Assembly: GCA_015232315.1 (NCBI GenBank)
Contig: JADFZZ010000016.1
Span: forward strand, 1-64,000
Direction: 5' to 3'
DNA: 64,000 nucleotides
Source: SAR324 cluster bacterium
GTDB taxonomy: Bacteria; SAR324; NAC60-12
The notes beneath the pieces are model-generated. The model was given only the letters and a program-made list of their open reading frames with translations, was not told the origin of the DNA and did not search any database. Positions 1-64,000 of this stretch are shown here, piece by piece. A program made the position numbers and the translations under genes. Numbering within the stretch: the first letter of the stretch is position 1; every line of letters begins with the position of its first letter.

Positions 1-89
1 TTATATTCAGGATGAAGCATTGGCTAATGAACTATTCGGGAAATTCTGGATGGAACAAGCAGAACCTGAGGTTGGACAACTTTATTTGA
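1..89 (-). repeat. Exact inverted copy of part of the kinase gene
   Basis: These 89 bases equal the reverse complement of 3495-3583, inside the large kinase gene. Identity stops at base 90, where the sequence becomes 23S rRNA. The junction falls in a short stretch (ATTTGA) that the kinase copy has and that 23S genes commonly have at this point. An inverted copy of sequence about 3 kb away, joined through a few shared bases at a contig edge, is typical of an amplification or assembly chimera. It has no start and no coding role here. Confidence 0.9.
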
Positions 90-352
<263 letters not shown>

Positions 353-428
353 CATCTCCTGTCCCTTCCTCTGTCCCCAAAGGGTTCTTTCCTGATTCCT
401 CATGCTTCATCTGAGAACCTTTAAGAAG

Positions 429-544
429 TCCGGTGCTTTTGGCACAGGGGTTACACCTGTTCCCATCCCGAACACAGAAGTTAAGACCTGTTGCGCCTAT
501 GGTACTGCCAGCTTACGTTGGTGGGAGAGTCGGTCAGCGCCGGA
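429..544 (+). rRNA. 5S rRNA
   Basis: About 116 nt. The ends pair (TCCGGTGC at 429-436 with GCGCCGGA at 537-544). The conserved core CCCATCCCGAACACAGAAGT and the loop around GGTACTGCC are present. It follows 23S in the normal rRNA operon order and lies 27 bases before a tRNA gene. Confidence 0.93.
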
Positions 545-571
545 TTCCTTATTGCGTTCTTGTTAAGGCAG

Positions 572-659
572 GCCGAGGTGGTGAAACTGGTAGACGCGCT
601 GGACTCAAAATCCAGTGGGGTATCCCCCCGTGCCGGTTCGATTCCGGCTCTCGGCACCA
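572..659 (+). tRNA. tRNA-Leu (anticodon CAA)
   Basis: Class II tRNA with a long variable arm. The acceptor arm GCCGAGG (572-578) pairs with CTCGGC before an encoded ACCA end. The anticodon stem CTGGA/TCCAG encloses loop CTCAAAA, which gives anticodon CAA (reads UUG). The T-arm GGTTCGATTCC is present. It lies just after 5S, so it is likely co-transcribed with the rRNA operon. No clear intrinsic terminator follows before the convergent gene ending at 722. Confidence 0.95.
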
Positions 660-721
660 AAAAAACAACTCAAAAAATCCTCAAAAACCATCCATTTTTC
701 GAAATCAGTAATAAATCAAAT

Positions 722-1555
722 TTATATATTCCATGTTCCTTTTCTTAAGAAAATTCTTTGAAAAAGGAATGGGTGATTATTACTGTCTACTAACTCCCAA
801 AATTTTAAAGATATAGATTTCAGTTCATTTTTCCTGACACAAATAGAAATTAAATCATGTGATAAATGATTGAAAAGACAGAACTGCCATTGAGCAGGCG
901 ATTCTTTGATATTTTTACCAAAAGACAAATCAATGAGCGAATCCTCAGCGGATATATCAAAAATCACATCGCTTAGAGGGAATGCGATGCCGGTTCCGAG
1001 CGCTTTGAGAAAAGATTCTTTGAGTGTCCAATAGCTGAAAAATCGTATTGCTTGTGAGGGTTCAGGTAAGCGGAAAATACTTTCCATTTCACTTGGTGCA
1101 TAGAATCTTTTTGCAATCCCTTCAAGATGGATGCTGCGAGTATAATTCTCAATATCTATCCCAATTTCATGATTTCTGGATATTCCACAGACAATCACGT
1201 TGTTTGTATGAGACAGATTGAACTCAAGCGTATAATCAGGTGGTTGGTATTTTGCTGAAAGTGAGGGTTTCCCATATTTGTTTTTGATAAATTGAAGAGC
1301 TTGGGGAGTGTTACCTAAATAATCACTTAGTAGTTTTCTGACAAAACCACGTGTAACCAGATACCGGATTTTTAATGAATCCAAGCTGAAACGATCATAT
1401 TGAGAAAGTTCCTCCGGACTTAACCATGTATAAAACTGTCTAAGGGTTGCTTCTGAATAATGATCAACACTGGTTTGCCAGAAATGGATTTCTTCTGGTT
1501 GGATTGAGATCGTATGGGGAGATTCAGACAATGAAAACATCCAATAGGTGATCAA
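722..1555 (-). CDS. Sfp/AcpT-type 4'-phosphopantetheinyl transferase
   Basis: Transfers phosphopantetheine from CoA to a serine of carrier proteins. The family signatures are visible: FNLSHT near residue 112, GIDIEN with the Mg-binding D134 and E136, and WTLKESFLKA near 177-186 with K179 and E180. Length (277) fits a single Sfp-like protein. The longest frame starts at TTG 1555 and overlaps the kinase stop by 4 bases (TTGA). ATG at 1540 (residue 6) is equally possible, and neither has a good ribosome binding site. It is the last gene of the minus-strand cluster. Its carrier partner is unknown; FabY upstream in the cluster and the carrier at 41022 are only suggestive. Confidence 0.88.
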   Translation of the reverse strand: MITYWMFSLSESPHTISIQPEEIHFWQTSVDHYSEATLRQFYTWLSPEELSQYDRFSLDSLKIRYLVTRGFVRKLLSDYLGNTPQALQFIKNKYGKPSLSAKYQPPDYTLEFNLSHTNNVIVCGISRNHEIGIDIENYTRSIHLEGIAKRFYAPSEMESIFRLPEPSQAIRFFSYWTLKESFLKALGTGIAFPLSDVIFDISAEDSLIDLSFGKNIKESPAQWQFCLFNHLSHDLISICVRKNELKSISLKFWELVDSNNHPFLFQRIFLRKGTWNI

Positions 1556-4500
1556 TCAAAGAAATAATGGAATGAAGTGATTTTTTCAGTTTTTGGTTTA
1601 TCAGGAGAGATATTTACAAAGGCAATGACTTCAGTTTTAATTCCTGATTTAACATTCATCACGACCAGATCAGATTTTTCCATTATCTGGAATAAGCCTC
1701 GTCCAGCTCCGCCTTTACCCTTCTCAAGATTAATGCTACCAGCTTCACCGCGATAACAACTGTCCAGATAATCCAATACAATTTGTCTACTCAATGCTCC
1801 AAAGGGGTCTTCGCAGGAAATTGCGACAAGAATCCCATCACAGGCATAACGGAAAGTTCCTTGTTCTTCAGGTTTAAGTGCAACAGGAATGGTTCTGGGG
1901 AGATGATTGTAAATCGGTTTTCCAGCGGAATCATGGGGTGCATCATAAATAGCATTCATCAGTAACTCTTCTGCTATCATGGTGCAGTGAGTTAAAAATG
2001 ATTTACGGATTCCCAATTGTTGAAAATAATCAGTCATAGATTCCACCAACAGACCTCTAGAATCACTGTCTGTTACGGTTTCTTGATGAACTTCAACACC
2101 CCAGTTGAGATATTTTTCCATTCCAAAAAAATCCTTGCTGAGCAGTTTACTGACTGTTGTGATAATATTTTTTATAGTAAAAGTTCGATCTTCCTCACTG
2201 GTGGAAACAATATTCGAAAGAAAAGGATACTGACGGAGAATCGGTAGATAATCCTGAGCTTTTGCAGAGGTTGTAAACACTGTAGCAATTTCAGGGTTTT
2301 TGGTGTGAGCATATTTTGCGAGATCAATCAGGTCTGCATTGGTATAAATTATATCATAAGATTGTTGTTCCAGTTGTTCTTTACCTGATTCATAGTCAGA
2401 CACAATATCCAGTTCAACACCAGTTCCCCGCAAAGCCATTTTAGCCAAAATCTGTTGTTTTTTATTGGTTTCCATTAGAAGCAGGCGTTTGCTTTTGATC
2501 GCCTTTTCTGTTCGGTGCATTGCTGTGACGGGTTGCAGGACATGCTCAATCTGAAACAAATGACGCTCCAACGCACTGAGATGATCCTGATAGCTTTCAA
2601 TGGGATCCTGCTTCATTTGTTCCAAATGCTTTTGCATCCCACCAAGATCATCTTCATACAAATGACTCAGTTTTTCAAGAAGTTGAGCTTTGATATGACT
2701 GAGGTCTTCGAGTTTTCGATTACTGGCCAACAGTGTAGTGTTCTGTTGTTCTACTTGTTGTAACGATTCATTAAGCTGCTGGGTGCGTTCCTGAACTTTT
2801 TGCTCAAGATTAGTATACAATGACGCATTTTCGATAGAAATGGAGGCCTGCGTCGCCATAATTTTTAAAACTTCCAGGCGATTTGGCGTGAAGGCGCCAG
2901 TTGTGAGATTGTTTTCGAGATAAATAATCCCGTTGAGGAGATTTCTATTTTTAATGGGCAAAGACAGTAGCGATCGTACTTGATTTTCTTGAATATAGGG
3001 CAAGTCTTCAAATTTTGAATTTCCAACAGCATCATCCAGCAGGACATGTTCCTTGGTTCTTATCACATATTTCACAATTGGTAATGGTAGCATTTCATTG
3101 GCCATGTCTGATTCCAACGGAATGGCTAATTCGACAGAGTCCTTTGACACGTGGAGATCAATCATCGCATCGATACTCCACTCCCCCTGTCGATGAACCA
3201 GAAAGAAACTACGTTGTGATCCAGTATTTTCCATAACAATCTGCATGATTTTTCGCAGAACAGCATTTAAGTATACTTCACCGGTAATGGCCTGGGTTGC
3301 CTTTATGATCGCGGTCAAATCAAGATTGGTGGAAAATGAAGTCGATAGGGTCGTATTTTGTTGTAGTGTTCCAGTGACTGTTTGAGAAAGGGTGCCAGAT
3401 TTTTTTCTGGAATTCAGTAATTGTGGAAAATGCCTGTCCAGAAATTCACATTTGTTATCAGCGCCCCATAAATGATATAGATGTCGTCCCTTGGTCAAAT
3501 AAAGTTGTCCAACCTCAGGTTCTGCTTGTTCCATCCAGAATTTCCCGAATAGTTCATTAGCCAATGCTTCATCCTGAATATAACCATACTTACGGGAATA
3601 TTCGATAGACAGGTTATAAAACTGTCGAGCCCGACTCTCTTTGCGTGAACATCGAGCTCGTTCAGCTTCGATCAGGTAGTATTTGTGCAGAAAATTGGCT
3701 GGAGCATTATCAGCCCATTTTTTCATTTTTTTCTGGTTGTCTGCTACTTCCTTGAGCAATCGGGCTCGTTTTAATGCAGTGACCTGAGACAGCGATGCCA
3801 AAATAATCAGTGAATTATGAAAATTATACAATGTGACTGAATATAATGCTGTTACACTATCGAGATATTTTTTGGTTTCGCTGGTATATTCCAACGCTTT
3901 GGCAAAATCATAAAAGTGATAACACAGAAAAGCTCTGTTCAGTTGCAAGGTAAACAGCCCCGTATAGTTCTGGGTATCAAGATATTTCTGTTCTTTTTCG
4001 ATAGCATTAAAAGTTGGACTGATCAATTGTTCAGGATGTGGTCCGGGAATACTCAAATTTTTAAAAGCCAGTGAGGAGATCTCCATGTATTCAATCGCCG
4101 CGGATTGCTTAAGCTGGATTAGTTCTTCAATATATTGTTCAAATGTCTGAATCAGTTCTGGCAGATTCTTTCCGGAAAAATACTCATGATTGGCATGCAG
4201 GCTGGCGATATAACCGGCATATTCCAGATCACCCGCAAACAAACTCTGATAATAGGCATCTTTCAGTGGAGAAATCGTGTCGACAATCGGGTGTTTCCAG
4301 ATACGGATAAATGCATGGATGAGAAAATGAATTCGTGCTTCAAGTTGCGGTAATGGATATTTGTTCAATAGATGCAGTGACAATTCCACAAACTTCTGGC
4401 CTTGATCAAATTCTTCAAGAATTCCACAAAGCAGTAAAGCATAGTCGCAATAGGCCAATGAAGATAAAGGCGCATTTCCATATTCTAAGGAGAGATCAAC

Positions 4501-7263
4501 CTGTTTGAGGATCAGTAGCGGATATAGTGGTGGGAATGCAATATATGTAGCTGAAAATATCGTGTTGATCAGACGTAAGGCCGCCAATTTTTCAGGGTCT
4601 CGCATCGGTGGCAGTGCCATTAGATCATCCATTGATTTATGGAATAGACGTCGTTTGACTTTCAACAGGGACAACGCGGCATGAAGTTTAGTAGGATTTT
4701 TTGGAAAAGAGATACCAAGCTGAGTTAGGACCGATAGGGCCAGTTTAATGGCTTCTCTGAATTGATTCTGACTGATCAATCCTTCAATTTTATTTTCATA
4801 AACCGAAATTTTTTCCAGGAGTGTTTTTGCGTGTTCGAGCACTTTAGCGGTGTGAAACTCCATGCGCTCATAATCAGGACTCAGACGTGCGGCTGTGGCT
4901 GCTGCGGTATGCAAGTCCAGGCTGAAGCGATAATGGGAACTCCATGAATTATCAGGCAATAAGGAAACAGCGGTTTCAAACAGTTGCTCTGCTTCTTGAA
5001 AAGCCGCGGTCTGCATTGCATTCTGACCTGCTTCAAAGTTCAGTTGTGCGGCAATTTCTGTTTCTTTAGTTGAGGTACTTTCGGATATGCCCGCATTGAA
5101 ATGATTAACAATTTCAAAAATTCGAGATTCTTTTTCTTTCGGTGAAAGATTTTGCACCAGAAATTGCCCTATTTTGAGATGAATTTTTGCGGCTTCGCTC
5201 ACATTCATCAGAGAATATGCCGTTTGTTGAATTCTTGAATGGGTGAAGGCGCATGTCTTATTGGAACAATCATGTTCTTCTGCGGTTTCCCGGGATACCA
5301 ATTCATGGATGAAATCATGCTCAACCAGATCGTTCAACATTTGTTGAATAACTTTGTGATCAATCCCGGTGGTATGATGGAGTATTTCAACACTGAAATC
5401 CGTCCCCTGACAGGCGGCATGTTTTAAAATCAGTTGATGGGTTTCATCCTGCTGATTGATGTTCTCAATCATAAGACTGATGACATTATCAGTAAATTCC
5501 TGTTTTTGAATTTCTTCCAGATTCCATTTCCATTTTTGATTAGAATCGTCATACCACACAAAGCCACAGCCCTGAAGCGCCTCAACAAATTGTGCCAGAA
5601 AAAATGGAGTTCCTCCTGTTTTATGGTGGCAGGTTTCTGCTAAGTCGATCACCTCAGCGGTTTCCATGGAAAAAACATCGCCTAGTATTTCTGCGACATT
5701 CTCTATAGTCAGATGCGATAATTTAAGCGCATAGAAGGCTTTATTCTGACATTTTTTGAGATCATTGAGCAGTCGTTCCACCTGCCTTGAATGTGAAATC
5801 TCTCCATCAATCGTCCCAACAATGAGCAAATATTTCATTTCAGGGGAACTCATCCAGTTTTCAATCAGGCTGGCGGAAGCGTCATCAATAAGATGCAGAT
5901 TGTCGATAAAGATCACTACAGGATTATCAACAGTAGCAATGACACTGAGAAACTGCCGGAAAACGTAATGGAGTCGATTCTGGGACTCAATGGGGGGCAA
6001 GGTTGGCACAGATGGTTGTTTGTCAATCAGGTGTTCCAAATCTGGAAGCAGATCAATCAACACCTTCCCATTTCCATGCAAGGCATCCAAACAGCGCTGT
6101 TTCCAGAAACTCACATGAACTTCATCTTCACTCAGAATACTCTGAAGAAACTCTGTAAGCGCTTCAATGATGGTAGAATAGGGAATATTCTGATTGGATG
6201 GATGTGGATCACTGTGTAAACAAGTAGCCTGATTTTCTCTTAAATAAAATTCGATGTCATGAATAAATGTTGTTTTTCCTGAACCGGAATGTCCTTCAAT
6301 CAACAAAAACGTTTTGTCTCCATCACATATGCGCTGGAAATGACTGATAACCTCCTGGCGTTCTGAGTGGCGACCATAGTGCTTATCAGGAAATTTCAGT
6401 TCTTTGCGTGAGGACATCTGGGCAAGTTCAAATTCGACAATAGTCCCGGAAAGTTTCCATTGGGTCAGACATTCATTCAGGTCCGTTAACAGGCTGGCTG
6501 CACTGGGATAGCGCTGATCCATGGATTTTTCCATGAGTTTCAAAATAATCTTTGAAATGATAACAGGAATTTCAGGAATCAGTTCATGTGGAGGAACAGG
6601 ATCTTTGGCAAGATGCCCATGAATGATTTCCGCTTCATCGCCCTCAAAGGGGATTCGATGAGTAAGTAGATGATAAAACGTCGCACCCAGTGCATAAAGA
6701 TCACTGCGGTTATCCATTTTCAGGTTGGTTCTCCCGGTCTGTTCAGGCGGGAGGTAGGCCAACGTTCCTTCAAAAACATCAATCTGATCGGGAAGATCAT
6801 CGATGTAGTCAGATATTCCGAAATCGACAATTCTGATTTCCTTTGCTTCCGCATTCCATAAAATATTGGAGGGATTCAGATCTTTGTGAAGTATACGGAG
6901 ATCATGAATTTGTTGGAGAATATTCGAAATGTTCACGCCGATTTCCAAAAAATCGGGAATGGACATGGATTGTTGCTCCAGGTAGTCTGCCAGGGAAATA
7001 CCACTGAATTCTTCCAGAACCATTGCCAGTGAATTTTTATATTTTTCCAGAGCGTAAGCTTGAATGACACCTTTGATGTTCAGACTGCTTAACAGTTCAA
7101 ATTCTGTTTTGAAATGTTGAATTTGTTCAGGAAGAGGATATTCGACATTCAGAATTTTTAACGTAACAGGAAGATTGTCCGCTTCACGAATCGCATGAAA
7201 TACATGGGTTCTGTCGCTTTTATACAAAGGCTCCATGATTTTGTATCCAATCATCTGAACCAT
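1552..7263 (-). CDS. Multidomain Ser/Thr kinase - ATPase - GAF - HATPase sensor
   Basis: A 1903-residue cytoplasmic signalling protein. Residues 1-270 are a Ser/Thr kinase: Lys36, the HKDLNPSN catalytic loop at 126-133, DFG at 147-149, and PPEQ in the activation segment. Residues 295-560 are an AAA/MalT-like ATPase with P-loop GHSGSGKT (324-331) and a Walker B-like VIFIDN. About 700-1290 is a helical TPR-like region, about 1320-1485 a GAF domain followed by a coiled coil. Next comes a receiver-like segment lacking obvious acidic residues, and a C-terminal HATPase with N-box EELLMNAIYDA and G-box GKGGAGRG. No clear phosphoacceptor His box was found. Start ATG 7263 has an upstream AAAAGGA. The layout resembles cyanobacterial-type fused Ser/Thr-His kinases, but the ATPase looks closer to the RsbW class. 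Confidence 0.88.
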   Translation of the reverse strand: MVQMIGYKIMEPLYKSDRTHVFHAIREADNLPVTLKILNVEYPLPEQIQHFKTEFELLSSLNIKGVIQAYALEKYKNSLAMVLEEFSGISLADYLEQQSMSIPDFLEIGVNISNILQQIHDLRILHKDLNPSNILWNAEAKEIRIVDFGISDYIDDLPDQIDVFEGTLAYLPPEQTGRTNLKMDNRSDLYALGATFYHLLTHRIPFEGDEAEIIHGHLAKDPVPPHELIPEIPVIISKIILKLMEKSMDQRYPSAASLLTDLNECLTQWKLSGTIVEFELAQMSSRKELKFPDKHYGRHSERQEVISHFQRICDGDKTFLLIEGHSGSGKTTFIHDIEFYLRENQATCLHSDPHPSNQNIPYSTIIEALTEFLQSILSEDEVHVSFWKQRCLDALHGNGKVLIDLLPDLEHLIDKQPSVPTLPPIESQNRLHYVFRQFLSVIATVDNPVVIFIDNLHLIDDASASLIENWMSSPEMKYLLIVGTIDGEISHSRQVERLLNDLKKCQNKAFYALKLSHLTIENVAEILGDVFSMETAEVIDLAETCHHKTGGTPFFLAQFVEALQGCGFVWYDDSNQKWKWNLEEIQKQEFTDNVISLMIENINQQDETHQLILKHAACQGTDFSVEILHHTTGIDHKVIQQMLNDLVEHDFIHELVSRETAEEHDCSNKTCAFTHSRIQQTAYSLMNVSEAAKIHLKIGQFLVQNLSPKEKESRIFEIVNHFNAGISESTSTKETEIAAQLNFEAGQNAMQTAAFQEAEQLFETAVSLLPDNSWSSHYRFSLDLHTAAATAARLSPDYERMEFHTAKVLEHAKTLLEKISVYENKIEGLISQNQFREAIKLALSVLTQLGISFPKNPTKLHAALSLLKVKRRLFHKSMDDLMALPPMRDPEKLAALRLINTIFSATYIAFPPLYPLLILKQVDLSLEYGNAPLSSLAYCDYALLLCGILEEFDQGQKFVELSLHLLNKYPLPQLEARIHFLIHAFIRIWKHPIVDTISPLKDAYYQSLFAGDLEYAGYIASLHANHEYFSGKNLPELIQTFEQYIEELIQLKQSAAIEYMEISSLAFKNLSIPGPHPEQLISPTFNAIEKEQKYLDTQNYTGLFTLQLNRAFLCYHFYDFAKALEYTSETKKYLDSVTALYSVTLYNFHNSLIILASLSQVTALKRARLLKEVADNQKKMKKWADNAPANFLHKYYLIEAERARCSRKESRARQFYNLSIEYSRKYGYIQDEALANELFGKFWMEQAEPEVGQLYLTKGRHLYHLWGADNKCEFLDRHFPQLLNSRKKSGTLSQTVTGTLQQNTTLSTSFSTNLDLTAIIKATQAITGEVYLNAVLRKIMQIVMENTGSQRSFFLVHRQGEWSIDAMIDLHVSKDSVELAIPLESDMANEMLPLPIVKYVIRTKEHVLLDDAVGNSKFEDLPYIQENQVRSLLSLPIKNRNLLNGIIYLENNLTTGAFTPNRLEVLKIMATQASISIENASLYTNLEQKVQERTQQLNESLQQVEQQNTTLLASNRKLEDLSHIKAQLLEKLSHLYEDDLGGMQKHLEQMKQDPIESYQDHLSALERHLFQIEHVLQPVTAMHRTEKAIKSKRLLLMETNKKQQILAKMALRGTGVELDIVSDYESGKEQLEQQSYDIIYTNADLIDLAKYAHTKNPEIATVFTTSAKAQDYLPILRQYPFLSNIVSTSEEDRTFTIKNIITTVSKLLSKDFFGMEKYLNWGVEVHQETVTDSDSRGLLVESMTDYFQQLGIRKSFLTHCTMIAEELLMNAIYDAPHDSAGKPIYNHLPRTIPVALKPEEQGTFRYACDGILVAISCEDPFGALSRQIVLDYLDSCYRGEAGSINLEKGKGGAGRGLFQIMEKSDLVVMNVKSGIKTEVIAFVNISPDKPKTEKITSFHYFFD

Positions 7264-7485
7264 AGTTCATTCCTTTTGACGTCATGGGTGGTTACATTGA
7301 AGTTTATCATGATAGTTAGAATCCTTAAGAATTCAGACCTTAATTCATTTCCTTACAAATTACCGGGGCTTAAGTCAATCCTGCCTGGAGAACTTTATAA
7401 GCTTTTTAAACGGTAAATGGGTCCTTATTCTAATAAACAGGAAAGTCTTTACCGAAAAGAAGCAAAAAAGAGACCATTGACAATT

Positions 7486-8283
7486 TTATTCAAAATTATG
7501 CCGCTTCCAGCGATAGGGCGAATCCGTAATCACGCCCGGTTCTGTGGCTGTTTCCATGAGTTTGAGGCAATCCTCAACAATTTGTTGTTGTTGACGGACC
7601 TTACGGAGTTCTCCCAATGCATGGCCAAAAGGATATTTCAAATGATAGGTTCGGGGGGGCTTTACCTTTTCACTGATCGAACGAGCAATGGAGATTCCCA
7701 CAGTAGTGATTCCCTGATGTTCCAGTTCACGTTGTACCAGACCGACCGTCTGGTTGCACAAACCTCAGGCAGGAACCAGCAGGGCAATATCGACAGATTC
7801 CTGTTTCATCTGTTTTGCCAAAACTTTAGCGGTTTTTTTGACCAGTGTGTCCAGATGCTGTCCTTCAATGTGTCCCATCAATCCATAGAAATGATCGGCT
7901 AATTGACCAATTCGCCCTTCCTGTTGAAAACCTCTGACAATTTCGATCGGTAGGACCAGATTGATATCCTGATCCGCATCTTTGTGGTCAAAATAATCAT
8001 GTGTAATCATCAATTGCTCGATAGCGATAGTTGAGGGGATTTTACGATAAGAAGGGTCTCCCTCAGGATCACTCATGTTGAAGGGTGGATCTGTTTTAAG
8101 GTGGACTCCGCCGGTTGTAATGAGTGCGAGTTTGCATTGGGACAGCGGTTTGGACAATGGCGTCCAGGGGATGCTGTCTGATTCCAGGGCGTTGTATTGA
8201 CTGGTCCAGCGTTCTTTGACCCAGGGGATTTGGAAAAGACTGACAAAAATTTTGTTTTTGAATTTATCCCAACCTGTTTTCAT
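7486..8283 (-). CDS. GrdB-like selenoprotein (in-frame UGA = Sec173)
   Basis: Selenoprotein B family of glycine/sarcosine/betaine reductases, about 265 residues. The frame from ATG 8283 reaches a UGA at 7765-7767 and continues in the same frame for 92 more codons to 7486. The flanks read LLVPA-U-GLCNQTVGLVQREL, and U-x-x-C followed by (H/N)QTVGL is the family redox motif. A SECIS-type hairpin follows the UGA. Both halves are needed to make one family-length protein, so this is not a pseudogene or two genes. The catalysed reaction is unknown: no GrdA, GrdC or thioredoxin partners are nearby. It sits between the kinase and fabY on the same strand. No SelA/SelB/SelC gene is in the window. Confidence 0.88.
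7736..7754 (-). promoter_or_regulatory. Bacterial SECIS hairpin after the UGA codon
   Basis: On the coding (minus) strand a perfect 7-bp stem ACCAGAC/GTCTGGT encloses loop GGTCG. It starts 10 nt after the UGA, and the loop starts 17 nt after it. In E. coli fdhF the SelB-binding loop (AGGUCU) lies at nearly the same distance, and GGUC in the loop is the recognised feature. The match in stem, loop and spacing strongly supports selenocysteine insertion. Confidence 0.82.
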
Positions 8284-8333
8284 AAATTTCCACTTTGCTA
8301 AAGGGTTTCAGTGTTACAGACCTCAATTCCTGA

Positions 8334-10247
8334 TCAGTTTTTGGGGCTGATCTCAGCATAAGGATCTGGTATATCCAGGGAAACCGGATGCGTGTATCCG
8401 GGGATGTGAATGGCCTCTCGACTGATGTTCAGCATGTCGCCCTCAAGGACATTTTTTCCAAAAATATAAGTTGGGGTGATTTCCCCCTGAAGTGCCCGTT
8501 GATCATAATCCGCAATGGATTGCTCCGCCTGTTCAAGGTGTTTGCGATATTCTTTGAAACGGGATTCTCCATAACGTTTTTTCAGCATCTGATGGACTAT
8601 GTGCGGCGCCAACACCGCACTGCTTGCGTTGTTTCCGCCAAATCCCTTGGAGTTGATCACCACTGCGTCCATTCCATTGATACCAGCGAACTGGTGTTCC
8701 TGTTCCAACTTCAGATTGGAACGATGCACATCATCGGCAATCTGGTCCAGGGTGAAAATTCCGGGAATCCAGCCCTCATTCCATGTGCCAAGGGCTGTGG
8801 CCATTTGATCTCCGGCCGCGGTACCCAGGGAGTGTCCTGTGTAACATTTGACCGACGTAACCAGCCAGGAAGGAATGGAAAACGCTTTAGCGATTTCATT
8901 GAGCACATGCGATTCTGTCACACGGTTTTGAGGCGTTCCTGTCCCATGAGCATGCACGTAAGTGCGTTGACTCAATGCGGTATCTCCGAGCATTTTCCGC
9001 AACAATCCTGCTGTTTTTCCAAGACACAGGTAGTTACCGATTCCTGGTGCTGAAATGGATTTTTTAAAACCATCGGCATTGATAAACACTCCGGGTACGG
9101 CTCCATAAATTGGTGCTCCCAACTCCATTGCAAGTTCATCATCCAGCAGAACCAGAAATTGTGCCGATTCCCCCATCACAAATCCGCAATTATTACCAAA
9201 GGGACGACACGCTCTGGGATAATCAGGGACTATTCGTCCCCGGGCCTTGTCCAGTTCCAGCAAATCCTTGTCTTCAGTCAGAGCTTTCATGACACGGAAG
9301 CCCTCAATCACTTCCGGTAAAACAGGTGCTTCACTGGTTCCCACGATCACCGCGCGTCGAATTCCGCTCTGAATATCTCTCACGCCCATTTCAAGGTTAT
9401 ACAGAAAAGAAGCACAGGCCCCAAGGATGCCTGATGTGGCACCAAGATTTCCCAGAACATAGGCATTGATAAAGTCAGCGGGCATTTCCGCAAAACCAAA
9501 CGGGAGTTGTTTTGAGGTTGGGCGAGTGCCAAGATAGGGCGCCTTGAGCATTCCACCATAGCCCTGATCATCAAGCTGACTCATTGCGCTTGACGCATAA
9601 ACGCCAACTTCGTCGGGTTTGATTTTATTGAGAATGGTTTCCCACGGAATCCCACAGGAAGATAAGGCGTCAGAAATACCGAAAATGGTCATCTGGAGTC
9701 CGCGGGGATGCTGACGGGCTGGATACCATTGTTGAGGATTGAAACCTGTGGGGAGTTGACCCGCGGCGTTTACCAACGAAGGTCTGGTTTCAGCCAACAG
9801 AACTCCTGCTGGATTTTTAAGATGAATTTCCAGAATCTCGTTGCCCGTATCATGAATTTCCCACGATGAAGGTACCGTCTCAGGCAGATCTTTCCGTTTG
9901 ATTTGAAATGTGATGCTTTTTTCAGAATTAAGATGAACCGGACGATGAAATGGAATGCCCTGGCCGGGAAATGCCTCGCCGGAAATTTTACGGATCAGGG
10001 TATTTTCCAGAATAAAGGCACGGTATTTTTCTACAATGAACGCTGGTGTGACCGGGGTTCCCTCTTCCAGCCACTGTCCATTCTGATATTCGACTAACCG
10101 CATTTGTGAGGCCAACCCCAACAGGGTTTCCTGTTGTTTATCAGCGGGTAGCACATCCAGAATCATGCGCTGATAACCTCTGGCACAGGAACTGCGTCCT
10201 GCCGCGTTGACTCCTCCATATCCGGCAATAACAGGCAATCGAAACAT
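8334..10247 (-). CDS. fabY: FabY-type beta-ketoacyl-ACP synthase
   Basis: Condensing enzyme of fatty acid synthesis. FabY of Pseudomonas makes acetoacetyl-ACP from acetyl-CoA and malonyl-ACP to start the pathway. The thiolase-fold triad is visible: Cys278 in GACASFLYN, His in HAHGTGT near 430, and the KCYTGHSLG Lys/His segment near 467. A long N-terminal region opens with RLPVIAGYGGVNAAGRSS, and the total of 637 residues matches FabY (about 634) rather than FabF (about 410). The frame is open further upstream, but ATG 10247 is chosen because AGGAGG lies directly before it. It is on the same strand as the selenoprotein gene, with a 50-base gap. Confidence 0.85.
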   Translation of the reverse strand: MFRLPVIAGYGGVNAAGRSSCARGYQRMILDVLPADKQQETLLGLASQMRLVEYQNGQWLEEGTPVTPAFIVEKYRAFILENTLIRKISGEAFPGQGIPFHRPVHLNSEKSITFQIKRKDLPETVPSSWEIHDTGNEILEIHLKNPAGVLLAETRPSLVNAAGQLPTGFNPQQWYPARQHPRGLQMTIFGISDALSSCGIPWETILNKIKPDEVGVYASSAMSQLDDQGYGGMLKAPYLGTRPTSKQLPFGFAEMPADFINAYVLGNLGATSGILGACASFLYNLEMGVRDIQSGIRRAVIVGTSEAPVLPEVIEGFRVMKALTEDKDLLELDKARGRIVPDYPRACRPFGNNCGFVMGESAQFLVLLDDELAMELGAPIYGAVPGVFINADGFKKSISAPGIGNYLCLGKTAGLLRKMLGDTALSQRTYVHAHGTGTPQNRVTESHVLNEIAKAFSIPSWLVTSVKCYTGHSLGTAAGDQMATALGTWNEGWIPGIFTLDQIADDVHRSNLKLEQEHQFAGINGMDAVVINSKGFGGNNASSAVLAPHIVHQMLKKRYGESRFKEYRKHLEQAEQSIADYDQRALQGEITPTYIFGKNVLEGDMLNISREAIHIPGYTHPVSLDIPDPYAEISPKN

Positions 10248-10333
10248 ATTCCTCCTGAAAAACAAGCATTGATATTTTAGCCGGGTTGTATCGGCTTTGA
10301 TTTGCCAGCACAAACTTATTTTTGTTTCAGGGA

Positions 10334-11365
10334 TCAATCGATTTTCATGGAAAGGATTCCACCTTTATCTTTTTGCCAATCCCATGATCCAAAGTAAGTC
10401 CCCAGCCATAAATTCTGTTCAGGAAAGAATCTCATGCCATAAGGAACACCCAGAGATTGAGCTGGTACCAGTTCAACAGTAATATTGTGTCCCAACTGAC
10501 CGGTGACCAGACGTTGTCCCATGATCCATTCGCCCCATATGAATTGATTACCTATGCGTAACATTCCGGTGATATTGGTGTAAGGCAGAGAAAAAATTTC
10601 CTCGGTCATGCCCGACTCAAAATTAGCAATTTTCAGGATATTGGCTCCCTGGCCCTGATTGAGTCCGGGCAAGTTTTCATAACTGTTGGCAATCCAGATT
10701 CCGTCTTCGTCACAGATCAATTGCCGGGCATAGGATATTTTGTGTTGATGGTCTGCAAACACCTGCCAGTCTTTACCATCCATGTCCCTGAAACGAACGA
10801 TTCTGGATTTTTTTGAATCAGCCACATAAATCCAACCGTCTTGAGCAACACAGATTCCATGAGGACCGTGCATGGAGTGGTCCGGTCCATCAAAAGTTTT
10901 CCAACCGTTTCCCTCAAGATCCTTGATTTCAACGATGGCAGAACCCCAGCCATCGCTGAGAAGCAACGTATTCCACGGACTGATTGCCATAAAATGAGGG
11001 TTGTAGAATTTCTGGCCGATACTTTGGGGATCAAAATGGCGCAAGTTGGTGAACTGGAGATCGTCAAAGATTGCCAGTTGATTGTGCATCAGTTCTGTTG
11101 CCACAAATTTGCCTTGAAACCAGATGATGTCTCCAGGATTGAACAGCTCTGGATGGGTCAATTGCTGTTGGCTGATCAGTGATTTTTTTAAACGGTCTCG
11201 AACCCTGTTCTCGCGATATTCCGTGAGAAACTGGTTCATCCGCTCATAGTAGCGCCCAAGTTTGTCAAGCTGATGATAATTGTTGTGTAGAAAACCACCG
11301 ACGAGGATGCCCAGAAAAAATACCCCAAAATTTTTGATTACGATGCTGTTGAATAAAAATTTCAT
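10334..11365 (-). CDS. Membrane-anchored NHL/beta-propeller-like protein
   Basis: About 343 residues. One N-terminal hydrophobic segment (NFGVFFLGILVGGFL, about residues 12-26) should anchor it in the inner membrane with the rest outside the cytoplasm. The body contains recurring propeller-like units with GPHGICVAQDGWIYVADS as the clearest NHL-type repeat, plus HFMAISPWNTLLLSD and similar blades. No catalytic motif is visible, so the role is unknown; binding or scaffolding is typical of such folds. Start ATG 11365 is preferred over a farther in-frame start at 11392, but its ribosome binding site is weak. Confidence 0.7.
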   Translation of the reverse strand: MKFLFNSIVIKNFGVFFLGILVGGFLHNNYHQLDKLGRYYERMNQFLTEYRENRVRDRLKKSLISQQQLTHPELFNPGDIIWFQGKFVATELMHNQLAIFDDLQFTNLRHFDPQSIGQKFYNPHFMAISPWNTLLLSDGWGSAIVEIKDLEGNGWKTFDGPDHSMHGPHGICVAQDGWIYVADSKKSRIVRFRDMDGKDWQVFADHQHKISYARQLICDEDGIWIANSYENLPGLNQGQGANILKIANFESGMTEEIFSLPYTNITGMLRIGNQFIWGEWIMGQRLVTGQLGHNITVELVPAQSLGVPYGMRFFPEQNLWLGTYFGSWDWQKDKGGILSMKID

Positions 11366-11408
11366 GGTGAGATCAAGATTCAATGTCCACAAACAGGAAG
11401 GAACAACA

Positions 11409-11427
11409 GGGCGGAGTGAGTCCGCCC
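11409..11427 (-). terminator. Putative intrinsic terminator of the 11452-12144 gene
   Basis: A perfect 7-bp GC stem GGGCGGA/TCCGCCC with loop of 5. On the minus strand it is followed by a T-rich tract (TGTTGTTCCTTCC). It lies 25 bases after the stop of the cytidylate-kinase-like gene. The T-run is interrupted, so efficiency is uncertain. Confidence 0.5.
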
Positions 11428-11451
11428 ATCAAGGAAAGGCTGGCGTGAAAC

Positions 11452-12144
11452 TCAGATCAGTTTTTTTTGCTTCAGGTAGGAAACAATGATATCAGCCATT
11501 TGTTCCGGCGTATTTCGGCCATTGTTCAACACCAAATCATACAAGGTCGGATCGGTGACATCTTTTCCAGTAAATTTATTCACAAAATGTGTTCGTTCAA
11601 TTTGATGTTCATCCAGATATTTGGACGCATCCGTTTCATTGAGTTGCAGTTGTTTCATCACTCGCTGGATCCGAAACTCTTTGGGGGCCACTAACCGGAA
11701 ATGTGCGACGTTGGGCATGTCCTGTGTCAGGCAAGCGGCTCCCCGCCCGACCAGAATCGCGTGGCCCTGCTTCGCGACATGCAGGATGGTTTTTTTTGTG
11801 TATTGAAAAATTTCATATTGGTCAGGAGTTTTTCCAAAAATACTGGAAATCATGGAGTTGAAGGGGCCGGAAACATGCTTGATTTTTTCCAGATCGTGGG
11901 TGGAATATCCTGAGTCTTCCGCAATCTTGTTCATAATGTCCTTACTTAGAACGATCCAGGTATTCTTTTGAAAAGCACTGAGTTTCTTTTCCAGAATATC
12001 CGCAAGCGGATAGCCTTCACAGCCAAATTCCCGAGAGATAGCAATGGTGGGAAGAATTTCTTCTTTGGCAACGTTTTGTGATAGCGAATGCCATGCCTGA
12101 AGTTGTTGTTCAATGTTGGGGGTAATATAAGAAAATCCGCTCAT
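11452..12144 (-). CDS. Cytidylate kinase-like protein
   Basis: A P-loop-kinase relative of the cytidylate kinase-like family (230 residues). It has TIAISREFGCEGYPLADIL near residue 30, where the usual GxxGxGK is replaced by a SREFGCEG-type loop typical of this family, HAILVGRGAACLTQDMPN in the middle, and a C-terminal LIDxT-like DPTLYDLVLNN. The true substrate of the family is not established. Start ATG 12144 has AAAGGA seven bases upstream. It is the first gene of the minus-strand block and diverges from the glycosyltransferase at 12681. Confidence 0.75.
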   Translation of the reverse strand: MSGFSYITPNIEQQLQAWHSLSQNVAKEEILPTIAISREFGCEGYPLADILEKKLSAFQKNTWIVLSKDIMNKIAEDSGYSTHDLEKIKHVSGPFNSMISSIFGKTPDQYEIFQYTKKTILHVAKQGHAILVGRGAACLTQDMPNVAHFRLVAPKEFRIQRVMKQLQLNETDASKYLDEHQIERTHFVNKFTGKDVTDPTLYDLVLNNGRNTPEQMADIIVSYLKQKKLI

Positions 12145-12680
12145 ATCAATCCTTTGGATAAGTGTGGTTTAATAAATCAGACTACAGACACATGTATTTG
12201 TTTTGTAAATCAGTCTGAACACCATAGCGTGAGACTCCTTGTAGTCATTATTTGAATGATGATTCATTATCAAGATCTGAACTGAAAAAAACAAGTTTCT
12301 CTTCCCGCTCGGCCCGCTAAATATTGTTCATTTCTCATTTCTCAGTTCTTCTGGCAATTTCAGGACATTTTGCGACGCATCATACAAACTGTCTGTCCGG
12401 AAGAAACTTATCTGGTCAGCTATCTTATGTCCGGATTTCCTGTTGATCAAAATTTATATATTGGAACAATGGCTGTATTATGTCAGACTTTGTCGTTGGT
12501 TAGCAAAATTGGCTTACCAGTCATCAGCCTCGTGTGTCAGTTCGAATGAATGATACGAGTTATCGCTCAAGCATTAGAAACATCACTCCATTTGATCGCA
12601 TTGACACAATACGGCTAGAATTTTATTTCCAATTTTTTTGAGTCTTGAGTGAAGCCAATGACTTCATGAATAAGGAGAAT
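12145..12680. other. 536-bp divergent intergenic region
   Basis: Separates two divergently transcribed genes, so it should hold promoters for both. No credible ORF or RNA gene was recognised. The only motif I can point to is a sigma70-like pair near the plus-strand gene (separate entry). Confidence 0.6.
12601..12629 (+). promoter_or_regulatory. Possible sigma70 promoter for the glycosyltransferase
   Basis: TTGACA at 12601-12606 is a perfect -35 box. A 17-base spacer leads to TATTTC at 12624-12629, a weak -10 box. It would give a leader of about 45 bases before the AAGGAG ribosome binding site at 12672-12677. Confidence 0.4.
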
Positions 12681-14033
12681 ATGATGGAAACAGCCAAATC
12701 GAAAAAACCACGTTCCCGGGCACAACGAGTGGCCATGGTTTCAACGCACGGATATGTCGCGGCAGAACCTCCGCTGGGTAATGCGGATACCGGCGGACAA
12801 GTGGTTTATGTGTTGGAGTTGTCCAAGAAAATGGCACAACTTGGGTATGAAGTGGATATCTGGACACGACAATTTGAGGATCAGCCTGAAATTGAAGCAG
12901 TCGCACCCAAGGTCCGTATCCTTCGAGTCCCTTGCGGAGGCAATAAATTCATTCCCAAGGAATATCTGTATGAATACCTTCCGGAATGGCGACAGAATGC
13001 TTTGCGGTTTATTAAAAAAAACAAAATCGCTTATCAATTCATCAACAGCCATTATTGGGATGGCGGGGTCGCGGCACAGAATCTGTCGGAAGAATTGAAT
13101 ATTCCCCATATCCACACGCCCCATTCTCTGGGAATCTGGAAGAAATTTCAAATGTTGCAGGATTATCCGGAGAATGCGGCACATTTTGAACAAAAATATA
13201 ATTTTAAGAACCGCATTCATCATGAACTCCAGGTTTACCATTCCTGCCAATTTGTAGCCGCAACAACACCATTTCAACTGGATTTGTTCCAGAAAGAATA
13301 TGACGTTCCCAAAGAACAGTTGGTATTGCTACCTGCAGGATACGATGACAACCGGTTTTATCCGGTGAGTAGCGCCACCCGGAATGCGATCAGACAGCAT
13401 TTTGATCTGGAGCATCCCACGGTGCTTTGCCTGGGGCGGATGGCGCGCAACAAAGGGTATGATTTGTTGATCAGGGCGTTTCGCCAGGTAGTCAATCGTA
13501 TGCCGAATGTGCGCCTGTCTCTTGCGGCGGGGGGGAGCGACCTGAATCAGGAGGAACAGGCCTATATGGATGAAATCAAACAGATCATCCATGAACTGGA
13601 GCTGGAACAGTATGTCACGCTACGAAGTTATATCACCGAAGACGAACTGCCGGATTGGTATCGGGCCGCAACGGTATTTGCCATGCCCAGCCGCTATGAG
13701 CCTTTCGGAATGACTGCTTTGGAAGCCATGGCCTGCGGAACCGCAACCGTGGTAACAACCGAAGGTGGGTTATGGAACGCCACCACGTTTGGTCGTCATG
13801 CCTTGTATGCCAATCCGTTTGACACAGAAGAATTCGGGATCGCTTTGTATCAAGTCCTGAAATATCCTGAATTGAGAGCCAGAATGGAACGCATGGGTGC
13901 CCATAAAGCACGAAGTCTGTTCACCTGGACCAGCATCGCGCAACAGTTGATCAGTGTCGCGGAGGCACGGTACTCGCCCTCCATGAATTTGTTGGTGGAA
14001 AAACCTTACGAACCCTGGAATCTGGAGGACTGA
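12681..14033 (+). CDS. GT4 glycosyltransferase, mannosylfructose/sucrose-phosphate synthase-like
   Basis: GT-B retaining glycosyltransferase of about 450 residues. STHGYVAAEPPLGNADTGG near the N-terminus is the sucrose-synthase-group nucleotide-sugar loop. HTPHSLGIWKK and AGYDDNRFYPV lead into the C-terminal Rossmann half with LGRMARNKGYDLLI. MPSRYEPFGMTALEAMACG is the EX7E motif. The pattern most recalls mannosylfructose-phosphate synthase, so the product may be a fructose-linked disaccharide phosphate. Start ATG 12681 (or 12684) follows AAGGAG; an upstream in-frame TTG at 12645 has no such signal. It ends directly against the convergent invertase-like gene, consistent with a shared sugar. 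Confidence 0.75.
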   Translation: MMETAKSKKPRSRAQRVAMVSTHGYVAAEPPLGNADTGGQVVYVLELSKKMAQLGYEVDIWTRQFEDQPEIEAVAPKVRILRVPCGGNKFIPKEYLYEYLPEWRQNALRFIKKNKIAYQFINSHYWDGGVAAQNLSEELNIPHIHTPHSLGIWKKFQMLQDYPENAAHFEQKYNFKNRIHHELQVYHSCQFVAATTPFQLDLFQKEYDVPKEQLVLLPAGYDDNRFYPVSSATRNAIRQHFDLEHPTVLCLGRMARNKGYDLLIRAFRQVVNRMPNVRLSLAAGGSDLNQEEQAYMDEIKQIIHELELEQYVTLRSYITEDELPDWYRAATVFAMPSRYEPFGMTALEAMACGTATVVTTEGGLWNATTFGRHALYANPFDTEEFGIALYQVLKYPELRARMERMGAHKARSLFTWTSIAQQLISVAEARYSPSMNLLVEKPYEPWNLED

Positions 14034-15347
14034 TTATTCCTGCTCTTTCAGGTGTGACGGGTCTAATTGAAGATCATGGCATGCCTGAATAAATCCGGCG
14101 GCGTTCCACGCCTGGAAATATTTTCCCATGGGCCGGCCAGTATCGGCATGAAACCATTCATTGAATTCCCACTCATGCTTGAGTCCGAGTTTGCATAAAC
14201 GGGCCAATTGGACCATTTCATTGCGCGCGAGTGTTTTGAGTCCGAGTTTATGAATGACACGAACCCATAACGCTCCGATAAACGGCCAAATTCCGCCATT
14301 GTGATAGTGATTGGGCAGATTGAGCAGATTGACCGTTAAAAAATCACGCCATTCCGGATCTCCCGCATAAACCGGAGGATAAAGGTTTTTCACAGGCCAT
14401 GGAATGTTTGCGCCAACTCCCCATAAAAAGTTAAAAGTCACGCGAGCGAGTTCTGTTGAGGTGACGCCATTGACGTAAGCCAGTAAATTGGCATAAATGT
14501 CACAGCGCCAGCTATAGGAAAAAGGTGAAATCTGATTGATCAGATATTGAGAATTTCCCATGGCAAATTGTCGTTGACTGAATTCTTTGGCCCGACTTCC
14601 ACGTTCATTGATGGTGGTAGGCCAGAAATTTTCCAGAATCACGTCCTTCACATGAACCGCCCATTTCCGGTAATCCCCTGAGCGTTCAGGTTCTTCCTGC
14701 CATTCCAGAATATTGGCATAGCACACCAGCACCCGATACCACAGAACCTCATCATACAGCACATTGTAATTTCTGTGAAACAGATCCATCCAGTCACTGG
14801 AATCCGGAATTTCGAGCATTCCACAGTTGTTAATATCCTGGGCACTCAACCAATCCATCAGGCGCTGAAGCTGAAACGCATAATTATCAATAAAAAACCG
14901 ATCCTGGTTTGCTTGAGTATAGCGCCAAACCGCGATAATCAGCCATAATCCGCTGTCAATGGAACCAATTCCCCCCACTCCTCCATAATCAGGACTTTCT
15001 GAATCAATCCGAACGTTTGCCGGGATTTGTCCTGTCGGAGATTGATGATCCAGCAACGTAATGAGGGTTTGTCGCTGGCATTGATGAATGTCTTCATATT
15101 GTGAGAGTTGCAAACTCCAGATCAGCGTCATGCAACCATCCCGTGCCCAGACCGAACGGTAATTTGCATCGGTCCCTGTCGCAGGATTATCCGTCAGTGA
15201 ACAGGCGGAAAAGCCGAGTGGTGTGATATTTTTTCTGAGAGCTTCAATAGCTTTATCATAACCTTCCATCAGAAGTTTCTGATCCTCAATGGTAATATCA
15301 TCGTATTTGGATGGATCAAACCATTGGTTGGCAATATTGATAATCAT
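14034..15347 (-). CDS. GH100-like neutral/alkaline invertase
   Basis: An (alpha/alpha)6-barrel glycosidase of 437 residues. SVWARDGCMTLIW, GSIDSGLWLIIAVWRY, IPDSSDWMDL (an Asp-bearing segment) and NHYHNGGIWPFIGALW match the GH100 family. Such enzymes hydrolyse sucrose or related beta-fructosides in the cytoplasm, and no signal peptide is seen. Start ATG 15347 has AAGGAG five bases upstream. The stop abuts the stop of the convergent GT4 gene with no gap and no terminator between them, so their transcripts probably overlap. An amylo-1,6-glucosidase-type activity is the main alternative. Confidence 0.75.
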   Translation of the reverse strand: MIINIANQWFDPSKYDDITIEDQKLLMEGYDKAIEALRKNITPLGFSACSLTDNPATGTDANYRSVWARDGCMTLIWSLQLSQYEDIHQCQRQTLITLLDHQSPTGQIPANVRIDSESPDYGGVGGIGSIDSGLWLIIAVWRYTQANQDRFFIDNYAFQLQRLMDWLSAQDINNCGMLEIPDSSDWMDLFHRNYNVLYDEVLWYRVLVCYANILEWQEEPERSGDYRKWAVHVKDVILENFWPTTINERGSRAKEFSQRQFAMGNSQYLINQISPFSYSWRCDIYANLLAYVNGVTSTELARVTFNFLWGVGANIPWPVKNLYPPVYAGDPEWRDFLTVNLLNLPNHYHNGGIWPFIGALWVRVIHKLGLKTLARNEMVQLARLCKLGLKHEWEFNEWFHADTGRPMGKYFQAWNAAGFIQACHDLQLDPSHLKEQE

Positions 15348-15721
15348 GGTTCTCCTTGTCAGTAGGTTGGTTGACTGTGTGGTGTGAATATCGTCTGTGT
15401 CAGAAATATTCTGTGTATAGATCGCCTCCCGGTTTTATGCTCGCCGTTATTCCGGATGTTTCAATACACGTTGTGAATCCTCCCGCAAACGGTGTGACAG
15501 AAAAATGCTTTTCTTAAACAGAATTATGCTGGATTGACTGCCAGAAGCAAGCAATGCATGTAAAGTTTTCCATATTATTTTTTGAACGTCCCTTAGCGAT
15601 GCGATGAAAGAGGGTAATGCTGACGACAAAAAGGTGAATGGAAAATGTCTTGTCTAAAGATAGCATCTTTGGTTAGACAAAAGAATCACCCTGATCATTG
15701 CTAACTTCCTGCCACAAGTTT
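15348..15721. other. 374-bp divergent intergenic region
   Basis: Lies between the divergent invertase-like and MMPL genes. A 31-bp interrupted palindrome at 15650-15680 is the one clear structure. No convincing ORF; a 60-codon minus-strand frame here looks like chance. Confidence 0.55.
15650..15680. promoter_or_regulatory. Interrupted palindrome upstream of the MMPL gene
   Basis: Outer arms TTGTCTAA (15650-15657) and TTAGACAA (15673-15680) are perfect 8-bp inverted repeats. Inner arms AGAT/ATCT flank AGC. It lies about 41 bases before the MMPL start, a suitable place for a repressor operator; no regulator gene is adjacent. Confidence 0.4.
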
Positions 15722-18298
15722 ATGATGGAACATATTGTTCTCAAATATCACAAATGGGTTCTGCTGTTTTTTTTGAGTATCACAGGTTTGTTGGCTATTC
15801 AGTTGCCTTCTCTGCAAAAAAATCCTTCCTCCAATTTACTGCCGGAAACCCACAAGAGTCGCATCCAGTTTAACGAAATGCGCAAGACTTACACCGGAAC
15901 CAAAGTCGCTGTGCTGGTGTTGCTGGAAACCGATCACTCTGTGTTCACTACAGCCACACTGGAGCGTATTCAGAAATTGACAAACGCCTTTCAACAAATC
16001 CAGCTTCCGCTTGAACAGGATCAGCAAAAATTAAGGGACCTTGCGCAAACGTTGCCTGAAACAGCACGGAAAAAAATAATGGATTTGCTGGAATGGGGCC
16101 TGGATCAGGATTCCTGGGAGGTCTTTGCGGATGTGGTAGATCTTCTGGAAGCCGCTGGTTATCCGTCAGACTCGGCAAAAAAGGTATTTGATCGGATCAA
16201 ACGCCGTATCACTCCCATCAGCGGTGTTTCATCGCTGGCGAATACCAAGAACATTCTGGGGACCGAAAATTCACTGGACGTGAACCAGATATATCAGGAA
16301 GTGCCACAATCCGCGGAAGCTCTGGAATTATTGCGACAGCAAGTGATGGGCAATGATCTGTTTGTCAATGGACTGATCACGCCTGATGAAAAATTCACAC
16401 TCATGTCCATTGCCTTGAACCTGGGCGATGAAGACAATGAATCCCAGTCGGAACTGTGTGCGCTTATTCAAAAAATCCTGGATCATGATGTTCCGGGGCC
16501 TGAAAAATATTATATGGAAGGATTGCCGGTTGTGGCGACTACCATTTCACAAACCATTGACAAGGACATGAAGTTTCTGTTTCCGATTGTGCTGACGCTG
16601 GTGCTGGGCTGTTTATGGTTCTCTTTTCGACTGATCAACGGAGTGCTTGTTCCTGTGCTGGTGACATTGCTTTCGTTGGTCTGCACGTTGGGGTTGCAGG
16701 CTCTGTTCGGCATTCCTGTCAATGTGATTTCAACCGGATTACCTGTGTTTATTCTATCCATCGGCGTCGCTGATGGAATTCACATGTATAATGAATATCG
16801 GGATCACCTGTTGATGGGGAAATCCAAAGAAAACGCTCTGCGCCACACCATGCGTGAATTGACAATGCCCGTGATCATGACTTCTGTCACCACAGGTGCG
16901 GCTTTTTTATCCCTGTCTCTCACGGAAATCACTCAGATCAGGGATTTTGGCTGGTTTGTATGTGTCGGTACCATGATTGCCATGGTTTTTTCCCTGTATT
17001 TCATTCCTGCAATGTTGATGGTTCTTCCCGAGCCAACGATCAAAGGGCGTGGTGAAGCCTCCAGTTTCGACCGCTGGATCACACAGGCACTGGAATATCT
17101 GAGCGGTTGGGTGATTCGTCATGCCCGCACTGTTGTGGTGCTGACTCTAGGGGTATGCGCATTGGCTGGCTATGGTGCGACTCTCGTGATTGTGGATAGC
17201 AATTCTGTGAGAGAGTTCAATCCAGACTCACCGTTGGTCATTGCCATTAATAAAACCAACAATGAGGCCATGGGTGGTCATGCGCTCAATCTGCTGGTTG
17301 AAACCACCGATCCCGACCCGGATCCTATGAAAAAACCAGAGAATTTGCAGGTGATCGCAGAGCTGGAAAAATTTGTGATACAGCAACCGCTGGTAGGAAA
17401 AGCCCTGTCTTTGTCTGATTTGATTCAGCGAATCAACTATGTCATGCATAACCAGAATCCAGAATATAATCGAATCCCGTTTGTCCAGGAACCTGTTGGC
17501 GATGGTTCTTCAGTTTCAGTGGGGGACTCTTCAACGGGAGTTGTGTCAGGACGTGAGTTGATTGCTCAATATCTCCTGCTGTATCAAAATGGCGGTGGCG
17601 AAGCGCTCAGTAACACCATTGATCCCGCATATAGAACGGTGAATATTTCATTGATGGTCAGAACACCCTCTTCGCATCAATTGTCCCTTCTTCTGGATAC
17701 CATTGACGATTATGCCCGCACGCATTTCCCGCCACATATGAAACTGCATTTCAATGGTCTTTCATTCCTCAACATTGCAGGAACCAGAGAGATTGTTGAC
17801 AGTCAGAATTCAAATTTTTTATTGTCACTCCTGATGACATTTGGACTGCTCTGGGGGATTTTTCGCTCAGTGCAGAAGGGACTATTTGCCATCATTCCAT
17901 TGTTGGTCACCAGTCTGTGCGTGTTCGGGATAATGGGGTTTCTGTCAGTGCCCTTGAACATCGGAACCGCTGTGTTGACCAGTATCGTGATTGGTATTGG
18001 CGTGGATTATAGCATCCATTTCATGAACCGCCTGCTGGAAGGACTCAATCAGGGACTGCCTTTTGAAGACGCACTGACGGCCACTGTCAAACAAAGTGGA
18101 AAAGCGATTTTGTTCAACGCGATCACTGTGGGGGTTGGCTTTATCGCATTACTGTTTTCGAGCTTCAATGTGATTGTGACCATGGGTTGGATGATCACCA
18201 TCACCATGCTGGTCAGTGCCATGTGTACCATCATCCTGATTCCCGCCGGTATGCAACTGTTTCAGCCTCGTTTTATCCAGTCTGCTCATCGCGATTGA
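15722..18298 (+). CDS. MMPL/RND-family transporter
   Basis: Inner-membrane exporter of about 858 residues with the two-fold RND layout. Each half has one TM helix, a large periplasmic loop and a block of about five TM helices. The first block contains GLPVFILSIGVADGIHMYNEY and the second LTSIVIGIGVDYSIHFMNR, the acidic TM4-type motifs expected for proton coupling. Family members move lipids or hydrophobic compounds. ATG 15722 is chosen just before the first TM helix; an in-frame TTG at 15698 is possible, and neither has a clear ribosome binding site. A lipoprotein/barrel gene follows, a pairing common for this family. Confidence 0.85.
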   Translation: MMEHIVLKYHKWVLLFFLSITGLLAIQLPSLQKNPSSNLLPETHKSRIQFNEMRKTYTGTKVAVLVLLETDHSVFTTATLERIQKLTNAFQQIQLPLEQDQQKLRDLAQTLPETARKKIMDLLEWGLDQDSWEVFADVVDLLEAAGYPSDSAKKVFDRIKRRITPISGVSSLANTKNILGTENSLDVNQIYQEVPQSAEALELLRQQVMGNDLFVNGLITPDEKFTLMSIALNLGDEDNESQSELCALIQKILDHDVPGPEKYYMEGLPVVATTISQTIDKDMKFLFPIVLTLVLGCLWFSFRLINGVLVPVLVTLLSLVCTLGLQALFGIPVNVISTGLPVFILSIGVADGIHMYNEYRDHLLMGKSKENALRHTMRELTMPVIMTSVTTGAAFLSLSLTEITQIRDFGWFVCVGTMIAMVFSLYFIPAMLMVLPEPTIKGRGEASSFDRWITQALEYLSGWVIRHARTVVVLTLGVCALAGYGATLVIVDSNSVREFNPDSPLVIAINKTNNEAMGGHALNLLVETTDPDPDPMKKPENLQVIAELEKFVIQQPLVGKALSLSDLIQRINYVMHNQNPEYNRIPFVQEPVGDGSSVSVGDSSTGVVSGRELIAQYLLLYQNGGGEALSNTIDPAYRTVNISLMVRTPSSHQLSLLLDTIDDYARTHFPPHMKLHFNGLSFLNIAGTREIVDSQNSNFLLSLLMTFGLLWGIFRSVQKGLFAIIPLLVTSLCVFGIMGFLSVPLNIGTAVLTSIVIGIGVDYSIHFMNRLLEGLNQGLPFEDALTATVKQSGKAILFNAITVGVGFIALLFSSFNVIVTMGWMITITMLVSAMCTIILIPAGMQLFQPRFIQSAHRD

Positions 18299-18328
18299 CC
18301 CGGAAAATTTTTTTTCTGCGGGTTTTTC
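18298..18328 (+). terminator. Intrinsic terminator after the MMPL gene
   Basis: Stem ACCCG/CGGGT (18298-18302 with 18319-18323), extended by GAAAA/TTTTC, is followed by a T-tract. It starts at the last base of the MMPL stop codon and may reduce transcription into the next gene. Confidence 0.5.
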
Positions 18329-18410
18329 GCTTTCTTCCCCCTTTACTTGTTGTGCCTCGGGTTGCTAAAAGACATAGAAAGTCTGTTGTGTAATCTTGTT
18401 CCCTGAAAAA

Positions 18411-20225
18411 ATGCGTCTTATGTCCGGTCAGCGGTATCCTTCATTGCTATCTGTTTTGTGTCTGTTTCTGGTGATCAGTCTCAGCGCCTGTGGCAAAGCG
18501 GCCTCATCCCTGAAATATACGCCTCCCAGTACAGCCGATGAAGACGGTGAAATTTTGTATTCCGCCGAAGAATTCAAAAAATATGGGGCGCTCCAGAGAG
18601 AATTCCGGGCAAAGCTGACAGAGGATGAGGATGACCAGGCGGAAGATATGCGCTTTGGTAAGGATGAAATGGATGAAGACGATGTGAAGCAGAAACTGGA
18701 AAAAGCTTCCGTTGCGGATGACCTCTCTTTGTTGTCCGATGAAGATGAAGAACTGGATCTGGATCTGGAAGTGGATCTGGGTGTCAGTCTGGATGATTAT
18801 CTCACTCAGTCCATGCAGAGTCCTGAAACACGGGAGGACAAGACAGAAGAAGTGACAGATGTTCATGCACTCAGTTCAGCCTTCAAGGATGCCCCACCCC
18901 CTGAAAATACATTTCCGATTGAAACCACAGGCTACATTTCCAGTGAGATGGGTTATCGCATTGAAAAACAATCGACAGAAAATCCACGCTATCCGGGATT
19001 CGGCAAAGATCCGGGTCTGGTCAAATGGAGGCAAACCGTCGATTTGCGGATGCAGTATCAATATAAAAATGGCGGCAGATCGGTTGCGGAAGTCAGAGGT
19101 TTTGTGGACAACGCCTATGACCTGAAAGGAAAGGAAAATTTTGATCCGGATGTTCTGAAGGCCTATTCACAGGAACTGGATGTGAATGAGTTCTGGAAGG
19201 GCGGTTCCTTTTATGATTTCGCAGATTTGAGTATTGGACGCCAGATTGTGGTTTGGGGAACCGCTGACGCAACCGCTGTGACCGATATCATCAATCCCAG
19301 AGACTACCGTGAGTTTTTTCTGACACCTGTCACTGAAGCCCGGTTGCCGGTGACAATGGCCAAGATGGATCTCTATCCTTCAACAGATTCCAGTGTGACC
19401 CTGATCCTGATTGGCGAATTGCGATTTAATAAAATGGCACCTCCCGGGGCTGATTTCAGCGTGATTCCCCGTGAGTTGGTGGAAAGTGATCTGATCTATT
19501 TCAAGGGCGAGGAATTTCCAGATCAGAAATTTCAAAACTGGGAAATGGGTGGACGTTATAAGCAGGATATTCCGAATGGCTCAGTGTCGCTGGTTGCGGC
19601 TCAGGTGTATGACGATATGCCGCATCTGGAATATGACGGTGTGGTCAAAGATCCGCGGGGTGTTCAGAAACATTCGTTTGCCCTGCGTCATGAACGGGTG
19701 GAAATCGCGGGTTTTGCCGCCAGCTATGTGAGCGGGAGTTTTGTGTATAAACTGGAGTCCGCTTACACTCGTGGACAAAGAAAATTACTTAAACCTGATG
19801 TGATTCTGGAACGGATCGCACTCACCATTCCGGGCTATAATCCTGAGGTGAGTGTGAAAAAAGGAAACATCGGCACCAGTCTGGGATTTGATTATACCGG
19901 CTTTGCCAACACCCAGGTTTTGTTTGAAATGTCATCCCAGTATATCTGGAATTATGACAACACACTGGCATCTTCCCAGCGCGCGGATCAATTTATTCTC
20001 ACGTTCAATCGTTCAGTAATGAGAGAAACCATGAATCTGGGCTATTTTCTGGTATTTTCAGGAGCAAATGGAAATTTCCACAGGGTTCAGGCCGCATATC
20101 GCCTGAAAGACAATCTGGAACTCAAAATCGGGGTAGCCATTTATGACATTGCCAAAGACCAGGGGGTTTTCTTCAATATCCGGGAACAGGACCGGGCCTT
20201 TGCGATACTGAAATATAGCTATTGA
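18411..20225 (+). CDS. Lipoprotein with acidic linker and DUF1302-like outer-membrane barrel
   Basis: About 604 residues. A signal peptide ends in the lipobox LSAC, so the protein should be lipidated. A strongly acidic, probably disordered stretch (about 40-140) follows, rich in Asp/Glu runs such as DEDEELDLDLEVDLG. The C-terminal 400 residues look like beta-barrel strands and include IGRQIVVWGTADATAVTDI then INPRDYREFF, resembling the DUF1302 signature. It may cooperate with the MMPL pump to move a hydrophobic substrate across the envelope; this is inferred from the gene pairing. ATG 18411 is chosen; TTG 18396 and ATG 18420 are alternatives. Confidence 0.7.
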   Translation: MRLMSGQRYPSLLSVLCLFLVISLSACGKAASSLKYTPPSTADEDGEILYSAEEFKKYGALQREFRAKLTEDEDDQAEDMRFGKDEMDEDDVKQKLEKASVADDLSLLSDEDEELDLDLEVDLGVSLDDYLTQSMQSPETREDKTEEVTDVHALSSAFKDAPPPENTFPIETTGYISSEMGYRIEKQSTENPRYPGFGKDPGLVKWRQTVDLRMQYQYKNGGRSVAEVRGFVDNAYDLKGKENFDPDVLKAYSQELDVNEFWKGGSFYDFADLSIGRQIVVWGTADATAVTDIINPRDYREFFLTPVTEARLPVTMAKMDLYPSTDSSVTLILIGELRFNKMAPPGADFSVIPRELVESDLIYFKGEEFPDQKFQNWEMGGRYKQDIPNGSVSLVAAQVYDDMPHLEYDGVVKDPRGVQKHSFALRHERVEIAGFAASYVSGSFVYKLESAYTRGQRKLLKPDVILERIALTIPGYNPEVSVKKGNIGTSLGFDYTGFANTQVLFEMSSQYIWNYDNTLASSQRADQFILTFNRSVMRETMNLGYFLVFSGANGNFHRVQAAYRLKDNLELKIGVAIYDIAKDQGVFFNIREQDRAFAILKYSY

Positions 20226-20402
20226 TTTTATTCCCTTTCATCAGGTGGGAACGATGTCATTTTTTGAGCGTCAACCGGATGGCAGGCGTGGATTACATTC
20301 CCCGCAAACGCCAAACATCGTATTTTTGACAGGCACGTAGTTTCGTCCTGCCAGTGAAGTGAACAGCCCTGCATGGAAATGAATTTTGCGATGATGAATA
20401 TA

Positions 20403-20435
20403 CGAGAATTTTCTGGACTTTCGTCCATGTTCTCG
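20403..20435 (+). promoter_or_regulatory. Two-step hairpin in the leader before the GNAT-TolC-HlyD-ABC operon
   Basis: CGAGAA/TTCTCG outer stem and TGGAC/GTCCA inner stem with loop TTTC. It ends 43 bases before the GNAT start and has no T-tract, so a leader or mRNA-processing role is more likely than termination. The rest of 20226-20478 shows nothing else clear. Confidence 0.35.
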
Positions 20436-20478
20436 TTAAGGCCAAATTAATCGTAAATTAAAGGATCAGGAGTATCTC

Positions 20479-21390
20479 ATGGAGTATACGGTTACAAATC
20501 TGGATCAAAGCAGGGGGCTTTGGTTCAGACAATTCACATTTCCTGCGTTTCAACATTTGTTGTTTCAAAAAGATATTGAGACACCACAATCAAAAGTTGT
20601 TGCTGTTGGCGCTTATCTGGACGCAAAACCGGTTGGATTGGCGTTAGCCAGGATTCATGAGACGGATGCGCAGGCAGACTTTCTGTCCGTGTATGTAGAA
20701 AAATCGCACCGGGGACAGGGGCTTGCGCTCAAAATGGGCGCTACCCTGGAAAGCACCTTGAAAGCGCGAGGTTGCGCCTCAATCAGGGTGGAATTTGAAA
20801 ACAACCGGCCCATGACAGCCTCGATTCTGGGTTTGCTTGACAAGGGCGGGTATTCGGAACCGGAAGCGTGTGCCATGATTGGACGCTGTCATGATGTCCG
20901 TCAGACCAATATTCCTTTTGTGAAAAAAAATCTGCTTCCTGCGGCTTACGAAATTCTGTTATGGAAAGAGGTGCCTGAATCTGAAAAAGAACGCATACGA
21001 CACGAAAGTCAGGAAAACCCATGGTTCCCGGAAACACTCTCACCGTTCAATGAAATACACATTCAGGAACCTGATACCTGTCTGGGATTGAGAATCAGGG
21101 ACTCCGGCGAAGTGATTGGATGGCACATCACACACAGAATATCAAACGACACCTTGCGCTATACGGCTACATTTGTCAGGGAGTCAGTCCAGCATTTCGG
21201 TTTGGGTGTTTCACTGATAGGTGAAGGAATCCGCCGGCATATCGCGCATCCGGATCAGGAATTAAAAAAAGTAACATTCATTACGCTCATGAGCATGCCC
21301 AAAGCTGTCGCGTTTTTTACCAGGCACATTCGTTCGCACATTGAAGAATTTAATGAATCCATGCAGTCAATTAAAAGGTTGGGAGATTGA
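20479..21390 (+). CDS. GNAT-family N-acetyltransferase
   Basis: 303 residues, probably two GNAT folds. The first contains the acetyl-CoA binding motif A, VYVEKSHRGQGLALKMGA (R/Q-x-x-G-x-G type), near residues 72-90, followed by a RVEFENNRPM strand. The second half lacks an equally clear motif. Start ATG 20479 has AGGAG seven bases upstream. It overlaps the TolC gene by 4 bases and so is translationally coupled to the peptide export genes. It could modify or immunise against an exported peptide, but that is inference from position only. Confidence 0.75.
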   Translation: MEYTVTNLDQSRGLWFRQFTFPAFQHLLFQKDIETPQSKVVAVGAYLDAKPVGLALARIHETDAQADFLSVYVEKSHRGQGLALKMGATLESTLKARGCASIRVEFENNRPMTASILGLLDKGGYSEPEACAMIGRCHDVRQTNIPFVKKNLLPAAYEILLWKEVPESEKERIRHESQENPWFPETLSPFNEIHIQEPDTCLGLRIRDSGEVIGWHITHRISNDTLRYTATFVRESVQHFGLGVSLIGEGIRRHIAHPDQELKKVTFITLMSMPKAVAFFTRHIRSHIEEFNESMQSIKRLGD

Positions 21391-23135
21391 ATCGCTTGAC
21401 AGGGATGTTCCGCAATAGGGATGAATATCACAGATTTTTTTCCAAAGTGGCCGGACTGGTCATGATCAGTCTCCTTCTGCCGTGGACAGTGCTTGCTCAG
21501 GAGGACCTGGTTGAAGGCGAGGATTTTGGCATCGTCAAGGCGATCCGCATTACGTTGACACGCAGGCATGATATTCTCGTTCAGGAAAATCAGATAGATA
21601 TCATCCGGGGGCAACGTCAAACGGAAAGCGGTGTTTTTGATCCGATGATCAAGGCAACGGTCAGCAGAAATGTGGAAAACACACCGTTATTGCCGACAGA
21701 ACGTGATTCAGAAGAGCAAAGTGAACAAATTTTTGTGTCGATTTATAATATATTCAATCCGGGCAACCCAACCCAGGCCAGAAAAATCAAACCATTCAGG
21801 AGCACCGAACGAAAAACTTATCAGTTGAGTATTGATAAGCAGTTACGCAACGGCATTGTTGTCACGCCCTACGCGGAGGTGACTCAGGTGATTCAGGGCA
21901 CAGCCAATTCCAGAACACCGGCAACTCAATACAGCCAGGGATCCTACGGACTGTCATTTCAAATTCCTCTTTTGAGATTGGGGGACGATTTTACCACAGC
22001 CGGAGAGAGAATGGCCTATATGGAGGAACAAGCTTCTTATCTGGACCTGCAACATATCATCAATTCCTCCATACTGGAAACAGTCAGCACTTATTGGAAT
22101 TATCATGCGGCACAAATGAACCTTGATATTTTGGAAGAATCAGAAAAACAGGCGGGAATTCTGCTGAATCAGATTCAGATTCTGGTCAAGGCTGGAGAAC
22201 GACCCAAAACTGAAATCAAACAACTTCAGGCCAATCTGGCAGATAAAACCACAGCCAAAATTCTGGCTGAACAGGAGTTGACCAAGTCTAAACATGAGCT
22301 GGGAACCATCATGGGACTGCCCTTTACACAGGTCAATACCCTGCCGCCAGCGTCTGACGATTTTCCAGACACACCCCCCGATTATAATTTCAAACCAGAG
22401 GTCATGACCTACATTGAACAAGCTCTGAAAAACAGAAAAGACCTTCAGGCAATCAGGATACGCAAAAACGCGGCGCATCTGACTATGACGCTTGCCCGTA
22501 AAAGCACTCGTCCCCAGATTGATGCCACCATCAACGCCTATCGTATTGGAACAGCGGAAGATGATGACAGTCAAAATCCCGGTTCATTTCAGAAAAATCA
22601 GGCGGATACCAGTGTGCAGGGAACCCTGTCTTTTGCCTGGCCCTTTAAAAACAATGCGGCTCACGGTTTGATTCAGAGTGCTGAAGCGAGTTACCAACAG
22701 CATGCAATTCAGATCAGACACAGCAAACGTATCATTCGGGCCGGAGTCACATTGCGATTGACCAATCTGCAAAGTGCCCTGAACATGCTTCGTTATTCAC
22801 AGAACGCGGTGGAACTCAACAGGGAAGCACTGGAGACAGAACGGCAGAAGCTCAAACTGGGGTTTTCCACCACGATTGATTTAATTCTGATGGAAAACCG
22901 TCTGACAGAAGCCCTGCTTCGAAATGTTTCCGCACGTTTGCAGTATGCACAGGCTCTGGCCTTGCTTCGCTATGAAACAAGCACACTGCTGGGCAATGAT
23001 GAAGATGGAAAATTTGAAGTAACCTGGGAAAACCTGAGTCAGATCCTCTCACTGAATCCTGTCACTACGCCTGATGTTCCGTCGGGTGAAGAATCCTGTT
23101 GTGAGGACAGTGACGACGCCATTGATAACCCGTAA
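21387..23135 (+). CDS. TolC-family outer-membrane channel protein
   Basis: Outer-membrane efflux component of about 582 residues. A signal peptide (FFSKVAGLVMISLLLPWTVLAQ) is followed by two repeated helical regions typical of TolC (for example LKAGERPKTEIKQLQANLAD-like and LKLGFSTTIDLILMENRL). It should supply the outer-membrane exit for the HlyD and ABC proteins encoded next. Start TTG 21387 overlaps the GNAT stop (TTGA) behind GGGAG; ATG 21405 is an alternative. Confidence 0.85.
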   Translation: MNRLTGMFRNRDEYHRFFSKVAGLVMISLLLPWTVLAQEDLVEGEDFGIVKAIRITLTRRHDILVQENQIDIIRGQRQTESGVFDPMIKATVSRNVENTPLLPTERDSEEQSEQIFVSIYNIFNPGNPTQARKIKPFRSTERKTYQLSIDKQLRNGIVVTPYAEVTQVIQGTANSRTPATQYSQGSYGLSFQIPLLRLGDDFTTAGERMAYMEEQASYLDLQHIINSSILETVSTYWNYHAAQMNLDILEESEKQAGILLNQIQILVKAGERPKTEIKQLQANLADKTTAKILAEQELTKSKHELGTIMGLPFTQVNTLPPASDDFPDTPPDYNFKPEVMTYIEQALKNRKDLQAIRIRKNAAHLTMTLARKSTRPQIDATINAYRIGTAEDDDSQNPGSFQKNQADTSVQGTLSFAWPFKNNAAHGLIQSAEASYQQHAIQIRHSKRIIRAGVTLRLTNLQSALNMLRYSQNAVELNREALETERQKLKLGFSTTIDLILMENRLTEALLRNVSARLQYAQALALLRYETSTLLGNDEDGKFEVTWENLSQILSLNPVTTPDVPSGEESCCEDSDDAIDNP

Positions 23136-23149
23136 TCACAAGATTTGTT

Positions 23150-24406
23150 ATGCGCAAACATATTTTTAGAAAAGTATCTCTGGAACGGTTGTCATCGCCG
23201 GAACAATTGGACCAACTGATGCAGATCACCACTCCCAAAGGATGGTTTGCCTTGATCGCGATCAGCACCCTCATCGGTGCGTTGCTCATCTGGTCTGTCA
23301 GTGGAAGCATTCCCAGCAAGGTGCTGGGACAGGGGATTCTGTTCAAGCCCGGAGGTGTGTTTGATATCGTGGCTTTCAGCAGCGGACAGGTTTCAGATAT
23401 TGCTGTGACCGTGGGAGAACATGTTGAAAAAGGACAAACCATTGCCCGGATTGCCCAACCTGAAATTGTTGAGCAGATCCGGATTGCTAAATCCAGACTG
23501 ATAGAATGGGAACGGCAAAAAAACGATATCACCCAATTCAGTAGCAAGGATGTCAAACTCCAGACACGGGTCATGGATCAACAGCGCACGAATCTGGAAA
23601 ATGAGATTGAAATCTCTCGCAAACACCTCAATTCTCTGGAAAAAAAAATCCAGAGCCTTGAAAGCCTGCTCAAACAGGGATTGATCACCAAACAGCAACT
23701 GGAAAATACACGGCAGGAATATTTTGTCACAGAGCAGGATATCAAACAGAAATCCAGCAGACTGAGCCAACTCGATGTTCAGAAACTCAACCTGGGACAG
23801 CAGAAACAACAGGAATTCAACTCGATCGAACAACGGATCAACGAAGAAACACGAAATATCAGGGTGCTGGAAGATCGTTTGATTTTGAACAGTCGGGTGG
23901 TGAGTCCCTATGGTGGACGTATTCTTGAAATCAGAGTGGATGAAGGAAGTATTGTCGGGATGGGGTCACCTGTTCTGAGCCTCGAACGATTAGGTCAGGA
24001 AGACACCTTGAACGCGGTCATCTTCGTTTCAGCTCTGGAAGGAAAAAAGGTAAGACTGGGGATGAATGTGGGGATTTCACCATCCACAGTGAAAAAAGAG
24101 GAATATGGATATATGAAAGGCAAAGTGACGTATGTTTCTGAATTTCCAACGACGTCTGAAGGGATGTTGCATGTATTAAAAAACAGAGATCTGGTTCAGC
24201 AACTTTCCAGTGGCGGGGCGCCAATTGAACTCAGGGTGGATCTGTTGCCTGATGAGAACACTATCAGCAGCTATCAATGGACTTCCTCCAAAGGTCCGCC
24301 AACCAAAATTTTTAGTGGAACTCTGTGTACTGCGGGAATCACGGTGACAGAACAGCGTCCCATCAGTCTGGTCATGCCATTCCTGAGAAATTTTCTTGGA
24401 TTGTAA
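23150..24406 (+). CDS. NHLM-type HlyD-family secretion adaptor
   Basis: Periplasmic adaptor of 418 residues. The N-terminus LERLSSPEQLDQLMQIT then PKGWFALIA is characteristic of adaptors in NHLM bacteriocin systems. One TM helix (about 25-48) is followed by a biotinyl-lipoyl-like half (GQVSDIAVTVGEHVEKGQ), a long coiled-coil hairpin (about 110-235), and the second lipoyl half (SPYGGRILEIRVDEGSIV). It links the peptidase-ABC protein to TolC. The gap to TolC is 14 bases and to the ABC gene 27, so all are one operon. Confidence 0.87.
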   Translation: MRKHIFRKVSLERLSSPEQLDQLMQITTPKGWFALIAISTLIGALLIWSVSGSIPSKVLGQGILFKPGGVFDIVAFSSGQVSDIAVTVGEHVEKGQTIARIAQPEIVEQIRIAKSRLIEWERQKNDITQFSSKDVKLQTRVMDQQRTNLENEIEISRKHLNSLEKKIQSLESLLKQGLITKQQLENTRQEYFVTEQDIKQKSSRLSQLDVQKLNLGQQKQQEFNSIEQRINEETRNIRVLEDRLILNSRVVSPYGGRILEIRVDEGSIVGMGSPVLSLERLGQEDTLNAVIFVSALEGKKVRLGMNVGISPSTVKKEEYGYMKGKVTYVSEFPTTSEGMLHVLKNRDLVQQLSSGGAPIELRVDLLPDENTISSYQWTSSKGPPTKIFSGTLCTAGITVTEQRPISLVMPFLRNFLGL

Positions 24407-24433
24407 AAATCTGGTAATTCCTAAAGAGATACA

Positions 24434-26692
24434 ATGTCCTGGTCCTATCAACTGTTTACAAAACTGAGAGAAAAATCACCTGATTCCAGGCTGGTAAAAT
24501 CTCTCGAAAAAATATTTCCACTGCAACGAGTGAAAACTCCGACCGTTTTACAAATGGAGGCTGTGGAGTGTGGGGCCGCCGCATTGGCGATTGTACTGGG
24601 CTATCATGGCAGAATCATGCCCTTGGAAGAATTGCGTATTGCCTGTGGCGTTTCACGGGATGGAATTCGTGCGGACAACATTCTGAAAGCCGCCAGAAAA
24701 TTTGGCATGATCGCCAAAGGCTACAAACAGGAACCTGAGGATCTTCGCAAGTTTTCGTTGCCAATGATCATTTTTTGGAATTTCAATCACTTTGTGGTGC
24801 TGGAAGGGTTTGGCGCAGACCGGTTTTATATCAACGATCCTGCCAGTGGCCCCAGAGTGGTGACTACCAAAGAATTTGATGAATCCTTCACCGGTGTCAT
24901 CCTGGTCTTTGAAAAAGGTCCGGAATTCACGCCAGCCGGAGACAAACCCAATCTGCTTCAATCACTGCGGAAACGACTGATCGGTTCAGAATCCGCTTTG
25001 ACCTATGTGGTCTGGGCCGGCTTGGCGTTGGTTATTCCCGGTTTGGTTGTTCCTACATTCACCAAGGTGTTTGTCGATGAAATCCTGATCGGAGGCATGG
25101 ATGACTGGCTGAAACCCTTGTTACTGGGAATGTTGATCACAGCGCTTTTTCGGGGAGGACTGCTTTGGTTACAGAAATATTTTTTACTGCGCTTTGAAAT
25201 GAAGTTGTCCCTGAGTTCTTCCAGCCAATTTTTCTGGCATGTACTCCGATTGCCCATTGAGTTTTTTCAGCAACGTTTTGCTGGTGAAGTAGGGTCCCGT
25301 ATCGCAATCAACGACAAGGTCGCCAATCTCCTTTCAGGTCAACTCGCATCCAACATTCTGGATGTGGTGATGATCGCGTTCTTTTTAATCCTGATGATTC
25401 AGTATGATGTCGGGCTTACTTTCATTGGAATCGGTATTGCGTTGATCAATATTCTGTTTTTAAGATTTGTCGCGCGCAAACGGATAGATTCCAGCCGTAA
25501 ATTATTGCAGGATCGTGGGAAAATGATTGGATTTTCGATGGCGGGATTGGGCAATATTGAAACCATCAAAGCCACAGGCGGCGAGTCGGATTTTTTTGCG
25601 CAGTGGTCAGGATATCACACCAAGGTCATCAATGGTGAACAGAAACTGGGGGTGTCCTCCGAATATCTTGGCGCAGTGCCACCATTGCTCACCACATTGA
25701 ACAATATCGCGATTTTATCTTTTGGTGGTTTGAGAGTGATGAATGGGGAATTGAGTATAGGGATGCTGGTTGCGTTTCAGAGTTTGATGGCCAGTTTTAT
25801 CGGGCCGGTCAATAATCTGGTCAGCTTTGGGGGGTTGTTACAGGAACTGGAAGGAGACATGAACAGGCTGGATGATGTGTGGCGTTACCAGAAAGATCCT
25901 CAATTTCATCATATCGAAGTGAATGAACCAGATTCTGAACAAAAACTCCGTGATGATGAGAGTCAGACCAAACTCACCGGACACATTGAATTACGGAATG
26001 TTACCTTTGGGTACAGCAAAATGGGCGAGGCACTGATCAAGGATTTCAACCTCACATTGGAACCCGGAAATCGAGTGGCGCTGGTGGGACCTTCCGGATG
26101 TGGAAAGTCAACAGTGGCAAGATTGGTGGCAGGTTTATTCAATCCGTGGAATGGTGAAATATTGTTTGATGGCAAATCCCGTTATGACATTCCCAGAGCT
26201 GTGATCAACAATTCATTGTCCATGGTGGATCAGGATATTTTCATGTTTGAAGGAACAATTTATGAAAATCTCACCATGTGGGACCGCACCATTCCTGAAT
26301 CCCGGGTTCATCGGGCCGCCCGGGATGTCGGCATGCACGAATTCATTTCAACCCGCCCCAATGGCTATGAAAGCATGATTGAAGGCATGGGACACAATTT
26401 CAGTGGTGGCCAACGTCAACTCCTGGAAATCGCCAGAGCCCTGATCATTGATCCCACCATCCTGATTCTGGATGAAGCAACCAGCGCCCTTGATCCCAAA
26501 ACCGAAAAATTTGTGGATGACAACCTGCGACGTCGCGGATGCACCTGTCTGATTGTGGCACACCGCCTGAGTACGATCCGTGATTGTGATGAAATTCTGG
26601 TGATGCAAGGCGGGAAAGTGATGCAACGCGGCACTCATGAAGAAATGAGCCAGGAAGATGGTCCCTATTCCAGGTTGATCAAGGCGGAGTGA
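24434..26692 (+). CDS. NHLM-type peptidase-containing ABC transporter (PCAT)
   Basis: Cleaves double-glycine-type leaders and exports the peptide. Residues 35-155 form a C39 peptidase with Cys in MEAVECGAAALAI, His in FWNFNHFVVLEGF and Asp in INDPASGPR. TM helices follow (about 195-470), then the ATPase with Walker A GPSGCGKS, signature FSGGQRQLLEIARAL and Walker B ILILDEATSALD. The total of 752 residues is full length and all catalytic residues are present. The companion second ABC protein often found in NHLM loci is missing, and no precursor peptide is adjacent. Confidence 0.9.
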   Translation: MSWSYQLFTKLREKSPDSRLVKSLEKIFPLQRVKTPTVLQMEAVECGAAALAIVLGYHGRIMPLEELRIACGVSRDGIRADNILKAARKFGMIAKGYKQEPEDLRKFSLPMIIFWNFNHFVVLEGFGADRFYINDPASGPRVVTTKEFDESFTGVILVFEKGPEFTPAGDKPNLLQSLRKRLIGSESALTYVVWAGLALVIPGLVVPTFTKVFVDEILIGGMDDWLKPLLLGMLITALFRGGLLWLQKYFLLRFEMKLSLSSSSQFFWHVLRLPIEFFQQRFAGEVGSRIAINDKVANLLSGQLASNILDVVMIAFFLILMIQYDVGLTFIGIGIALINILFLRFVARKRIDSSRKLLQDRGKMIGFSMAGLGNIETIKATGGESDFFAQWSGYHTKVINGEQKLGVSSEYLGAVPPLLTTLNNIAILSFGGLRVMNGELSIGMLVAFQSLMASFIGPVNNLVSFGGLLQELEGDMNRLDDVWRYQKDPQFHHIEVNEPDSEQKLRDDESQTKLTGHIELRNVTFGYSKMGEALIKDFNLTLEPGNRVALVGPSGCGKSTVARLVAGLFNPWNGEILFDGKSRYDIPRAVINNSLSMVDQDIFMFEGTIYENLTMWDRTIPESRVHRAARDVGMHEFISTRPNGYESMIEGMGHNFSGGQRQLLEIARALIIDPTILILDEATSALDPKTEKFVDDNLRRRGCTCLIVAHRLSTIRDCDEILVMQGGKVMQRGTHEEMSQEDGPYSRLIKAE

Positions 26693-26763
26693 TGGTGGGG
26701 ATAAACTTATTGCGGTGGTTTGTGGCAGTCAGCCTCAGAGCAACAAATTTATGTAGTCCCCAG

Positions 26764-27867
26764 TTATTTAATGCCAAACAATTCAGGCATTTTGAATTTG
26801 ATTTTCCTAAGAACTTTTCCATAGGTTTCTTTTGTGAAATCAATGTTCCTTTTGGTAAAACTCACACTATTTTTCATGACATAATTGTCACAGTTTAAAC
26901 ACAGTGTATCGCAGTTAGACCGATCATTATGAATGAACAAATTTCTTGAATTTTGAAATTTTTCATTATTCCAAATTTCTAGCAGGCTTGAATCATTCAC
27001 GTTACCAAAGGTGTTTTCCGGTTTCATTATTTTGCAACATGGAGTTACTGTTCCATTCGCATATATTGTCATCCACTCCCAAAGCATGGGACATCGAGTA
27101 TCTTCAAGAACAAAGTTCTGACCTTCAACAAAATAGGGATCAAGAAATTTTTTATTTTTTGGTAACCACTCATCTTTTAGTTCGTTTATTCTACTTTTCG
27201 AGTAGGGACCATCCAGAACATCTTGTGCTAATCCCATTGGAATGAAAATGATTTGAACTCCAAGTTCTTTTGCTTTTAGTTTTGCGTCATTCATTTCATG
27301 TTCGTTGTATTTATTCACAATAAATTGCCAGATTAATTGAGGCTTTTTTTTGTTCAATTTCTGTTTAAGTTCATTTAATTCAACTATATTACTGAATACC
27401 TTTGAGATGTCCCCTCTTACTCTATATTTTTGGTAAGATTCCTGCGTATTTCCATCTAATGAAATGATGATACTATCAACCTCGCTTTCGACAATATTTT
27501 GCATTAATTTTTTATCGAGATTAAAATTTGAACTCACTTGAATATGGTGATTTTTCTCTTTGGCATACTGAATCATTTGAAATATTTCTTTGTGTAAAAA
27601 TGATTCACCATAACCAAATAAATCAATTTTTGATCTTTCCGGAATTTGATCAATTATGCCTTTAAATGTGGACACAGACATAAGATTTTTTTGAATATCC
27701 TTTGTCATATCAACACAAATAGGACAACGTAAATTACATACAGATATGGGCTCAATTTTATAATTCAATGGTAATTTATTAACGACTTTTTTGGGGTATA
27801 CGTAATTGATATAGTTTATAAACTGTTTCTTTAAAATTTCTTTCATCTTACTCTCCATAATAGACAT
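26764..27867 (-). CDS. Radical SAM/SPASM protein
   Basis: 367 residues. CNLRCPIC near residue 40 is the CX3CX2C 4Fe-4S motif that cleaves S-adenosylmethionine; FGYGESF matches the GGE-like strand. Cysteines near the C-terminus (TPCCKIM, CDTLCLNCDNY) form a SPASM-type auxiliary cluster domain. The substrate could be a peptide or a sugar/lipid intermediate. The gene is far more AT-rich than the export operon it faces, suggesting separate acquisition. ATG 27867 is chosen; the codon before it is an in-frame GTG. It converges with the PCAT gene across 71 bases. Confidence 0.82.
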   Translation of the reverse strand: MSIMESKMKEILKKQFINYINYVYPKKVVNKLPLNYKIEPISVCNLRCPICVDMTKDIQKNLMSVSTFKGIIDQIPERSKIDLFGYGESFLHKEIFQMIQYAKEKNHHIQVSSNFNLDKKLMQNIVESEVDSIIISLDGNTQESYQKYRVRGDISKVFSNIVELNELKQKLNKKKPQLIWQFIVNKYNEHEMNDAKLKAKELGVQIIFIPMGLAQDVLDGPYSKSRINELKDEWLPKNKKFLDPYFVEGQNFVLEDTRCPMLWEWMTIYANGTVTPCCKIMKPENTFGNVNDSSLLEIWNNEKFQNSRNLFIHNDRSNCDTLCLNCDNYVMKNSVSFTKRNIDFTKETYGKVLRKIKFKMPELFGIK

Positions 27868-27947
27868 CACCCATCAATCACGGATAACTTGATTAAATCA
27901 AATTGTCCTGTTTTTGATACAGATTTTGAACATTTATCTAATGACAT
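27867..27947 (-). CDS. Possible 26-residue peptide ORF coupled to the radical SAM gene
   Basis: ATG at 27947 opens a 26-codon frame (MSLDKCSKSVSKTGQFDLI, then KLSVIDG). Its stop shares a base with the radical SAM start (TGATG), a geometry typical of coupled genes. It has one Cys and several Ser/Lys. There is no clear ribosome binding site and no double-glycine leader, so chance is quite possible. Confidence 0.2.
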   Translation of the reverse strand: MSLDKCSKSVSKTGQFDLIKLSVIDG

Positions 27948-27961
27948 AGAGATAAAAATTT

Positions 27962-27985
27962 ATCCTCGCAACATATGTCGAGGAT
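27962..27985. promoter_or_regulatory. Inverted repeat upstream of the radical SAM gene
   Basis: ATCCTCG (27962-27968) and CGAGGAT (27979-27985) form a perfect 7-bp inverted repeat with a 10-base centre, about 95 bases before the radical SAM start. Possible operator or leader hairpin. Confidence 0.3.
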
Positions 27986-28132
27986 TAAATTCTTCAGGAC
28001 CACTAAAAATGTTCGTTTTTGGATATTAAAAAGCCTGAAACAAATTTCAAACTTTTGCAAGTTGAGTAAGAGTGGTAGGATAAACTATTCTATATCACAT
28101 CTGATATTAAACACTAAAATAAATAATGAGAA

Positions 28133-29065
28133 TCACAGGGAAAAATAATTTACCAGATGTTCTATGGCCGCTCTACCCATTGCCAATACAGCTTCCTGAG
28201 CATTACCGCCAATATGTGGGGCGACCATTAAATTCGGTAACGCCAGAAATTCCAGATCGGTAGGAGGTTCCTGCTCAAAAACATCCAGAGCGGCTCCCGC
28301 AATCACTTTTTCTGTTAATGCATGTTTGAGAGATTCCTGACTGACAACAGGACCTCGACTCAGATTGATCAAGAATGCTGATGATTTCATTGTTTTAAGA
28401 GTGGTGTCGTTCATCATGTAGTGTGTTTGTTCTGTCAACGGAACATGCAATGTCAGCACATCAACCTGCGGAAGCAGTTCTTCAAAAGATACTTGTCGTG
28501 CACCATACTCTCTGGCCAGTTCACTTTTATCAAGAATATCGCAAATTAAAACATCACAGGCAAATGGTTGTAAAAGTTTTAAAACCTCAGAACCTGTATT
28601 TCCGCATCCCACAATACCCACGCATTTTCCGGTGAGTTGCATACCGCCATGTTTATTCCAGACTCCCTGCTTGAGCTGAAAACCACTGAAAAACAGATTT
28701 CTGCATAACCCCAACATGAATCCCAGGGATTCTTCAGCCACAGATCGTTTGTTGGTTCCAGGCGTCCAACCAACCACTTTCCCCAGCAGTTTGGCCGCAT
28801 CCACATCCAGATTGTCAAGACCAACACCATATTTGGTGATGATCTTCAAATTTGGCAATTGCCGTAGCACATTGGCATCCATTTTTTCTGTGCCCAAGAC
28901 CACACCATCCGCGTCTTTCAAATACGCGATTAATTTTTCAGGAGGAAATGAATCACCGGTTTCATTGAAAACAGTATTCGGGAAATGCTGTAATATTTCC
29001 TGACGAAGTTGCGGATTTTCTGAAAAAGAACGAGAAGTGGCCTTGATCAATGGGTTCGATATCAT
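28133..29065 (-). CDS. D-2-hydroxyacid dehydrogenase (3-phosphoglycerate dehydrogenase-like)
   Basis: NAD-dependent oxidoreductase of 310 residues. Rossmann motif GIVGCGNTGSEV near residue 145. The catalytic set is Arg in INLSRGPVV, Glu in DVFEQEPP and His in APHIGGN. It lacks the C-terminal ACT/regulatory domain of full SerA. It is the last gene on the minus-strand glycan block, after a 388-bp gap, and could feed a sugar-acid or 2-oxoacid pool, or be unrelated housekeeping. Confidence 0.82.
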   Translation of the reverse strand: MISNPLIKATSRSFSENPQLRQEILQHFPNTVFNETGDSFPPEKLIAYLKDADGVVLGTEKMDANVLRQLPNLKIITKYGVGLDNLDVDAAKLLGKVVGWTPGTNKRSVAEESLGFMLGLCRNLFFSGFQLKQGVWNKHGGMQLTGKCVGIVGCGNTGSEVLKLLQPFACDVLICDILDKSELAREYGARQVSFEELLPQVDVLTLHVPLTEQTHYMMNDTTLKTMKSSAFLINLSRGPVVSQESLKHALTEKVIAGAALDVFEQEPPTDLEFLALPNLMVAPHIGGNAQEAVLAMGRAAIEHLVNYFSL

Positions 29066-29453
29066 AGCAATGTGGATATAAAGTTGGTTGTTAAGAATTC
29101 AGGACGAATGAGAACTTAAGAAGTTTATTCAAGTTGCCGTGAAATTTTGGGTATCATGTAAGGCTAGACTCACATGAAATTTCGCTCCAATTCCAGAAAG
29201 TCCCCTGCTGTAAATTTTCTGGTGATAGCATCCGGTTCAAACCGTAGCGCATTGTCATTCCTTGCTTGACACAGACTCCATCGGTACACTCCTGGATCCC
29301 CGTTTTCATAGGGATGACATCGTGGTGAGCCACAGGATTTCTTCACTAAATTACTTACAGCAGGGACAATTAGGGGCCTTACTTGTGTGGTGCTTTAGCA
29401 TGACAATACCGCAATAAGTTACCCATTCCAAATTGCGTCCTATTCGTCTCAAG
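29066..29453. other. 388-bp gap inside the glycan locus
   Basis: No ORF with coding character. It holds an inverted-repeat element (29200-29367, separate entry). Confidence 0.5.
29200..29367. repeat. 168-bp inverted-repeat element with REP-like core
   Basis: Outer arms GTCCCCTGCTGTAA (29200-29213) and TTACAGCAGGGAC (29355-29367) match as inverted repeats with one bulged base. Inside, GTCATTCC (29254-29261) pairs with GGGATGAC (29311-29318), next to CTGGATCCCCG, the style of dispersed palindromic repeats seen in many proteobacteria. No target duplication was found. Confidence 0.4.
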
Positions 29454-30479
29454 TTACATGGAACCAGTGACATTCTTTTTCCAAAAAGCATTCCAGCCGG
29501 ATAATTTGACTTTCAGTTCTTGATTTCTTAACCGACTTGTTTCATAGCGTGGCATCTTAAAAATTTTTTCTTTGGTGACAGGCTCACACCAGGTCATTAC
29601 CGCTGTTTTAAATCCATGCCTGGGAATCATTTCAAATTCTCGTTCTCCAGCCTCTCCATAAGGATAGGCAAAATGACAAACCTTTTTCCCTATCTTTTCT
29701 TCCAGAAGTTTTTTTCCATTCACTACTTCTTCCGTGATCTCTTCTTCTGATAAATACTTGAGATTCGGGTGAGTATGAGTGTGACCACCAATCGTGATCA
29801 ACGGTTCTTTGGATAGTTCGATGATTTCTTCCCAGGAAAGACACAACTCTGTGTATTGTCGAGGATGTACAACCCCCAATTTGTCCATTAATTTGTATCT
29901 GGATGCATTGGAGGCATATAGAAATTGCGGATTAATTTCACGGAAGGCCGCCAATTTTTCTTTCTGGGATCGTATTTCCCAGTGAAATATCTGCGCATTC
30001 CATTCATATTCCAATACAGAACGATTCTGCAGAAGTTCCCACAATTCAAACCACCACATCCAGCAATCTCCCTCTGGGAAACGCGTTGCTATATAAATGG
30101 TTGCTGGCACTTTGTATTTTTGGAGGATAGGCAGGGCATACAGTAAATTATCCCGGTAGCCGTCATCAAACGTGATCACAATAGAAAAAGGTGCTTCTGG
30201 ATTTTCCATGTGAGCGGGAACCGCGTTCATGCTAATCACAGGATAGTGATTGGTAATAAACTGAATCTGTTCCTCAAACAATTGGGTTGAAACAGCTAAA
30301 TCTCGATTGGGATCATTCAAAGGATCCATCTGTTCAAGAGGTAAAACCCGATGATACATTAAAATGGCCAATTTACCCCGCCAAGGACGTACCAGACGCT
30401 GTGTCAATGGCCAACTTCCTATTTCATAAAAAGACTTTTTAATAAATATTTTCATGTGAGGTGTTAATGAAGTTATCAT
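29454..30479 (-). CDS. NodB-type polysaccharide deacetylase
   Basis: Metal-dependent carbohydrate deacetylase of 341 residues. Motif 1 FSIVITFDDGYRDN (near 100-112) supplies catalytic and metal Asp; motif 2 GGHTHTHPNL supplies metal His. CHFAYPYGE matches motif 3. No signal peptide is seen, so it may act on a lipid-linked or nucleotide-linked sugar at the cytoplasmic side. It follows the CelD-like acetyltransferase gene with a 91-base gap. Confidence 0.83.
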   Translation of the reverse strand: MITSLTPHMKIFIKKSFYEIGSWPLTQRLVRPWRGKLAILMYHRVLPLEQMDPLNDPNRDLAVSTQLFEEQIQFITNHYPVISMNAVPAHMENPEAPFSIVITFDDGYRDNLLYALPILQKYKVPATIYIATRFPEGDCWMWWFELWELLQNRSVLEYEWNAQIFHWEIRSQKEKLAAFREINPQFLYASNASRYKLMDKLGVVHPRQYTELCLSWEEIIELSKEPLITIGGHTHTHPNLKYLSEEEITEEVVNGKKLLEEKIGKKVCHFAYPYGEAGEREFEMIPRHGFKTAVMTWCEPVTKEKIFKMPRYETSRLRNQELKVKLSGWNAFWKKNVTGSM

Positions 30480-30570
30480 AACCTGCTTTGATTCAAATGG
30501 TGAAAATACCGATCTCAGTCAGAAATAATGAGAAGTTACAAAAATTTACAAAATATTGAACTATCAGCTA

Positions 30571-31683
30571 TTACAAATGCAATTTCGATTTTAATTTTCT
30601 CAAAAATTGAAAGGCCGAAGGATAACGTTTTAAGGAGTTTTTAAACTGTCTGAGTCGCAATAATCCCCGCCCTTTCATCGTTACTGGCTGTGTCCAGCGA
30701 TATAAAACCATTTCTTGCTTGCACCAATCTTTTTTGTAGTGTTCAGCACCGATTGTGAAATCAAAAACTCGAATGCCTTGTAAACAAGCCCATTCGATCA
30801 AATACTCCACCAATAATCGTCCTGCTGAATATTTGTTCCATTCACCACCTTCGTAGGTTGGCATTAACAAATAAAACCGATCCTGAAATAGAATGCCCCA
30901 ATGAGTCGCAATGATCTGATCTCCACAAAAAAGGGCGGAGACATGGATGAATCCAATCGGTACCAATTTTTGTGCTGTTTGGACGTAAAAATCACTGTAA
31001 TGCGAATTGGTGAACATATTATGTACTTCAGTTTCTTGATAACGTCGTTGCTTTTGCTGAATCATGAGCTGGGTAATTCGCATTGTTTCTTCAGGCGAGG
31101 ATGCAATAACAAATTTAAGATCTCCTAATTCCTGCAGTCGTTTACGTTGTCGTCTAGAATCAGCACGCATGCTGGTTTTGATTTGTTGATGATAGAAAGT
31201 GATCCACTCAGATTCGAGCGGTGCCGCATAACTGATATGTTCAGGTTTGCCACCGGTTTGCAGGACTGGATTGATTTGATCGCCGATAAAATGAGGGATT
31301 TTATCCCAATCGATCAGGTCATAATCAGGTAGCTGGTCAGTTATTTGCGACCATAACGCTGTAAAATCCAATGGAATAGATTCAAGTTCCTTGAAGTTAA
31401 GTATCAAGCTGTGATAATCGGTAACATCCCCACCTAGTCCTTTCAGAATACGACTGCCATACAATGTCTGAATGCCCAAAGGAATTAGCATGATTGGAAT
31501 TTTTTGGGATGTTCTCACAATAATCGGACAGAGTGTCCATGTTTCATGGAGTCCAATCCATTGATACCACTGTGACAGCCAGTCATAACACTGAAAAGCA
31601 TGGAGCATTCCGTCCTGTTCCATGGAACGCCAAGCGGATTCAATTTCTTCAAGTGATGAATAAACCGTGATTTCAAAATTCAT
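30571..31683 (-). CDS. GNAT-fold acyltransferase (CelD/BioF2-like)
   Basis: 370 residues of the Acetyltransf_6 (CelD-like) type found in polysaccharide loci. Recognisable parts are FQCYDWLSQWYQW near residue 35, SMRADSRRQRKRLQELG in the middle, and the acetyl-CoA-side IATHWGILFQDRFYLLMP, then YSAGRLLVEYLIEWA. ATG 31683 overlaps the stop of the aminotransferase gene (ATGA), so the two are coupled. It could acylate an amino sugar made by the preceding aminotransferase-like protein; this is inferred from order. Confidence 0.72.
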   Translation of the reverse strand: MNFEITVYSSLEEIESAWRSMEQDGMLHAFQCYDWLSQWYQWIGLHETWTLCPIIVRTSQKIPIMLIPLGIQTLYGSRILKGLGGDVTDYHSLILNFKELESIPLDFTALWSQITDQLPDYDLIDWDKIPHFIGDQINPVLQTGGKPEHISYAAPLESEWITFYHQQIKTSMRADSRRQRKRLQELGDLKFVIASSPEETMRITQLMIQQKQRRYQETEVHNMFTNSHYSDFYVQTAQKLVPIGFIHVSALFCGDQIIATHWGILFQDRFYLLMPTYEGGEWNKYSAGRLLVEYLIEWACLQGIRVFDFTIGAEHYKKDWCKQEMVLYRWTQPVTMKGRGLLRLRQFKNSLKRYPSAFQFLRKLKSKLHL

Positions 31684-32759
31684 AAAACACTAAAGGGCGA
31701 ATGATTTTTTTTCAGATAGGCAACCAGATGTTCAGGATTCATTTCCTGATGAATGGGGAAACAAACCAGTCGTTCCCAATACCGCATTGCCTGACTATCA
31801 GCTCTCACAATTTCTGGAGGTAATGAGGGCCATGAATGAACGTCTATGCCATGTTGAAACCCCCATTCAAACCAGCGGATGCTTTCTTGTTGAGTTTGCG
31901 TATAGGCTGCAAAAATCATCGGCACCGTCTCATGAAATAACTTCGGGAACAACGGCTTCAAGCCCTGTTGTGATGTCCATGCTTCCCAAATATGATAAAT
32001 CTGTTGCCGAATTTTAAGAACCCCAGCTAAATCTTGCTTGTTCATATATTGATGAACTTTTTCATTCATGGCCCAGTCGGAAACTTCCGATTCTAAAAAA
32101 ACTCCTTGTTTTTCATAAGGAGGACGGATCTTTTTGCGTATATCCAGGGCGGGATAATGCTGGATTAAAGTTTTTAATCTGGATTTAATTTGTTGTTTGA
32201 AAAAATTTACAGGGAGGGCTGGAAACTCGGGAAGTGTGGAGGGATAGTTGTTGAGAAACAAGTAAGCTCCATGTGGAATTGAAAACGTTTTTCTGGGAGA
32301 TGTGATTCCGATATCCCCATATGTTCCCAGAAATTTTCCTTGCCAGAGACTGCCATGACCATGAGCGTTATCTTCAATCAAAAACAACCGATGCTTTCTG
32401 GCAAAATCCTGAAATCGCCCCACATCTTGAGGTTGCCCAAAATAATGGACCATGAAAATCGCTTTGGTTTGCTCATTGACGACTGATTCCAGTTTTTCCC
32501 ATTGAGGAGAAAAATATGGTTCTACTTCGTAATAAACAGGCTGGATTCCCAGTTGCTGTAATGGATGCAAAACAACATCGCAAATCATTTGAGGAATTAG
32601 GATTTTATCACCTCTGCCCAGGTTGAGCGCCATAAGTCCATATTTGAGCGCCGTTCTGGCAAATGCGAATTTGCCCACACCCTCAAAAAAAGCAACTTCT
32701 GTTGTCGGTAGTAATTTGAAGGAATAGAGAGGGGGGATGCGTTGATACATAATGTGCAA
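31680..32759 (-). CDS. DegT/DnrJ/EryC1/StrS-type aminotransferase
   Basis: PLP-dependent sugar aminotransferase fold, 359 residues. FARTALKYGLMALNLGRGD near 33 is the PLP-phosphate region, LIEDNAHGHGS carries the ring-stacking Asp-x-Ala-His, and ITSPRKTFSIPHGAYLF carries the likely PLP lysine. The sequence is divergent from typical sugar aminotransferases, so the substrate is uncertain. The frame starts at TTG 32759; ATG 32750 is an alternative. Confidence 0.75.
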   Translation of the reverse strand: MHIMYQRIPPLYSFKLLPTTEVAFFEGVGKFAFARTALKYGLMALNLGRGDKILIPQMICDVVLHPLQQLGIQPVYYEVEPYFSPQWEKLESVVNEQTKAIFMVHYFGQPQDVGRFQDFARKHRLFLIEDNAHGHGSLWQGKFLGTYGDIGITSPRKTFSIPHGAYLFLNNYPSTLPEFPALPVNFFKQQIKSRLKTLIQHYPALDIRKKIRPPYEKQGVFLESEVSDWAMNEKVHQYMNKQDLAGVLKIRQQIYHIWEAWTSQQGLKPLFPKLFHETVPMIFAAYTQTQQESIRWFEWGFQHGIDVHSWPSLPPEIVRADSQAMRYWERLVCFPIHQEMNPEHLVAYLKKNHSPFSVL

Positions 32760-32769
32760 TGAAGTTGGT

Positions 32770-33672
32770 TCAACTAACTAATTTTCTTTTCAGGCGTTCC
32801 ATAAACCAGCGTGGATCATAAATCGCGCTTTTCATGGCATTGCTGATAAATGCGCTATATGTTTTATCCTGTAAGGCATGATAAGCATCCATCCAAGCTA
32901 ACTGTGCTTCAAAATGATGCCATAATTTCGGAGTGTTTTTTTCAAAAGATTGTACTTCAAATGTATGGTATCGCATCAAATGGCGCAGGTTTTTGATATA
33001 ACGGGGCCAGTCTCCAATCATGTTTTCACCATTAACGGTATACTCACCCAACGCTTCCGGGATGAAATGGAATTTGGCACCGGCATTGGCAATACGCAAC
33101 CAGAGATCATAATCTTCAACAATCGCAAAATCTGGGGACTCATTAAAATATAATTGTTTTTGCTCAATAAATGAACGTCGGAGTACAGTGGCTGATGGCG
33201 ACAAACAATTCCCGTCTAACAGCATACTTCGATACATGTCATCCATATCTCGTCCCTGACCATGAGTGAGTACAGTGTTTTTGCCATTGGATTGATTTTT
33301 CATTAATTCATAATGACAAAATACGTCCACTTCAGGGTATTTCTGAATTACTTCATGAATACGCTGTAACTTGTTTAATTCCCAACCATCATCTGAATCC
33401 AGCAAAGCGATCCACAGTGCTCTGGCTTGTTTCATCCCTTGATTTCTTGGATTAGCTGGACTTCCACTTCCTTTTTGAAAAACATAGCGAATTCTGGAAT
33501 CATCATAGCCTCGGATTACTTTGGCAGTCCCATCAGTTGAACCATTATCAATGATGATGATTTCAAAATCTGAAAAAGTTTGTTGTAAAACACCCTCTAA
33601 AGCTTTAGGTAATATTTTTTCACGATTGTAGGATGGAATGACCACGGAAAAAAAAGGATTTTTACTATTCAT
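32770..33672 (-). CDS. GT2 family glycosyltransferase
   Basis: GT-A fold transferase of 300 residues. FFSVVIPSYNREKILPKAL opens the domain, IIIDNGSTDGT and ALLDSDDGW supply the nucleotide-binding and DxD-like acidic residues, and VEDYDLWLRIANAGAKF is the ED-type acceptor motif. ATG 33672 is chosen because AAGGA lies six bases upstream and the rfbF stop is at 33681; the longer frame would overlap rfbF by 40 bases. Confidence 0.82.
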   Translation of the reverse strand: MNSKNPFFSVVIPSYNREKILPKALEGVLQQTFSDFEIIIIDNGSTDGTAKVIRGYDDSRIRYVFQKGSGSPANPRNQGMKQARALWIALLDSDDGWELNKLQRIHEVIQKYPEVDVFCHYELMKNQSNGKNTVLTHGQGRDMDDMYRSMLLDGNCLSPSATVLRRSFIEQKQLYFNESPDFAIVEDYDLWLRIANAGAKFHFIPEALGEYTVNGENMIGDWPRYIKNLRHLMRYHTFEVQSFEKNTPKLWHHFEAQLAWMDAYHALQDKTYSAFISNAMKSAIYDPRWFMERLKRKLVS

Positions 33673-33680
33673 GTTGGTCC

Positions 33681-34451
33681 TTATGTCCAGATATGCCAAG
33701 GTGCTGTTCCTGAATCCCATAATTCATTGAGATATTTCATATCCCTAAGAGTATCCATACACTGCCAAAATCCTTTATGATGAAAAGCCATCAGTTCTTC
33801 TTCAAGAGTCAATCTTTCCATGGGTTCTTTTTCCAGAATGGTGTTATCGCCATCAATCAACTCCAGAAACGCAGGTTCCATCACCATGAATCCACCATTA
33901 ATCCAGCTTTGCTTAAACTGAGGTTTTTCTTTAAATTCCCTGACGATTCCATCTTGAATTTCAAGCTCTCCATATCTTGCTTTGGGATGAACGGCTGTCA
34001 TGGTCGCGATTTTTCCATGACTTTGATGAAACGCTAACAGTTGTTTCAAATCAACATCCGCTACACCGTCGCCATAAGTCAGCATGAAAGTCTCATTCCC
34101 CAGATATTCCTTTAGACGTTTTAATCTTCCTCCCGTCATGGAATCCATTCCCGTATCCACCAGGGTCACTCTCCAATCACACGGATGGACATCATGATAT
34201 TGAATCTGACCTTTGCCCAATTCAATAGTAAAACTTGAGTTCAGCGCATAATAATTCAGAAAAAACTCTTTTATTGTCTGACCTTTGTAACCTAAGGCCA
34301 CTATGAAATCTTTAAATCCATAATGCGCATAGATATTCATGATATGCCACAGAATCGGGTGACCGCCGATTTCAACCATCGGTTTGGGTTTAATATCCGT
34401 GTATTCCGATAAACGTGTGCCAAAACCGCCTGCCAAAATAACTACTTTCAT
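33681..34451 (-). CDS. rfbF: Glucose-1-phosphate cytidylyltransferase
   Basis: Makes CDP-glucose from CTP and glucose-1-phosphate, the first step to CDP-deoxy sugars. 256 residues. MKVVILAGGFGTRLSEYT then KPKPMVEIGGHPILWHIM is the nucleotidyltransferase signature with the family's TDIKPKPM variant; TYGDGVADVD carries metal-binding Asp. The start overlaps the stop of the reductase gene by 4 bases. CDP-glucose 4,6-dehydratase (rfbG) is two genes upstream in the same operon. Confidence 0.9.
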   Translation of the reverse strand: MKVVILAGGFGTRLSEYTDIKPKPMVEIGGHPILWHIMNIYAHYGFKDFIVALGYKGQTIKEFFLNYYALNSSFTIELGKGQIQYHDVHPCDWRVTLVDTGMDSMTGGRLKRLKEYLGNETFMLTYGDGVADVDLKQLLAFHQSHGKIATMTAVHPKARYGELEIQDGIVREFKEKPQFKQSWINGGFMVMEPAFLELIDGDNTILEKEPMERLTLEEELMAFHHKGFWQCMDTLRDMKYLNELWDSGTAPWHIWT

Positions 34452-35419
34452 AATGTTTTATGCCTCACTAAATAATCCATAACATCCAAAATACCTTGTT
34501 CTAAGGTTTTTTGTGGAGAAAAACCAAGAGCCTTGAGTTTTTGAACCTGATACTCAAATTTCGGAATTGAATCATGATGATGATCCGATTGGGATTGAAC
34601 GCCTCCAGGGAGTAATACAGGAATCTGTCTTCCAAATTTCTGCTGAAAACAATTTGCTACCCGGTGGGCCAATTGTAATATGGTAAGGGTTTGCCCACTA
34701 CCCAGATTATATGTGTGGGTATGAGAATAAGATTTTTCTACTGCCAATAACATTGAAATTCCACGACAAATGTCATCGATGTGAATAAAATCCCGCTGAG
34801 GTGTTCCATCAGATAAAAGCTGAATGGCGCCGTCCTTGATCGCCAGTTCACACATATTGTTGATCGCCAACCACCAGCAATCATTCTCCATGAACACTGG
34901 TGCGCCAAAGCCATTGGACACCCGCACATTGACGCAATGAACAGGCTTCCGATTGTTAAATAAATAACAAATCTCTTCACACATGATGTGTGTCAAAGCA
35001 TAGTTGTTTTGAGGTGACAACGGAAATGTTTCATCAATACAGACTGGAGGTAATATTCCGTAAACTTGCTGAGTAGATAAATAAATAAACTGCTTTAAGT
35101 TGTTTTTATTCAACCATGACAACGCACGCCACATCGACGTCACATTGACATCAATCACTTCACCAATATTTCCTTCCGACTGTTTGTGATTCAGTGATAT
35201 CAGATACACAGCGGCATCAATGGATTCTTCCTGCAAGGTATCCCAGGTTGATTCGTGGCGGACATCACCTTCAATAATTCGGGTCATGCGTTGAGTCCAT
35301 GCCTCCGCATTTTTTGGGATTGTACGCATTAAGGCAATTACTTCATGCCCTTGGCTGATTAACAGATCAGAAAGTTTTGCACCAAGATAACCTGCCGCGC
35401 CAATAACCAGAATTCTCAC
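34448..35419 (-). CDS. NAD-dependent sugar epimerase/reductase (extended SDR)
   Basis: 323 residues. VIGAAGYLGAKLSDLL is the N-terminal GxxGxxG. The active-site region reads NNYALTHIMCEE: Tyr is present, but the usual Lys of YxxxK is His. RDFIHIDDICRGISMLL is typical for nucleotide-sugar SDRs. By position after the dehydratase and epimerase it is the likely 4-keto reductase of a CDP-6-deoxyhexose. The His replacement occurs in some SDRs but makes activity worth testing. Confidence 0.78.
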   Translation of the reverse strand: MRILVIGAAGYLGAKLSDLLISQGHEVIALMRTIPKNAEAWTQRMTRIIEGDVRHESTWDTLQEESIDAAVYLISLNHKQSEGNIGEVIDVNVTSMWRALSWLNKNNLKQFIYLSTQQVYGILPPVCIDETFPLSPQNNYALTHIMCEEICYLFNNRKPVHCVNVRVSNGFGAPVFMENDCWWLAINNMCELAIKDGAIQLLSDGTPQRDFIHIDDICRGISMLLAVEKSYSHTHTYNLGSGQTLTILQLAHRVANCFQQKFGRQIPVLLPGGVQSQSDHHHDSIPKFEYQVQKLKALGFSPQKTLEQGILDVMDYLVRHKTL

Positions 35420-35434
35420 GTCAAGCTCCTTAAA

Positions 35435-35872
35435 TCACCATGCATAGGGAAAAAAGTGGATATCCTGACGATCAGCCTCGACAGGATCATGTGGAAGATT
35501 AGCAATGTTCAGCAGGAGATTTTCTTCTGGCCCAACCCCCTGAAACCCCATCCATATCATTGGTGGAACAGTCAATCGATGATAATTGGAGCGAGATAAA
35601 TGGATAGAAAAAAATGATCTCGTTGAAGGTGAATCTGGCCTGTCATCATATAACACGAACTTAATTGCACCTACGGGAACCACAAGATTGAGTGTCATTT
35701 GATGATGGCGTTTCCATGCCTTAATTTCTCCTGATTTAACCAGCGAAAAATAAGCTTCTCCAAAACCGTCAAAGCCAGGATCTTCTTTTTTCATGGCATG
35801 CAAAATATTTCCAGCAGCCAATGGAATAATTTTTAAAGGCGTCACTTTTATGCCTGCGATCATATTGCCCAT
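35435..35872 (-). CDS. dTDP-4-dehydrorhamnose 3,5-epimerase-like cupin
   Basis: 145-residue cupin. GEIKAWKRHHQMTLNLVVP carries the His segment, IKFVLYDDRPDSPS the RmlC-like Asp region, and RLTVPPMIWMGFQGV the substrate tunnel. In this operon it should epimerise CDP-4-keto-6-deoxyglucose. ATG 35872 overlaps the end of rfbG by 13 bases and has GAGGG five bases upstream. Confidence 0.78.
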   Translation of the reverse strand: MGNMIAGIKVTPLKIIPLAAGNILHAMKKEDPGFDGFGEAYFSLVKSGEIKAWKRHHQMTLNLVVPVGAIKFVLYDDRPDSPSTRSFFSIHLSRSNYHRLTVPPMIWMGFQGVGPEENLLLNIANLPHDPVEADRQDIHFFPYAW

Positions 35873-36969
35873 GAAATCCCTCTGGAATGCGCCAAAGCAA
35901 TATATTGGCTTATCTGTGCCATAGTAAAGGGGAGCATATTTTGTGTGGGATGTTCATAATATTGTCGATACCATTCCACCGTCAACTTTGCCGTTTCATC
36001 AAATTTCAAAGTGGGTTGCCAGTCCAAATAATGAAGCGCCTTATCACAACATAATTTTAGCAAACCAGCTTCATAAATGGGTTTTGTTTCATTGGAGACA
36101 TCTGTCCAATGAACATTACTCCAGTGTTTTTGCATTTCTTCAATTAACTCTTTAACGGTATGATTCTGATTTGCGTGTGGTCCCAAATTAAAGGCTTCTC
36201 CATTCAAGTCAGGGTTTTCAAACAATTTCTCACCAAGAACCAGATAACCGCTCAAAGGTTCCAAAACATGCTGCCAGGGCCGGGTGGCTTGAGGTTTACG
36301 AATCGACACATTCTCTCCACAAGCCCAAGCCACCATGCTATCCGGCACTACTCTATCCAAAGCCCAATCGCCGCCACCAATCACATTTCCAGCTCTTCCG
36401 ACAACTATTTTAACGCAACTATCCTTTTGCGCAAAATATGATTTTGCATATGTCCTAATCACTAGTTCCGCACCACCTTTAGAGGCGCTATAAGGGTCTT
36501 TTCCACCAACCGGATCAGTTTCACGATAACCCCAAGTCCATTCCACATTGTCATAACATTTATCACTGGTTATCATTACCGCATAACACAACGAATTCAA
36601 TTTTCTTAGTCCTTCCAGAATGTGCGCTGTTCCCATCATATTCGTATGGAGAGTCAGTAGCGGTTCTTGATAAGACAGCCTTACCAGAGGTTGCGCGGCT
36701 AAATGAAATACGAAATCAGGTTTAATTTCCAGAATGGCATTTTCAACTTGTACCGCATCACAGATATCAACCTGCAAATATTGAATATGATCTCTTAAAT
36801 GAGCGACCTCAAAATGAGAGGGATTCGTGGGTATTCCATTGGATAATCCATAGACATGAGCGCCCATGTGCAGCAGCCATGCGGTCAGCCATGAACCTTT
36901 AAAACCCGTGTTCCCGGTGACCAGTACTTTTTTTCCGTGATACGTTGATTTGAATGAAGAAATACTCAT
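35860..36969 (-). CDS. rfbG: CDP-glucose 4,6-dehydratase
   Basis: Converts CDP-glucose to CDP-4-keto-6-deoxyglucose. 369 residues, the normal length. KVLVTGNTGFKGSWLTAWLL is the characteristic N-terminus, FHLAAQPLVRLSY and MITSDKCYDN are family motifs, and DPYSASKGGAELVI holds the YxxxK pair in a YSASK context. VGRAGNVIGGGDWALDRVVP is also diagnostic. First gene of the CDP-sugar operon running 36969 to 30571 or beyond; 171 bases of AT-rich spacer precede it. Confidence 0.92.
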   Translation of the reverse strand: MSISSFKSTYHGKKVLVTGNTGFKGSWLTAWLLHMGAHVYGLSNGIPTNPSHFEVAHLRDHIQYLQVDICDAVQVENAILEIKPDFVFHLAAQPLVRLSYQEPLLTLHTNMMGTAHILEGLRKLNSLCYAVMITSDKCYDNVEWTWGYRETDPVGGKDPYSASKGGAELVIRTYAKSYFAQKDSCVKIVVGRAGNVIGGGDWALDRVVPDSMVAWACGENVSIRKPQATRPWQHVLEPLSGYLVLGEKLFENPDLNGEAFNLGPHANQNHTVKELIEEMQKHWSNVHWTDVSNETKPIYEAGLLKLCCDKALHYLDWQPTLKFDETAKLTVEWYRQYYEHPTQNMLPFTMAQISQYIALAHSRGISWAI

Positions 36970-37140
36970 GCCTATCCGTTAATCATTGATTATGTTGGTG
37001 AATATATTATTCAATCCAATTTTAACACTCCACAATTTCATCCTTGATAGAATGATGAACCAGTGCATCGTGAATCTTCAAAGCGAATGCTTTCAAATTG
37101 GATTGGTTTAATTACTATTTAAGTTTGCCCGCAGTTCACG

Positions 37141-38232
37141 TCAGAAAAAATTCAGTTCACAACCATAAACTTTGACATTAAACCCTCCCGATATATTAAG
37201 GTAAAAACTCCCCGTTGCATCCATTATTGTTTGAACCGGATAAGAGAAAGATCCCGTCGAATTCAAGATCACTATCTGATTTGTTAATGATGAATTAGGA
37301 CCAATATTGATTGTGTTGGAAACTGTGCCAGAAAAATTCAGAAATAACTTCTCAGCTAAAGCTTTACCACCAAACGCAACCGGCATTTCAGTAATCACTT
37401 GACTGGTTGCCGATGAGCCTGCATTGGAAATCCCGTAACCTGGGCCTGCACCATCAATATTGATTGGAATTTTCCAGTAAAGATTTCCTTGTTGATAGAA
37501 ATAAATGAAATTGCTTGCATTATCGTTTCGTACGGCACTCACTAATTTCTTGTAGATAGATCCACTTGGCAAAGTAGGAGATGTTGCGGACGTTGATAAT
37601 AAACCTGATACTGTTGTGCCATCCGATATAGTCCAAACATAATACCAAGTATTAGGGGCTTCCGATCCGCTGTCCAACCCACCAGAACCACTGACGGTGA
37701 TATCGACTATTGTTGAGACTGACGATGCAATATGCACAATATTGGCAGATCCATACAGTGTGAGGTAATCCGCATTAATAGAAATCTGAAATGTTGGATT
37801 GGTTGAATGAGGTTGTATGAATATTTTATCGTTGCGCCCAGAAGGAAAATAGCTAGCATTTAATGTCCCCGTAACACGGGCGTTTCCAGACACATCAAGT
37901 GTGTGTTCAGGCGTGGCGTTGTTGATACCGACTTTTCCAGATTTGACTTGGATGAGCGACAGTAGGTCATTCATTACAGCATAAATGTTGTTGAATTGGG
38001 AATTCATGTTGGATGCGCTGATAACCGTTCCAGATGTGAAATCAGAGCGACTGATGTTGTTTGGTGTGTTGGCATAACCCAAAACAGCTAACATGACAGA
38101 TGACACCAATACACCGATGATGGTGGATGGCCAGTGAAACCATTTTCTGGTTCGTCCTTCAAGAACGATCTGCTGTACCTGTAAGTCAAGTTTTTCCAGT
38201 TTTGTTTGCAATTCCTGTTCTGTTTTTTTCAT
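37141..38232 (-). CDS. Membrane-anchored tail-fibre-like surface protein
   Basis: 363 residues, not assigned to a known enzyme. A short N-terminal coiled coil (MKKTEQELQTKLEKLDLQ) precedes one TM helix (STIIGVLVSSVMLAVLGYA, about 36-54). Then come TSGTVISASNMNSQFNNIY and KVGINNATPEHTLDVSGNA, segments typical of phage tail-fibre and trimeric adhesin stalks, followed by a Ser/Thr/Gly-rich beta region. It should expose a fibre-like domain outside the inner membrane. It sits alone between two glycan operons. Host-range decoy, adhesin or assembly scaffold are all guesses. Confidence 0.6.
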   Translation of the reverse strand: MKKTEQELQTKLEKLDLQVQQIVLEGRTRKWFHWPSTIIGVLVSSVMLAVLGYANTPNNISRSDFTSGTVISASNMNSQFNNIYAVMNDLLSLIQVKSGKVGINNATPEHTLDVSGNARVTGTLNASYFPSGRNDKIFIQPHSTNPTFQISINADYLTLYGSANIVHIASSVSTIVDITVSGSGGLDSGSEAPNTWYYVWTISDGTTVSGLLSTSATSPTLPSGSIYKKLVSAVRNDNASNFIYFYQQGNLYWKIPINIDGAGPGYGISNAGSSATSQVITEMPVAFGGKALAEKLFLNFSGTVSNTINIGPNSSLTNQIVILNSTGSFSYPVQTIMDATGSFYLNISGGFNVKVYGCELNFF

Positions 38233-38341
38233 AACGCACCTTTTGATATGATACGGTTCAGTTATTCTGACTGTGGGTGATCAGTCACAAAAAATAATTT
38301 CAGGGGCCTCTCAAAAAGGACCGTGTTGATCAGTAAGTTGC

Positions 38342-38369
38342 AGATTTCGCCTCCTCCGAGGTGAAATCT
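38342..38369. promoter_or_regulatory. 12-bp-stem hairpin after the glycosyltransferase operon
   Basis: AGATTTCGCCTC (38342-38353) pairs with GAGGTGAAATCT (38358-38369) through one G-T wobble and a 4-base loop. It lies 42 bases after the end of the minus-strand operon and before the tail-fibre-like gene. No T-tract follows on either strand, so it may protect a 3' end rather than terminate. Confidence 0.4.
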
Positions 38370-38410
38370 ACTGATCTATTCATGAGAAAAACCAGACAAA
38401 ACGCAATGCA

Positions 38411-39652
38411 TTAAATGGAACCATCACCCCGACTCATCGCACTATTCCTGAGCAGTGCGGCATATTCTGAGGCCATTCGTTCTGCTGTGAATAATTTTTG
38501 GTATCTTTCAAATCCCTTTTGCCCTTGTTCTCGGCGTAAATCCGGATTTTTGAGCAAGCGAATCATGGCTTGGGCAAATCCATTCACATCATTGTGCTGC
38601 ACACAATATCCCCCGTCATCATTGGCGACAACTTCAGGAATTCCTCCAATATTGGTGGCAACCACTGGGACTTTGCACGACATGGCCTCCACACTCGTTA
38701 GCCCAAAAGATTCAAATGACTGGGAGGGAACAGTCAATATATCCGCATCCTTTAGCAGGGGGTGGATCTCCTTACGAAATCCCATTAAAAAAACAGACTG
38801 GTTCAGGCAATATTGAGTCACAAGGGATTTGACTCTGGAAATTTCAGCGGGAAACCCATCACCACATATCACTAAACGGGCAGATGGAACTTGCTGAATA
38901 ACTTGCTGAAAAGCTTGCAACAAAAAATCATGTCCTTTGCGGGGTTCATAGGTGCTCAACATGAGACAGATCAATTCGTTTTCAGACAGTTTCAGTTCGT
39001 GTCTTAATGACAAAGAATTTGCTGTAGAAGTGGGGGACTCAATTCCATTATAAATATAAGTTACCTTGGGATTATCCTTTATCGCAGGACGAATCTGGAT
39101 GGACTCGGCACAGACACGGGATACTGAAATTATGGCCGCAGAATAGTTTAAAACTAACCGATCAATCTCATTTTCCAGGGCTGTATTCCACCAGGAAGAG
39201 GGCGTGGCCATATTATGGAAATTATGGATTGAGTATTTTTTCCCGGAGATCCCCCACGCAATACTGGCAGCACGGCATGAATCTGAGGACGGATATCCTC
39301 CATTTATAACAATCAGGCCGTCAGCATTTTCTGTCAGGAACAGTTTTTTGAGAGAAACTATGTAATATTCAAAAAAAGAATATTTCAAAAAAGGATTCAA
39401 AGGTTTACACATCTTTTTTAACAAAGGACGCATATTCACCTTCAGAGAAAATTCTGAATACAATCGAATATTATGTCCGACAATTCGACAGGGACGTTTT
39501 ACTCTTTGCCTGATGATTGACAATCCAGGATGGCTCTGATTGGCCACCACAACAAATTCATCTTCTGGATAAGGCCAACTATTTATCAGGGTAATGATAA
39601 ACGTGTCGAGACCTCCACACCAGAAGTTTTCAGTAAACAACAAAATTTTCAT
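38411..39652 (-). CDS. GT4 family glycosyltransferase
   Basis: GT-B transferase of 413 residues. An N-terminal LFTENFWCGGLDTFI loop, ISVSRVCAESI hinge, LMLSTYEPRKGHDFLLQAF start of the donor domain and VPSQSFESFGLTSVEAMSC EX7E motif are visible. VATNIGGIPEVV is typical of the donor-binding end. Last gene of the operon containing the E1-E2-carrier genes, so it probably adds a sugar to the same glycan that those enzymes decorate. Confidence 0.84.
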   Translation of the reverse strand: MKILLFTENFWCGGLDTFIITLINSWPYPEDEFVVVANQSHPGLSIIRQRVKRPCRIVGHNIRLYSEFSLKVNMRPLLKKMCKPLNPFLKYSFFEYYIVSLKKLFLTENADGLIVINGGYPSSDSCRAASIAWGISGKKYSIHNFHNMATPSSWWNTALENEIDRLVLNYSAAIISVSRVCAESIQIRPAIKDNPKVTYIYNGIESPTSTANSLSLRHELKLSENELICLMLSTYEPRKGHDFLLQAFQQVIQQVPSARLVICGDGFPAEISRVKSLVTQYCLNQSVFLMGFRKEIHPLLKDADILTVPSQSFESFGLTSVEAMSCKVPVVATNIGGIPEVVANDDGGYCVQHNDVNGFAQAMIRLLKNPDLRREQGQKGFERYQKLFTAERMASEYAALLRNSAMSRGDGSI

Positions 39653-39664
39653 AATTAAACAGCG

Positions 39665-40387
39665 TTAGCAGGACTTTTGGCACAATAACGTGAATCCTGC
39701 GGCAAAATGATCCGGAGTTTTAGCCGCAAGATATTTTTGAAGATGGGTTAATCCTGGTATTCTTCCTGTTTTAGGAAGGTAGAGGGTAAAAAAATCAGAG
39801 TAGTTTTCAAGAATTTTGAAACCCCGTTCCTCAAGCTTATTGACCAATGAAGCCAACCTGAAGAAACGAATGTGGGGAAAATCCCAATCTGTTGCGTCAG
39901 GGAAATACTTTTGAGTATCCAGATCATTGGTAAACAGAAATTTCAACCGATAAACCCAGGGAAAGTGATTGGGAATATGAAGTAATAACAGTCCATTTAT
40001 CTTCAACACTCGATGAATTTCATTCAAAACAAACAACGGGTCCAACAAATGCTCCAGCACATCTTTACATAAAACAAAATCAATACTGTTATCATGGAGA
40101 GGTACATTCTGGGAGCAAAAATCACCTAACTGAATGACCTGATCATAACCTGATTTTATGGCTTGTTCCAAAGCATAGGTACTTGCATCAATGCCTGTGA
40201 GTGAACAGGATGTGTGTTCCTTAAAATAACTGCCAAAGACGCCATTGCCACAACCATAATCCAAAACATGGTTCAGATGGGAATCATATTTGGATATGAT
40301 TTCATCAAAGACTGGCTTCATATAATTTTCATTGATACGATCCAGATCTTTATTGGAAAAGTATTTAAATTCTGGATTGTCAGCCAT
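39665..40387 (-). CDS. SAM-dependent methyltransferase (class I)
   Basis: 240 residues. LDYGCGNGVFGSYF is the SAM-binding motif I, DFVLCKDVLEHLLDP motif II/III and LLLHIPNHFPW the following strand. The substrate is likely a sugar or lipid intermediate. Its start overlaps the end of the acyltransferase gene by 8 bases. Confidence 0.82.
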   Translation of the reverse strand: MADNPEFKYFSNKDLDRINENYMKPVFDEIISKYDSHLNHVLDYGCGNGVFGSYFKEHTSCSLTGIDASTYALEQAIKSGYDQVIQLGDFCSQNVPLHDNSIDFVLCKDVLEHLLDPLFVLNEIHRVLKINGLLLLHIPNHFPWVYRLKFLFTNDLDTQKYFPDATDWDFPHIRFFRLASLVNKLEERGFKILENYSDFFTLYLPKTGRIPGLTHLQKYLAAKTPDHFAAGFTLLCQKSC

Positions 40388-41012
40388 TAGTCACTCCTGC
40401 ATCGGACACTGTGGAAGCATTATTCAAATCCTTACGAAAACCAACCAGACGTGCGGGATTGCCTATGTAAATTCCCCCAGGACGGGTATTTCCTGAAACC
40501 ACCGCTCCTGCGCCAACAAAAACATTTTTTTCCAATACCGTACCGGGTAATATGATTGAACCCGCTGAAAGATGGCATCCATCTTTAATAATGACAGGCT
40601 GAACCACATCACGCTCCCAAATTTCACCTTCATGTGAAATGTTAATAATCTGGACATTCATGGCGATCCGAACGAAGTCACCAATCTGGATTATTCCATT
40701 ACCACAAAAATAGACATTGCGATTGATAAGGCTATATTCCCCAAGGATCAAGTTGGATGCATATTCCACAAAAAACCCCTGACGGATAAAAGTTTTTCGG
40801 ATACTTTTTATTTTTGCTCCTGCCAACCACAAGAAAAATGGGCGTATTTTGGCAAAACATAGAAAGTCAGGAAGCAGATTGGAAATCATTAACAGGAGCA
40901 CTGTACGTCCTCTGGCAAACATATCCGCCCTGCATAGCAATAGAAACTCGTACAGAAACAGAATCCCCGGTATTTTTTTGAGCCATTTTTTTAGAAATAA
41001 TAGTAACTTCAT
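40380..41012 (-). CDS. Hexapeptide-repeat (left-handed beta-helix) acyltransferase
   Basis: 210 residues. A hydrophobic N-terminal third, then hexapeptide turns such as LILGEYSLINRNVYF, IQIGDFVRIAMNVQI, CHLSAGSIILPGTVL and VFVGAGAVVSGNTRP, ending GGIYIGNPARLVG. Catalytic-type His in INISHEGE. Family members transfer acetyl or other acyl groups from CoA or ACP to sugars. It lies directly after the carrier-AcpS fusion gene (9-base gap), which makes it the obvious user of acyl-carrier made by the operon. Confidence 0.8.
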   Translation of the reverse strand: MKLLLFLKKWLKKIPGILFLYEFLLLCRADMFARGRTVLLLMISNLLPDFLCFAKIRPFFLWLAGAKIKSIRKTFIRQGFFVEYASNLILGEYSLINRNVYFCGNGIIQIGDFVRIAMNVQIINISHEGEIWERDVVQPVIIKDGCHLSAGSIILPGTVLEKNVFVGAGAVVSGNTRPGGIYIGNPARLVGFRKDLNNASTVSDAGVTNG

Positions 41013-41021
41013 CTGCCTGCT

Positions 41022-41690
41022 CTAGCTGATTTTAACGGCGATTGCTGCCGCATATTCTTCTGTATGGGTAATAGAAATCAAAAATCCCGGAAAAAAAGGT
41101 TTTCCATCCGGTGAGTTCATAATGGAGATTTGAGAAAAAGGCATCCCACGATAAGAATTATCTGCTTTGAGGATAGCTTCTTTTGAAGCGAATTTACCAG
41201 CAAAGCTCTGCACAGGATGTTTTTGGAGAATACAATAAGAAATCTCTTGAGAGGAAAAATTCAGTTGATAAAAAGATTCCGTTCTAAAATCCACTGCGTT
41301 AGGGAAATTATGAATCATCTCAAGATCCATCCCAATGGAGAGAGTCCCCATTTGGAGAGAATATTGCTCCCAGATAGTGTCCAGCGCTGCTGAGTCTGAA
41401 ACAGGTTTTATTATTTTTTGGGGAAATGCCTGCCTCACAGAGGCATGATTAGGACTGTTATTCGAACTGAAGGAATCAAGTTTTAACGCAGTCAACAGTT
41501 CCTGAACAGTTTTTATCTGATCAAATGACGGGATACTAAAACCTGCTTTAGCCAGGGACGCATACATCCGATGAATCATGATGGAACCAATTGTACGCTT
41601 GTCAATCACAGTATCCGTTGTAATAGCTCCGGCCTCCAATTTTCTGAATGGCGCAATAATTTCTTTGATCGTTTGAAAATCCGTTATCAT
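41022..41690 (-). CDS. Acyl carrier protein fused to AcpS-type phosphopantetheinyl transferase
   Basis: 222 residues in two parts. Residues 1-75 look like an acyl carrier: ITTDTVIDKRTIGSIMIHRM, then FSIPSFDQIKTVQELLTAL, with Ser36 at the phosphopantetheine position (GS instead of DSL). After a variable linker, residues 115-222 look like AcpS: SIGMDLEMI (metal Asp and Glu), FAGKFASKEAILKA (KE pair) and SITHTEEYAAAIAV (matching VTLADERHYACATV of E. coli AcpS). The protein could load its own carrier. It lies between the E2 and acyltransferase genes with 9-12 base gaps. The carrier half is divergent, so that part is less certain than the transferase. Confidence 0.75.
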   Translation of the reverse strand: MITDFQTIKEIIAPFRKLEAGAITTDTVIDKRTIGSIMIHRMYASLAKAGFSIPSFDQIKTVQELLTALKLDSFSSNNSPNHASVRQAFPQKIIKPVSDSAALDTIWEQYSLQMGTLSIGMDLEMIHNFPNAVDFRTESFYQLNFSSQEISYCILQKHPVQSFAGKFASKEAILKADNSYRGMPFSQISIMNSPDGKPFFPGFLISITHTEEYAAAIAVKIS

Positions 41691-41702
41691 ATTGTTTCAC
41701 TG

Positions 41703-43001
41703 TTATAAATTACTTCCGTTCAGGCAGACCCAGCAAATAAATTTTTCTTTTCCTTGGTGATCAAAAAGTTTGATCATGCCAGGACCATCCATAGCTGCGT
41801 CTTCTTCAAGACCTTTCATACAGCGACAACACTGAATCTGATGAAGCGGAATGGGGGGCGTCTGGTTTTGAATCAAATCGTTGTTTGGCGTATATCGATA
41901 ACTTTCCAATCTTGTTTTCAACTGACTCAGAAAATTTGAGACTTGTTTCCCTGTTGTAACGCGATGATCAAAAACCAGCGATAATACACACTGATTTAAT
42001 TTTGTATCGATCGAAGCAATGCCCAGAATGGCAGACTGATCTTTATTTATGAGTGGTGAAAAAAATGAAACACCATCAGCAGACAAGTCTGTAATGGTAA
42101 ATGTGCTACCTGTAATATCAGTCGCCTCCAATTTTTGATCTATGTACTTATTGACCTGATTAAAAATTTCTTCTTCCAGGGCAAGCAAGTTTTTTTGATC
42201 AGCATGAGGTATAGTTAAAACTTTTAATCCATCTTCCAGATCCACCGCAATACCTAAATGAATCTCTTTGTAATAGGCAATCTGATCGTCTACAAAAAAA
42301 GCATTGAGTTCACGGTATTTTAATAATAAACGGGAACTCTCATACGAAATCAAGGGTAAGAGAGATTCCTTCAGATACAGGAGCGAATTTTTGGTGAAAT
42401 CAAATATTCCTTCTGTCTCTACAGTGATGTACAGAACACTATTTAAGTTGGCTGACTGTACTGATGATAACCAGTTGATTTCAGTACGTTTACTGGCCGT
42501 GACTTTTTTCAGTTCTACTCTGGACAGATCAACATTCAGGGCTTTAGGAAGTTCTTTCTGAATTTTAACAGGTACAGTGGGGCTGAGGCCCAGGTTTTTT
42601 TCTACATCTTTTCTGGAAACAAAAGCTTGACCGTTAAATAATTCAGATCTCAATTTATGCTGTTGGACCAAATGCTGAGCTTCTTTTGAGAAAATAGTCC
42701 GGATTTCACTATGCTGTGACACATCCTGAGTTTGATTGTCTATCAATTGTGCAACATCTGATGTATCCGTAATTTTTGCTACAACTTTCCCAATTGGAAC
42801 TTCTTCACCTTCCTGACAATCATAAGTTATATAGCCATCCTGTTCAGCGACAATGGAAACCACAGCTTTCGACGATTCAAAATCTACCAGTGTATCCCCT
42901 TGTTTTATTTTTTGTCCATTAGGGAAATACAACTTAATGATTGTTGCGAACTCATCATTCACTGTTTCCTGTGGAATGATTATTTCCTGTAGAACCTTCA
43001 T
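41703..43001 (-). CDS. 2-oxoacid dehydrogenase E2-like protein with C-terminal zinc-ribbon-like tail
   Basis: About 432 residues. Lipoyl domain 1-78 with lipoyl-lysine K45 in VDFESSKAVV; a peripheral-subunit-binding-like segment (about 100-136, FVSRKDVEKNLG); acyltransferase-like domain (about 165-385) ending LVFDHRVTTGKQ. The catalytic His is present, but the usual Asp of HRxxDG is Thr. The last 40 residues hold CCRCMKG and CWVC, a CxxC pair not normal for E2. ATG 43001 overlaps the E1 stop (ATGA) behind AGGAG, so it is coupled to E1. No E3 gene is in the window. Confidence 0.8.
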   Translation of the reverse strand: MKVLQEIIIPQETVNDEFATIIKLYFPNGQKIKQGDTLVDFESSKAVVSIVAEQDGYITYDCQEGEEVPIGKVVAKITDTSDVAQLIDNQTQDVSQHSEIRTIFSKEAQHLVQQHKLRSELFNGQAFVSRKDVEKNLGLSPTVPVKIQKELPKALNVDLSRVELKKVTASKRTEINWLSSVQSANLNSVLYITVETEGIFDFTKNSLLYLKESLLPLISYESSRLLLKYRELNAFFVDDQIAYYKEIHLGIAVDLEDGLKVLTIPHADQKNLLALEEEIFNQVNKYIDQKLEATDITGSTFTITDLSADGVSFFSPLINKDQSAILGIASIDTKLNQCVLSLVFDHRVTTGKQVSNFLSQLKTRLESYRYTPNNDLIQNQTPPIPLHQIQCCRCMKGLEEDAAMDGPGMIKLFDHQGKEKFICWVCLNGSNL

Positions 43002-44950
43002 GATTTCATCTCCTGAAGTGTTTGAATAATCCATTCATGAGTTGGGAGAACCCTGTTTTCAAGTCCTTTTGCAGAAGGAATTGGCACAGGCAGGGCAGAA
43101 ATTCTTTTATATAAAATAGCCTCCGGCATTTGTTCTGCGATAGAGGCAATGATTTCACTCCCTATTCCAGCAAAGCCACTACCTTCTTCAAGAACCAACA
43201 CACATTTTGTGGCCTTTACAGATTCCAGAACAGGTGTGAGATTTAACGGATGAATTTGGGTTAGGCCCCACAATTCAGGCAGAAAATCTGTTTCAATAAA
43301 GATATGCTCCAGTTGTTCTATAACCTGCTCCAGCATACCGCCATAGGTGATCAGGGTCACAGTTGGAAGAGATTTTACAGGAGAAACACGAATACAAGGA
43401 AATGGATCACGATTTTTTTCAATTTTATAATTTTTAATATTTTTCCGAATCAGTTTTCGGCCATAATCCACCTTGTTCTCCAGCACAATGACAGGATGTT
43501 GACTTTGATAGACATTTTCATAAATATCTTTGGGATTGATCAAGGTGTTCAAGGCAATCACAGAAACGTTATCAATACCCACCAGAAATTTATCAAGAGT
43601 CTGAGAATGGGTGGGACCATAGCCTCGTCGCCCTCCCATAGGAGTTCGAATGACGACTGGGCAGGAAACCTGGTGGTTATACATGTGATAGAATTTGGAC
43701 GCATGATTGATGATCTGGTCCAGAGCCAAAGTGATAAAATCACCAAACATAATTTCCACAAAAGGCTTCATGCCTCCCAAGGCCAAACCATTTGCTATTC
43801 CAGTAATGGCAGCTTCACTGATGGGGGTTGAAAGCACCTGATCGGGATATTTCATGGATAAATCCCTCGCCACCTTGAATGCTCCTCCATAAGGAGATAA
43901 AACATCCTCGCCCATAAAAATAAGGCGAGAATCCTCCTGCATTTTATTGTAAAAAAATTCATTAATTAATTCAATCTGTCGACGATCAATATCCAGTACA
44001 GTGTCCCATTTTGAACTGGAATAACAATATGCGGGTTGATAATATTTTTCAAAGGCGAGTTCCTTTTCCTCAGTCATGCGATCAATAATGCTGCTGATAC
44101 GTTGATTCGTATCTTGAAGGATCTGCTGGTATTGTTCCATAAAATTTTGCGCATATTGATGAATTGGATCCAGTGCCTCATATTTTTTTATTTCAGCGGG
44201 GTCCCGATCATCGTCGCCCTTCGAATGAGCTTTCAGACGATAAGTATCAATCAAACAAAAAGCGGGTTTGTTCTCATGCCGCACATAATCTATCGCAGCA
44301 TGAGCTTCATGAAATATCCGGGCAACCTCCCGGGTGTTGCTATGAAATGTTTTAATCCCGAAGGCATCTGGTCTGCTGAGAATACTTCCTGCAAGATTTA
44401 TAGATTGAGGCGTAGATTGAGCATAGAAGTTATTTTCGCACACAATCAACAGTGGAATATTCCACTTTGATATAATATTCATGGTTTCGTAGAGGACCCC
44501 CTCTCCCAATGTTCCATCCCCAATGAAAACCATTCCAATATTTCCATTTTTCAGTAGCTTATGGGACAAGGCCATGCCTGCGGCGACAGGCACAATCCCC
44601 CCCTGAATGCCATTGGAATAAAAATTATTTTTGCATAAATGCTGACTACTGCCAATTCCACCACAGGTGCCTGTCGATTTGCCCATCAGCTCCGCAATCA
44701 GACCTTCAACATCATGAGTGTACGCTAAATAATGGCCATGACATCGATGATTGGAAAAAACCGTATCCCCTTTTATCAAGGAATTGCAAAAAGCAAGCGC
44801 GGAAAATTCCTGTCCAATGCAGGTATGCACCGTTCCGTTTAATTTCCCTTGAGAAAATAAATCCAGAAAAGTCTCTTCGACTCTGCGAATTAAAATGGCT
44901 TTTTCCCAAATCCCGGAATCAATTTCTTTGAGTTGCGTAATATCAGTCAT
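42998..44950 (-). CDS. Fused E1 alpha-beta 2-oxoacid dehydrogenase-like TPP enzyme
   Basis: About 650 residues joining both E1 subunits. The alpha half (1-330) has HTCIGQEFSALAF, SNHRCHGHYLAY and the TPP/Mg motif GDGTLGEGV ending in CENNFYAQ. The beta half has FMGEDVLSPYGG, catalytic Glu in PISEAAITGIANGLALGG and FGDFITLALDQIINHASK. It should decarboxylate a 2-oxoacid and pass the acyl group to the E2 lipoyl lysine. ATG 44950 is chosen; the frame is open to TTG 44992. The gene is within a glycan operon, not a central-metabolism locus. Confidence 0.88.
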   Translation of the reverse strand: MTDITQLKEIDSGIWEKAILIRRVEETFLDLFSQGKLNGTVHTCIGQEFSALAFCNSLIKGDTVFSNHRCHGHYLAYTHDVEGLIAELMGKSTGTCGGIGSSQHLCKNNFYSNGIQGGIVPVAAGMALSHKLLKNGNIGMVFIGDGTLGEGVLYETMNIISKWNIPLLIVCENNFYAQSTPQSINLAGSILSRPDAFGIKTFHSNTREVARIFHEAHAAIDYVRHENKPAFCLIDTYRLKAHSKGDDDRDPAEIKKYEALDPIHQYAQNFMEQYQQILQDTNQRISSIIDRMTEEKELAFEKYYQPAYCYSSSKWDTVLDIDRRQIELINEFFYNKMQEDSRLIFMGEDVLSPYGGAFKVARDLSMKYPDQVLSTPISEAAITGIANGLALGGMKPFVEIMFGDFITLALDQIINHASKFYHMYNHQVSCPVVIRTPMGGRRGYGPTHSQTLDKFLVGIDNVSVIALNTLINPKDIYENVYQSQHPVIVLENKVDYGRKLIRKNIKNYKIEKNRDPFPCIRVSPVKSLPTVTLITYGGMLEQVIEQLEHIFIETDFLPELWGLTQIHPLNLTPVLESVKATKCVLVLEEGSGFAGIGSEIIASIAEQMPEAILYKRISALPVPIPSAKGLENRVLPTHEWIIQTLQEMKS

Positions 44951-44995
44951 GAAACTTTCTTTATTTAATAGACAGTATTGGGTAAATCTCAATAA

Positions 44996-46678
44996 TTACA
45001 GTGAAAACCAGTCTACACCCTGAGTCAGAGAATCCAGACATGATTTAAATTGAGCATCATAAAGTTCATGTGGGTAATTTTCCAGTAAACTCACCAATTC
45101 TTCTGCCGTATTCGCTTCTGGTAATTGGAATGAATTCAATACGCCACAATTCTCAAGATAACCTCGAAAAACCAACAGGGGTATTCCACGTTGCATAACT
45201 TCCAAAATAGCAGTTGTACAAGCACAAACAATAACCAGATCATAGTTCTGTATGATTTTGCGTACATCAATTGACGCTGGTATCGTTGTGAATTTTTCTC
45301 CACAGGTCTCTTCCAGTAATTTCACAGAGTTCTGTGTTCGAGCTGTAATAATAGGAGCAGCGTTGTGATATTTAACACTGATATTCTGGATATCCAATTG
45401 TTTCAAACCTTTCCAGATTTCCAGAAAATCGCTTTCAAAACAATCCATTCGTTGGGTCAGAGAAGGAATCACACGACTGCCCATTAATACTAATACATTG
45501 ATTTTGGTCCCTCCAAGATTAAATTTTTTGAGAGGTACCAAAGGAATTTGATTACGAGGATGAGTTACTACAACAGCATTGGAAACATAACGGGAACACA
45601 TTTTTTTTGATGATTCATTCCATACAAGCATGGTATCTGGAGAAAATTCATTGTTCATTTCCGGAGAACAACCCTCCCAGATAACGCCATGAGGCAAATT
45701 TTGAATAGTCGCTCCAACCATATGCCCGGCAAAACAGAGTAGCCGACTGCTAGGCACATAATCATGCATCAAAATAATTTTTTTTGTTTCGAATACTTTT
45801 AAGAAGTGAGTGACACGATTGACCAGTTGATCCAGATGAGAAACAGGATATTTTTGATAAAAATGGTTGAGTACTGAATTAATCACGAATCTGTCATAAG
45901 GATCAAAAGAATCCCATTTGGACTCGTCCAACCATTGAGTATCCTCAGGAGAGGTATATACAAAATTTTCCCAGGGTAATGCCTGGTTTTCTTGAACCGT
46001 TTTTCTCAGGAGTCTGGACAGCAGATTTTTAATTCCCCTTTTGATTCCAATTGCGTAAATCCATTTGAAAGGAATAGCTGGTAAGGTTTCAGTGGGAAGA
46101 TTCCAGTAGGATTGAACCAAGACTTTTTGTTGTGATTTTTTTTTCAGGAAGGATAACAACCCATTGACTGACCAAGATGGGGCTAATTCATCAGGGAGAG
46201 GTAAATCATGAGGTAAATAAAAATGTGAACTCCGGGTGCATGAAAAATCATCCAGCGGTCCCTGCAATATTTCCAGTTCAATCGCATGTTGTTCACAAAC
46301 AGATCGTGCGGCAAGAAGAAGTTCTCCTTCTTTACCAGAAGATAAAACCAGTTTTTTTACCGGACGTTCATTTAGCCACAGTGTGAGTCGTTGTTTGAAT
46401 TGGTAATAATAAATAAACCGAAAATAGACATCACAAAATGCTAATGGGGCCCATTTTAAAACAGGATTGTTTTGGTGTTCCTGTTGTAAGTTTTCATCCA
46501 GTTTTTTGCACAATGAATGATTGTCAGAGTCACTGAGTTCAATATCAAATAACGATATGCAATGAATTCCTGAATTAAGGAGACCGCGTATTCTAAATGG
46601 ACTCAACACAGCAACATGTTGCATTTTTTTGATTGTGTCTAATGATGTTTCTCCACATACAATGATGGCTGTCGTCAT
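44996..46678 (-). CDS. Unassigned glycan-locus protein, possibly GT-B fold
   Basis: 560 residues, not recognised with confidence. The C-terminal half has LPHGVIWEG, INVLVLMGSRVIPSL, ISVKYHNAAP and VIVCACTTAILEVMQRGIPLLVF, a pattern of alternating strands and Gly/Pro turns like the donor domain of capsule or glycerophosphate transferases. The N-terminal half (MTTAIIVCGETSLDTI) could be the acceptor Rossmann fold. No signal or TM segment. It overlaps the start of the preceding hexapeptide gene by 4 bases and lies just before the E1 gene. Confidence 0.6.
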   Translation of the reverse strand: MTTAIIVCGETSLDTIKKMQHVAVLSPFRIRGLLNSGIHCISLFDIELSDSDNHSLCKKLDENLQQEHQNNPVLKWAPLAFCDVYFRFIYYYQFKQRLTLWLNERPVKKLVLSSGKEGELLLAARSVCEQHAIELEILQGPLDDFSCTRSSHFYLPHDLPLPDELAPSWSVNGLLSFLKKKSQQKVLVQSYWNLPTETLPAIPFKWIYAIGIKRGIKNLLSRLLRKTVQENQALPWENFVYTSPEDTQWLDESKWDSFDPYDRFVINSVLNHFYQKYPVSHLDQLVNRVTHFLKVFETKKIILMHDYVPSSRLLCFAGHMVGATIQNLPHGVIWEGCSPEMNNEFSPDTMLVWNESSKKMCSRYVSNAVVVTHPRNQIPLVPLKKFNLGGTKINVLVLMGSRVIPSLTQRMDCFESDFLEIWKGLKQLDIQNISVKYHNAAPIITARTQNSVKLLEETCGEKFTTIPASIDVRKIIQNYDLVIVCACTTAILEVMQRGIPLLVFRGYLENCGVLNSFQLPEANTAEELVSLLENYPHELYDAQFKSCLDSLTQGVDWFSL

Positions 46679-47265
46679 TTGATAGCCTCATATCTTGCGG
46701 GAATACCCACACACTTCTGTTTATCAGGAACATCCTTGATTACCAGGGAAAGGCAATCCACGGTTACATGATTCCCAATCTGGATATCTCCTAAAATTTG
46801 TGAGTGTGCAAACACAGTGACATGGTCCCCAATAATCACGCCACGACTTTGTCCAAGTCGATGTCCAATGATACACCCCTGATAAATTTTAAATCCCTTG
46901 CCAATCACATTCCTTGAGCCAATCACTGTCCCTATACCATGGACCAAGTAAAAGCCTACATCAATTTGATTGGAAAAATAAATCTCACACGAACAAACTT
47001 CTCTCATGATCCAGTGGATATGTTTGAGCATGGTAGAATGGGGTATTGTTAACAAAATATTACGTCCCAAACGGTAAAGAAATATTGCCAACTCACTGTC
47101 ATTCGATTCAATTTTCTCAATGATCTGGGATTGACTGATCTGAGGAAAATGAAACTGAACATCCGCTATGGTCTCATTTAATGCAGTCTGAACCAGATGC
47201 TCATCCAAAAGACCAGCTTGGTATTGATAGCATCGAGAAAATAGAAAATTGCAAAAATCTTTCAT
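46675..47265 (-). CDS. Serine acetyltransferase-like hexapeptide acyltransferase
   Basis: 196 residues. A helical N-terminal part and then the left-handed helix: CEIYFSNQIDVGFYLVHGIG with the CysE-type His, TVIGSRNVIGKGFKIYQGCIIG, VIIGDHVTVFAHSQILGDI and VGIPARYEAIK. It is probably an acyltransferase acting on a sugar or a serine-derived precursor. First gene of the eight-gene operon 47265-38411; its stop overlaps the next gene (ATGA-type). Confidence 0.78.
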   Translation of the reverse strand: MKDFCNFLFSRCYQYQAGLLDEHLVQTALNETIADVQFHFPQISQSQIIEKIESNDSELAIFLYRLGRNILLTIPHSTMLKHIHWIMREVCSCEIYFSNQIDVGFYLVHGIGTVIGSRNVIGKGFKIYQGCIIGHRLGQSRGVIIGDHVTVFAHSQILGDIQIGNHVTVDCLSLVIKDVPDKQKCVGIPARYEAIK

Positions 47266-47392
47266 AAAAAATCAGTTAGCCTTAGCAGTTTTTCATGTTT
47301 TTTAAAAACATGATTTTGCCCGTTACGAAAAATTATTAAGCAGTGGCAAGAGCCTTTGTTTTATTAGAATTATTTGAGTTTAAAAAGATTCA

Positions 47393-47818
<426 letters not shown>

Positions 47819-47962
47819 TCAGATTGATTTTCAAAGGACTTGGAAGGTAATCCGCTTGAGTAATACCTGTCCGCTTGCAGCGGGATAAACCACAATTCTC
47901 TAATCCCATTTTGCATATAAACCCGCTGTTCAGGCATCTATCCACAACAAACTACGGTGCTC

Positions 47963-49255
47963 CTACTTAGATGTTTTCCAATAGTTTGCTAAAAAATGAG
48001 AACCTAATGTTCCGCCACAACCTAACACACGAGAAGCAATGCGATACTTGTTATAAATATCATCTCGATGACGATCAAACATTTGTTTTTCAAATAGTTG
48101 TTTCGCTTGAGCAACACGTTGCTTATTGGCTGCTTGTTGAAAATTTGTTTCGGCAGGTATGGATGTGGATCTATCCAGATATTCCAGCACCAGAGTTTTT
48201 ATTTCTTCAGCGGTATTTTCTTCCATATGGTAATCCGGCCCAATTCCTAAAAAATGCTGAGCCTCCCAAGGTTCATGAAAGAGTTCTTCAACAGACAGAA
48301 ATCGTTTGCGTGAATGGGAATAGACGTGTTTGAGCAAGCCTAAGTCACCCTCTTTAGGCGGATAACTCATGGTCCAGTGACACATATTCGGCATCAATAA
48401 CGGTTTTTGAAACAGCACCGCAATATCCCAAATTCCGGATTGAGAGCCAATATAAAATTGACATTCCTGAATTAAATAAAGATCCATCAACTCGCTTTTC
48501 CATGGCGTGAAAGGATAATCTATTACTTGCTTGAGAGCAGGTAGAGGCTTCATGGTATTATCACCAAGACGAATGACCCAACCACCTCTTTTTGTGATTT
48601 CTTCAATAGCAGGAACATAATTGAGGATATCCGCATTTCTGACCGAACTTTGGGCATGATCCTTATGATATCCCCCTTCCCTTACATGCAAACAGACAAA
48701 CCACACATCCCGAGGAAGCCCTAACTTTTGACGTATTTGCTCTGCGTTGAGTTGTTTCTCAGCCCTTAATCTGATGGGTAAATAAGTTTGCATCTGTGTT
48801 CGCCAATCATAACGTTCTGCAATCTCCCATGCAAAATAATCCTGTGAGGCTTCGGGTTGCCACAAAGTAAATGGACCAATAGACGGGTACAGATAATGAT
48901 CAGTCAACGGATGACGAGCAATCTTTGAAAATGGCCGATTGAGTGCCCGTAAAGGCATGTGATACGCTATCAGACCTGCTTGAGCTAATCGTTCAATCCT
49001 GTTTTGTGTGGAAAAATGACGATAATCGGAATCCACATCAAATATTTCATGATTATTGAGCCATCGATATTTGAACATCCCAGGTAGTTCAGGAAGATGG
49101 AAAACCATCAATTTTTTACCTTCTCGTCTGGCTTTCAGAAAACCAAAATATATTTCTTCAGCACAATTGCCGATGGCATAATGGCAGGGAGTTAATAGAA
49201 CATAACGGAAATTCTTATCAGAATTTAAGAGATCAATGATCTTTTCGATAGCCAT
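47963..49255 (-). CDS. TIGR04372-like putative glycosyltransferase
   Basis: 430 residues. VCLHVREGGY then SSVRNADILNYVPAI, GGWVIRLGD and FYIGSQSGIWDIAVLF are the core of this family, which occurs in surface glycan loci. LTPCHYAIGNCAEEIYFG near the N-terminus resembles an acceptor loop. A second member is at 51120-52397. The chemistry is not known to me beyond a presumed nucleotide-sugar transfer. Stop codons and starts here are only 1-2 bases apart from the ABC gene. Confidence 0.72.
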   Translation of the reverse strand: MAIEKIIDLLNSDKNFRYVLLTPCHYAIGNCAEEIYFGFLKARREGKKLMVFHLPELPGMFKYRWLNNHEIFDVDSDYRHFSTQNRIERLAQAGLIAYHMPLRALNRPFSKIARHPLTDHYLYPSIGPFTLWQPEASQDYFAWEIAERYDWRTQMQTYLPIRLRAEKQLNAEQIRQKLGLPRDVWFVCLHVREGGYHKDHAQSSVRNADILNYVPAIEEITKRGGWVIRLGDNTMKPLPALKQVIDYPFTPWKSELMDLYLIQECQFYIGSQSGIWDIAVLFQKPLLMPNMCHWTMSYPPKEGDLGLLKHVYSHSRKRFLSVEELFHEPWEAQHFLGIGPDYHMEENTAEEIKTLVLEYLDRSTSIPAETNFQQAANKQRVAQAKQLFEKQMFDRHRDDIYNKYRIASRVLGCGGTLGSHFLANYWKTSK

Positions 49256-49256
49256 A

Positions 49257-51062
49257 TTAGTTTTTATTCTCTGAATGTACCATTAAGCTCGCAAAATATG
49301 GGTTGCGGTTCACTAATTCTTCATAAGTGCCGGCATCAACAGCATTTCCCTTATCCATCAACACAATATAGTCGCTATAGCGAACCGTTGTGTTCCTATG
49401 AGCAATCACAATAATGGTTTTTTGTTTTTTAAGTTCTTGCAGTGTTTGAATGATTTGCTGTTCTGTAATTCCATCCAAGGCACTGGTAGATTCATCCATG
49501 ATAATCACTTCTGGGTCACGATAAAGAGCTCTCGCAATACCAATCCGTTGAATTTGTCCACCACTCAATCTGTTTCCTCGCTCACCAACATTGGTGTTCC
49601 ATCCGTCAGGAAGATCCTGAATAAAACTTTCAAGATGGGCCTGTTCAATCACCTTTTTCATTTTTTTCCAGTCAATATCCTCACTGTGAACTCCAAATGC
49701 GATATTACTAGCTATACTCCGATTCATTAAAAAAATGGATTGAGGAATATAAGCGATAAGTCTTCTCCACATATTAAATCTGGAGTCATCAGACAATTCT
49801 GCATGATCGACAAGAATCTGTCCATTTTGAAGGGGAATCAATCCTGTTAGGACATCAACTAACGATGTTTTTCCGGCCCCTGAACGGCCAACGAGTGCTG
49901 TCAACCTGTTCTTTTTAAAAATGATATTCAGATTATCAAACACATTGCTATTGGATCCGGGATAAGAAAGACACAAATTATTTAGTTTTATTACGTCATT
50001 GAAAGAAATTGGATTGATTTGCTCTCGATTCAAAGAAACTTTTGGTGTTTGGGTTAACACATTCAGTACATTCTTGACAATAGGTCCATGCTGCCGAATA
50101 ACAGAAATTGCGTTAGCAACTTTTGAAAATGAGGGCATCATGCGATATCCCGCAATTGCATACAGAGAAAGTGTTGACAAAATAGTATTGAATTGTGTCT
50201 GCTCATAAATAAAAAATAGGGTCAATGTCATTAAGCCGCTTATTGTAAGCAGTTGCATGAATGCAGGTGGGAATAATTGAATAATATTCGCTTTTGTGAA
50301 TGCCTGCGCATGCCTCATAGCAATTGGTGAAAATTGGTCGGCAAAAAAGGATTCTTGCTGAGATACCTTGATTTCCTTGATGGATCCAAAGACCTCCAAA
50401 CAATAACTGAATCGTCGACCATTAGCTGCGTCTGTTTCTTCACCGGCTTTATATAAGATGTTTTTAACCAATCTATAAACCACTAATAGTAGTAGTAAAA
50501 AGACTCCAAACAGGATCACACCAATGACAGCATTTTCACGGATAATGATGGAAGTTATTAAAAAAAGGACCATAAATTCAGAGACTATAATAATCCATGA
50601 ATATAGTACTCCATGAGCTACCGCATCCGATTGCACCATAATATTTTTACTAATTTCCCCAATATCATGTGTCAAAAAATAAAGATATGGATGTTCCAGA
50701 TAATTACGTAACAATTTAACCGAAATTTTGGCGGATTGTCTGAATGCGAATCGTGCGATAAACACATTTTTAACATAACCAAGAATATTGATAGCAATGA
50801 AAACACCTAATGCGCCAACACCAAAAAAGAAAACAAACTGTTGCGTGCTAACAAAATTTCCCCAATCGTATAATGCTTGCAATGTTTTCTGTTCCTGGAT
50901 TAAATCCGGTTTACTGAGCATCGAAAAAAAAGGGTAAAGCGCAGAAACCCCAACCATTTCACCTATCGCAACAGAGACACTGATCAACATGACCCCCCAA
51001 AAAGCCTTCTTATTTTCAGCTATGACGTGGCGATAAAGAAGGACAACCAAATTGGATTTCAT
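49257..51062 (-). CDS. ABC-type flippase, permease-ATPase fusion (PglK/MsbA-like)
   Basis: 601 residues. Six TM helices (about 18-320) then an ATPase with Walker A GRSGAGKT, signature LSGGQIQR, Walker B VIIMDES and H-loop IVIAHRN. A homodimer should flip lipid-linked oligosaccharide across the inner membrane. No Wzx or Wzm/Wzt is seen in the window, so this is the candidate exporter of the glycan. It lies between the two TIGR04372-like genes. Confidence 0.86.
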   Translation of the reverse strand: MKSNLVVLLYRHVIAENKKAFWGVMLISVSVAIGEMVGVSALYPFFSMLSKPDLIQEQKTLQALYDWGNFVSTQQFVFFFGVGALGVFIAINILGYVKNVFIARFAFRQSAKISVKLLRNYLEHPYLYFLTHDIGEISKNIMVQSDAVAHGVLYSWIIIVSEFMVLFLITSIIIRENAVIGVILFGVFLLLLLVVYRLVKNILYKAGEETDAANGRRFSYCLEVFGSIKEIKVSQQESFFADQFSPIAMRHAQAFTKANIIQLFPPAFMQLLTISGLMTLTLFFIYEQTQFNTILSTLSLYAIAGYRMMPSFSKVANAISVIRQHGPIVKNVLNVLTQTPKVSLNREQINPISFNDVIKLNNLCLSYPGSNSNVFDNLNIIFKKNRLTALVGRSGAGKTSLVDVLTGLIPLQNGQILVDHAELSDDSRFNMWRRLIAYIPQSIFLMNRSIASNIAFGVHSEDIDWKKMKKVIEQAHLESFIQDLPDGWNTNVGERGNRLSGGQIQRIGIARALYRDPEVIIMDESTSALDGITEQQIIQTLQELKKQKTIIVIAHRNTTVRYSDYIVLMDKGNAVDAGTYEELVNRNPYFASLMVHSENKN

Positions 51063-51119
51063 AGAATTTATTCTTAGTTATAGTTCGAATTAATGTATAT
51101 CTGAATAGCACCAGCTATT

Positions 51120-52397
51120 TCATGAAATGAAAAACTCACGATATTTTTTAAAGAATTCCAATCCAATGGGGGTTTTGACCATTTTTGACCAATGATCTTG
51201 AGGAAAAAGGTTAAAATAGTGGAGTAACAATTCTTGATCCTCCATCGATGGTTTCCATATTCCTTCCAATCTGTCCATCATTTCCTGGGTAATGGCTAAA
51301 ATATCTTCTGGTTTATTTTCCACATATTCATAACCCGCTTTGGTGATTGTTTCACCATCAAAATTCCAGGGGTGTTCACGCTTTCTGGTTTCTGATAAAA
51401 TCCACTTAAAAGGAACAGGCTGGTTCATTTCTTTTTGAAAAAGAAGCTTGGGAAGATATAAACAATGTTTACCATGCGGCATATGTCCGATAGGTACAAA
51501 GTTAGTCCCAATACGGGGGACATCAAAAATCATGGCAATGTCACAAATACCGGAAGTGGTGCCTAATACAAAACGGCAATGTGCCATTAAATAGATATCA
51601 GCAAAATCATTTCGGGCGGATAAAGCATAATCAATCACCTGAGGATGCCTAAACTTCAAGGGCTTTCCAACATGGTGTCCCATGCGAATCACGAATCCTC
51701 CCCGGTTTGTGATATATTCAATGGCAGGAATAAAGTGATCAATATCCGCATTGCGAAATTGATGGTAACCCCAGTCAGCACCAGGGTAATTCACATTGAG
51801 ATAGGCTTCATCACGTGCAAAAACGCAGACATACCAATGTTTTTCAAGATCAATTCCTAACGTTGATAAAAAATTTCTCCCCTTTTTTTTCTCATCTTCT
51901 GTAAAAAAAAGAGTTGGATGTCCAGTCTGAAAGTCTTCATATTCGTTCGACAGCATCTCCAGAGGTTCAAAAAACCGTGATGTTTTCCACAACCATTGAA
52001 CTGGCCATAATAACTCCCACAATACAGGTATTTGAAAAATGTGAAGATGTCGTTTCCACATGGTCAACAATTGTTGATTGCATGGATTTCCCGCCAGAAA
52101 AATATGTGTCCAGCCTTTAGAATAACCTGATTGCTGCTTACGACAGAATAATTCAAGATTGAGTGCCAGGTGTCCAATTCGTTCAGTATTGATGAATCCA
52201 ATTCTGATTTGTTTGAACGGGAACAAGATCCAACAAATACCCAATAACAATAGAGAAAGAATATAACCTGTGATCAATCGTGGATAATGGCGAAAAATAC
52301 GCCGTATCACAGCAAGTATTAACGATTTAATACTTTTTTGACGTATTCTTGAAAAGAATTGGAGAAGGCCAGCAAATCTGGAAGGATCACTATTCAT
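51120..52397 (-). CDS. TIGR04372-like putative glycosyltransferase (second copy)
   Basis: 425 residues. FRNADIDHFIPAIEYI, GGFVIRMGHHVG and FVLGTTSGICDIAMIF match the family and parallel the 47963 gene, with different N- and C-terminal parts. An N-terminal TM helix (GYILSLLLLGICWILFPF, about 45-62) suggests membrane association, which the other copy lacks. It overlaps the NUDIX gene by 4 bases. Confidence 0.72.
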   Translation of the reverse strand: MNSDPSRFAGLLQFFSRIRQKSIKSLILAVIRRIFRHYPRLITGYILSLLLLGICWILFPFKQIRIGFINTERIGHLALNLELFCRKQQSGYSKGWTHIFLAGNPCNQQLLTMWKRHLHIFQIPVLWELLWPVQWLWKTSRFFEPLEMLSNEYEDFQTGHPTLFFTEDEKKKGRNFLSTLGIDLEKHWYVCVFARDEAYLNVNYPGADWGYHQFRNADIDHFIPAIEYITNRGGFVIRMGHHVGKPLKFRHPQVIDYALSARNDFADIYLMAHCRFVLGTTSGICDIAMIFDVPRIGTNFVPIGHMPHGKHCLYLPKLLFQKEMNQPVPFKWILSETRKREHPWNFDGETITKAGYEYVENKPEDILAITQEMMDRLEGIWKPSMEDQELLLHYFNLFPQDHWSKMVKTPIGLEFFKKYREFFIS

Positions 52398-52801
52398 GAA
52401 ATATAATCAGTGTTTTGGTATTGATCCAATATGTTTTGAATCACCGATGGAATGGGAAGGTGGGTTAATTGTTCATAGGCAAAATAATCAACTGCTTGTC
52501 CTTCACATAACTGGTGAGTTCCCCAGAAGTGAGTGATGTCCGCATGATAAACAAAATATGAAACTGTCTGTTTCCAGAAATCATTGTAATGGTTTATTTG
52601 AAATAAAAACTTATAGTCTTTCAAAATCAGACATAATTCCTCTTGTATTTCCCGGATCAACGCATTATCCGGAGTTTCTCCAGGCTCAATTTTACCTCCA
52701 AACAGCCCCCACATTCCCGGGGCCGGAATATTGAGATTGTCGTCCCGATGCTGCATGACATAACGCCCATGAACCTGAAGAATTGCTAAAACAAATTCCA
52801 T
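52394..52801 (-). CDS. NUDIX hydrolase
   Basis: 135 residues. The Nudix box is nearly complete: GGKIEPGETPDNALIREIQE then ELC (G-x5-E-x7-R-E-x2-E-E form). It is likely to hydrolyse a nucleoside diphosphate derivative, perhaps a nucleotide sugar of this locus. It is embedded between the TIGR04372-like gene and the radical SAM gene (2-base gap). Confidence 0.85.
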   Translation of the reverse strand: MEFVLAILQVHGRYVMQHRDDNLNIPAPGMWGLFGGKIEPGETPDNALIREIQEELCLILKDYKFLFQINHYNDFWKQTVSYFVYHADITHFWGTHQLCEGQAVDYFAYEQLTHLPIPSVIQNILDQYQNTDYIS

Positions 52802-52803
52802 GT

Positions 52804-53928
52804 TTAAATGAAATTGAGATGTTGTGGAGGGGAACCTGTTGGATCTGTCAATTCCAGATAGCCTTTCTGATAGGCATCCAAAAATTCATTGACCTTATGC
52901 TGGAGGCACAGAGAACCGCACATCACCTGAGCATTAAAGTTAGGTGAACTCAGATACCTCATAACATCCCAGTATCGATCACTGGCCCAAATATCCTTGA
53001 ATCGCTGTTCAACGATATTACCGATATGAAATTTTTTATAACGTTCATTGAACAGCATCCCACAAGGAGCAACCAATCCAGAACCAGACATTTGCAACAT
53101 AAAGGGCGCACCATAGCAACGTTGATACTGTCTGGTACCATCTGCATCAATTTTGGACCACTTCACTTTTACAAGATACTCTTCATCCGATAATGACTCA
53201 GCCTCTTTCAAAAGTTCGTAAATGGCACGATACCCTTTATAATCCACGCCCAAATCACCTTCCTCATTATCACTACAATGTTTGATGACCAGATAATCAG
53301 GACGCAGCTCTTTGCCTAGTCGCGCCAATGGAAGGATTTGATCCTGATATTCCGGCATCAATACCATCTGTAACCCTATCGTTACATCGAGATTGTTTTT
53401 CTTTTTGATGTCTACCATGTCTTTGATATTCTGAACAACCCGGTGGAACCATTGTTCTTTAACACCCATGATTTCAGCATACCGTGCAGGTTCACCTGCG
53501 GAAATGTTAATCCGCAGATAGGTCATATGCGGTAGAATTTCTTCCAGTTTTCTACGATTAAAAATAAATCCATTGGTGCCACAGGCCATTGAAAGTCCAA
53601 CTTCACTCCCTTTCACTACGGTGTCTACAAAAACAGGGGAAATAGTACTTTCCCCATCAGACACGAGGCTGATCCCTTTGACTCCAATTTCCGCAGCATC
53701 CTCCAGAAAATGATAGATTGATTTTTGATCAATCACCTGTCGATCATTTTCCTGAAGAATAGCATAACAGTAGTGACAGCCATAATTGCAGGCACGTGTT
53801 AGCGCCATATCAATGGTAATGGGAGCAAAGCGCTCTCCACGCTCCCAAGCTCGGACTCGATCCAGATGCCAACCAATCTTTGTTCCATCCAGAATCAATT
53901 TTTCTACATGATCAACCATTCCACTCAT
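52804..53928 (-). CDS. Radical SAM/SPASM enzyme of the glycan locus
   Basis: 374 residues. CNYGCHYC near residue 47 is the CX3CX2C cluster motif; LVSDGEST is the GGE-like segment. Later cysteines (RCYGAPFM, APCGMLF, CGSLCLQHKV) make an auxiliary-cluster SPASM-type domain. Unlike the one at 26764, it is in the same operon direction as the glycan genes and next to an unknown gene and the E1 pair. A sugar dehydrogenase/epimerase or a peptide-modifying role is possible. Confidence 0.83.
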   Translation of the reverse strand: MSGMVDHVEKLILDGTKIGWHLDRVRAWERGERFAPITIDMALTRACNYGCHYCYAILQENDRQVIDQKSIYHFLEDAAEIGVKGISLVSDGESTISPVFVDTVVKGSEVGLSMACGTNGFIFNRRKLEEILPHMTYLRINISAGEPARYAEIMGVKEQWFHRVVQNIKDMVDIKKKNNLDVTIGLQMVLMPEYQDQILPLARLGKELRPDYLVIKHCSDNEEGDLGVDYKGYRAIYELLKEAESLSDEEYLVKVKWSKIDADGTRQYQRCYGAPFMLQMSGSGLVAPCGMLFNERYKKFHIGNIVEQRFKDIWASDRYWDVMRYLSSPNFNAQVMCGSLCLQHKVNEFLDAYQKGYLELTDPTGSPPQHLNFI

Positions 53929-53961
53929 AAATTACTCCTTGTCAAATTGCGCTCGTATAAA

Positions 53962-55029
53962 TCAAATTTCTCGACGAATGATATTTTTATCTTTCAACTC
54001 TTCCATGTATAAACGTAATTGTCCATCAATTCCATCTTTCATCCCCCGCTCAATTTGAGTCAGCAATATGGCCTTTTCGAGGCTAAGAAGTTCTTTTACA
54101 AAATGCACGGTGATCTTGGTATCCTGAACAGAAATCAGTTCAACATCCACTGGTTGAAGAGACAAACCCGGGCACAATGCGGATAATACGCTTTCTGCTT
54201 TTGCAAATTTTTCCTGATCAGATAATTGAGTCCATTGATCGGAAGGTTTTCGGATGAAAAAATTCTGCTGTATTTGATACCCTGTTTTACCACGATAGGT
54301 GGGTAAAATTTCACGAGTAAGTGCTAATGGTAAGTGGAATACTGGATCTGCGTTTCTAGGAGAAATGATCCCCTGTACGTGATGTTTTTGCTGTGGATCT
54401 CTCAGCGAATATTCCAGATAAATCAGCGCATGTTCGCTCGCCTCTTGCACTGGTGTTCCAACCAGCCATTGGCAAAGTTTATTCAACACCCCTTTTTGCG
54501 TTGGCGATTGACTGCCTGTATATAACGCCTGCTGAATCACATGAGATTCAGCATCTACGAGGACTGAAAGAGACACTCCAGAGGTTTGGCTAGTCAGCAG
54601 GATTTGGCCTGGCACAGGTTCCAGTTTACCTTCCAGACTTTTCTGCTGATATGCGTCCCTGATTCGTTTCCGATAGATAGCATGAACATCCTGAAACATA
54701 GCCCAATCCTGTAATCCCCTCACGCTCATCAGAATTCCTCCTGATTCCTGATGAACCGTCACATCACAAACACCATTCAACATTTCATGAATATTTTCAA
54801 AATGAAGTTTATTCCAGATTGTCTCTGAAATAAATAGATCCAGTTGTTCACATTGTCCGGCCTGTGCCGCTTCAATAAGATTCACAATACTTTTTTCAGG
54901 GTTTTCATCCGCCACCCACATTTCTAAAAACTCACCGCCTGTATTGAAGCTCCTCAGCAGAAGATTCAGGTTTTGCCAATAGGCCTTGACTAGTTCCTCG
55001 TAATCTAACCGGATAATTTCTTTAGACAT
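53962..55029 (-). CDS. Unknown protein next to radical SAM and E1 genes
   Basis: 355 residues, no recognised domain. It starts MSKEIIRLDYEELVKAYW, appears soluble and mixed alpha/beta, and has no signal peptide, TM helix or cofactor motif that I can see. A ribosome-binding-site-like AGGA precedes ATG 55029. It lies 33 bases before the radical SAM gene and 157 bases after the E1 beta gene. It may be a partner of either. Confidence 0.6.
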   Translation of the reverse strand: MSKEIIRLDYEELVKAYWQNLNLLLRSFNTGGEFLEMWVADENPEKSIVNLIEAAQAGQCEQLDLFISETIWNKLHFENIHEMLNGVCDVTVHQESGGILMSVRGLQDWAMFQDVHAIYRKRIRDAYQQKSLEGKLEPVPGQILLTSQTSGVSLSVLVDAESHVIQQALYTGSQSPTQKGVLNKLCQWLVGTPVQEASEHALIYLEYSLRDPQQKHHVQGIISPRNADPVFHLPLALTREILPTYRGKTGYQIQQNFFIRKPSDQWTQLSDQEKFAKAESVLSALCPGLSLQPVDVELISVQDTKITVHFVKELLSLEKAILLTQIERGMKDGIDGQLRLYMEELKDKNIIRREI

Positions 55030-55186
55030 GATTCCTCACCAAACAAATTTTATACTTTAGAGATCATTGAATTTGAAGCAAAACATTTCAACTGCACTCT
55101 CATCGACTTTACTTGAAAGATAATGCGAGGTGGTTTTCATTTCAATGCTTCATGCAATGAAACAAGACTTCAGGATTCTGGAGGTA

Positions 55187-56239
55187 TTAAAAAGGCCCTG
55201 TAAAACTCCTGTCAGGAATATCAGAGGGGATTTCAGAAATTTCTATTTTAAACTGATCCATTGGTTTGTGGAGCATTTCAGCCACCATTTTAACCACATC
55301 CGCTGAACGGGGATAACAGTATTGAGCCAATGAACGGCTACTCGGAATTGGGACATCAGCCACCCCCATACGTCGTGGAGGTGATTTTAGACAATCCCAT
55401 ATTTGCTCAGACACCATCGCGATGATTTCAGCGCTGACACCATAGTGAATCCAACCATGATCAACGACCAGAAGGTTCCCTGTTTTTTTCACAGAGTCCA
55501 ACACCGTTGTATGATCCAAGGGGCGTAGTGTTCTCAAATCAATCACTTCAGCATCAATTCCTCCGGACGCTAAAATGTCAGCAGCACGTAAAGATTCAAG
55601 CACCATATAGGAATGAGTGACTATCGTCAAGTCTCGACCTTCCCGCGCGATTCTGGCCTTACCAATGGGGACCTTGTAATATTCCTGGGGAACATCCCCA
55701 TAAATGTTATGCAGCCAACGATTTTCCAAAAAGATGACCGGATTATTATCTTCAATACTTGAAATCATTAAACCTTTGGCATCATAGGGATTTGCGGGCA
55801 TCACCACTTTCAAACCGGGAATATGAGCAAACCATGATTCCAGACTTTGAGCGTGCTGGGGTCCTTGCCCCCAGCCACGACCTACAATCATGCGAATCAC
55901 CAAGGGAACATGCATCTGCCCATCGTTCATGTAATACCATTTAGCGGCTTGATTCACAATCTGCTCCAGGGCCAGTAACGCAAAATCAACCCGTTGATGA
56001 GTCATGATGGGTCTCATCCCCATCAATGCTGTGCCTATCGCCACGCCGGTCATGCCATTTTCCGCAGTTGGCATATCCAACACACGGTTCTTTCCATATT
56101 TTTTCAACAAACCGGCAGTTGTTCCAAAAATGCCTTTAGGATCAGGAACTCCCAGTCCCATAAGATATACGGATGAGTCACGTTCCATACATTGATCAGT
56201 CGCTTCACGAAGCGCTTCAAAATATTTTAATTCTCTCAC
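55187..56239 (-). CDS. 2-oxoacid dehydrogenase E1 beta-like subunit
   Basis: 350 residues. PTAENGMTGVAIGTALMGMRP carries the E1 beta catalytic Glu, then VDFALLALEQIVNQAAKW and VIRMIVGRGWGQGPQHAQS, and the C-terminal transketolase domain (LTIVTHSYMVLESLRAADIL, DLRTLRPLD). It pairs with the E1 alpha gene 12 bases upstream. No E2 or E3 is next to this pair. Confidence 0.87.
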   Translation of the reverse strand: MRELKYFEALREATDQCMERDSSVYLMGLGVPDPKGIFGTTAGLLKKYGKNRVLDMPTAENGMTGVAIGTALMGMRPIMTHQRVDFALLALEQIVNQAAKWYYMNDGQMHVPLVIRMIVGRGWGQGPQHAQSLESWFAHIPGLKVVMPANPYDAKGLMISSIEDNNPVIFLENRWLHNIYGDVPQEYYKVPIGKARIAREGRDLTIVTHSYMVLESLRAADILASGGIDAEVIDLRTLRPLDHTTVLDSVKKTGNLLVVDHGWIHYGVSAEIIAMVSEQIWDCLKSPPRRMGVADVPIPSSRSLAQYCYPRSADVVKMVAEMLHKPMDQFKIEISEIPSDIPDRSFTGPF

Positions 56240-56251
56240 AAATTTCTCCTG

Positions 56252-57235
56252 CTATTCAGTTGGTAAGGATTCATCATACACGTGTGTCCACAACATTTCC
56301 GGCGGTGGAAGAGGACTCGTCTTTGCGGAATGGAAGGCCTCGTTGATTTCCTCTGTAATTTGGTTCACCATTGGCACCATATCATGCTCGTTTAATAAAC
56401 CTTCTGATCTGAGCTTGTTTTCATGCAGTTTCACCGGGCAACGCTCACGCCAGTTCTGCAATTCATTTTCTTTTCGATATCCCAATTCATCATCCCAAAA
56501 CGGACCACAATGTTCCAACCATCGAAAAGTTTTGAACTCCAGAAACATTGGGCCTTTTCCCTGTCGGATTTTTTCCACGGCATGGGCTGTCATCGAATAA
56601 ACTTCTTCCACATCATTCCCATCGCCCTGGTGGCTCTCAATACCGTGGGCCCTCGCAATTTCAAAAATTTCCCTTCCCGCAGGTTGCCTTACTTCCAGAG
56701 GTGAATACACGGAATAAAAATTATTTTCGCACAGAAACAAAACCGGCAGTTTTTTCAAAGCCGCAAAATTGAGGCTTTCATGAAACACACCTTCTTCAAT
56801 CGAACCATCTCCAAAGAATACCACTACCAGATGCGGTAATTGTTTCATGACCATTCCCCAAGCGGCACCAACTCCAATGGGAATGGTACTTCCCACAATC
56901 GGTACAGCCGCCAGCAATCCCGCATTCAGATCAATCAGATGCATGGAACCGCCTTTTCCATGTGCGCATCCGCTCACTTTGCCATAAAGTTCTCCGAGCA
57001 TCCGTTTAAGGTCGCCTCCTTTTGCCAGATAATGCGCGTGAGACCGATGAGCGCTCACCACTTGATCTTCCACTTTCAGATTAGCGCAGACTCCTGCCGC
57101 AACCGCTTCCTGTCCAATACACAAATGCACCGGACAGCGCATTTCCTGTTCAGGATATACTTCCGCAATTTTTTGCTCAATCATCCGAATTCGGAGCATT
57201 TCAAAATATAATTTTTTCCTGATTTCTGGTGTCAT
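56252..57235 (-). CDS. 2-oxoacid dehydrogenase E1 alpha-like subunit
   Basis: 327 residues. VHLCIGQEAVAAGVCA, SAHRSHAHYLAKGGD, the TPP motif GDGSIEEGVFHES ending CENNFYSVYSP, and FRWLEHCGPFWDDE near the C-terminus. Normal E1 alpha length. In this locus, with no E2, it could use TPP to transfer a two-carbon unit to a keto-sugar, or share the E2 at 41703. This is inference. The start lies within the end of the YfhO-like remnant frame. Confidence 0.87.
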   Translation of the reverse strand: MTPEIRKKLYFEMLRIRMIEQKIAEVYPEQEMRCPVHLCIGQEAVAAGVCANLKVEDQVVSAHRSHAHYLAKGGDLKRMLGELYGKVSGCAHGKGGSMHLIDLNAGLLAAVPIVGSTIPIGVGAAWGMVMKQLPHLVVVFFGDGSIEEGVFHESLNFAALKKLPVLFLCENNFYSVYSPLEVRQPAGREIFEIARAHGIESHQGDGNDVEEVYSMTAHAVEKIRQGKGPMFLEFKTFRWLEHCGPFWDDELGYRKENELQNWRERCPVKLHENKLRSEGLLNEHDMVPMVNQITEEINEAFHSAKTSPLPPPEMLWTHVYDESLPTE

Positions 57236-57531
57236 TATATACTCCTGTTAATTTTGTCAGTAAAGGATCACTGTATTGTTTGATTTTTTGAGTTCCCAAA
57301 TAGAACACAATCATCCCCCATCCTAAAGGGATTAATACTAATTGCGAATAAAACAACCATGGGTATGCACTTCTGAAGCGGAACGTAATGACATGTTCTC
57401 CCTCAGGGATCAATATTTTTTGCAACTTGAAAGCAGTTTTATTAATTTCGACGTCCGTTCCATCGATATAAAAGGCCCTTCCTGGATGATAATTGACATC
57501 AGGCCACATGTGGTTCCTGATAACATTTCCA
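57201..57531 (-). pseudogene. Remnant of a second YfhO-like gene, C-terminal end only
   Basis: A frame of about 110 codons directly after the YfhO-like stop. It reads WPDVNYHPGRAFYIDG and then a TM-rich tail, aligned with WSDSYHPGWKAYIDDQ and the tail of the intact neighbour. The first 600 or so residues are absent and no good start is present, so it is a truncated paralogue. It overlaps the start of the E1 alpha gene by 35 bases. Confidence 0.65.
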
Positions 57532-59736
57532 TCAAGTCAGATTGACGACTCCACTTTTTCTCCTCGAGTTAACATAAATGACAATGACTACCCCCATCCA
57601 GAAAATGATATTTTCAACTATTAACAAGTATTTAACCCTGGGTTTAAAAACAAATTCAACGGAATGATCGCCCGTGGGAACACGAAGTCCTTTGAAACCA
57701 TAATTCGCAACCAACACCTCTGTTTCTTGATCATCAATATAAGCTTTCCAACCAGGATGATAACTATCAGACCAGACCAGTAGTTGTTGACAAGACGTAT
57801 GAGTATTCATTGATAAACTATTAACCTGAAACTCCTTAATCTGGATGAGAGCATTCGTCATGCAATTTTTATCGACCATTGTTTCACCTAATTCAGAAAG
57901 TTTCTCCGTAGAACTTACAACATCCAGTTCTTCAGAATTTCCCGTCGTTTTTAACGCATCATCATGGTTGACTATTTTATAGTGGGGAGAAAATCTGATC
58001 ATCGGTTTAGAGACCCCAAAAACACGGTCCTTTTGTTGAGGATTCAAGGTTTGAATTAAATCATACTGTTTTTTCATCAACATAAAATTAGGTTCAGGAT
58101 CATAGACGAATTCTTTTTCTAATAGAGGGAATCCATTTCCCCATTGCTCGAAGGATTGTTTGAGCCGTTTAGTTCGGAACTCAGGAAAAATGATCGGTTG
58201 CCCCCATTCGATTTCCCTATATTTTTGTAGTTCTGTAGAGAGATCTGATTGTTGGTTCAAAGCCATCCCCCTTTGATAATGAATATTAAATGCTATAATA
58301 AATATACACAGAATCACTCCAAATCTCTGAAAATTGATAATGAACCGTCGGAGTATAATTAGAAGAGTGAGGATCAATAAAATAATATAGGTAGAATTAA
58401 TCGAGTTCCATGGAGTACAGAATAAAAGAATGGCAAATAATCCATAACCGATGCTATGTACCAAGGGCCATGTTCCTGAAAAAAAACAGCGAATTCCATA
58501 ACCTGAAAGAACTAACACAAAAATTACGACAAAATCATAATACACTCCGGTATAGAGTGCTTTTTGAAAAACGGGAAACAGTTCTCGATAAAAGATAATC
58601 AAAAACCAGGAGCGTTCACCTAGAAAAACAGAAGCGATGGTGATTAATCCGATTAAAACTGGAAATAAACGACTCCATCTTTGCACCTGAAAAAGTGATA
58701 TGATACCAAAATAAATTAATAATAATTGAGTACCAATCCTGCCTTGTTGAAACTGCAAAAAGTTGCTGTATTTATTGAAACTTTGCCCGCCTTGCGAGTT
58801 AACCAAATCCATCCAACCAAGTTGCTCTATGTTTCTGGAAATTCGGATCATGGAAGCAAACTCCGTTAAAAACACCTCCAAAAATGGAGTGATACTGACT
58901 AAAGTAAAAAAAGCGATAATAAGGATCCTCACTATATTCTTATTTCCAAGATTCAAGACTCTATTACGTAACTTGGGAAAAAAACTAGCTGAATTTGGTA
59001 AAATTAACTGAAAGAACCAGATTGTTATCATGGCGAATCCTAATGGCACAGAATAACAACCAGAGTAATGCAATAATAATATGGAGGACAAACAGAATTT
59101 CAAAAAAATATAATAGCTTGTATTTAACCAATAAAATTTCCATGAATAATAAATCATGAATAAAGATGGAATTAATATCACACAAAATACATAGTCGCCT
59201 CCGCCAAAACGCAATTCCCAAATGAATTGAACCGTCAACAAACCAACAGTAAACGGTGCTATAAAATCTAATTTATGCGGAACTTGTACTGAATCACATA
59301 TCACCAATAATCTTCCAATTTTATATATGGCTAGCGAAAATAAGGTTCCAAATACATATTTAAATTGAAAACCTGAATCAAGAAGAGATATGTTTTCTGT
59401 CAATTTGAGTATCTTTACTATCAAAACCCACATCCAATCCAACGGAGAGGGAAAAGAATTAAGGAGCAAATAATAATAAAATGGTTGTCCGTTTCCGACG
59501 AAAGGATTCCAAAGTGGGATGTGCAGATGCGTTAATTGATCAATTGAAAAAAAATAACGGATGAAGTCTTCAGCAGGTTCTTTAGTGACAAAAAAAACCT
59601 CTGAAGGATAAGAAATTATTAAAAATAGAAGGAACACAATGAATAGTTTAAGATCGCCTCTCGATAACCATCCTATAACTTGATCAATATTAGATGAGAT
59701 ACTATTCTTAAATCCTATGATTCGACTCAATTTCAT
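57532..59736 (-). CDS. YfhO-family polytopic membrane protein
   Basis: About 734 residues with roughly a dozen TM helices followed by a C-terminal beta domain and a last TM helix. NPFVGNGQPFYYY near the N-terminus and LLVWSDSYHPGWKAYID with VPTGDHSVEFVFKP near the C-terminus are family features. Relatives are thought to be lipid-linked sugar-dependent glycosyltransferases acting outside the inner membrane. ATG 59736 is chosen; a GTG at 59751 lies in the target duplication of the insertion sequence. The gene is very AT-rich. Confidence 0.8.
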   Translation of the reverse strand: MKLSRIIGFKNSISSNIDQVIGWLSRGDLKLFIVFLLFLIISYPSEVFFVTKEPAEDFIRYFFSIDQLTHLHIPLWNPFVGNGQPFYYYLLLNSFPSPLDWMWVLIVKILKLTENISLLDSGFQFKYVFGTLFSLAIYKIGRLLVICDSVQVPHKLDFIAPFTVGLLTVQFIWELRFGGGDYVFCVILIPSLFMIYYSWKFYWLNTSYYIFLKFCLSSILLLHYSGCYSVPLGFAMITIWFFQLILPNSASFFPKLRNRVLNLGNKNIVRILIIAFFTLVSITPFLEVFLTEFASMIRISRNIEQLGWMDLVNSQGGQSFNKYSNFLQFQQGRIGTQLLLIYFGIISLFQVQRWSRLFPVLIGLITIASVFLGERSWFLIIFYRELFPVFQKALYTGVYYDFVVIFVLVLSGYGIRCFFSGTWPLVHSIGYGLFAILLFCTPWNSINSTYIILLILTLLIILRRFIINFQRFGVILCIFIIAFNIHYQRGMALNQQSDLSTELQKYREIEWGQPIIFPEFRTKRLKQSFEQWGNGFPLLEKEFVYDPEPNFMLMKKQYDLIQTLNPQQKDRVFGVSKPMIRFSPHYKIVNHDDALKTTGNSEELDVVSSTEKLSELGETMVDKNCMTNALIQIKEFQVNSLSMNTHTSCQQLLVWSDSYHPGWKAYIDDQETEVLVANYGFKGLRVPTGDHSVEFVFKPRVKYLLIVENIIFWMGVVIVIYVNSRRKSGVVNLT

Positions 59737-59867
59737 AAAGGTATTGTACACTCTGGACTTTGAACATTTTGGTTAAAATTTATAAAGAATGAGGAAGAGA
59801 CTTAAACAAGTATCGCGTATATAAATGAAGTAACGACACAAACATTTATATAAGCTTGTTATGTTTT

Positions 59868-60025
59868 CTGGACTTTGAACATTTTGGTAATTTTTTTGCT
59901 AAATCCAAAATCACATTTTTTCAAACTATTGAATTTTTTATGTTTTATGAATTGTGCCATTTTCATTACCCAAATCATCAATCATAGTTATTTCAATAAG
60001 TTACAGAACAATGTTCAAAGTCCAG
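59868..60025. mobile_element. 158-bp MITE-like element nested in the insertion sequence
   Basis: Ends CTGGACTTTGAACATT (59868-59883) and its inverse AATGTTCAAAGTCCAG (60010-60025), the same as the IS termini. TATGTTTT repeats on both sides (59860-59867 and 60026-60033), and that duplicated site contains the ATG of the transposase gene. It has no ORF. It looks like a non-autonomous derivative mobilised by a related transposase. Confidence 0.72.
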
Positions 60026-60026
60026 T

Positions 60027-61372
60027 ATGTTTTCTCTTCCCAATGAGTTTTTAATCTATTTAGATGCATTTCGACCAGTTTTTTCTGTACCAGTACGGGG
60101 ATTAGCCCAAACATTGGTAATGGGCACGATACTTTGTCAAGGCGATAGAACGGTTGCCTCAGCACTTCGATCTATTGGTTTGGAAAATGATCCAAAATTT
60201 CGTAATTATCACAGCGTTCTCAGTCGAGATCGTTGGTCGTCCCTGTCAATCGCCAAAATTTTGTTTGGTCTGATAGTGAGAGCTTTTGTTCCTCCCAACG
60301 CATTCATTACGATTGGAATAGATGAAACACTGGAACGTCGCAGTGGTAAAAAAATCAAAGTCAAAGGCCGGTATCGAGACGCGGTTCGCTCCAAAGGCAA
60401 TCATGTGGTAACCTGTCTTGGGCTGGAATGGCTTTGTTTAATGTTGATTGTTCCAATTCCCTAGAGTTCCCGTCCCTGGGCGCTTCCCTTCTGGACGATT
60501 CTTCAGCCTTCGAAAAAAGCCAATTAAAAAGCGGGAAAAGACCATCGGACGTCCATTGACTGGACGATTCGAGCTTTAAGAGTCATCCGTCGTTGGGAAC
60601 CAGCTTGTGGCATCCTCCTCCTGGTTGATGGCGGCTTTTCCAGTTTCGAGTTGCTGGAAGAATGTTGTCGCTTGCACATCTCTATAATCTACCGCTTGCG
60701 GATTGATGCCAAATTGTATGAATTTCCTCCAGAGCCCGTCCCGGGCAAAAGGGGGCCTAAACCAAAGAAGGGAGCACTCCGTCCTTCGTTGAGTACGTTA
60801 GCCAAAGATGATCAGCAGCCCTGGAAAAAGGCCACGCTTGCATGGTATCAAGTCGGGGAAAAGAACATTTCTTATATTTCAGGCGTTGCTTTGATGTATA
60901 AAGCCAATCACATCCCCATTGCCGTCAAATGGGTATTGGTTCGAGTCGAGGGAAAGAAAAATCCCCAAGCTTTTTTAGCAATAATGTTGAGCTTGAGGCT
61001 CTCGACATTCTCCAGCGCTACATGACGCGTTGGAATGTTGAGGTCACTTTTGAAGAAGCACGGGCTCATTTGGGCGTTGAAACTCAAAGACAGTGGTCTG
61101 ATTTAGCGATTGTTCGTACAACCCCCTGTTTGTTTGGACTGTTTTCTCTCATTTGCTGCGCCACAATCGAGTTTTACCGCAAAGGAGAACTTACTCCAAA
61201 AGGGAGTGCCTGGTACAAAAAGACTGAAATCACCTTTTCGGACCTAATCGCTGTAATGCGCCGAAAAAACTGGGGTAGCAAATATTTCAACTCCGAAAAA
61301 ACCACCGAACAAACGTTATTTTCCCAGGATGATCTACAGGTCTTGATTCATCAGCTACTCAATGTGGCTTAA
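60027..61372 (+). pseudogene. DDE transposase with two stop codons and a frameshift
   Basis: Reads in three pieces. Up to 60464: ITIGIDETLERRSGKKI with the first catalytic Asp, ended by TAG 60462-60464 where a Trp codon is likely. The same frame continues past a TAA near 60525 to LLVDGGFSSFELLEEC with the second Asp. A one-base shift near 60975-61000 moves the rest to another frame with YMTRWNVEVTFEEAR, a Y-x2-R-x3-E motif of the IS4 type. The start ATG 60027 is at the edge of the nested MITE. The protein cannot be made in full. Confidence 0.87.
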
Positions 61373-61418
61373 TTCTTTCAAAATGTTCAAAATCCAGGTA
61401 CACTGTCAGATTGGTTAA

Positions 61419-63275
61419 TTATAACTGATTAAACCACGTCAAATTTACGAATCGGTGATTAATAAAAATCTTGTTATACATAAAATCAAAATAGTAATAT
61501 AATAGACAAATATTAATAAAAAGTAAGATTGCGAATTCAATGCTATTTTGTTCAAATATCGGCCATTCTTTATGTTGGTGTCCCAAAAATCTAATGCCAA
61601 AAGTTCCATTTGAGGGATCCAAATATAAACGGATTCGCATGAATTTCCAACAACACATCAAGAAGATGAATACTAATACCACGCAAGTATATAGAAATAT
61701 GCTTTGTAAGATCAATATGTCGGAAAGAAATGATGAATTTTTTCTGATCATCCATGAAGTCTGTTCTTGTGCCTCTGACAAACTCAGTGATTTTTTCCAA
61801 AACGCCAAATCCCCATAAAGTCCATTCAGTCCTGTTGTTGGAGCCAATCCTTTCGCCCAATAAAAAACATCCAAAGTGCGATCCAAAGCAGGAAGAAAAG
61901 GAACAACATTGGCTAATTCTACGGTTTGTCCATTGATGAGCCAAGTAACAGGAAGTTCCTGACCATTGATCAACAGTTTTAGAGTAGTATTCTCCCGATT
62001 ATAAATAAGTAGGAAATGATAGAAATGGTCAAATTGAAGCTCATAAGGAATATTAGCATGGCCCAATACACTGGAAATATGAAAGGAATGGGATTCTCGG
62101 TACCATAAACTAAAATAAGGAGTTCCCGGTTGTGCCGGATTACCAAGCCAGAAGATGTTTTTCAAGGAATCATCCTGAATATCTAAAGGTACTAGCCAAA
62201 AGCTCAGAGAAAAATCCTGATGAAAATCCAAATCCTTGGCTTTTGGAAGTTGCAAAAAACGAGCGTAAGAGAGCTCCATTCCGTAGTGACCAAAAGTTGG
62301 CATGACTGCGGAAGCAAAAATCTCTTCCGGATTTTCTTCCATCTTCGCCATGAGGGATGATTCTAGTGTGGAATGCGTATCATGATGCAGGGGATAGCTC
62401 CAAAGCAAATGATTCTGCCACGAAGACAATTGAAGTTGTGGTCGCCAAAGTTCCTCAGTGTAATCATTTATTGCGGACTGATTTTCAATCTGGCTCCAGG
62501 AATGTAAAGTTTGTATTTCTGCAGTCTCCAAAGCTCGACCCCACAAAATAACGCCGCCATAAATAGCTGAAAGGCTCGAGGATGGCGCATAACCTTGAGC
62601 GATCTGAAACACTGAGTGTAAAGGGGGAGATGGAGAAGGAGCAGAATTGTTTTCAAAAAACTGAAAGAGGATCTCCTTTCCATTTACAAACAATTTCAAG
62701 GTGCGTGATTCAGCCTGATAGGTGAGAGTGACTCGATAGAATTGTTCCTCCTGAATGACAAAGGGAATATTTGCTTTTCCCAATACGCTGGAAATATGCA
62801 GCTTTTCTGAACCAGATTGCGAACTATACCACATTGAAAAATAAGGAATACCTGGAGTGTTGGGGTTTCCGACCCATACAATATTTTTAAGTGCGGGATT
62901 GGTGAGGCTGGCAAAATCAGGAATGAACCAGAAACTGAGGGTAAGATTGGTTCTTAAGTCAAATTCTTCAGGATACGGAAACTTCAGGAAACGTATCGAC
63001 GAAAGCTGTATTCCTTGAAACATCGAACGTGACTGGAATGGTTGTGCCAGTTCTCCCGTCGATGGATTTAAACCCCTTCGCAAGGGATAATGCCACATTA
63101 ATTTTTCCGTTAAGTTAGGGATTTCCGATGATGTGGAAGATAATAATAATTCAGTTATAGGGGGAGGATTGGGATAAATGGACAGAGCGAGTTCCGTGTT
63201 ATAAAGAACGCTGGTCAAGCCCATTGCTAACAACAATACTACTAGTGCCATTTTTTTGGGGGAGTGTACCTTCAT
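61419..63275 (-). CDS. Two-LamG-domain membrane protein
   Basis: 618 residues. An N-terminal signal/anchor (KMALVVLLLAMGLTSVLY), then two concanavalin/LamG-like domains of about 190 residues that are clear duplicates: LTLSFWFIPD...NIVWVGNPNTPGIPYFSMWY and FSLSFWLVPL...NIFWLGNPAQPGTPYFSLWY; both contain ISSVLGxANIP. Two C-terminal TM helices follow (about 520-545 and 575-595). It probably binds glycan or displays on the outer face. Originally upstream of the YfhO-like gene in one operon. Confidence 0.75.
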   Translation of the reverse strand: MKVHSPKKMALVVLLLAMGLTSVLYNTELALSIYPNPPPITELLLSSTSSEIPNLTEKLMWHYPLRRGLNPSTGELAQPFQSRSMFQGIQLSSIRFLKFPYPEEFDLRTNLTLSFWFIPDFASLTNPALKNIVWVGNPNTPGIPYFSMWYSSQSGSEKLHISSVLGKANIPFVIQEEQFYRVTLTYQAESRTLKLFVNGKEILFQFFENNSAPSPSPPLHSVFQIAQGYAPSSSLSAIYGGVILWGRALETAEIQTLHSWSQIENQSAINDYTEELWRPQLQLSSWQNHLLWSYPLHHDTHSTLESSLMAKMEENPEEIFASAVMPTFGHYGMELSYARFLQLPKAKDLDFHQDFSLSFWLVPLDIQDDSLKNIFWLGNPAQPGTPYFSLWYRESHSFHISSVLGHANIPYELQFDHFYHFLLIYNRENTTLKLLINGQELPVTWLINGQTVELANVVPFLPALDRTLDVFYWAKGLAPTTGLNGLYGDLAFWKKSLSLSEAQEQTSWMIRKNSSFLSDILILQSIFLYTCVVLVFIFLMCCWKFMRIRLYLDPSNGTFGIRFLGHQHKEWPIFEQNSIEFAILLFINICLLYYYFDFMYNKIFINHRFVNLTWFNQL

Positions 63276-63352
63276 AATTGTTTTTTTGTCTGTTATCTTC
63301 TTGGGAAAGTTCTCACATGCGCTTATTGATTATTGGTAATGCGAATTAGGAG

Positions 63353-64000
63353 TTAAAAATTGGCTGTCAACAAAAACATAGCGGCTGCGATTTTTCCAAA
63401 AACATGAACCATTAAGCCTTGGGATGAGCGGACTTTAGAGGCAACTTGAATTCCTGTTTTTTCTTGAATCCAGTTAAACAGGGACTCAATGGGTTGCCGA
63501 ACCTGGCTCACCAAGGTGGAGAAGGCCGCTTGAAACAGAAAGAGATCCTTCTGACCTTTGGCCTTTTTGACCGGAGTATTCAAGGAAGCTCCTTGTTGAG
63601 CCAACAATTGGCTCAACGCTTCATTGATATAAGCTTTATCCGCGTAGACCGGTGTGTCATGGATATCTTCCGCAAGGGCTTTCAACACGTTGATATCCGC
63701 CTCACTCGCGGAAGTCATCCCCAGATAATCCGGTAAAGGGAGTTGTCCTTGGCGTCGAAAGGCTAAAATATGCAGTTTCACGCCATAATAATAGGTGTCC
63801 TTGGTGGAATTATAGCCTTTGTTGGCCAATTCCGGCGCGACCTTGGCTGTTCCGCTTCGTTGGGCTTTGGCCATCATAATCGGCATGGAGTCGATCAAAC
63901 GAATCATTTCCACCCCCTCCATTCGAGGAAAATCTTGCTGGATTTGATGGATGAGCGGAACAAACACCTCAGCGATACGGTTCAACCTCTGGATATAGGT
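63353..64000 (-). CDS. IS982-like transposase, cut by the window end
   Basis: At least 210 residues; the frame runs open through 64000, so the start is outside. IRLIDSMPIMMAKAQRS holds the first catalytic Asp, TYYYGVKLHI and VYADKAYIN the second, and RQPIESLFNWIQEKTGIQ the Glu motif; the pattern fits the IS982/DDE_Tnp_1_3 type. No nonsense codons are seen, so the visible part looks intact. The IS end between 63276 and 63352 was not identified. Confidence 0.8.
   Translation of the reverse strand, partial: TYIQRLNRIAEVFVPLIHQIQQDFPRMEGVEMIRLIDSMPIMMAKAQRSGTAKVAPELANKGYNSTKDTYYYGVKLHILAFRRQGQLPLPDYLGMTSASEADINVLKALAEDIHDTPVYADKAYINEALSQLLAQQGASLNTPVKKAKGQKDLFLFQAAFSTLVSQVRQPIESLFNWIQEKTGIQVASKVRSSQGLMVHVFGKIAAAMFLLTANF

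Follow-up and report, generated by a model that had tools for sequence, protein, structure and literature searches.

Probable selenocysteine decoding at an interrupted reading frame

Does the UGA that interrupts a minus-strand reading frame in this SAR324 contig end a gene or encode selenocysteine (Sec), and what would the uninterrupted protein do? The window, meaning the whole 64,000-nt stretch analysed, lies on contig C16 of a 5.25 Mb metagenome-assembled genome (MAG, 95% complete) whose relatives belong to the SAR324 cluster/Lambdaproteobacteria. With a probability of roughly 0.93, sequence comparison points to one 265-residue selenoprotein of the PrdB/GrdB family (PF07355) that would carry Sec at UGA-173, inserted by means of a downstream hairpin, and would probably act without a PrdA/GrdE partner. 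The central point, that the internal UGA is read as Sec, is almost certainly correct on the comparative evidence presented below.

The frame begins with an ATG at 8283, meets the TGA at 7765–7767 and stays open to a TAA at 7486. Translated with TGA as U, this gives 172 residues, Sec and a further 92, 265 in total, with the motif U173-G-L-C176. Both the coordinates of the UGA and its place within U-G-L-C, as given in the original prediction, were borne out by sequence and translation. Plain ORF calling had been expected to return a truncated protein of 172 residues and a fragment of 91, and both ORFs are present (Table 1). The accompanying warning that the gene is easily misread applies to such ORF calling but not to RefSeq, which reads the Sec-containing PrdB of other organisms straight through the UGA. 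Scanned alone against Pfam, the 91-aa ORF matched no family. Residues 174–265 of the full frame align with homologues, and homology continues past the UGA up to the C-terminus at 50–60% identity.

Table 1 Features of the selenoprotein locus, in window coordinates.
Feature	Position	Strand	Basis
PrdB-like selenoprotein CDS	7486..8283	−	ATG to TAA, 265 residues with UGA = Sec; PF07355 and TIGR04483/TIGR01918 matches; alignment with homologues runs through the UGA as far as the C-terminus
In-frame UGA, Sec173 of U-G-L-C	7765..7767	−	UGA at the same site in every SAR324-phylum homologue reaching it; Cys there in Enterococcus, Paraclostridium and Roseomonas
TGC codon, Cys176, candidate resolving cysteine	7756..7758	−	At least 90% conserved in 57 homologues; Asp in the UPLD subgroup
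Bacterial SECIS hairpin	7736..7754	−	5' arm 7748–7754, loop GGTCG 7743–7747, 3' arm 7736–7742; covariation and synonymous freeze
172-aa ORF (ATG), product if the UGA terminated	7765..8283	−	ORF calling
91-aa TTG ORF after the UGA, C-terminal third of the same protein	7486..7761	−	ORF calling

We searched all 52 SAR324-phylum genomes and found a homologue in 45. Every match reaching the site carried exactly one TGA there, the sole exception being a fragment that ended upstream, and a Desulfatitalea homologue also had the UGA, with a compensated hairpin. The proposed comparison with UxxC and CxxC homologues thus returned a UGA kept in SAR324 and Cys at the Sec site in the three other genera listed in Table 1; at the position of the in-frame UGA, homologues have Cys or Sec, as expected of a bacterial selenoprotein gene. 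D106, P112, E188, R211, G220 and the Sec position were invariant among 57 homologues.

Some paralogues carry U-P-L-D (L068:4065–4739, L069:4037–4726, L071:2885–3574, L072:1657–2337) and form one clade (support 99/92). They keep the UGA and the SECIS and have Asp in place of the resolving Cys, which shows that this Cys is dispensable in some relatives, where a different resolving thiol may serve.

Family assignment and partner subunits

The protein matched PF07355 with 52.9 bits (cut-off 22), covering only the C-terminal half of the profile. Its closest named family was PrdB of D-proline reductase (TIGR04483; 173.3 bits, 221 residues aligned), at a score under the equivalog cut-off of 300, whereas annotated PrdB reached 310 and 453 bits. 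The TIGR01918 subfamily model was passed only just (68.9 bits, cut-off 65.45). The original prediction had spoken of a GrdB-like redox motif. The shared domain and Sec motif stand, but the GrdB label does not, as the protein is PrdB-sized, scores 173 bits with TIGR04483 versus 69 with GrdB-type models, and lacks the GrdB N-terminal domain and second Cys. Compared with GrdB, GrdF and GrdH of the glycine, sarcosine and betaine reductases (PF07355, TIGR01917/01918), it shares the C-terminal domain, the Sec motif and a score over the TIGR01918 cut-off. It differs in having no counterpart of the N-terminal ~190 residues (265 aa versus a full length of ~435 aa, with the GrdB-type match limited to profile positions ~199–425), no second Cys of UxxCxxC and no GrdE or GrdA partner.

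Similarity to PrdB is closer, comprising a length of about 240 aa, UGxC, the same domain and 31–37% identity to the annotated PrdB of clostridia and lactobacilli. In the tree, however, the UGxC clade containing the window protein (97/94) was separate from annotated PrdB (90/89); it was also separate from several SAR324 UPxC paralogue clades. A further comparison is provided by Roseomonas WP_207415257.1, a stand-alone Cys-containing 'glycine/sarcosine/betaine reductase selenoprotein B family protein' with the same domain and no prd or grd neighbours. In contrast to the window protein, it has CPVC rather than UGLC, groups with the SAR324 UPVC paralogues and has lost the hairpin.

An AlphaFold2 model (pLDDT 94.2) placed Sec173 in a loop between a strand (166–170) and a helix (176–189). 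Foldseek found no fold match in the PDB at E ≤ 0.001, and a PDB sequence profile search gave weak chance matches only. Separately, the PrdB of Peptoclostridium acidaminophilum (L105:3944–4657) gave a weak match (E 0.0005) to the UGSC selenoprotein family in the region of the Sec motif, a hint that PrdB and that family may share ancestry.

PrdA is the pyruvoyl subunit on which D-proline reductase depends; the glycine-type reductases depend on GrdE and GrdA. The requirement for GrdA and GrdB in glycine-type reductases is also described in PMC13188914. A profile search for PF09338 (PrdA/GrdE) found nothing in this 95% complete genome, which taken alone could still be missing a partner gene, and nothing in 51 of the 52 phylum genomes. 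The single genome with a match (G040) has it adjoining a real GrdB. The validity of the model rests on this match and on E. gilvus PrdA (93 bits), a first search having matched no control genome. GrdA was absent from this genome and was found in the phylum only in G035.

Two observations concern these exceptional genomes themselves: in G040 (L100, C103) the real GrdB, with UGTCxxC, lies next to GrdE, and the GrdA of G035 (L107) contains an in-frame TGA.

No prd or grd genes occurred among the neighbours examined, and neighbours were not conserved between SAR324 genera. Here they comprise a ketosynthase, an NHL protein and a kinase-AAA-GAF protein, which offer no functional clue; elsewhere, by eye, they include YggS, IspG-like and thermonuclease-like genes. 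The ketosynthase-domain protein is unusual (667 aa, 8334–10337); it is encoded on the same strand, 50 nt upstream, and does not accompany the homologues of other SAR324 genera. On the downstream side of the selenoprotein gene, the Ser/Thr kinase-AAA-GAF protein (1903 aa, 722–7263) overlaps a 4'-phosphopantetheinyl transferase gene. Further along the window, a peptidase-C39 ABC transporter (24434–26692) near an outer membrane efflux protein resembles a bacteriocin-type export cluster.

These data bear on whether the protein belongs, as Sec subunit, to a genuine D-proline reductase, in which PrdB would work with pyruvoyl PrdA in Stickland-type proline reduction. The TIGR04483 match, the identity to clostridial and lactobacillar PrdB and the naming of marine homologues as PrdB (PMC1088965, PMC2398784) all favour such a role. 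We nevertheless consider it very unlikely, given a score far under the equivalog cut-off, a clade apart from PrdB, the absence of PF09338 although the model detects both PrdA and GrdE, and the lack of prd neighbours where annotated prdB often adjoins prdA. With neither PrdA/GrdE nor GrdA in the genome, the protein is probably part of neither a D-proline nor a glycine reductase, and together with its neighbourhood this makes it best described as a stand-alone PrdB-like selenoprotein.

Conservation of the hairpin downstream of the UGA

The hairpin ACCAGAC-GGTCG-GTCTGGT (7754–7736, minus strand) starts 10 nt after the UGA, with its loop starting 17 nt after it. Its position, start and GGUC loop were all as originally described, the loop having been likened to that of E. 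coli fdhF. The fdhF SECIS carries a bulged U, and the plain 7-bp stem of the SAR324 hairpin has none. It fits the published model of bacterial SECIS (bSECIS) elements in all four constraints (PMC13188914): loop size and stem length (5 nt and 7 bp), a G within the first two positions of the loop, spacing (17 nt) and energy, with an MFE of −12.5 that lies below the threshold of −7.5 kcal/mol.

On one sequence, the hairpin is statistically not exceptional. Its shuffle z-score was −1.16, all seven pairs also arose in 10% of synonymous recodings of this peptide, and under the same rules an equally good hairpin follows 2.3% of the TGAs in the window. Among the 32 TGAs with open codons on both sides (at least 60 and at least 40), that of Sec173 had by far the best. 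Neither single-sequence folding nor codon shuffling established the hairpin, and neither is used as proof of a SECIS.

Comparison across relatives was decisive. Across 39 distinct aligned sequences, standard pairs made up 96% of pair cells, 52 cells had double-sided changes (14 in shuffles) and 17 further pair types occurred. The covariation score was 0.550 (shuffled, 0.185; reached by 0/500 shuffles) and fell to 0.096 or less when the register was slid by 1–3. Among 30 close homologues, the synonymous diversity ratio of codons 178–182 (QTVGL), beneath the inner hairpin, was 0.21, where the gene as a whole averaged 0.82; of 42 five-codon windows, the two with the lowest ratios sat on the hairpin. 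Over 39 to 61 relatives, seven pairs covary in register, and nowhere else in the gene are synonymous sites as frozen as in the five codons beneath them. This removes the doubt left by the single-sequence tests; the element both fits the bSECIS constraints and is structurally conserved.

The same data address the idea that conservation of the peptide NQTVGL produces the hairpin incidentally, with no RNA signal involved, as the fraction of recodings retaining seven pairs might suggest. Synonymous sites, however, were frozen inside the hairpin and not beside it, and pairing was maintained when the peptide was replaced by QSVGL, HVSVGH, HMSVGH or RSVGL. Nor is the hairpin kept by Cys homologues, with only 4–5 of the 7 pairs present in this register in PrdB of Enterococcus and Paraclostridium (CGTC) and in the Roseomonas protein (CPVC). 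A peptide by-product is thus highly unlikely, and we retain the hairpin as a Sec insertion signal. Sec-containing PrdB of clostridia and Ligilactobacillus had 3–4 of the 7 pairs and does not use this register, which assigns this form of the hairpin to SAR324-type clades. A covariance model of the SECIS (R1) found 7736–7754 as the only site in the genome at E < 1 and no second confident site; it also missed the hairpin of SelD described below and so is not a general detector.

Selenocysteine machinery

The original prediction implied that the organism has Sec machinery and proposed a search for selA, selB, selC and selD, with absence of selB or selC counting against it. All four were found in the genome: SelA (495 bits, cut-off 268), SelB (386.6, cut-off 242), SelD (363.3, cut-off 125) and tRNA-Sec with anticodon UCA (62.4, cut-off 47; tRNA-SeC(tca) in ARAGORN). 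SelB exceeded its cut-off in 48 of the 52 phylum genomes. SelD (C28:50700–51623, minus strand) is itself a UGA selenoprotein, with the in-frame UGA in TCGUAAKL followed by the hairpin TCAGTCC/GGTC/GGACTGG, whose GGUC loop lies 17 nt after the UGA. Loop sequence and spacing are therefore common to two selenoprotein genes of this genome. Our literature search for selenium in SAR324 found only PMC5029168, in which two SAR324 single-cell genomes are listed as 'orphan SelD', and none discussing a PrdB-like protein in this group.

That the UGA is a real stop, produced by a nonsense mutation or assembly error and leaving a pseudogene or two proteins, finds some backing in the two called ORFs and in the 2.3% of TGAs with equally good hairpins, but is scarcely credible given an identical UGA in dozens of independently assembled relatives with a covarying hairpin, purifying constraint on both sides of it and full Sec machinery. 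Homologues with a stop and no hairpin would have spoken against Sec, and those with UGA keep the covarying hairpin. The conserved UGA, the hairpin and the machinery together uphold the selenoprotein reading.

Discussion

In the mechanism we propose, the hairpin 17 nt after UGA-173 would recruit SelB carrying Sec-tRNA-Sec(UCA), and Sec would be inserted at this codon, so that the mature protein would present Sec173-Gly-Leu-Cys176 in a loop at the start of the helix after a beta strand. Family and motif suggest as the likeliest chemistry that the selenolate attacks or reduces a small-molecule substrate, after which a Sec173–Cys176 selenenylsulfide would form and be reset by a thioredoxin-type dithiol. 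The protein may thus work like the Sec subunit of proline and glycine reductases but without the pyruvoyl partner PrdA/GrdE, probably alone or with an unrelated partner and on a different substrate. A redox role is the likeliest on these grounds, and the UPLD subgroup, having no resolving Cys, counts against it.

The SAR324 gene is one more member of an already known marine family. Sec-containing 'proline reductase PrdB' genes numbered 42 in the Sargasso Sea selenoproteome of 2005 (PMC1088965) and 235 in the GOS selenoproteome (PMC2398784), and Sec-UxxC 'PrdB' ranks among the most abundant marine selenoprotein families reported since 2005. The SAR324 protein matches the published features of this family, namely pfam07355 with UxxC, a Sec form commoner than the Cys form and occurrence in marine bacteria. 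The difference is that D-proline reduction was assigned there by homology, whereas here the partner subunit was searched for and found absent. This evidence for a missing partner is what the present analysis adds, and it makes the name 'proline reductase' probably wrong for the SAR324 clade.

Our data confirm that SAR324, a marine group of wide distribution, includes a Sec-decoding lineage; gene callers that stop at UGA will cut such proteins. The data also indicate that, with the partner required for D-proline reduction absent, the functional name given to one of the commonest marine selenoprotein families is misleading. It seems reasonably likely that the marine 'proline reductase PrdB', at least in SAR324, would be a separate stand-alone family of Sec-dependent reductases with a substrate of its own. 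Most SAR324 genomes would carry several paralogous forms of this family, including the UPLD form that has dispensed with the resolving Cys.
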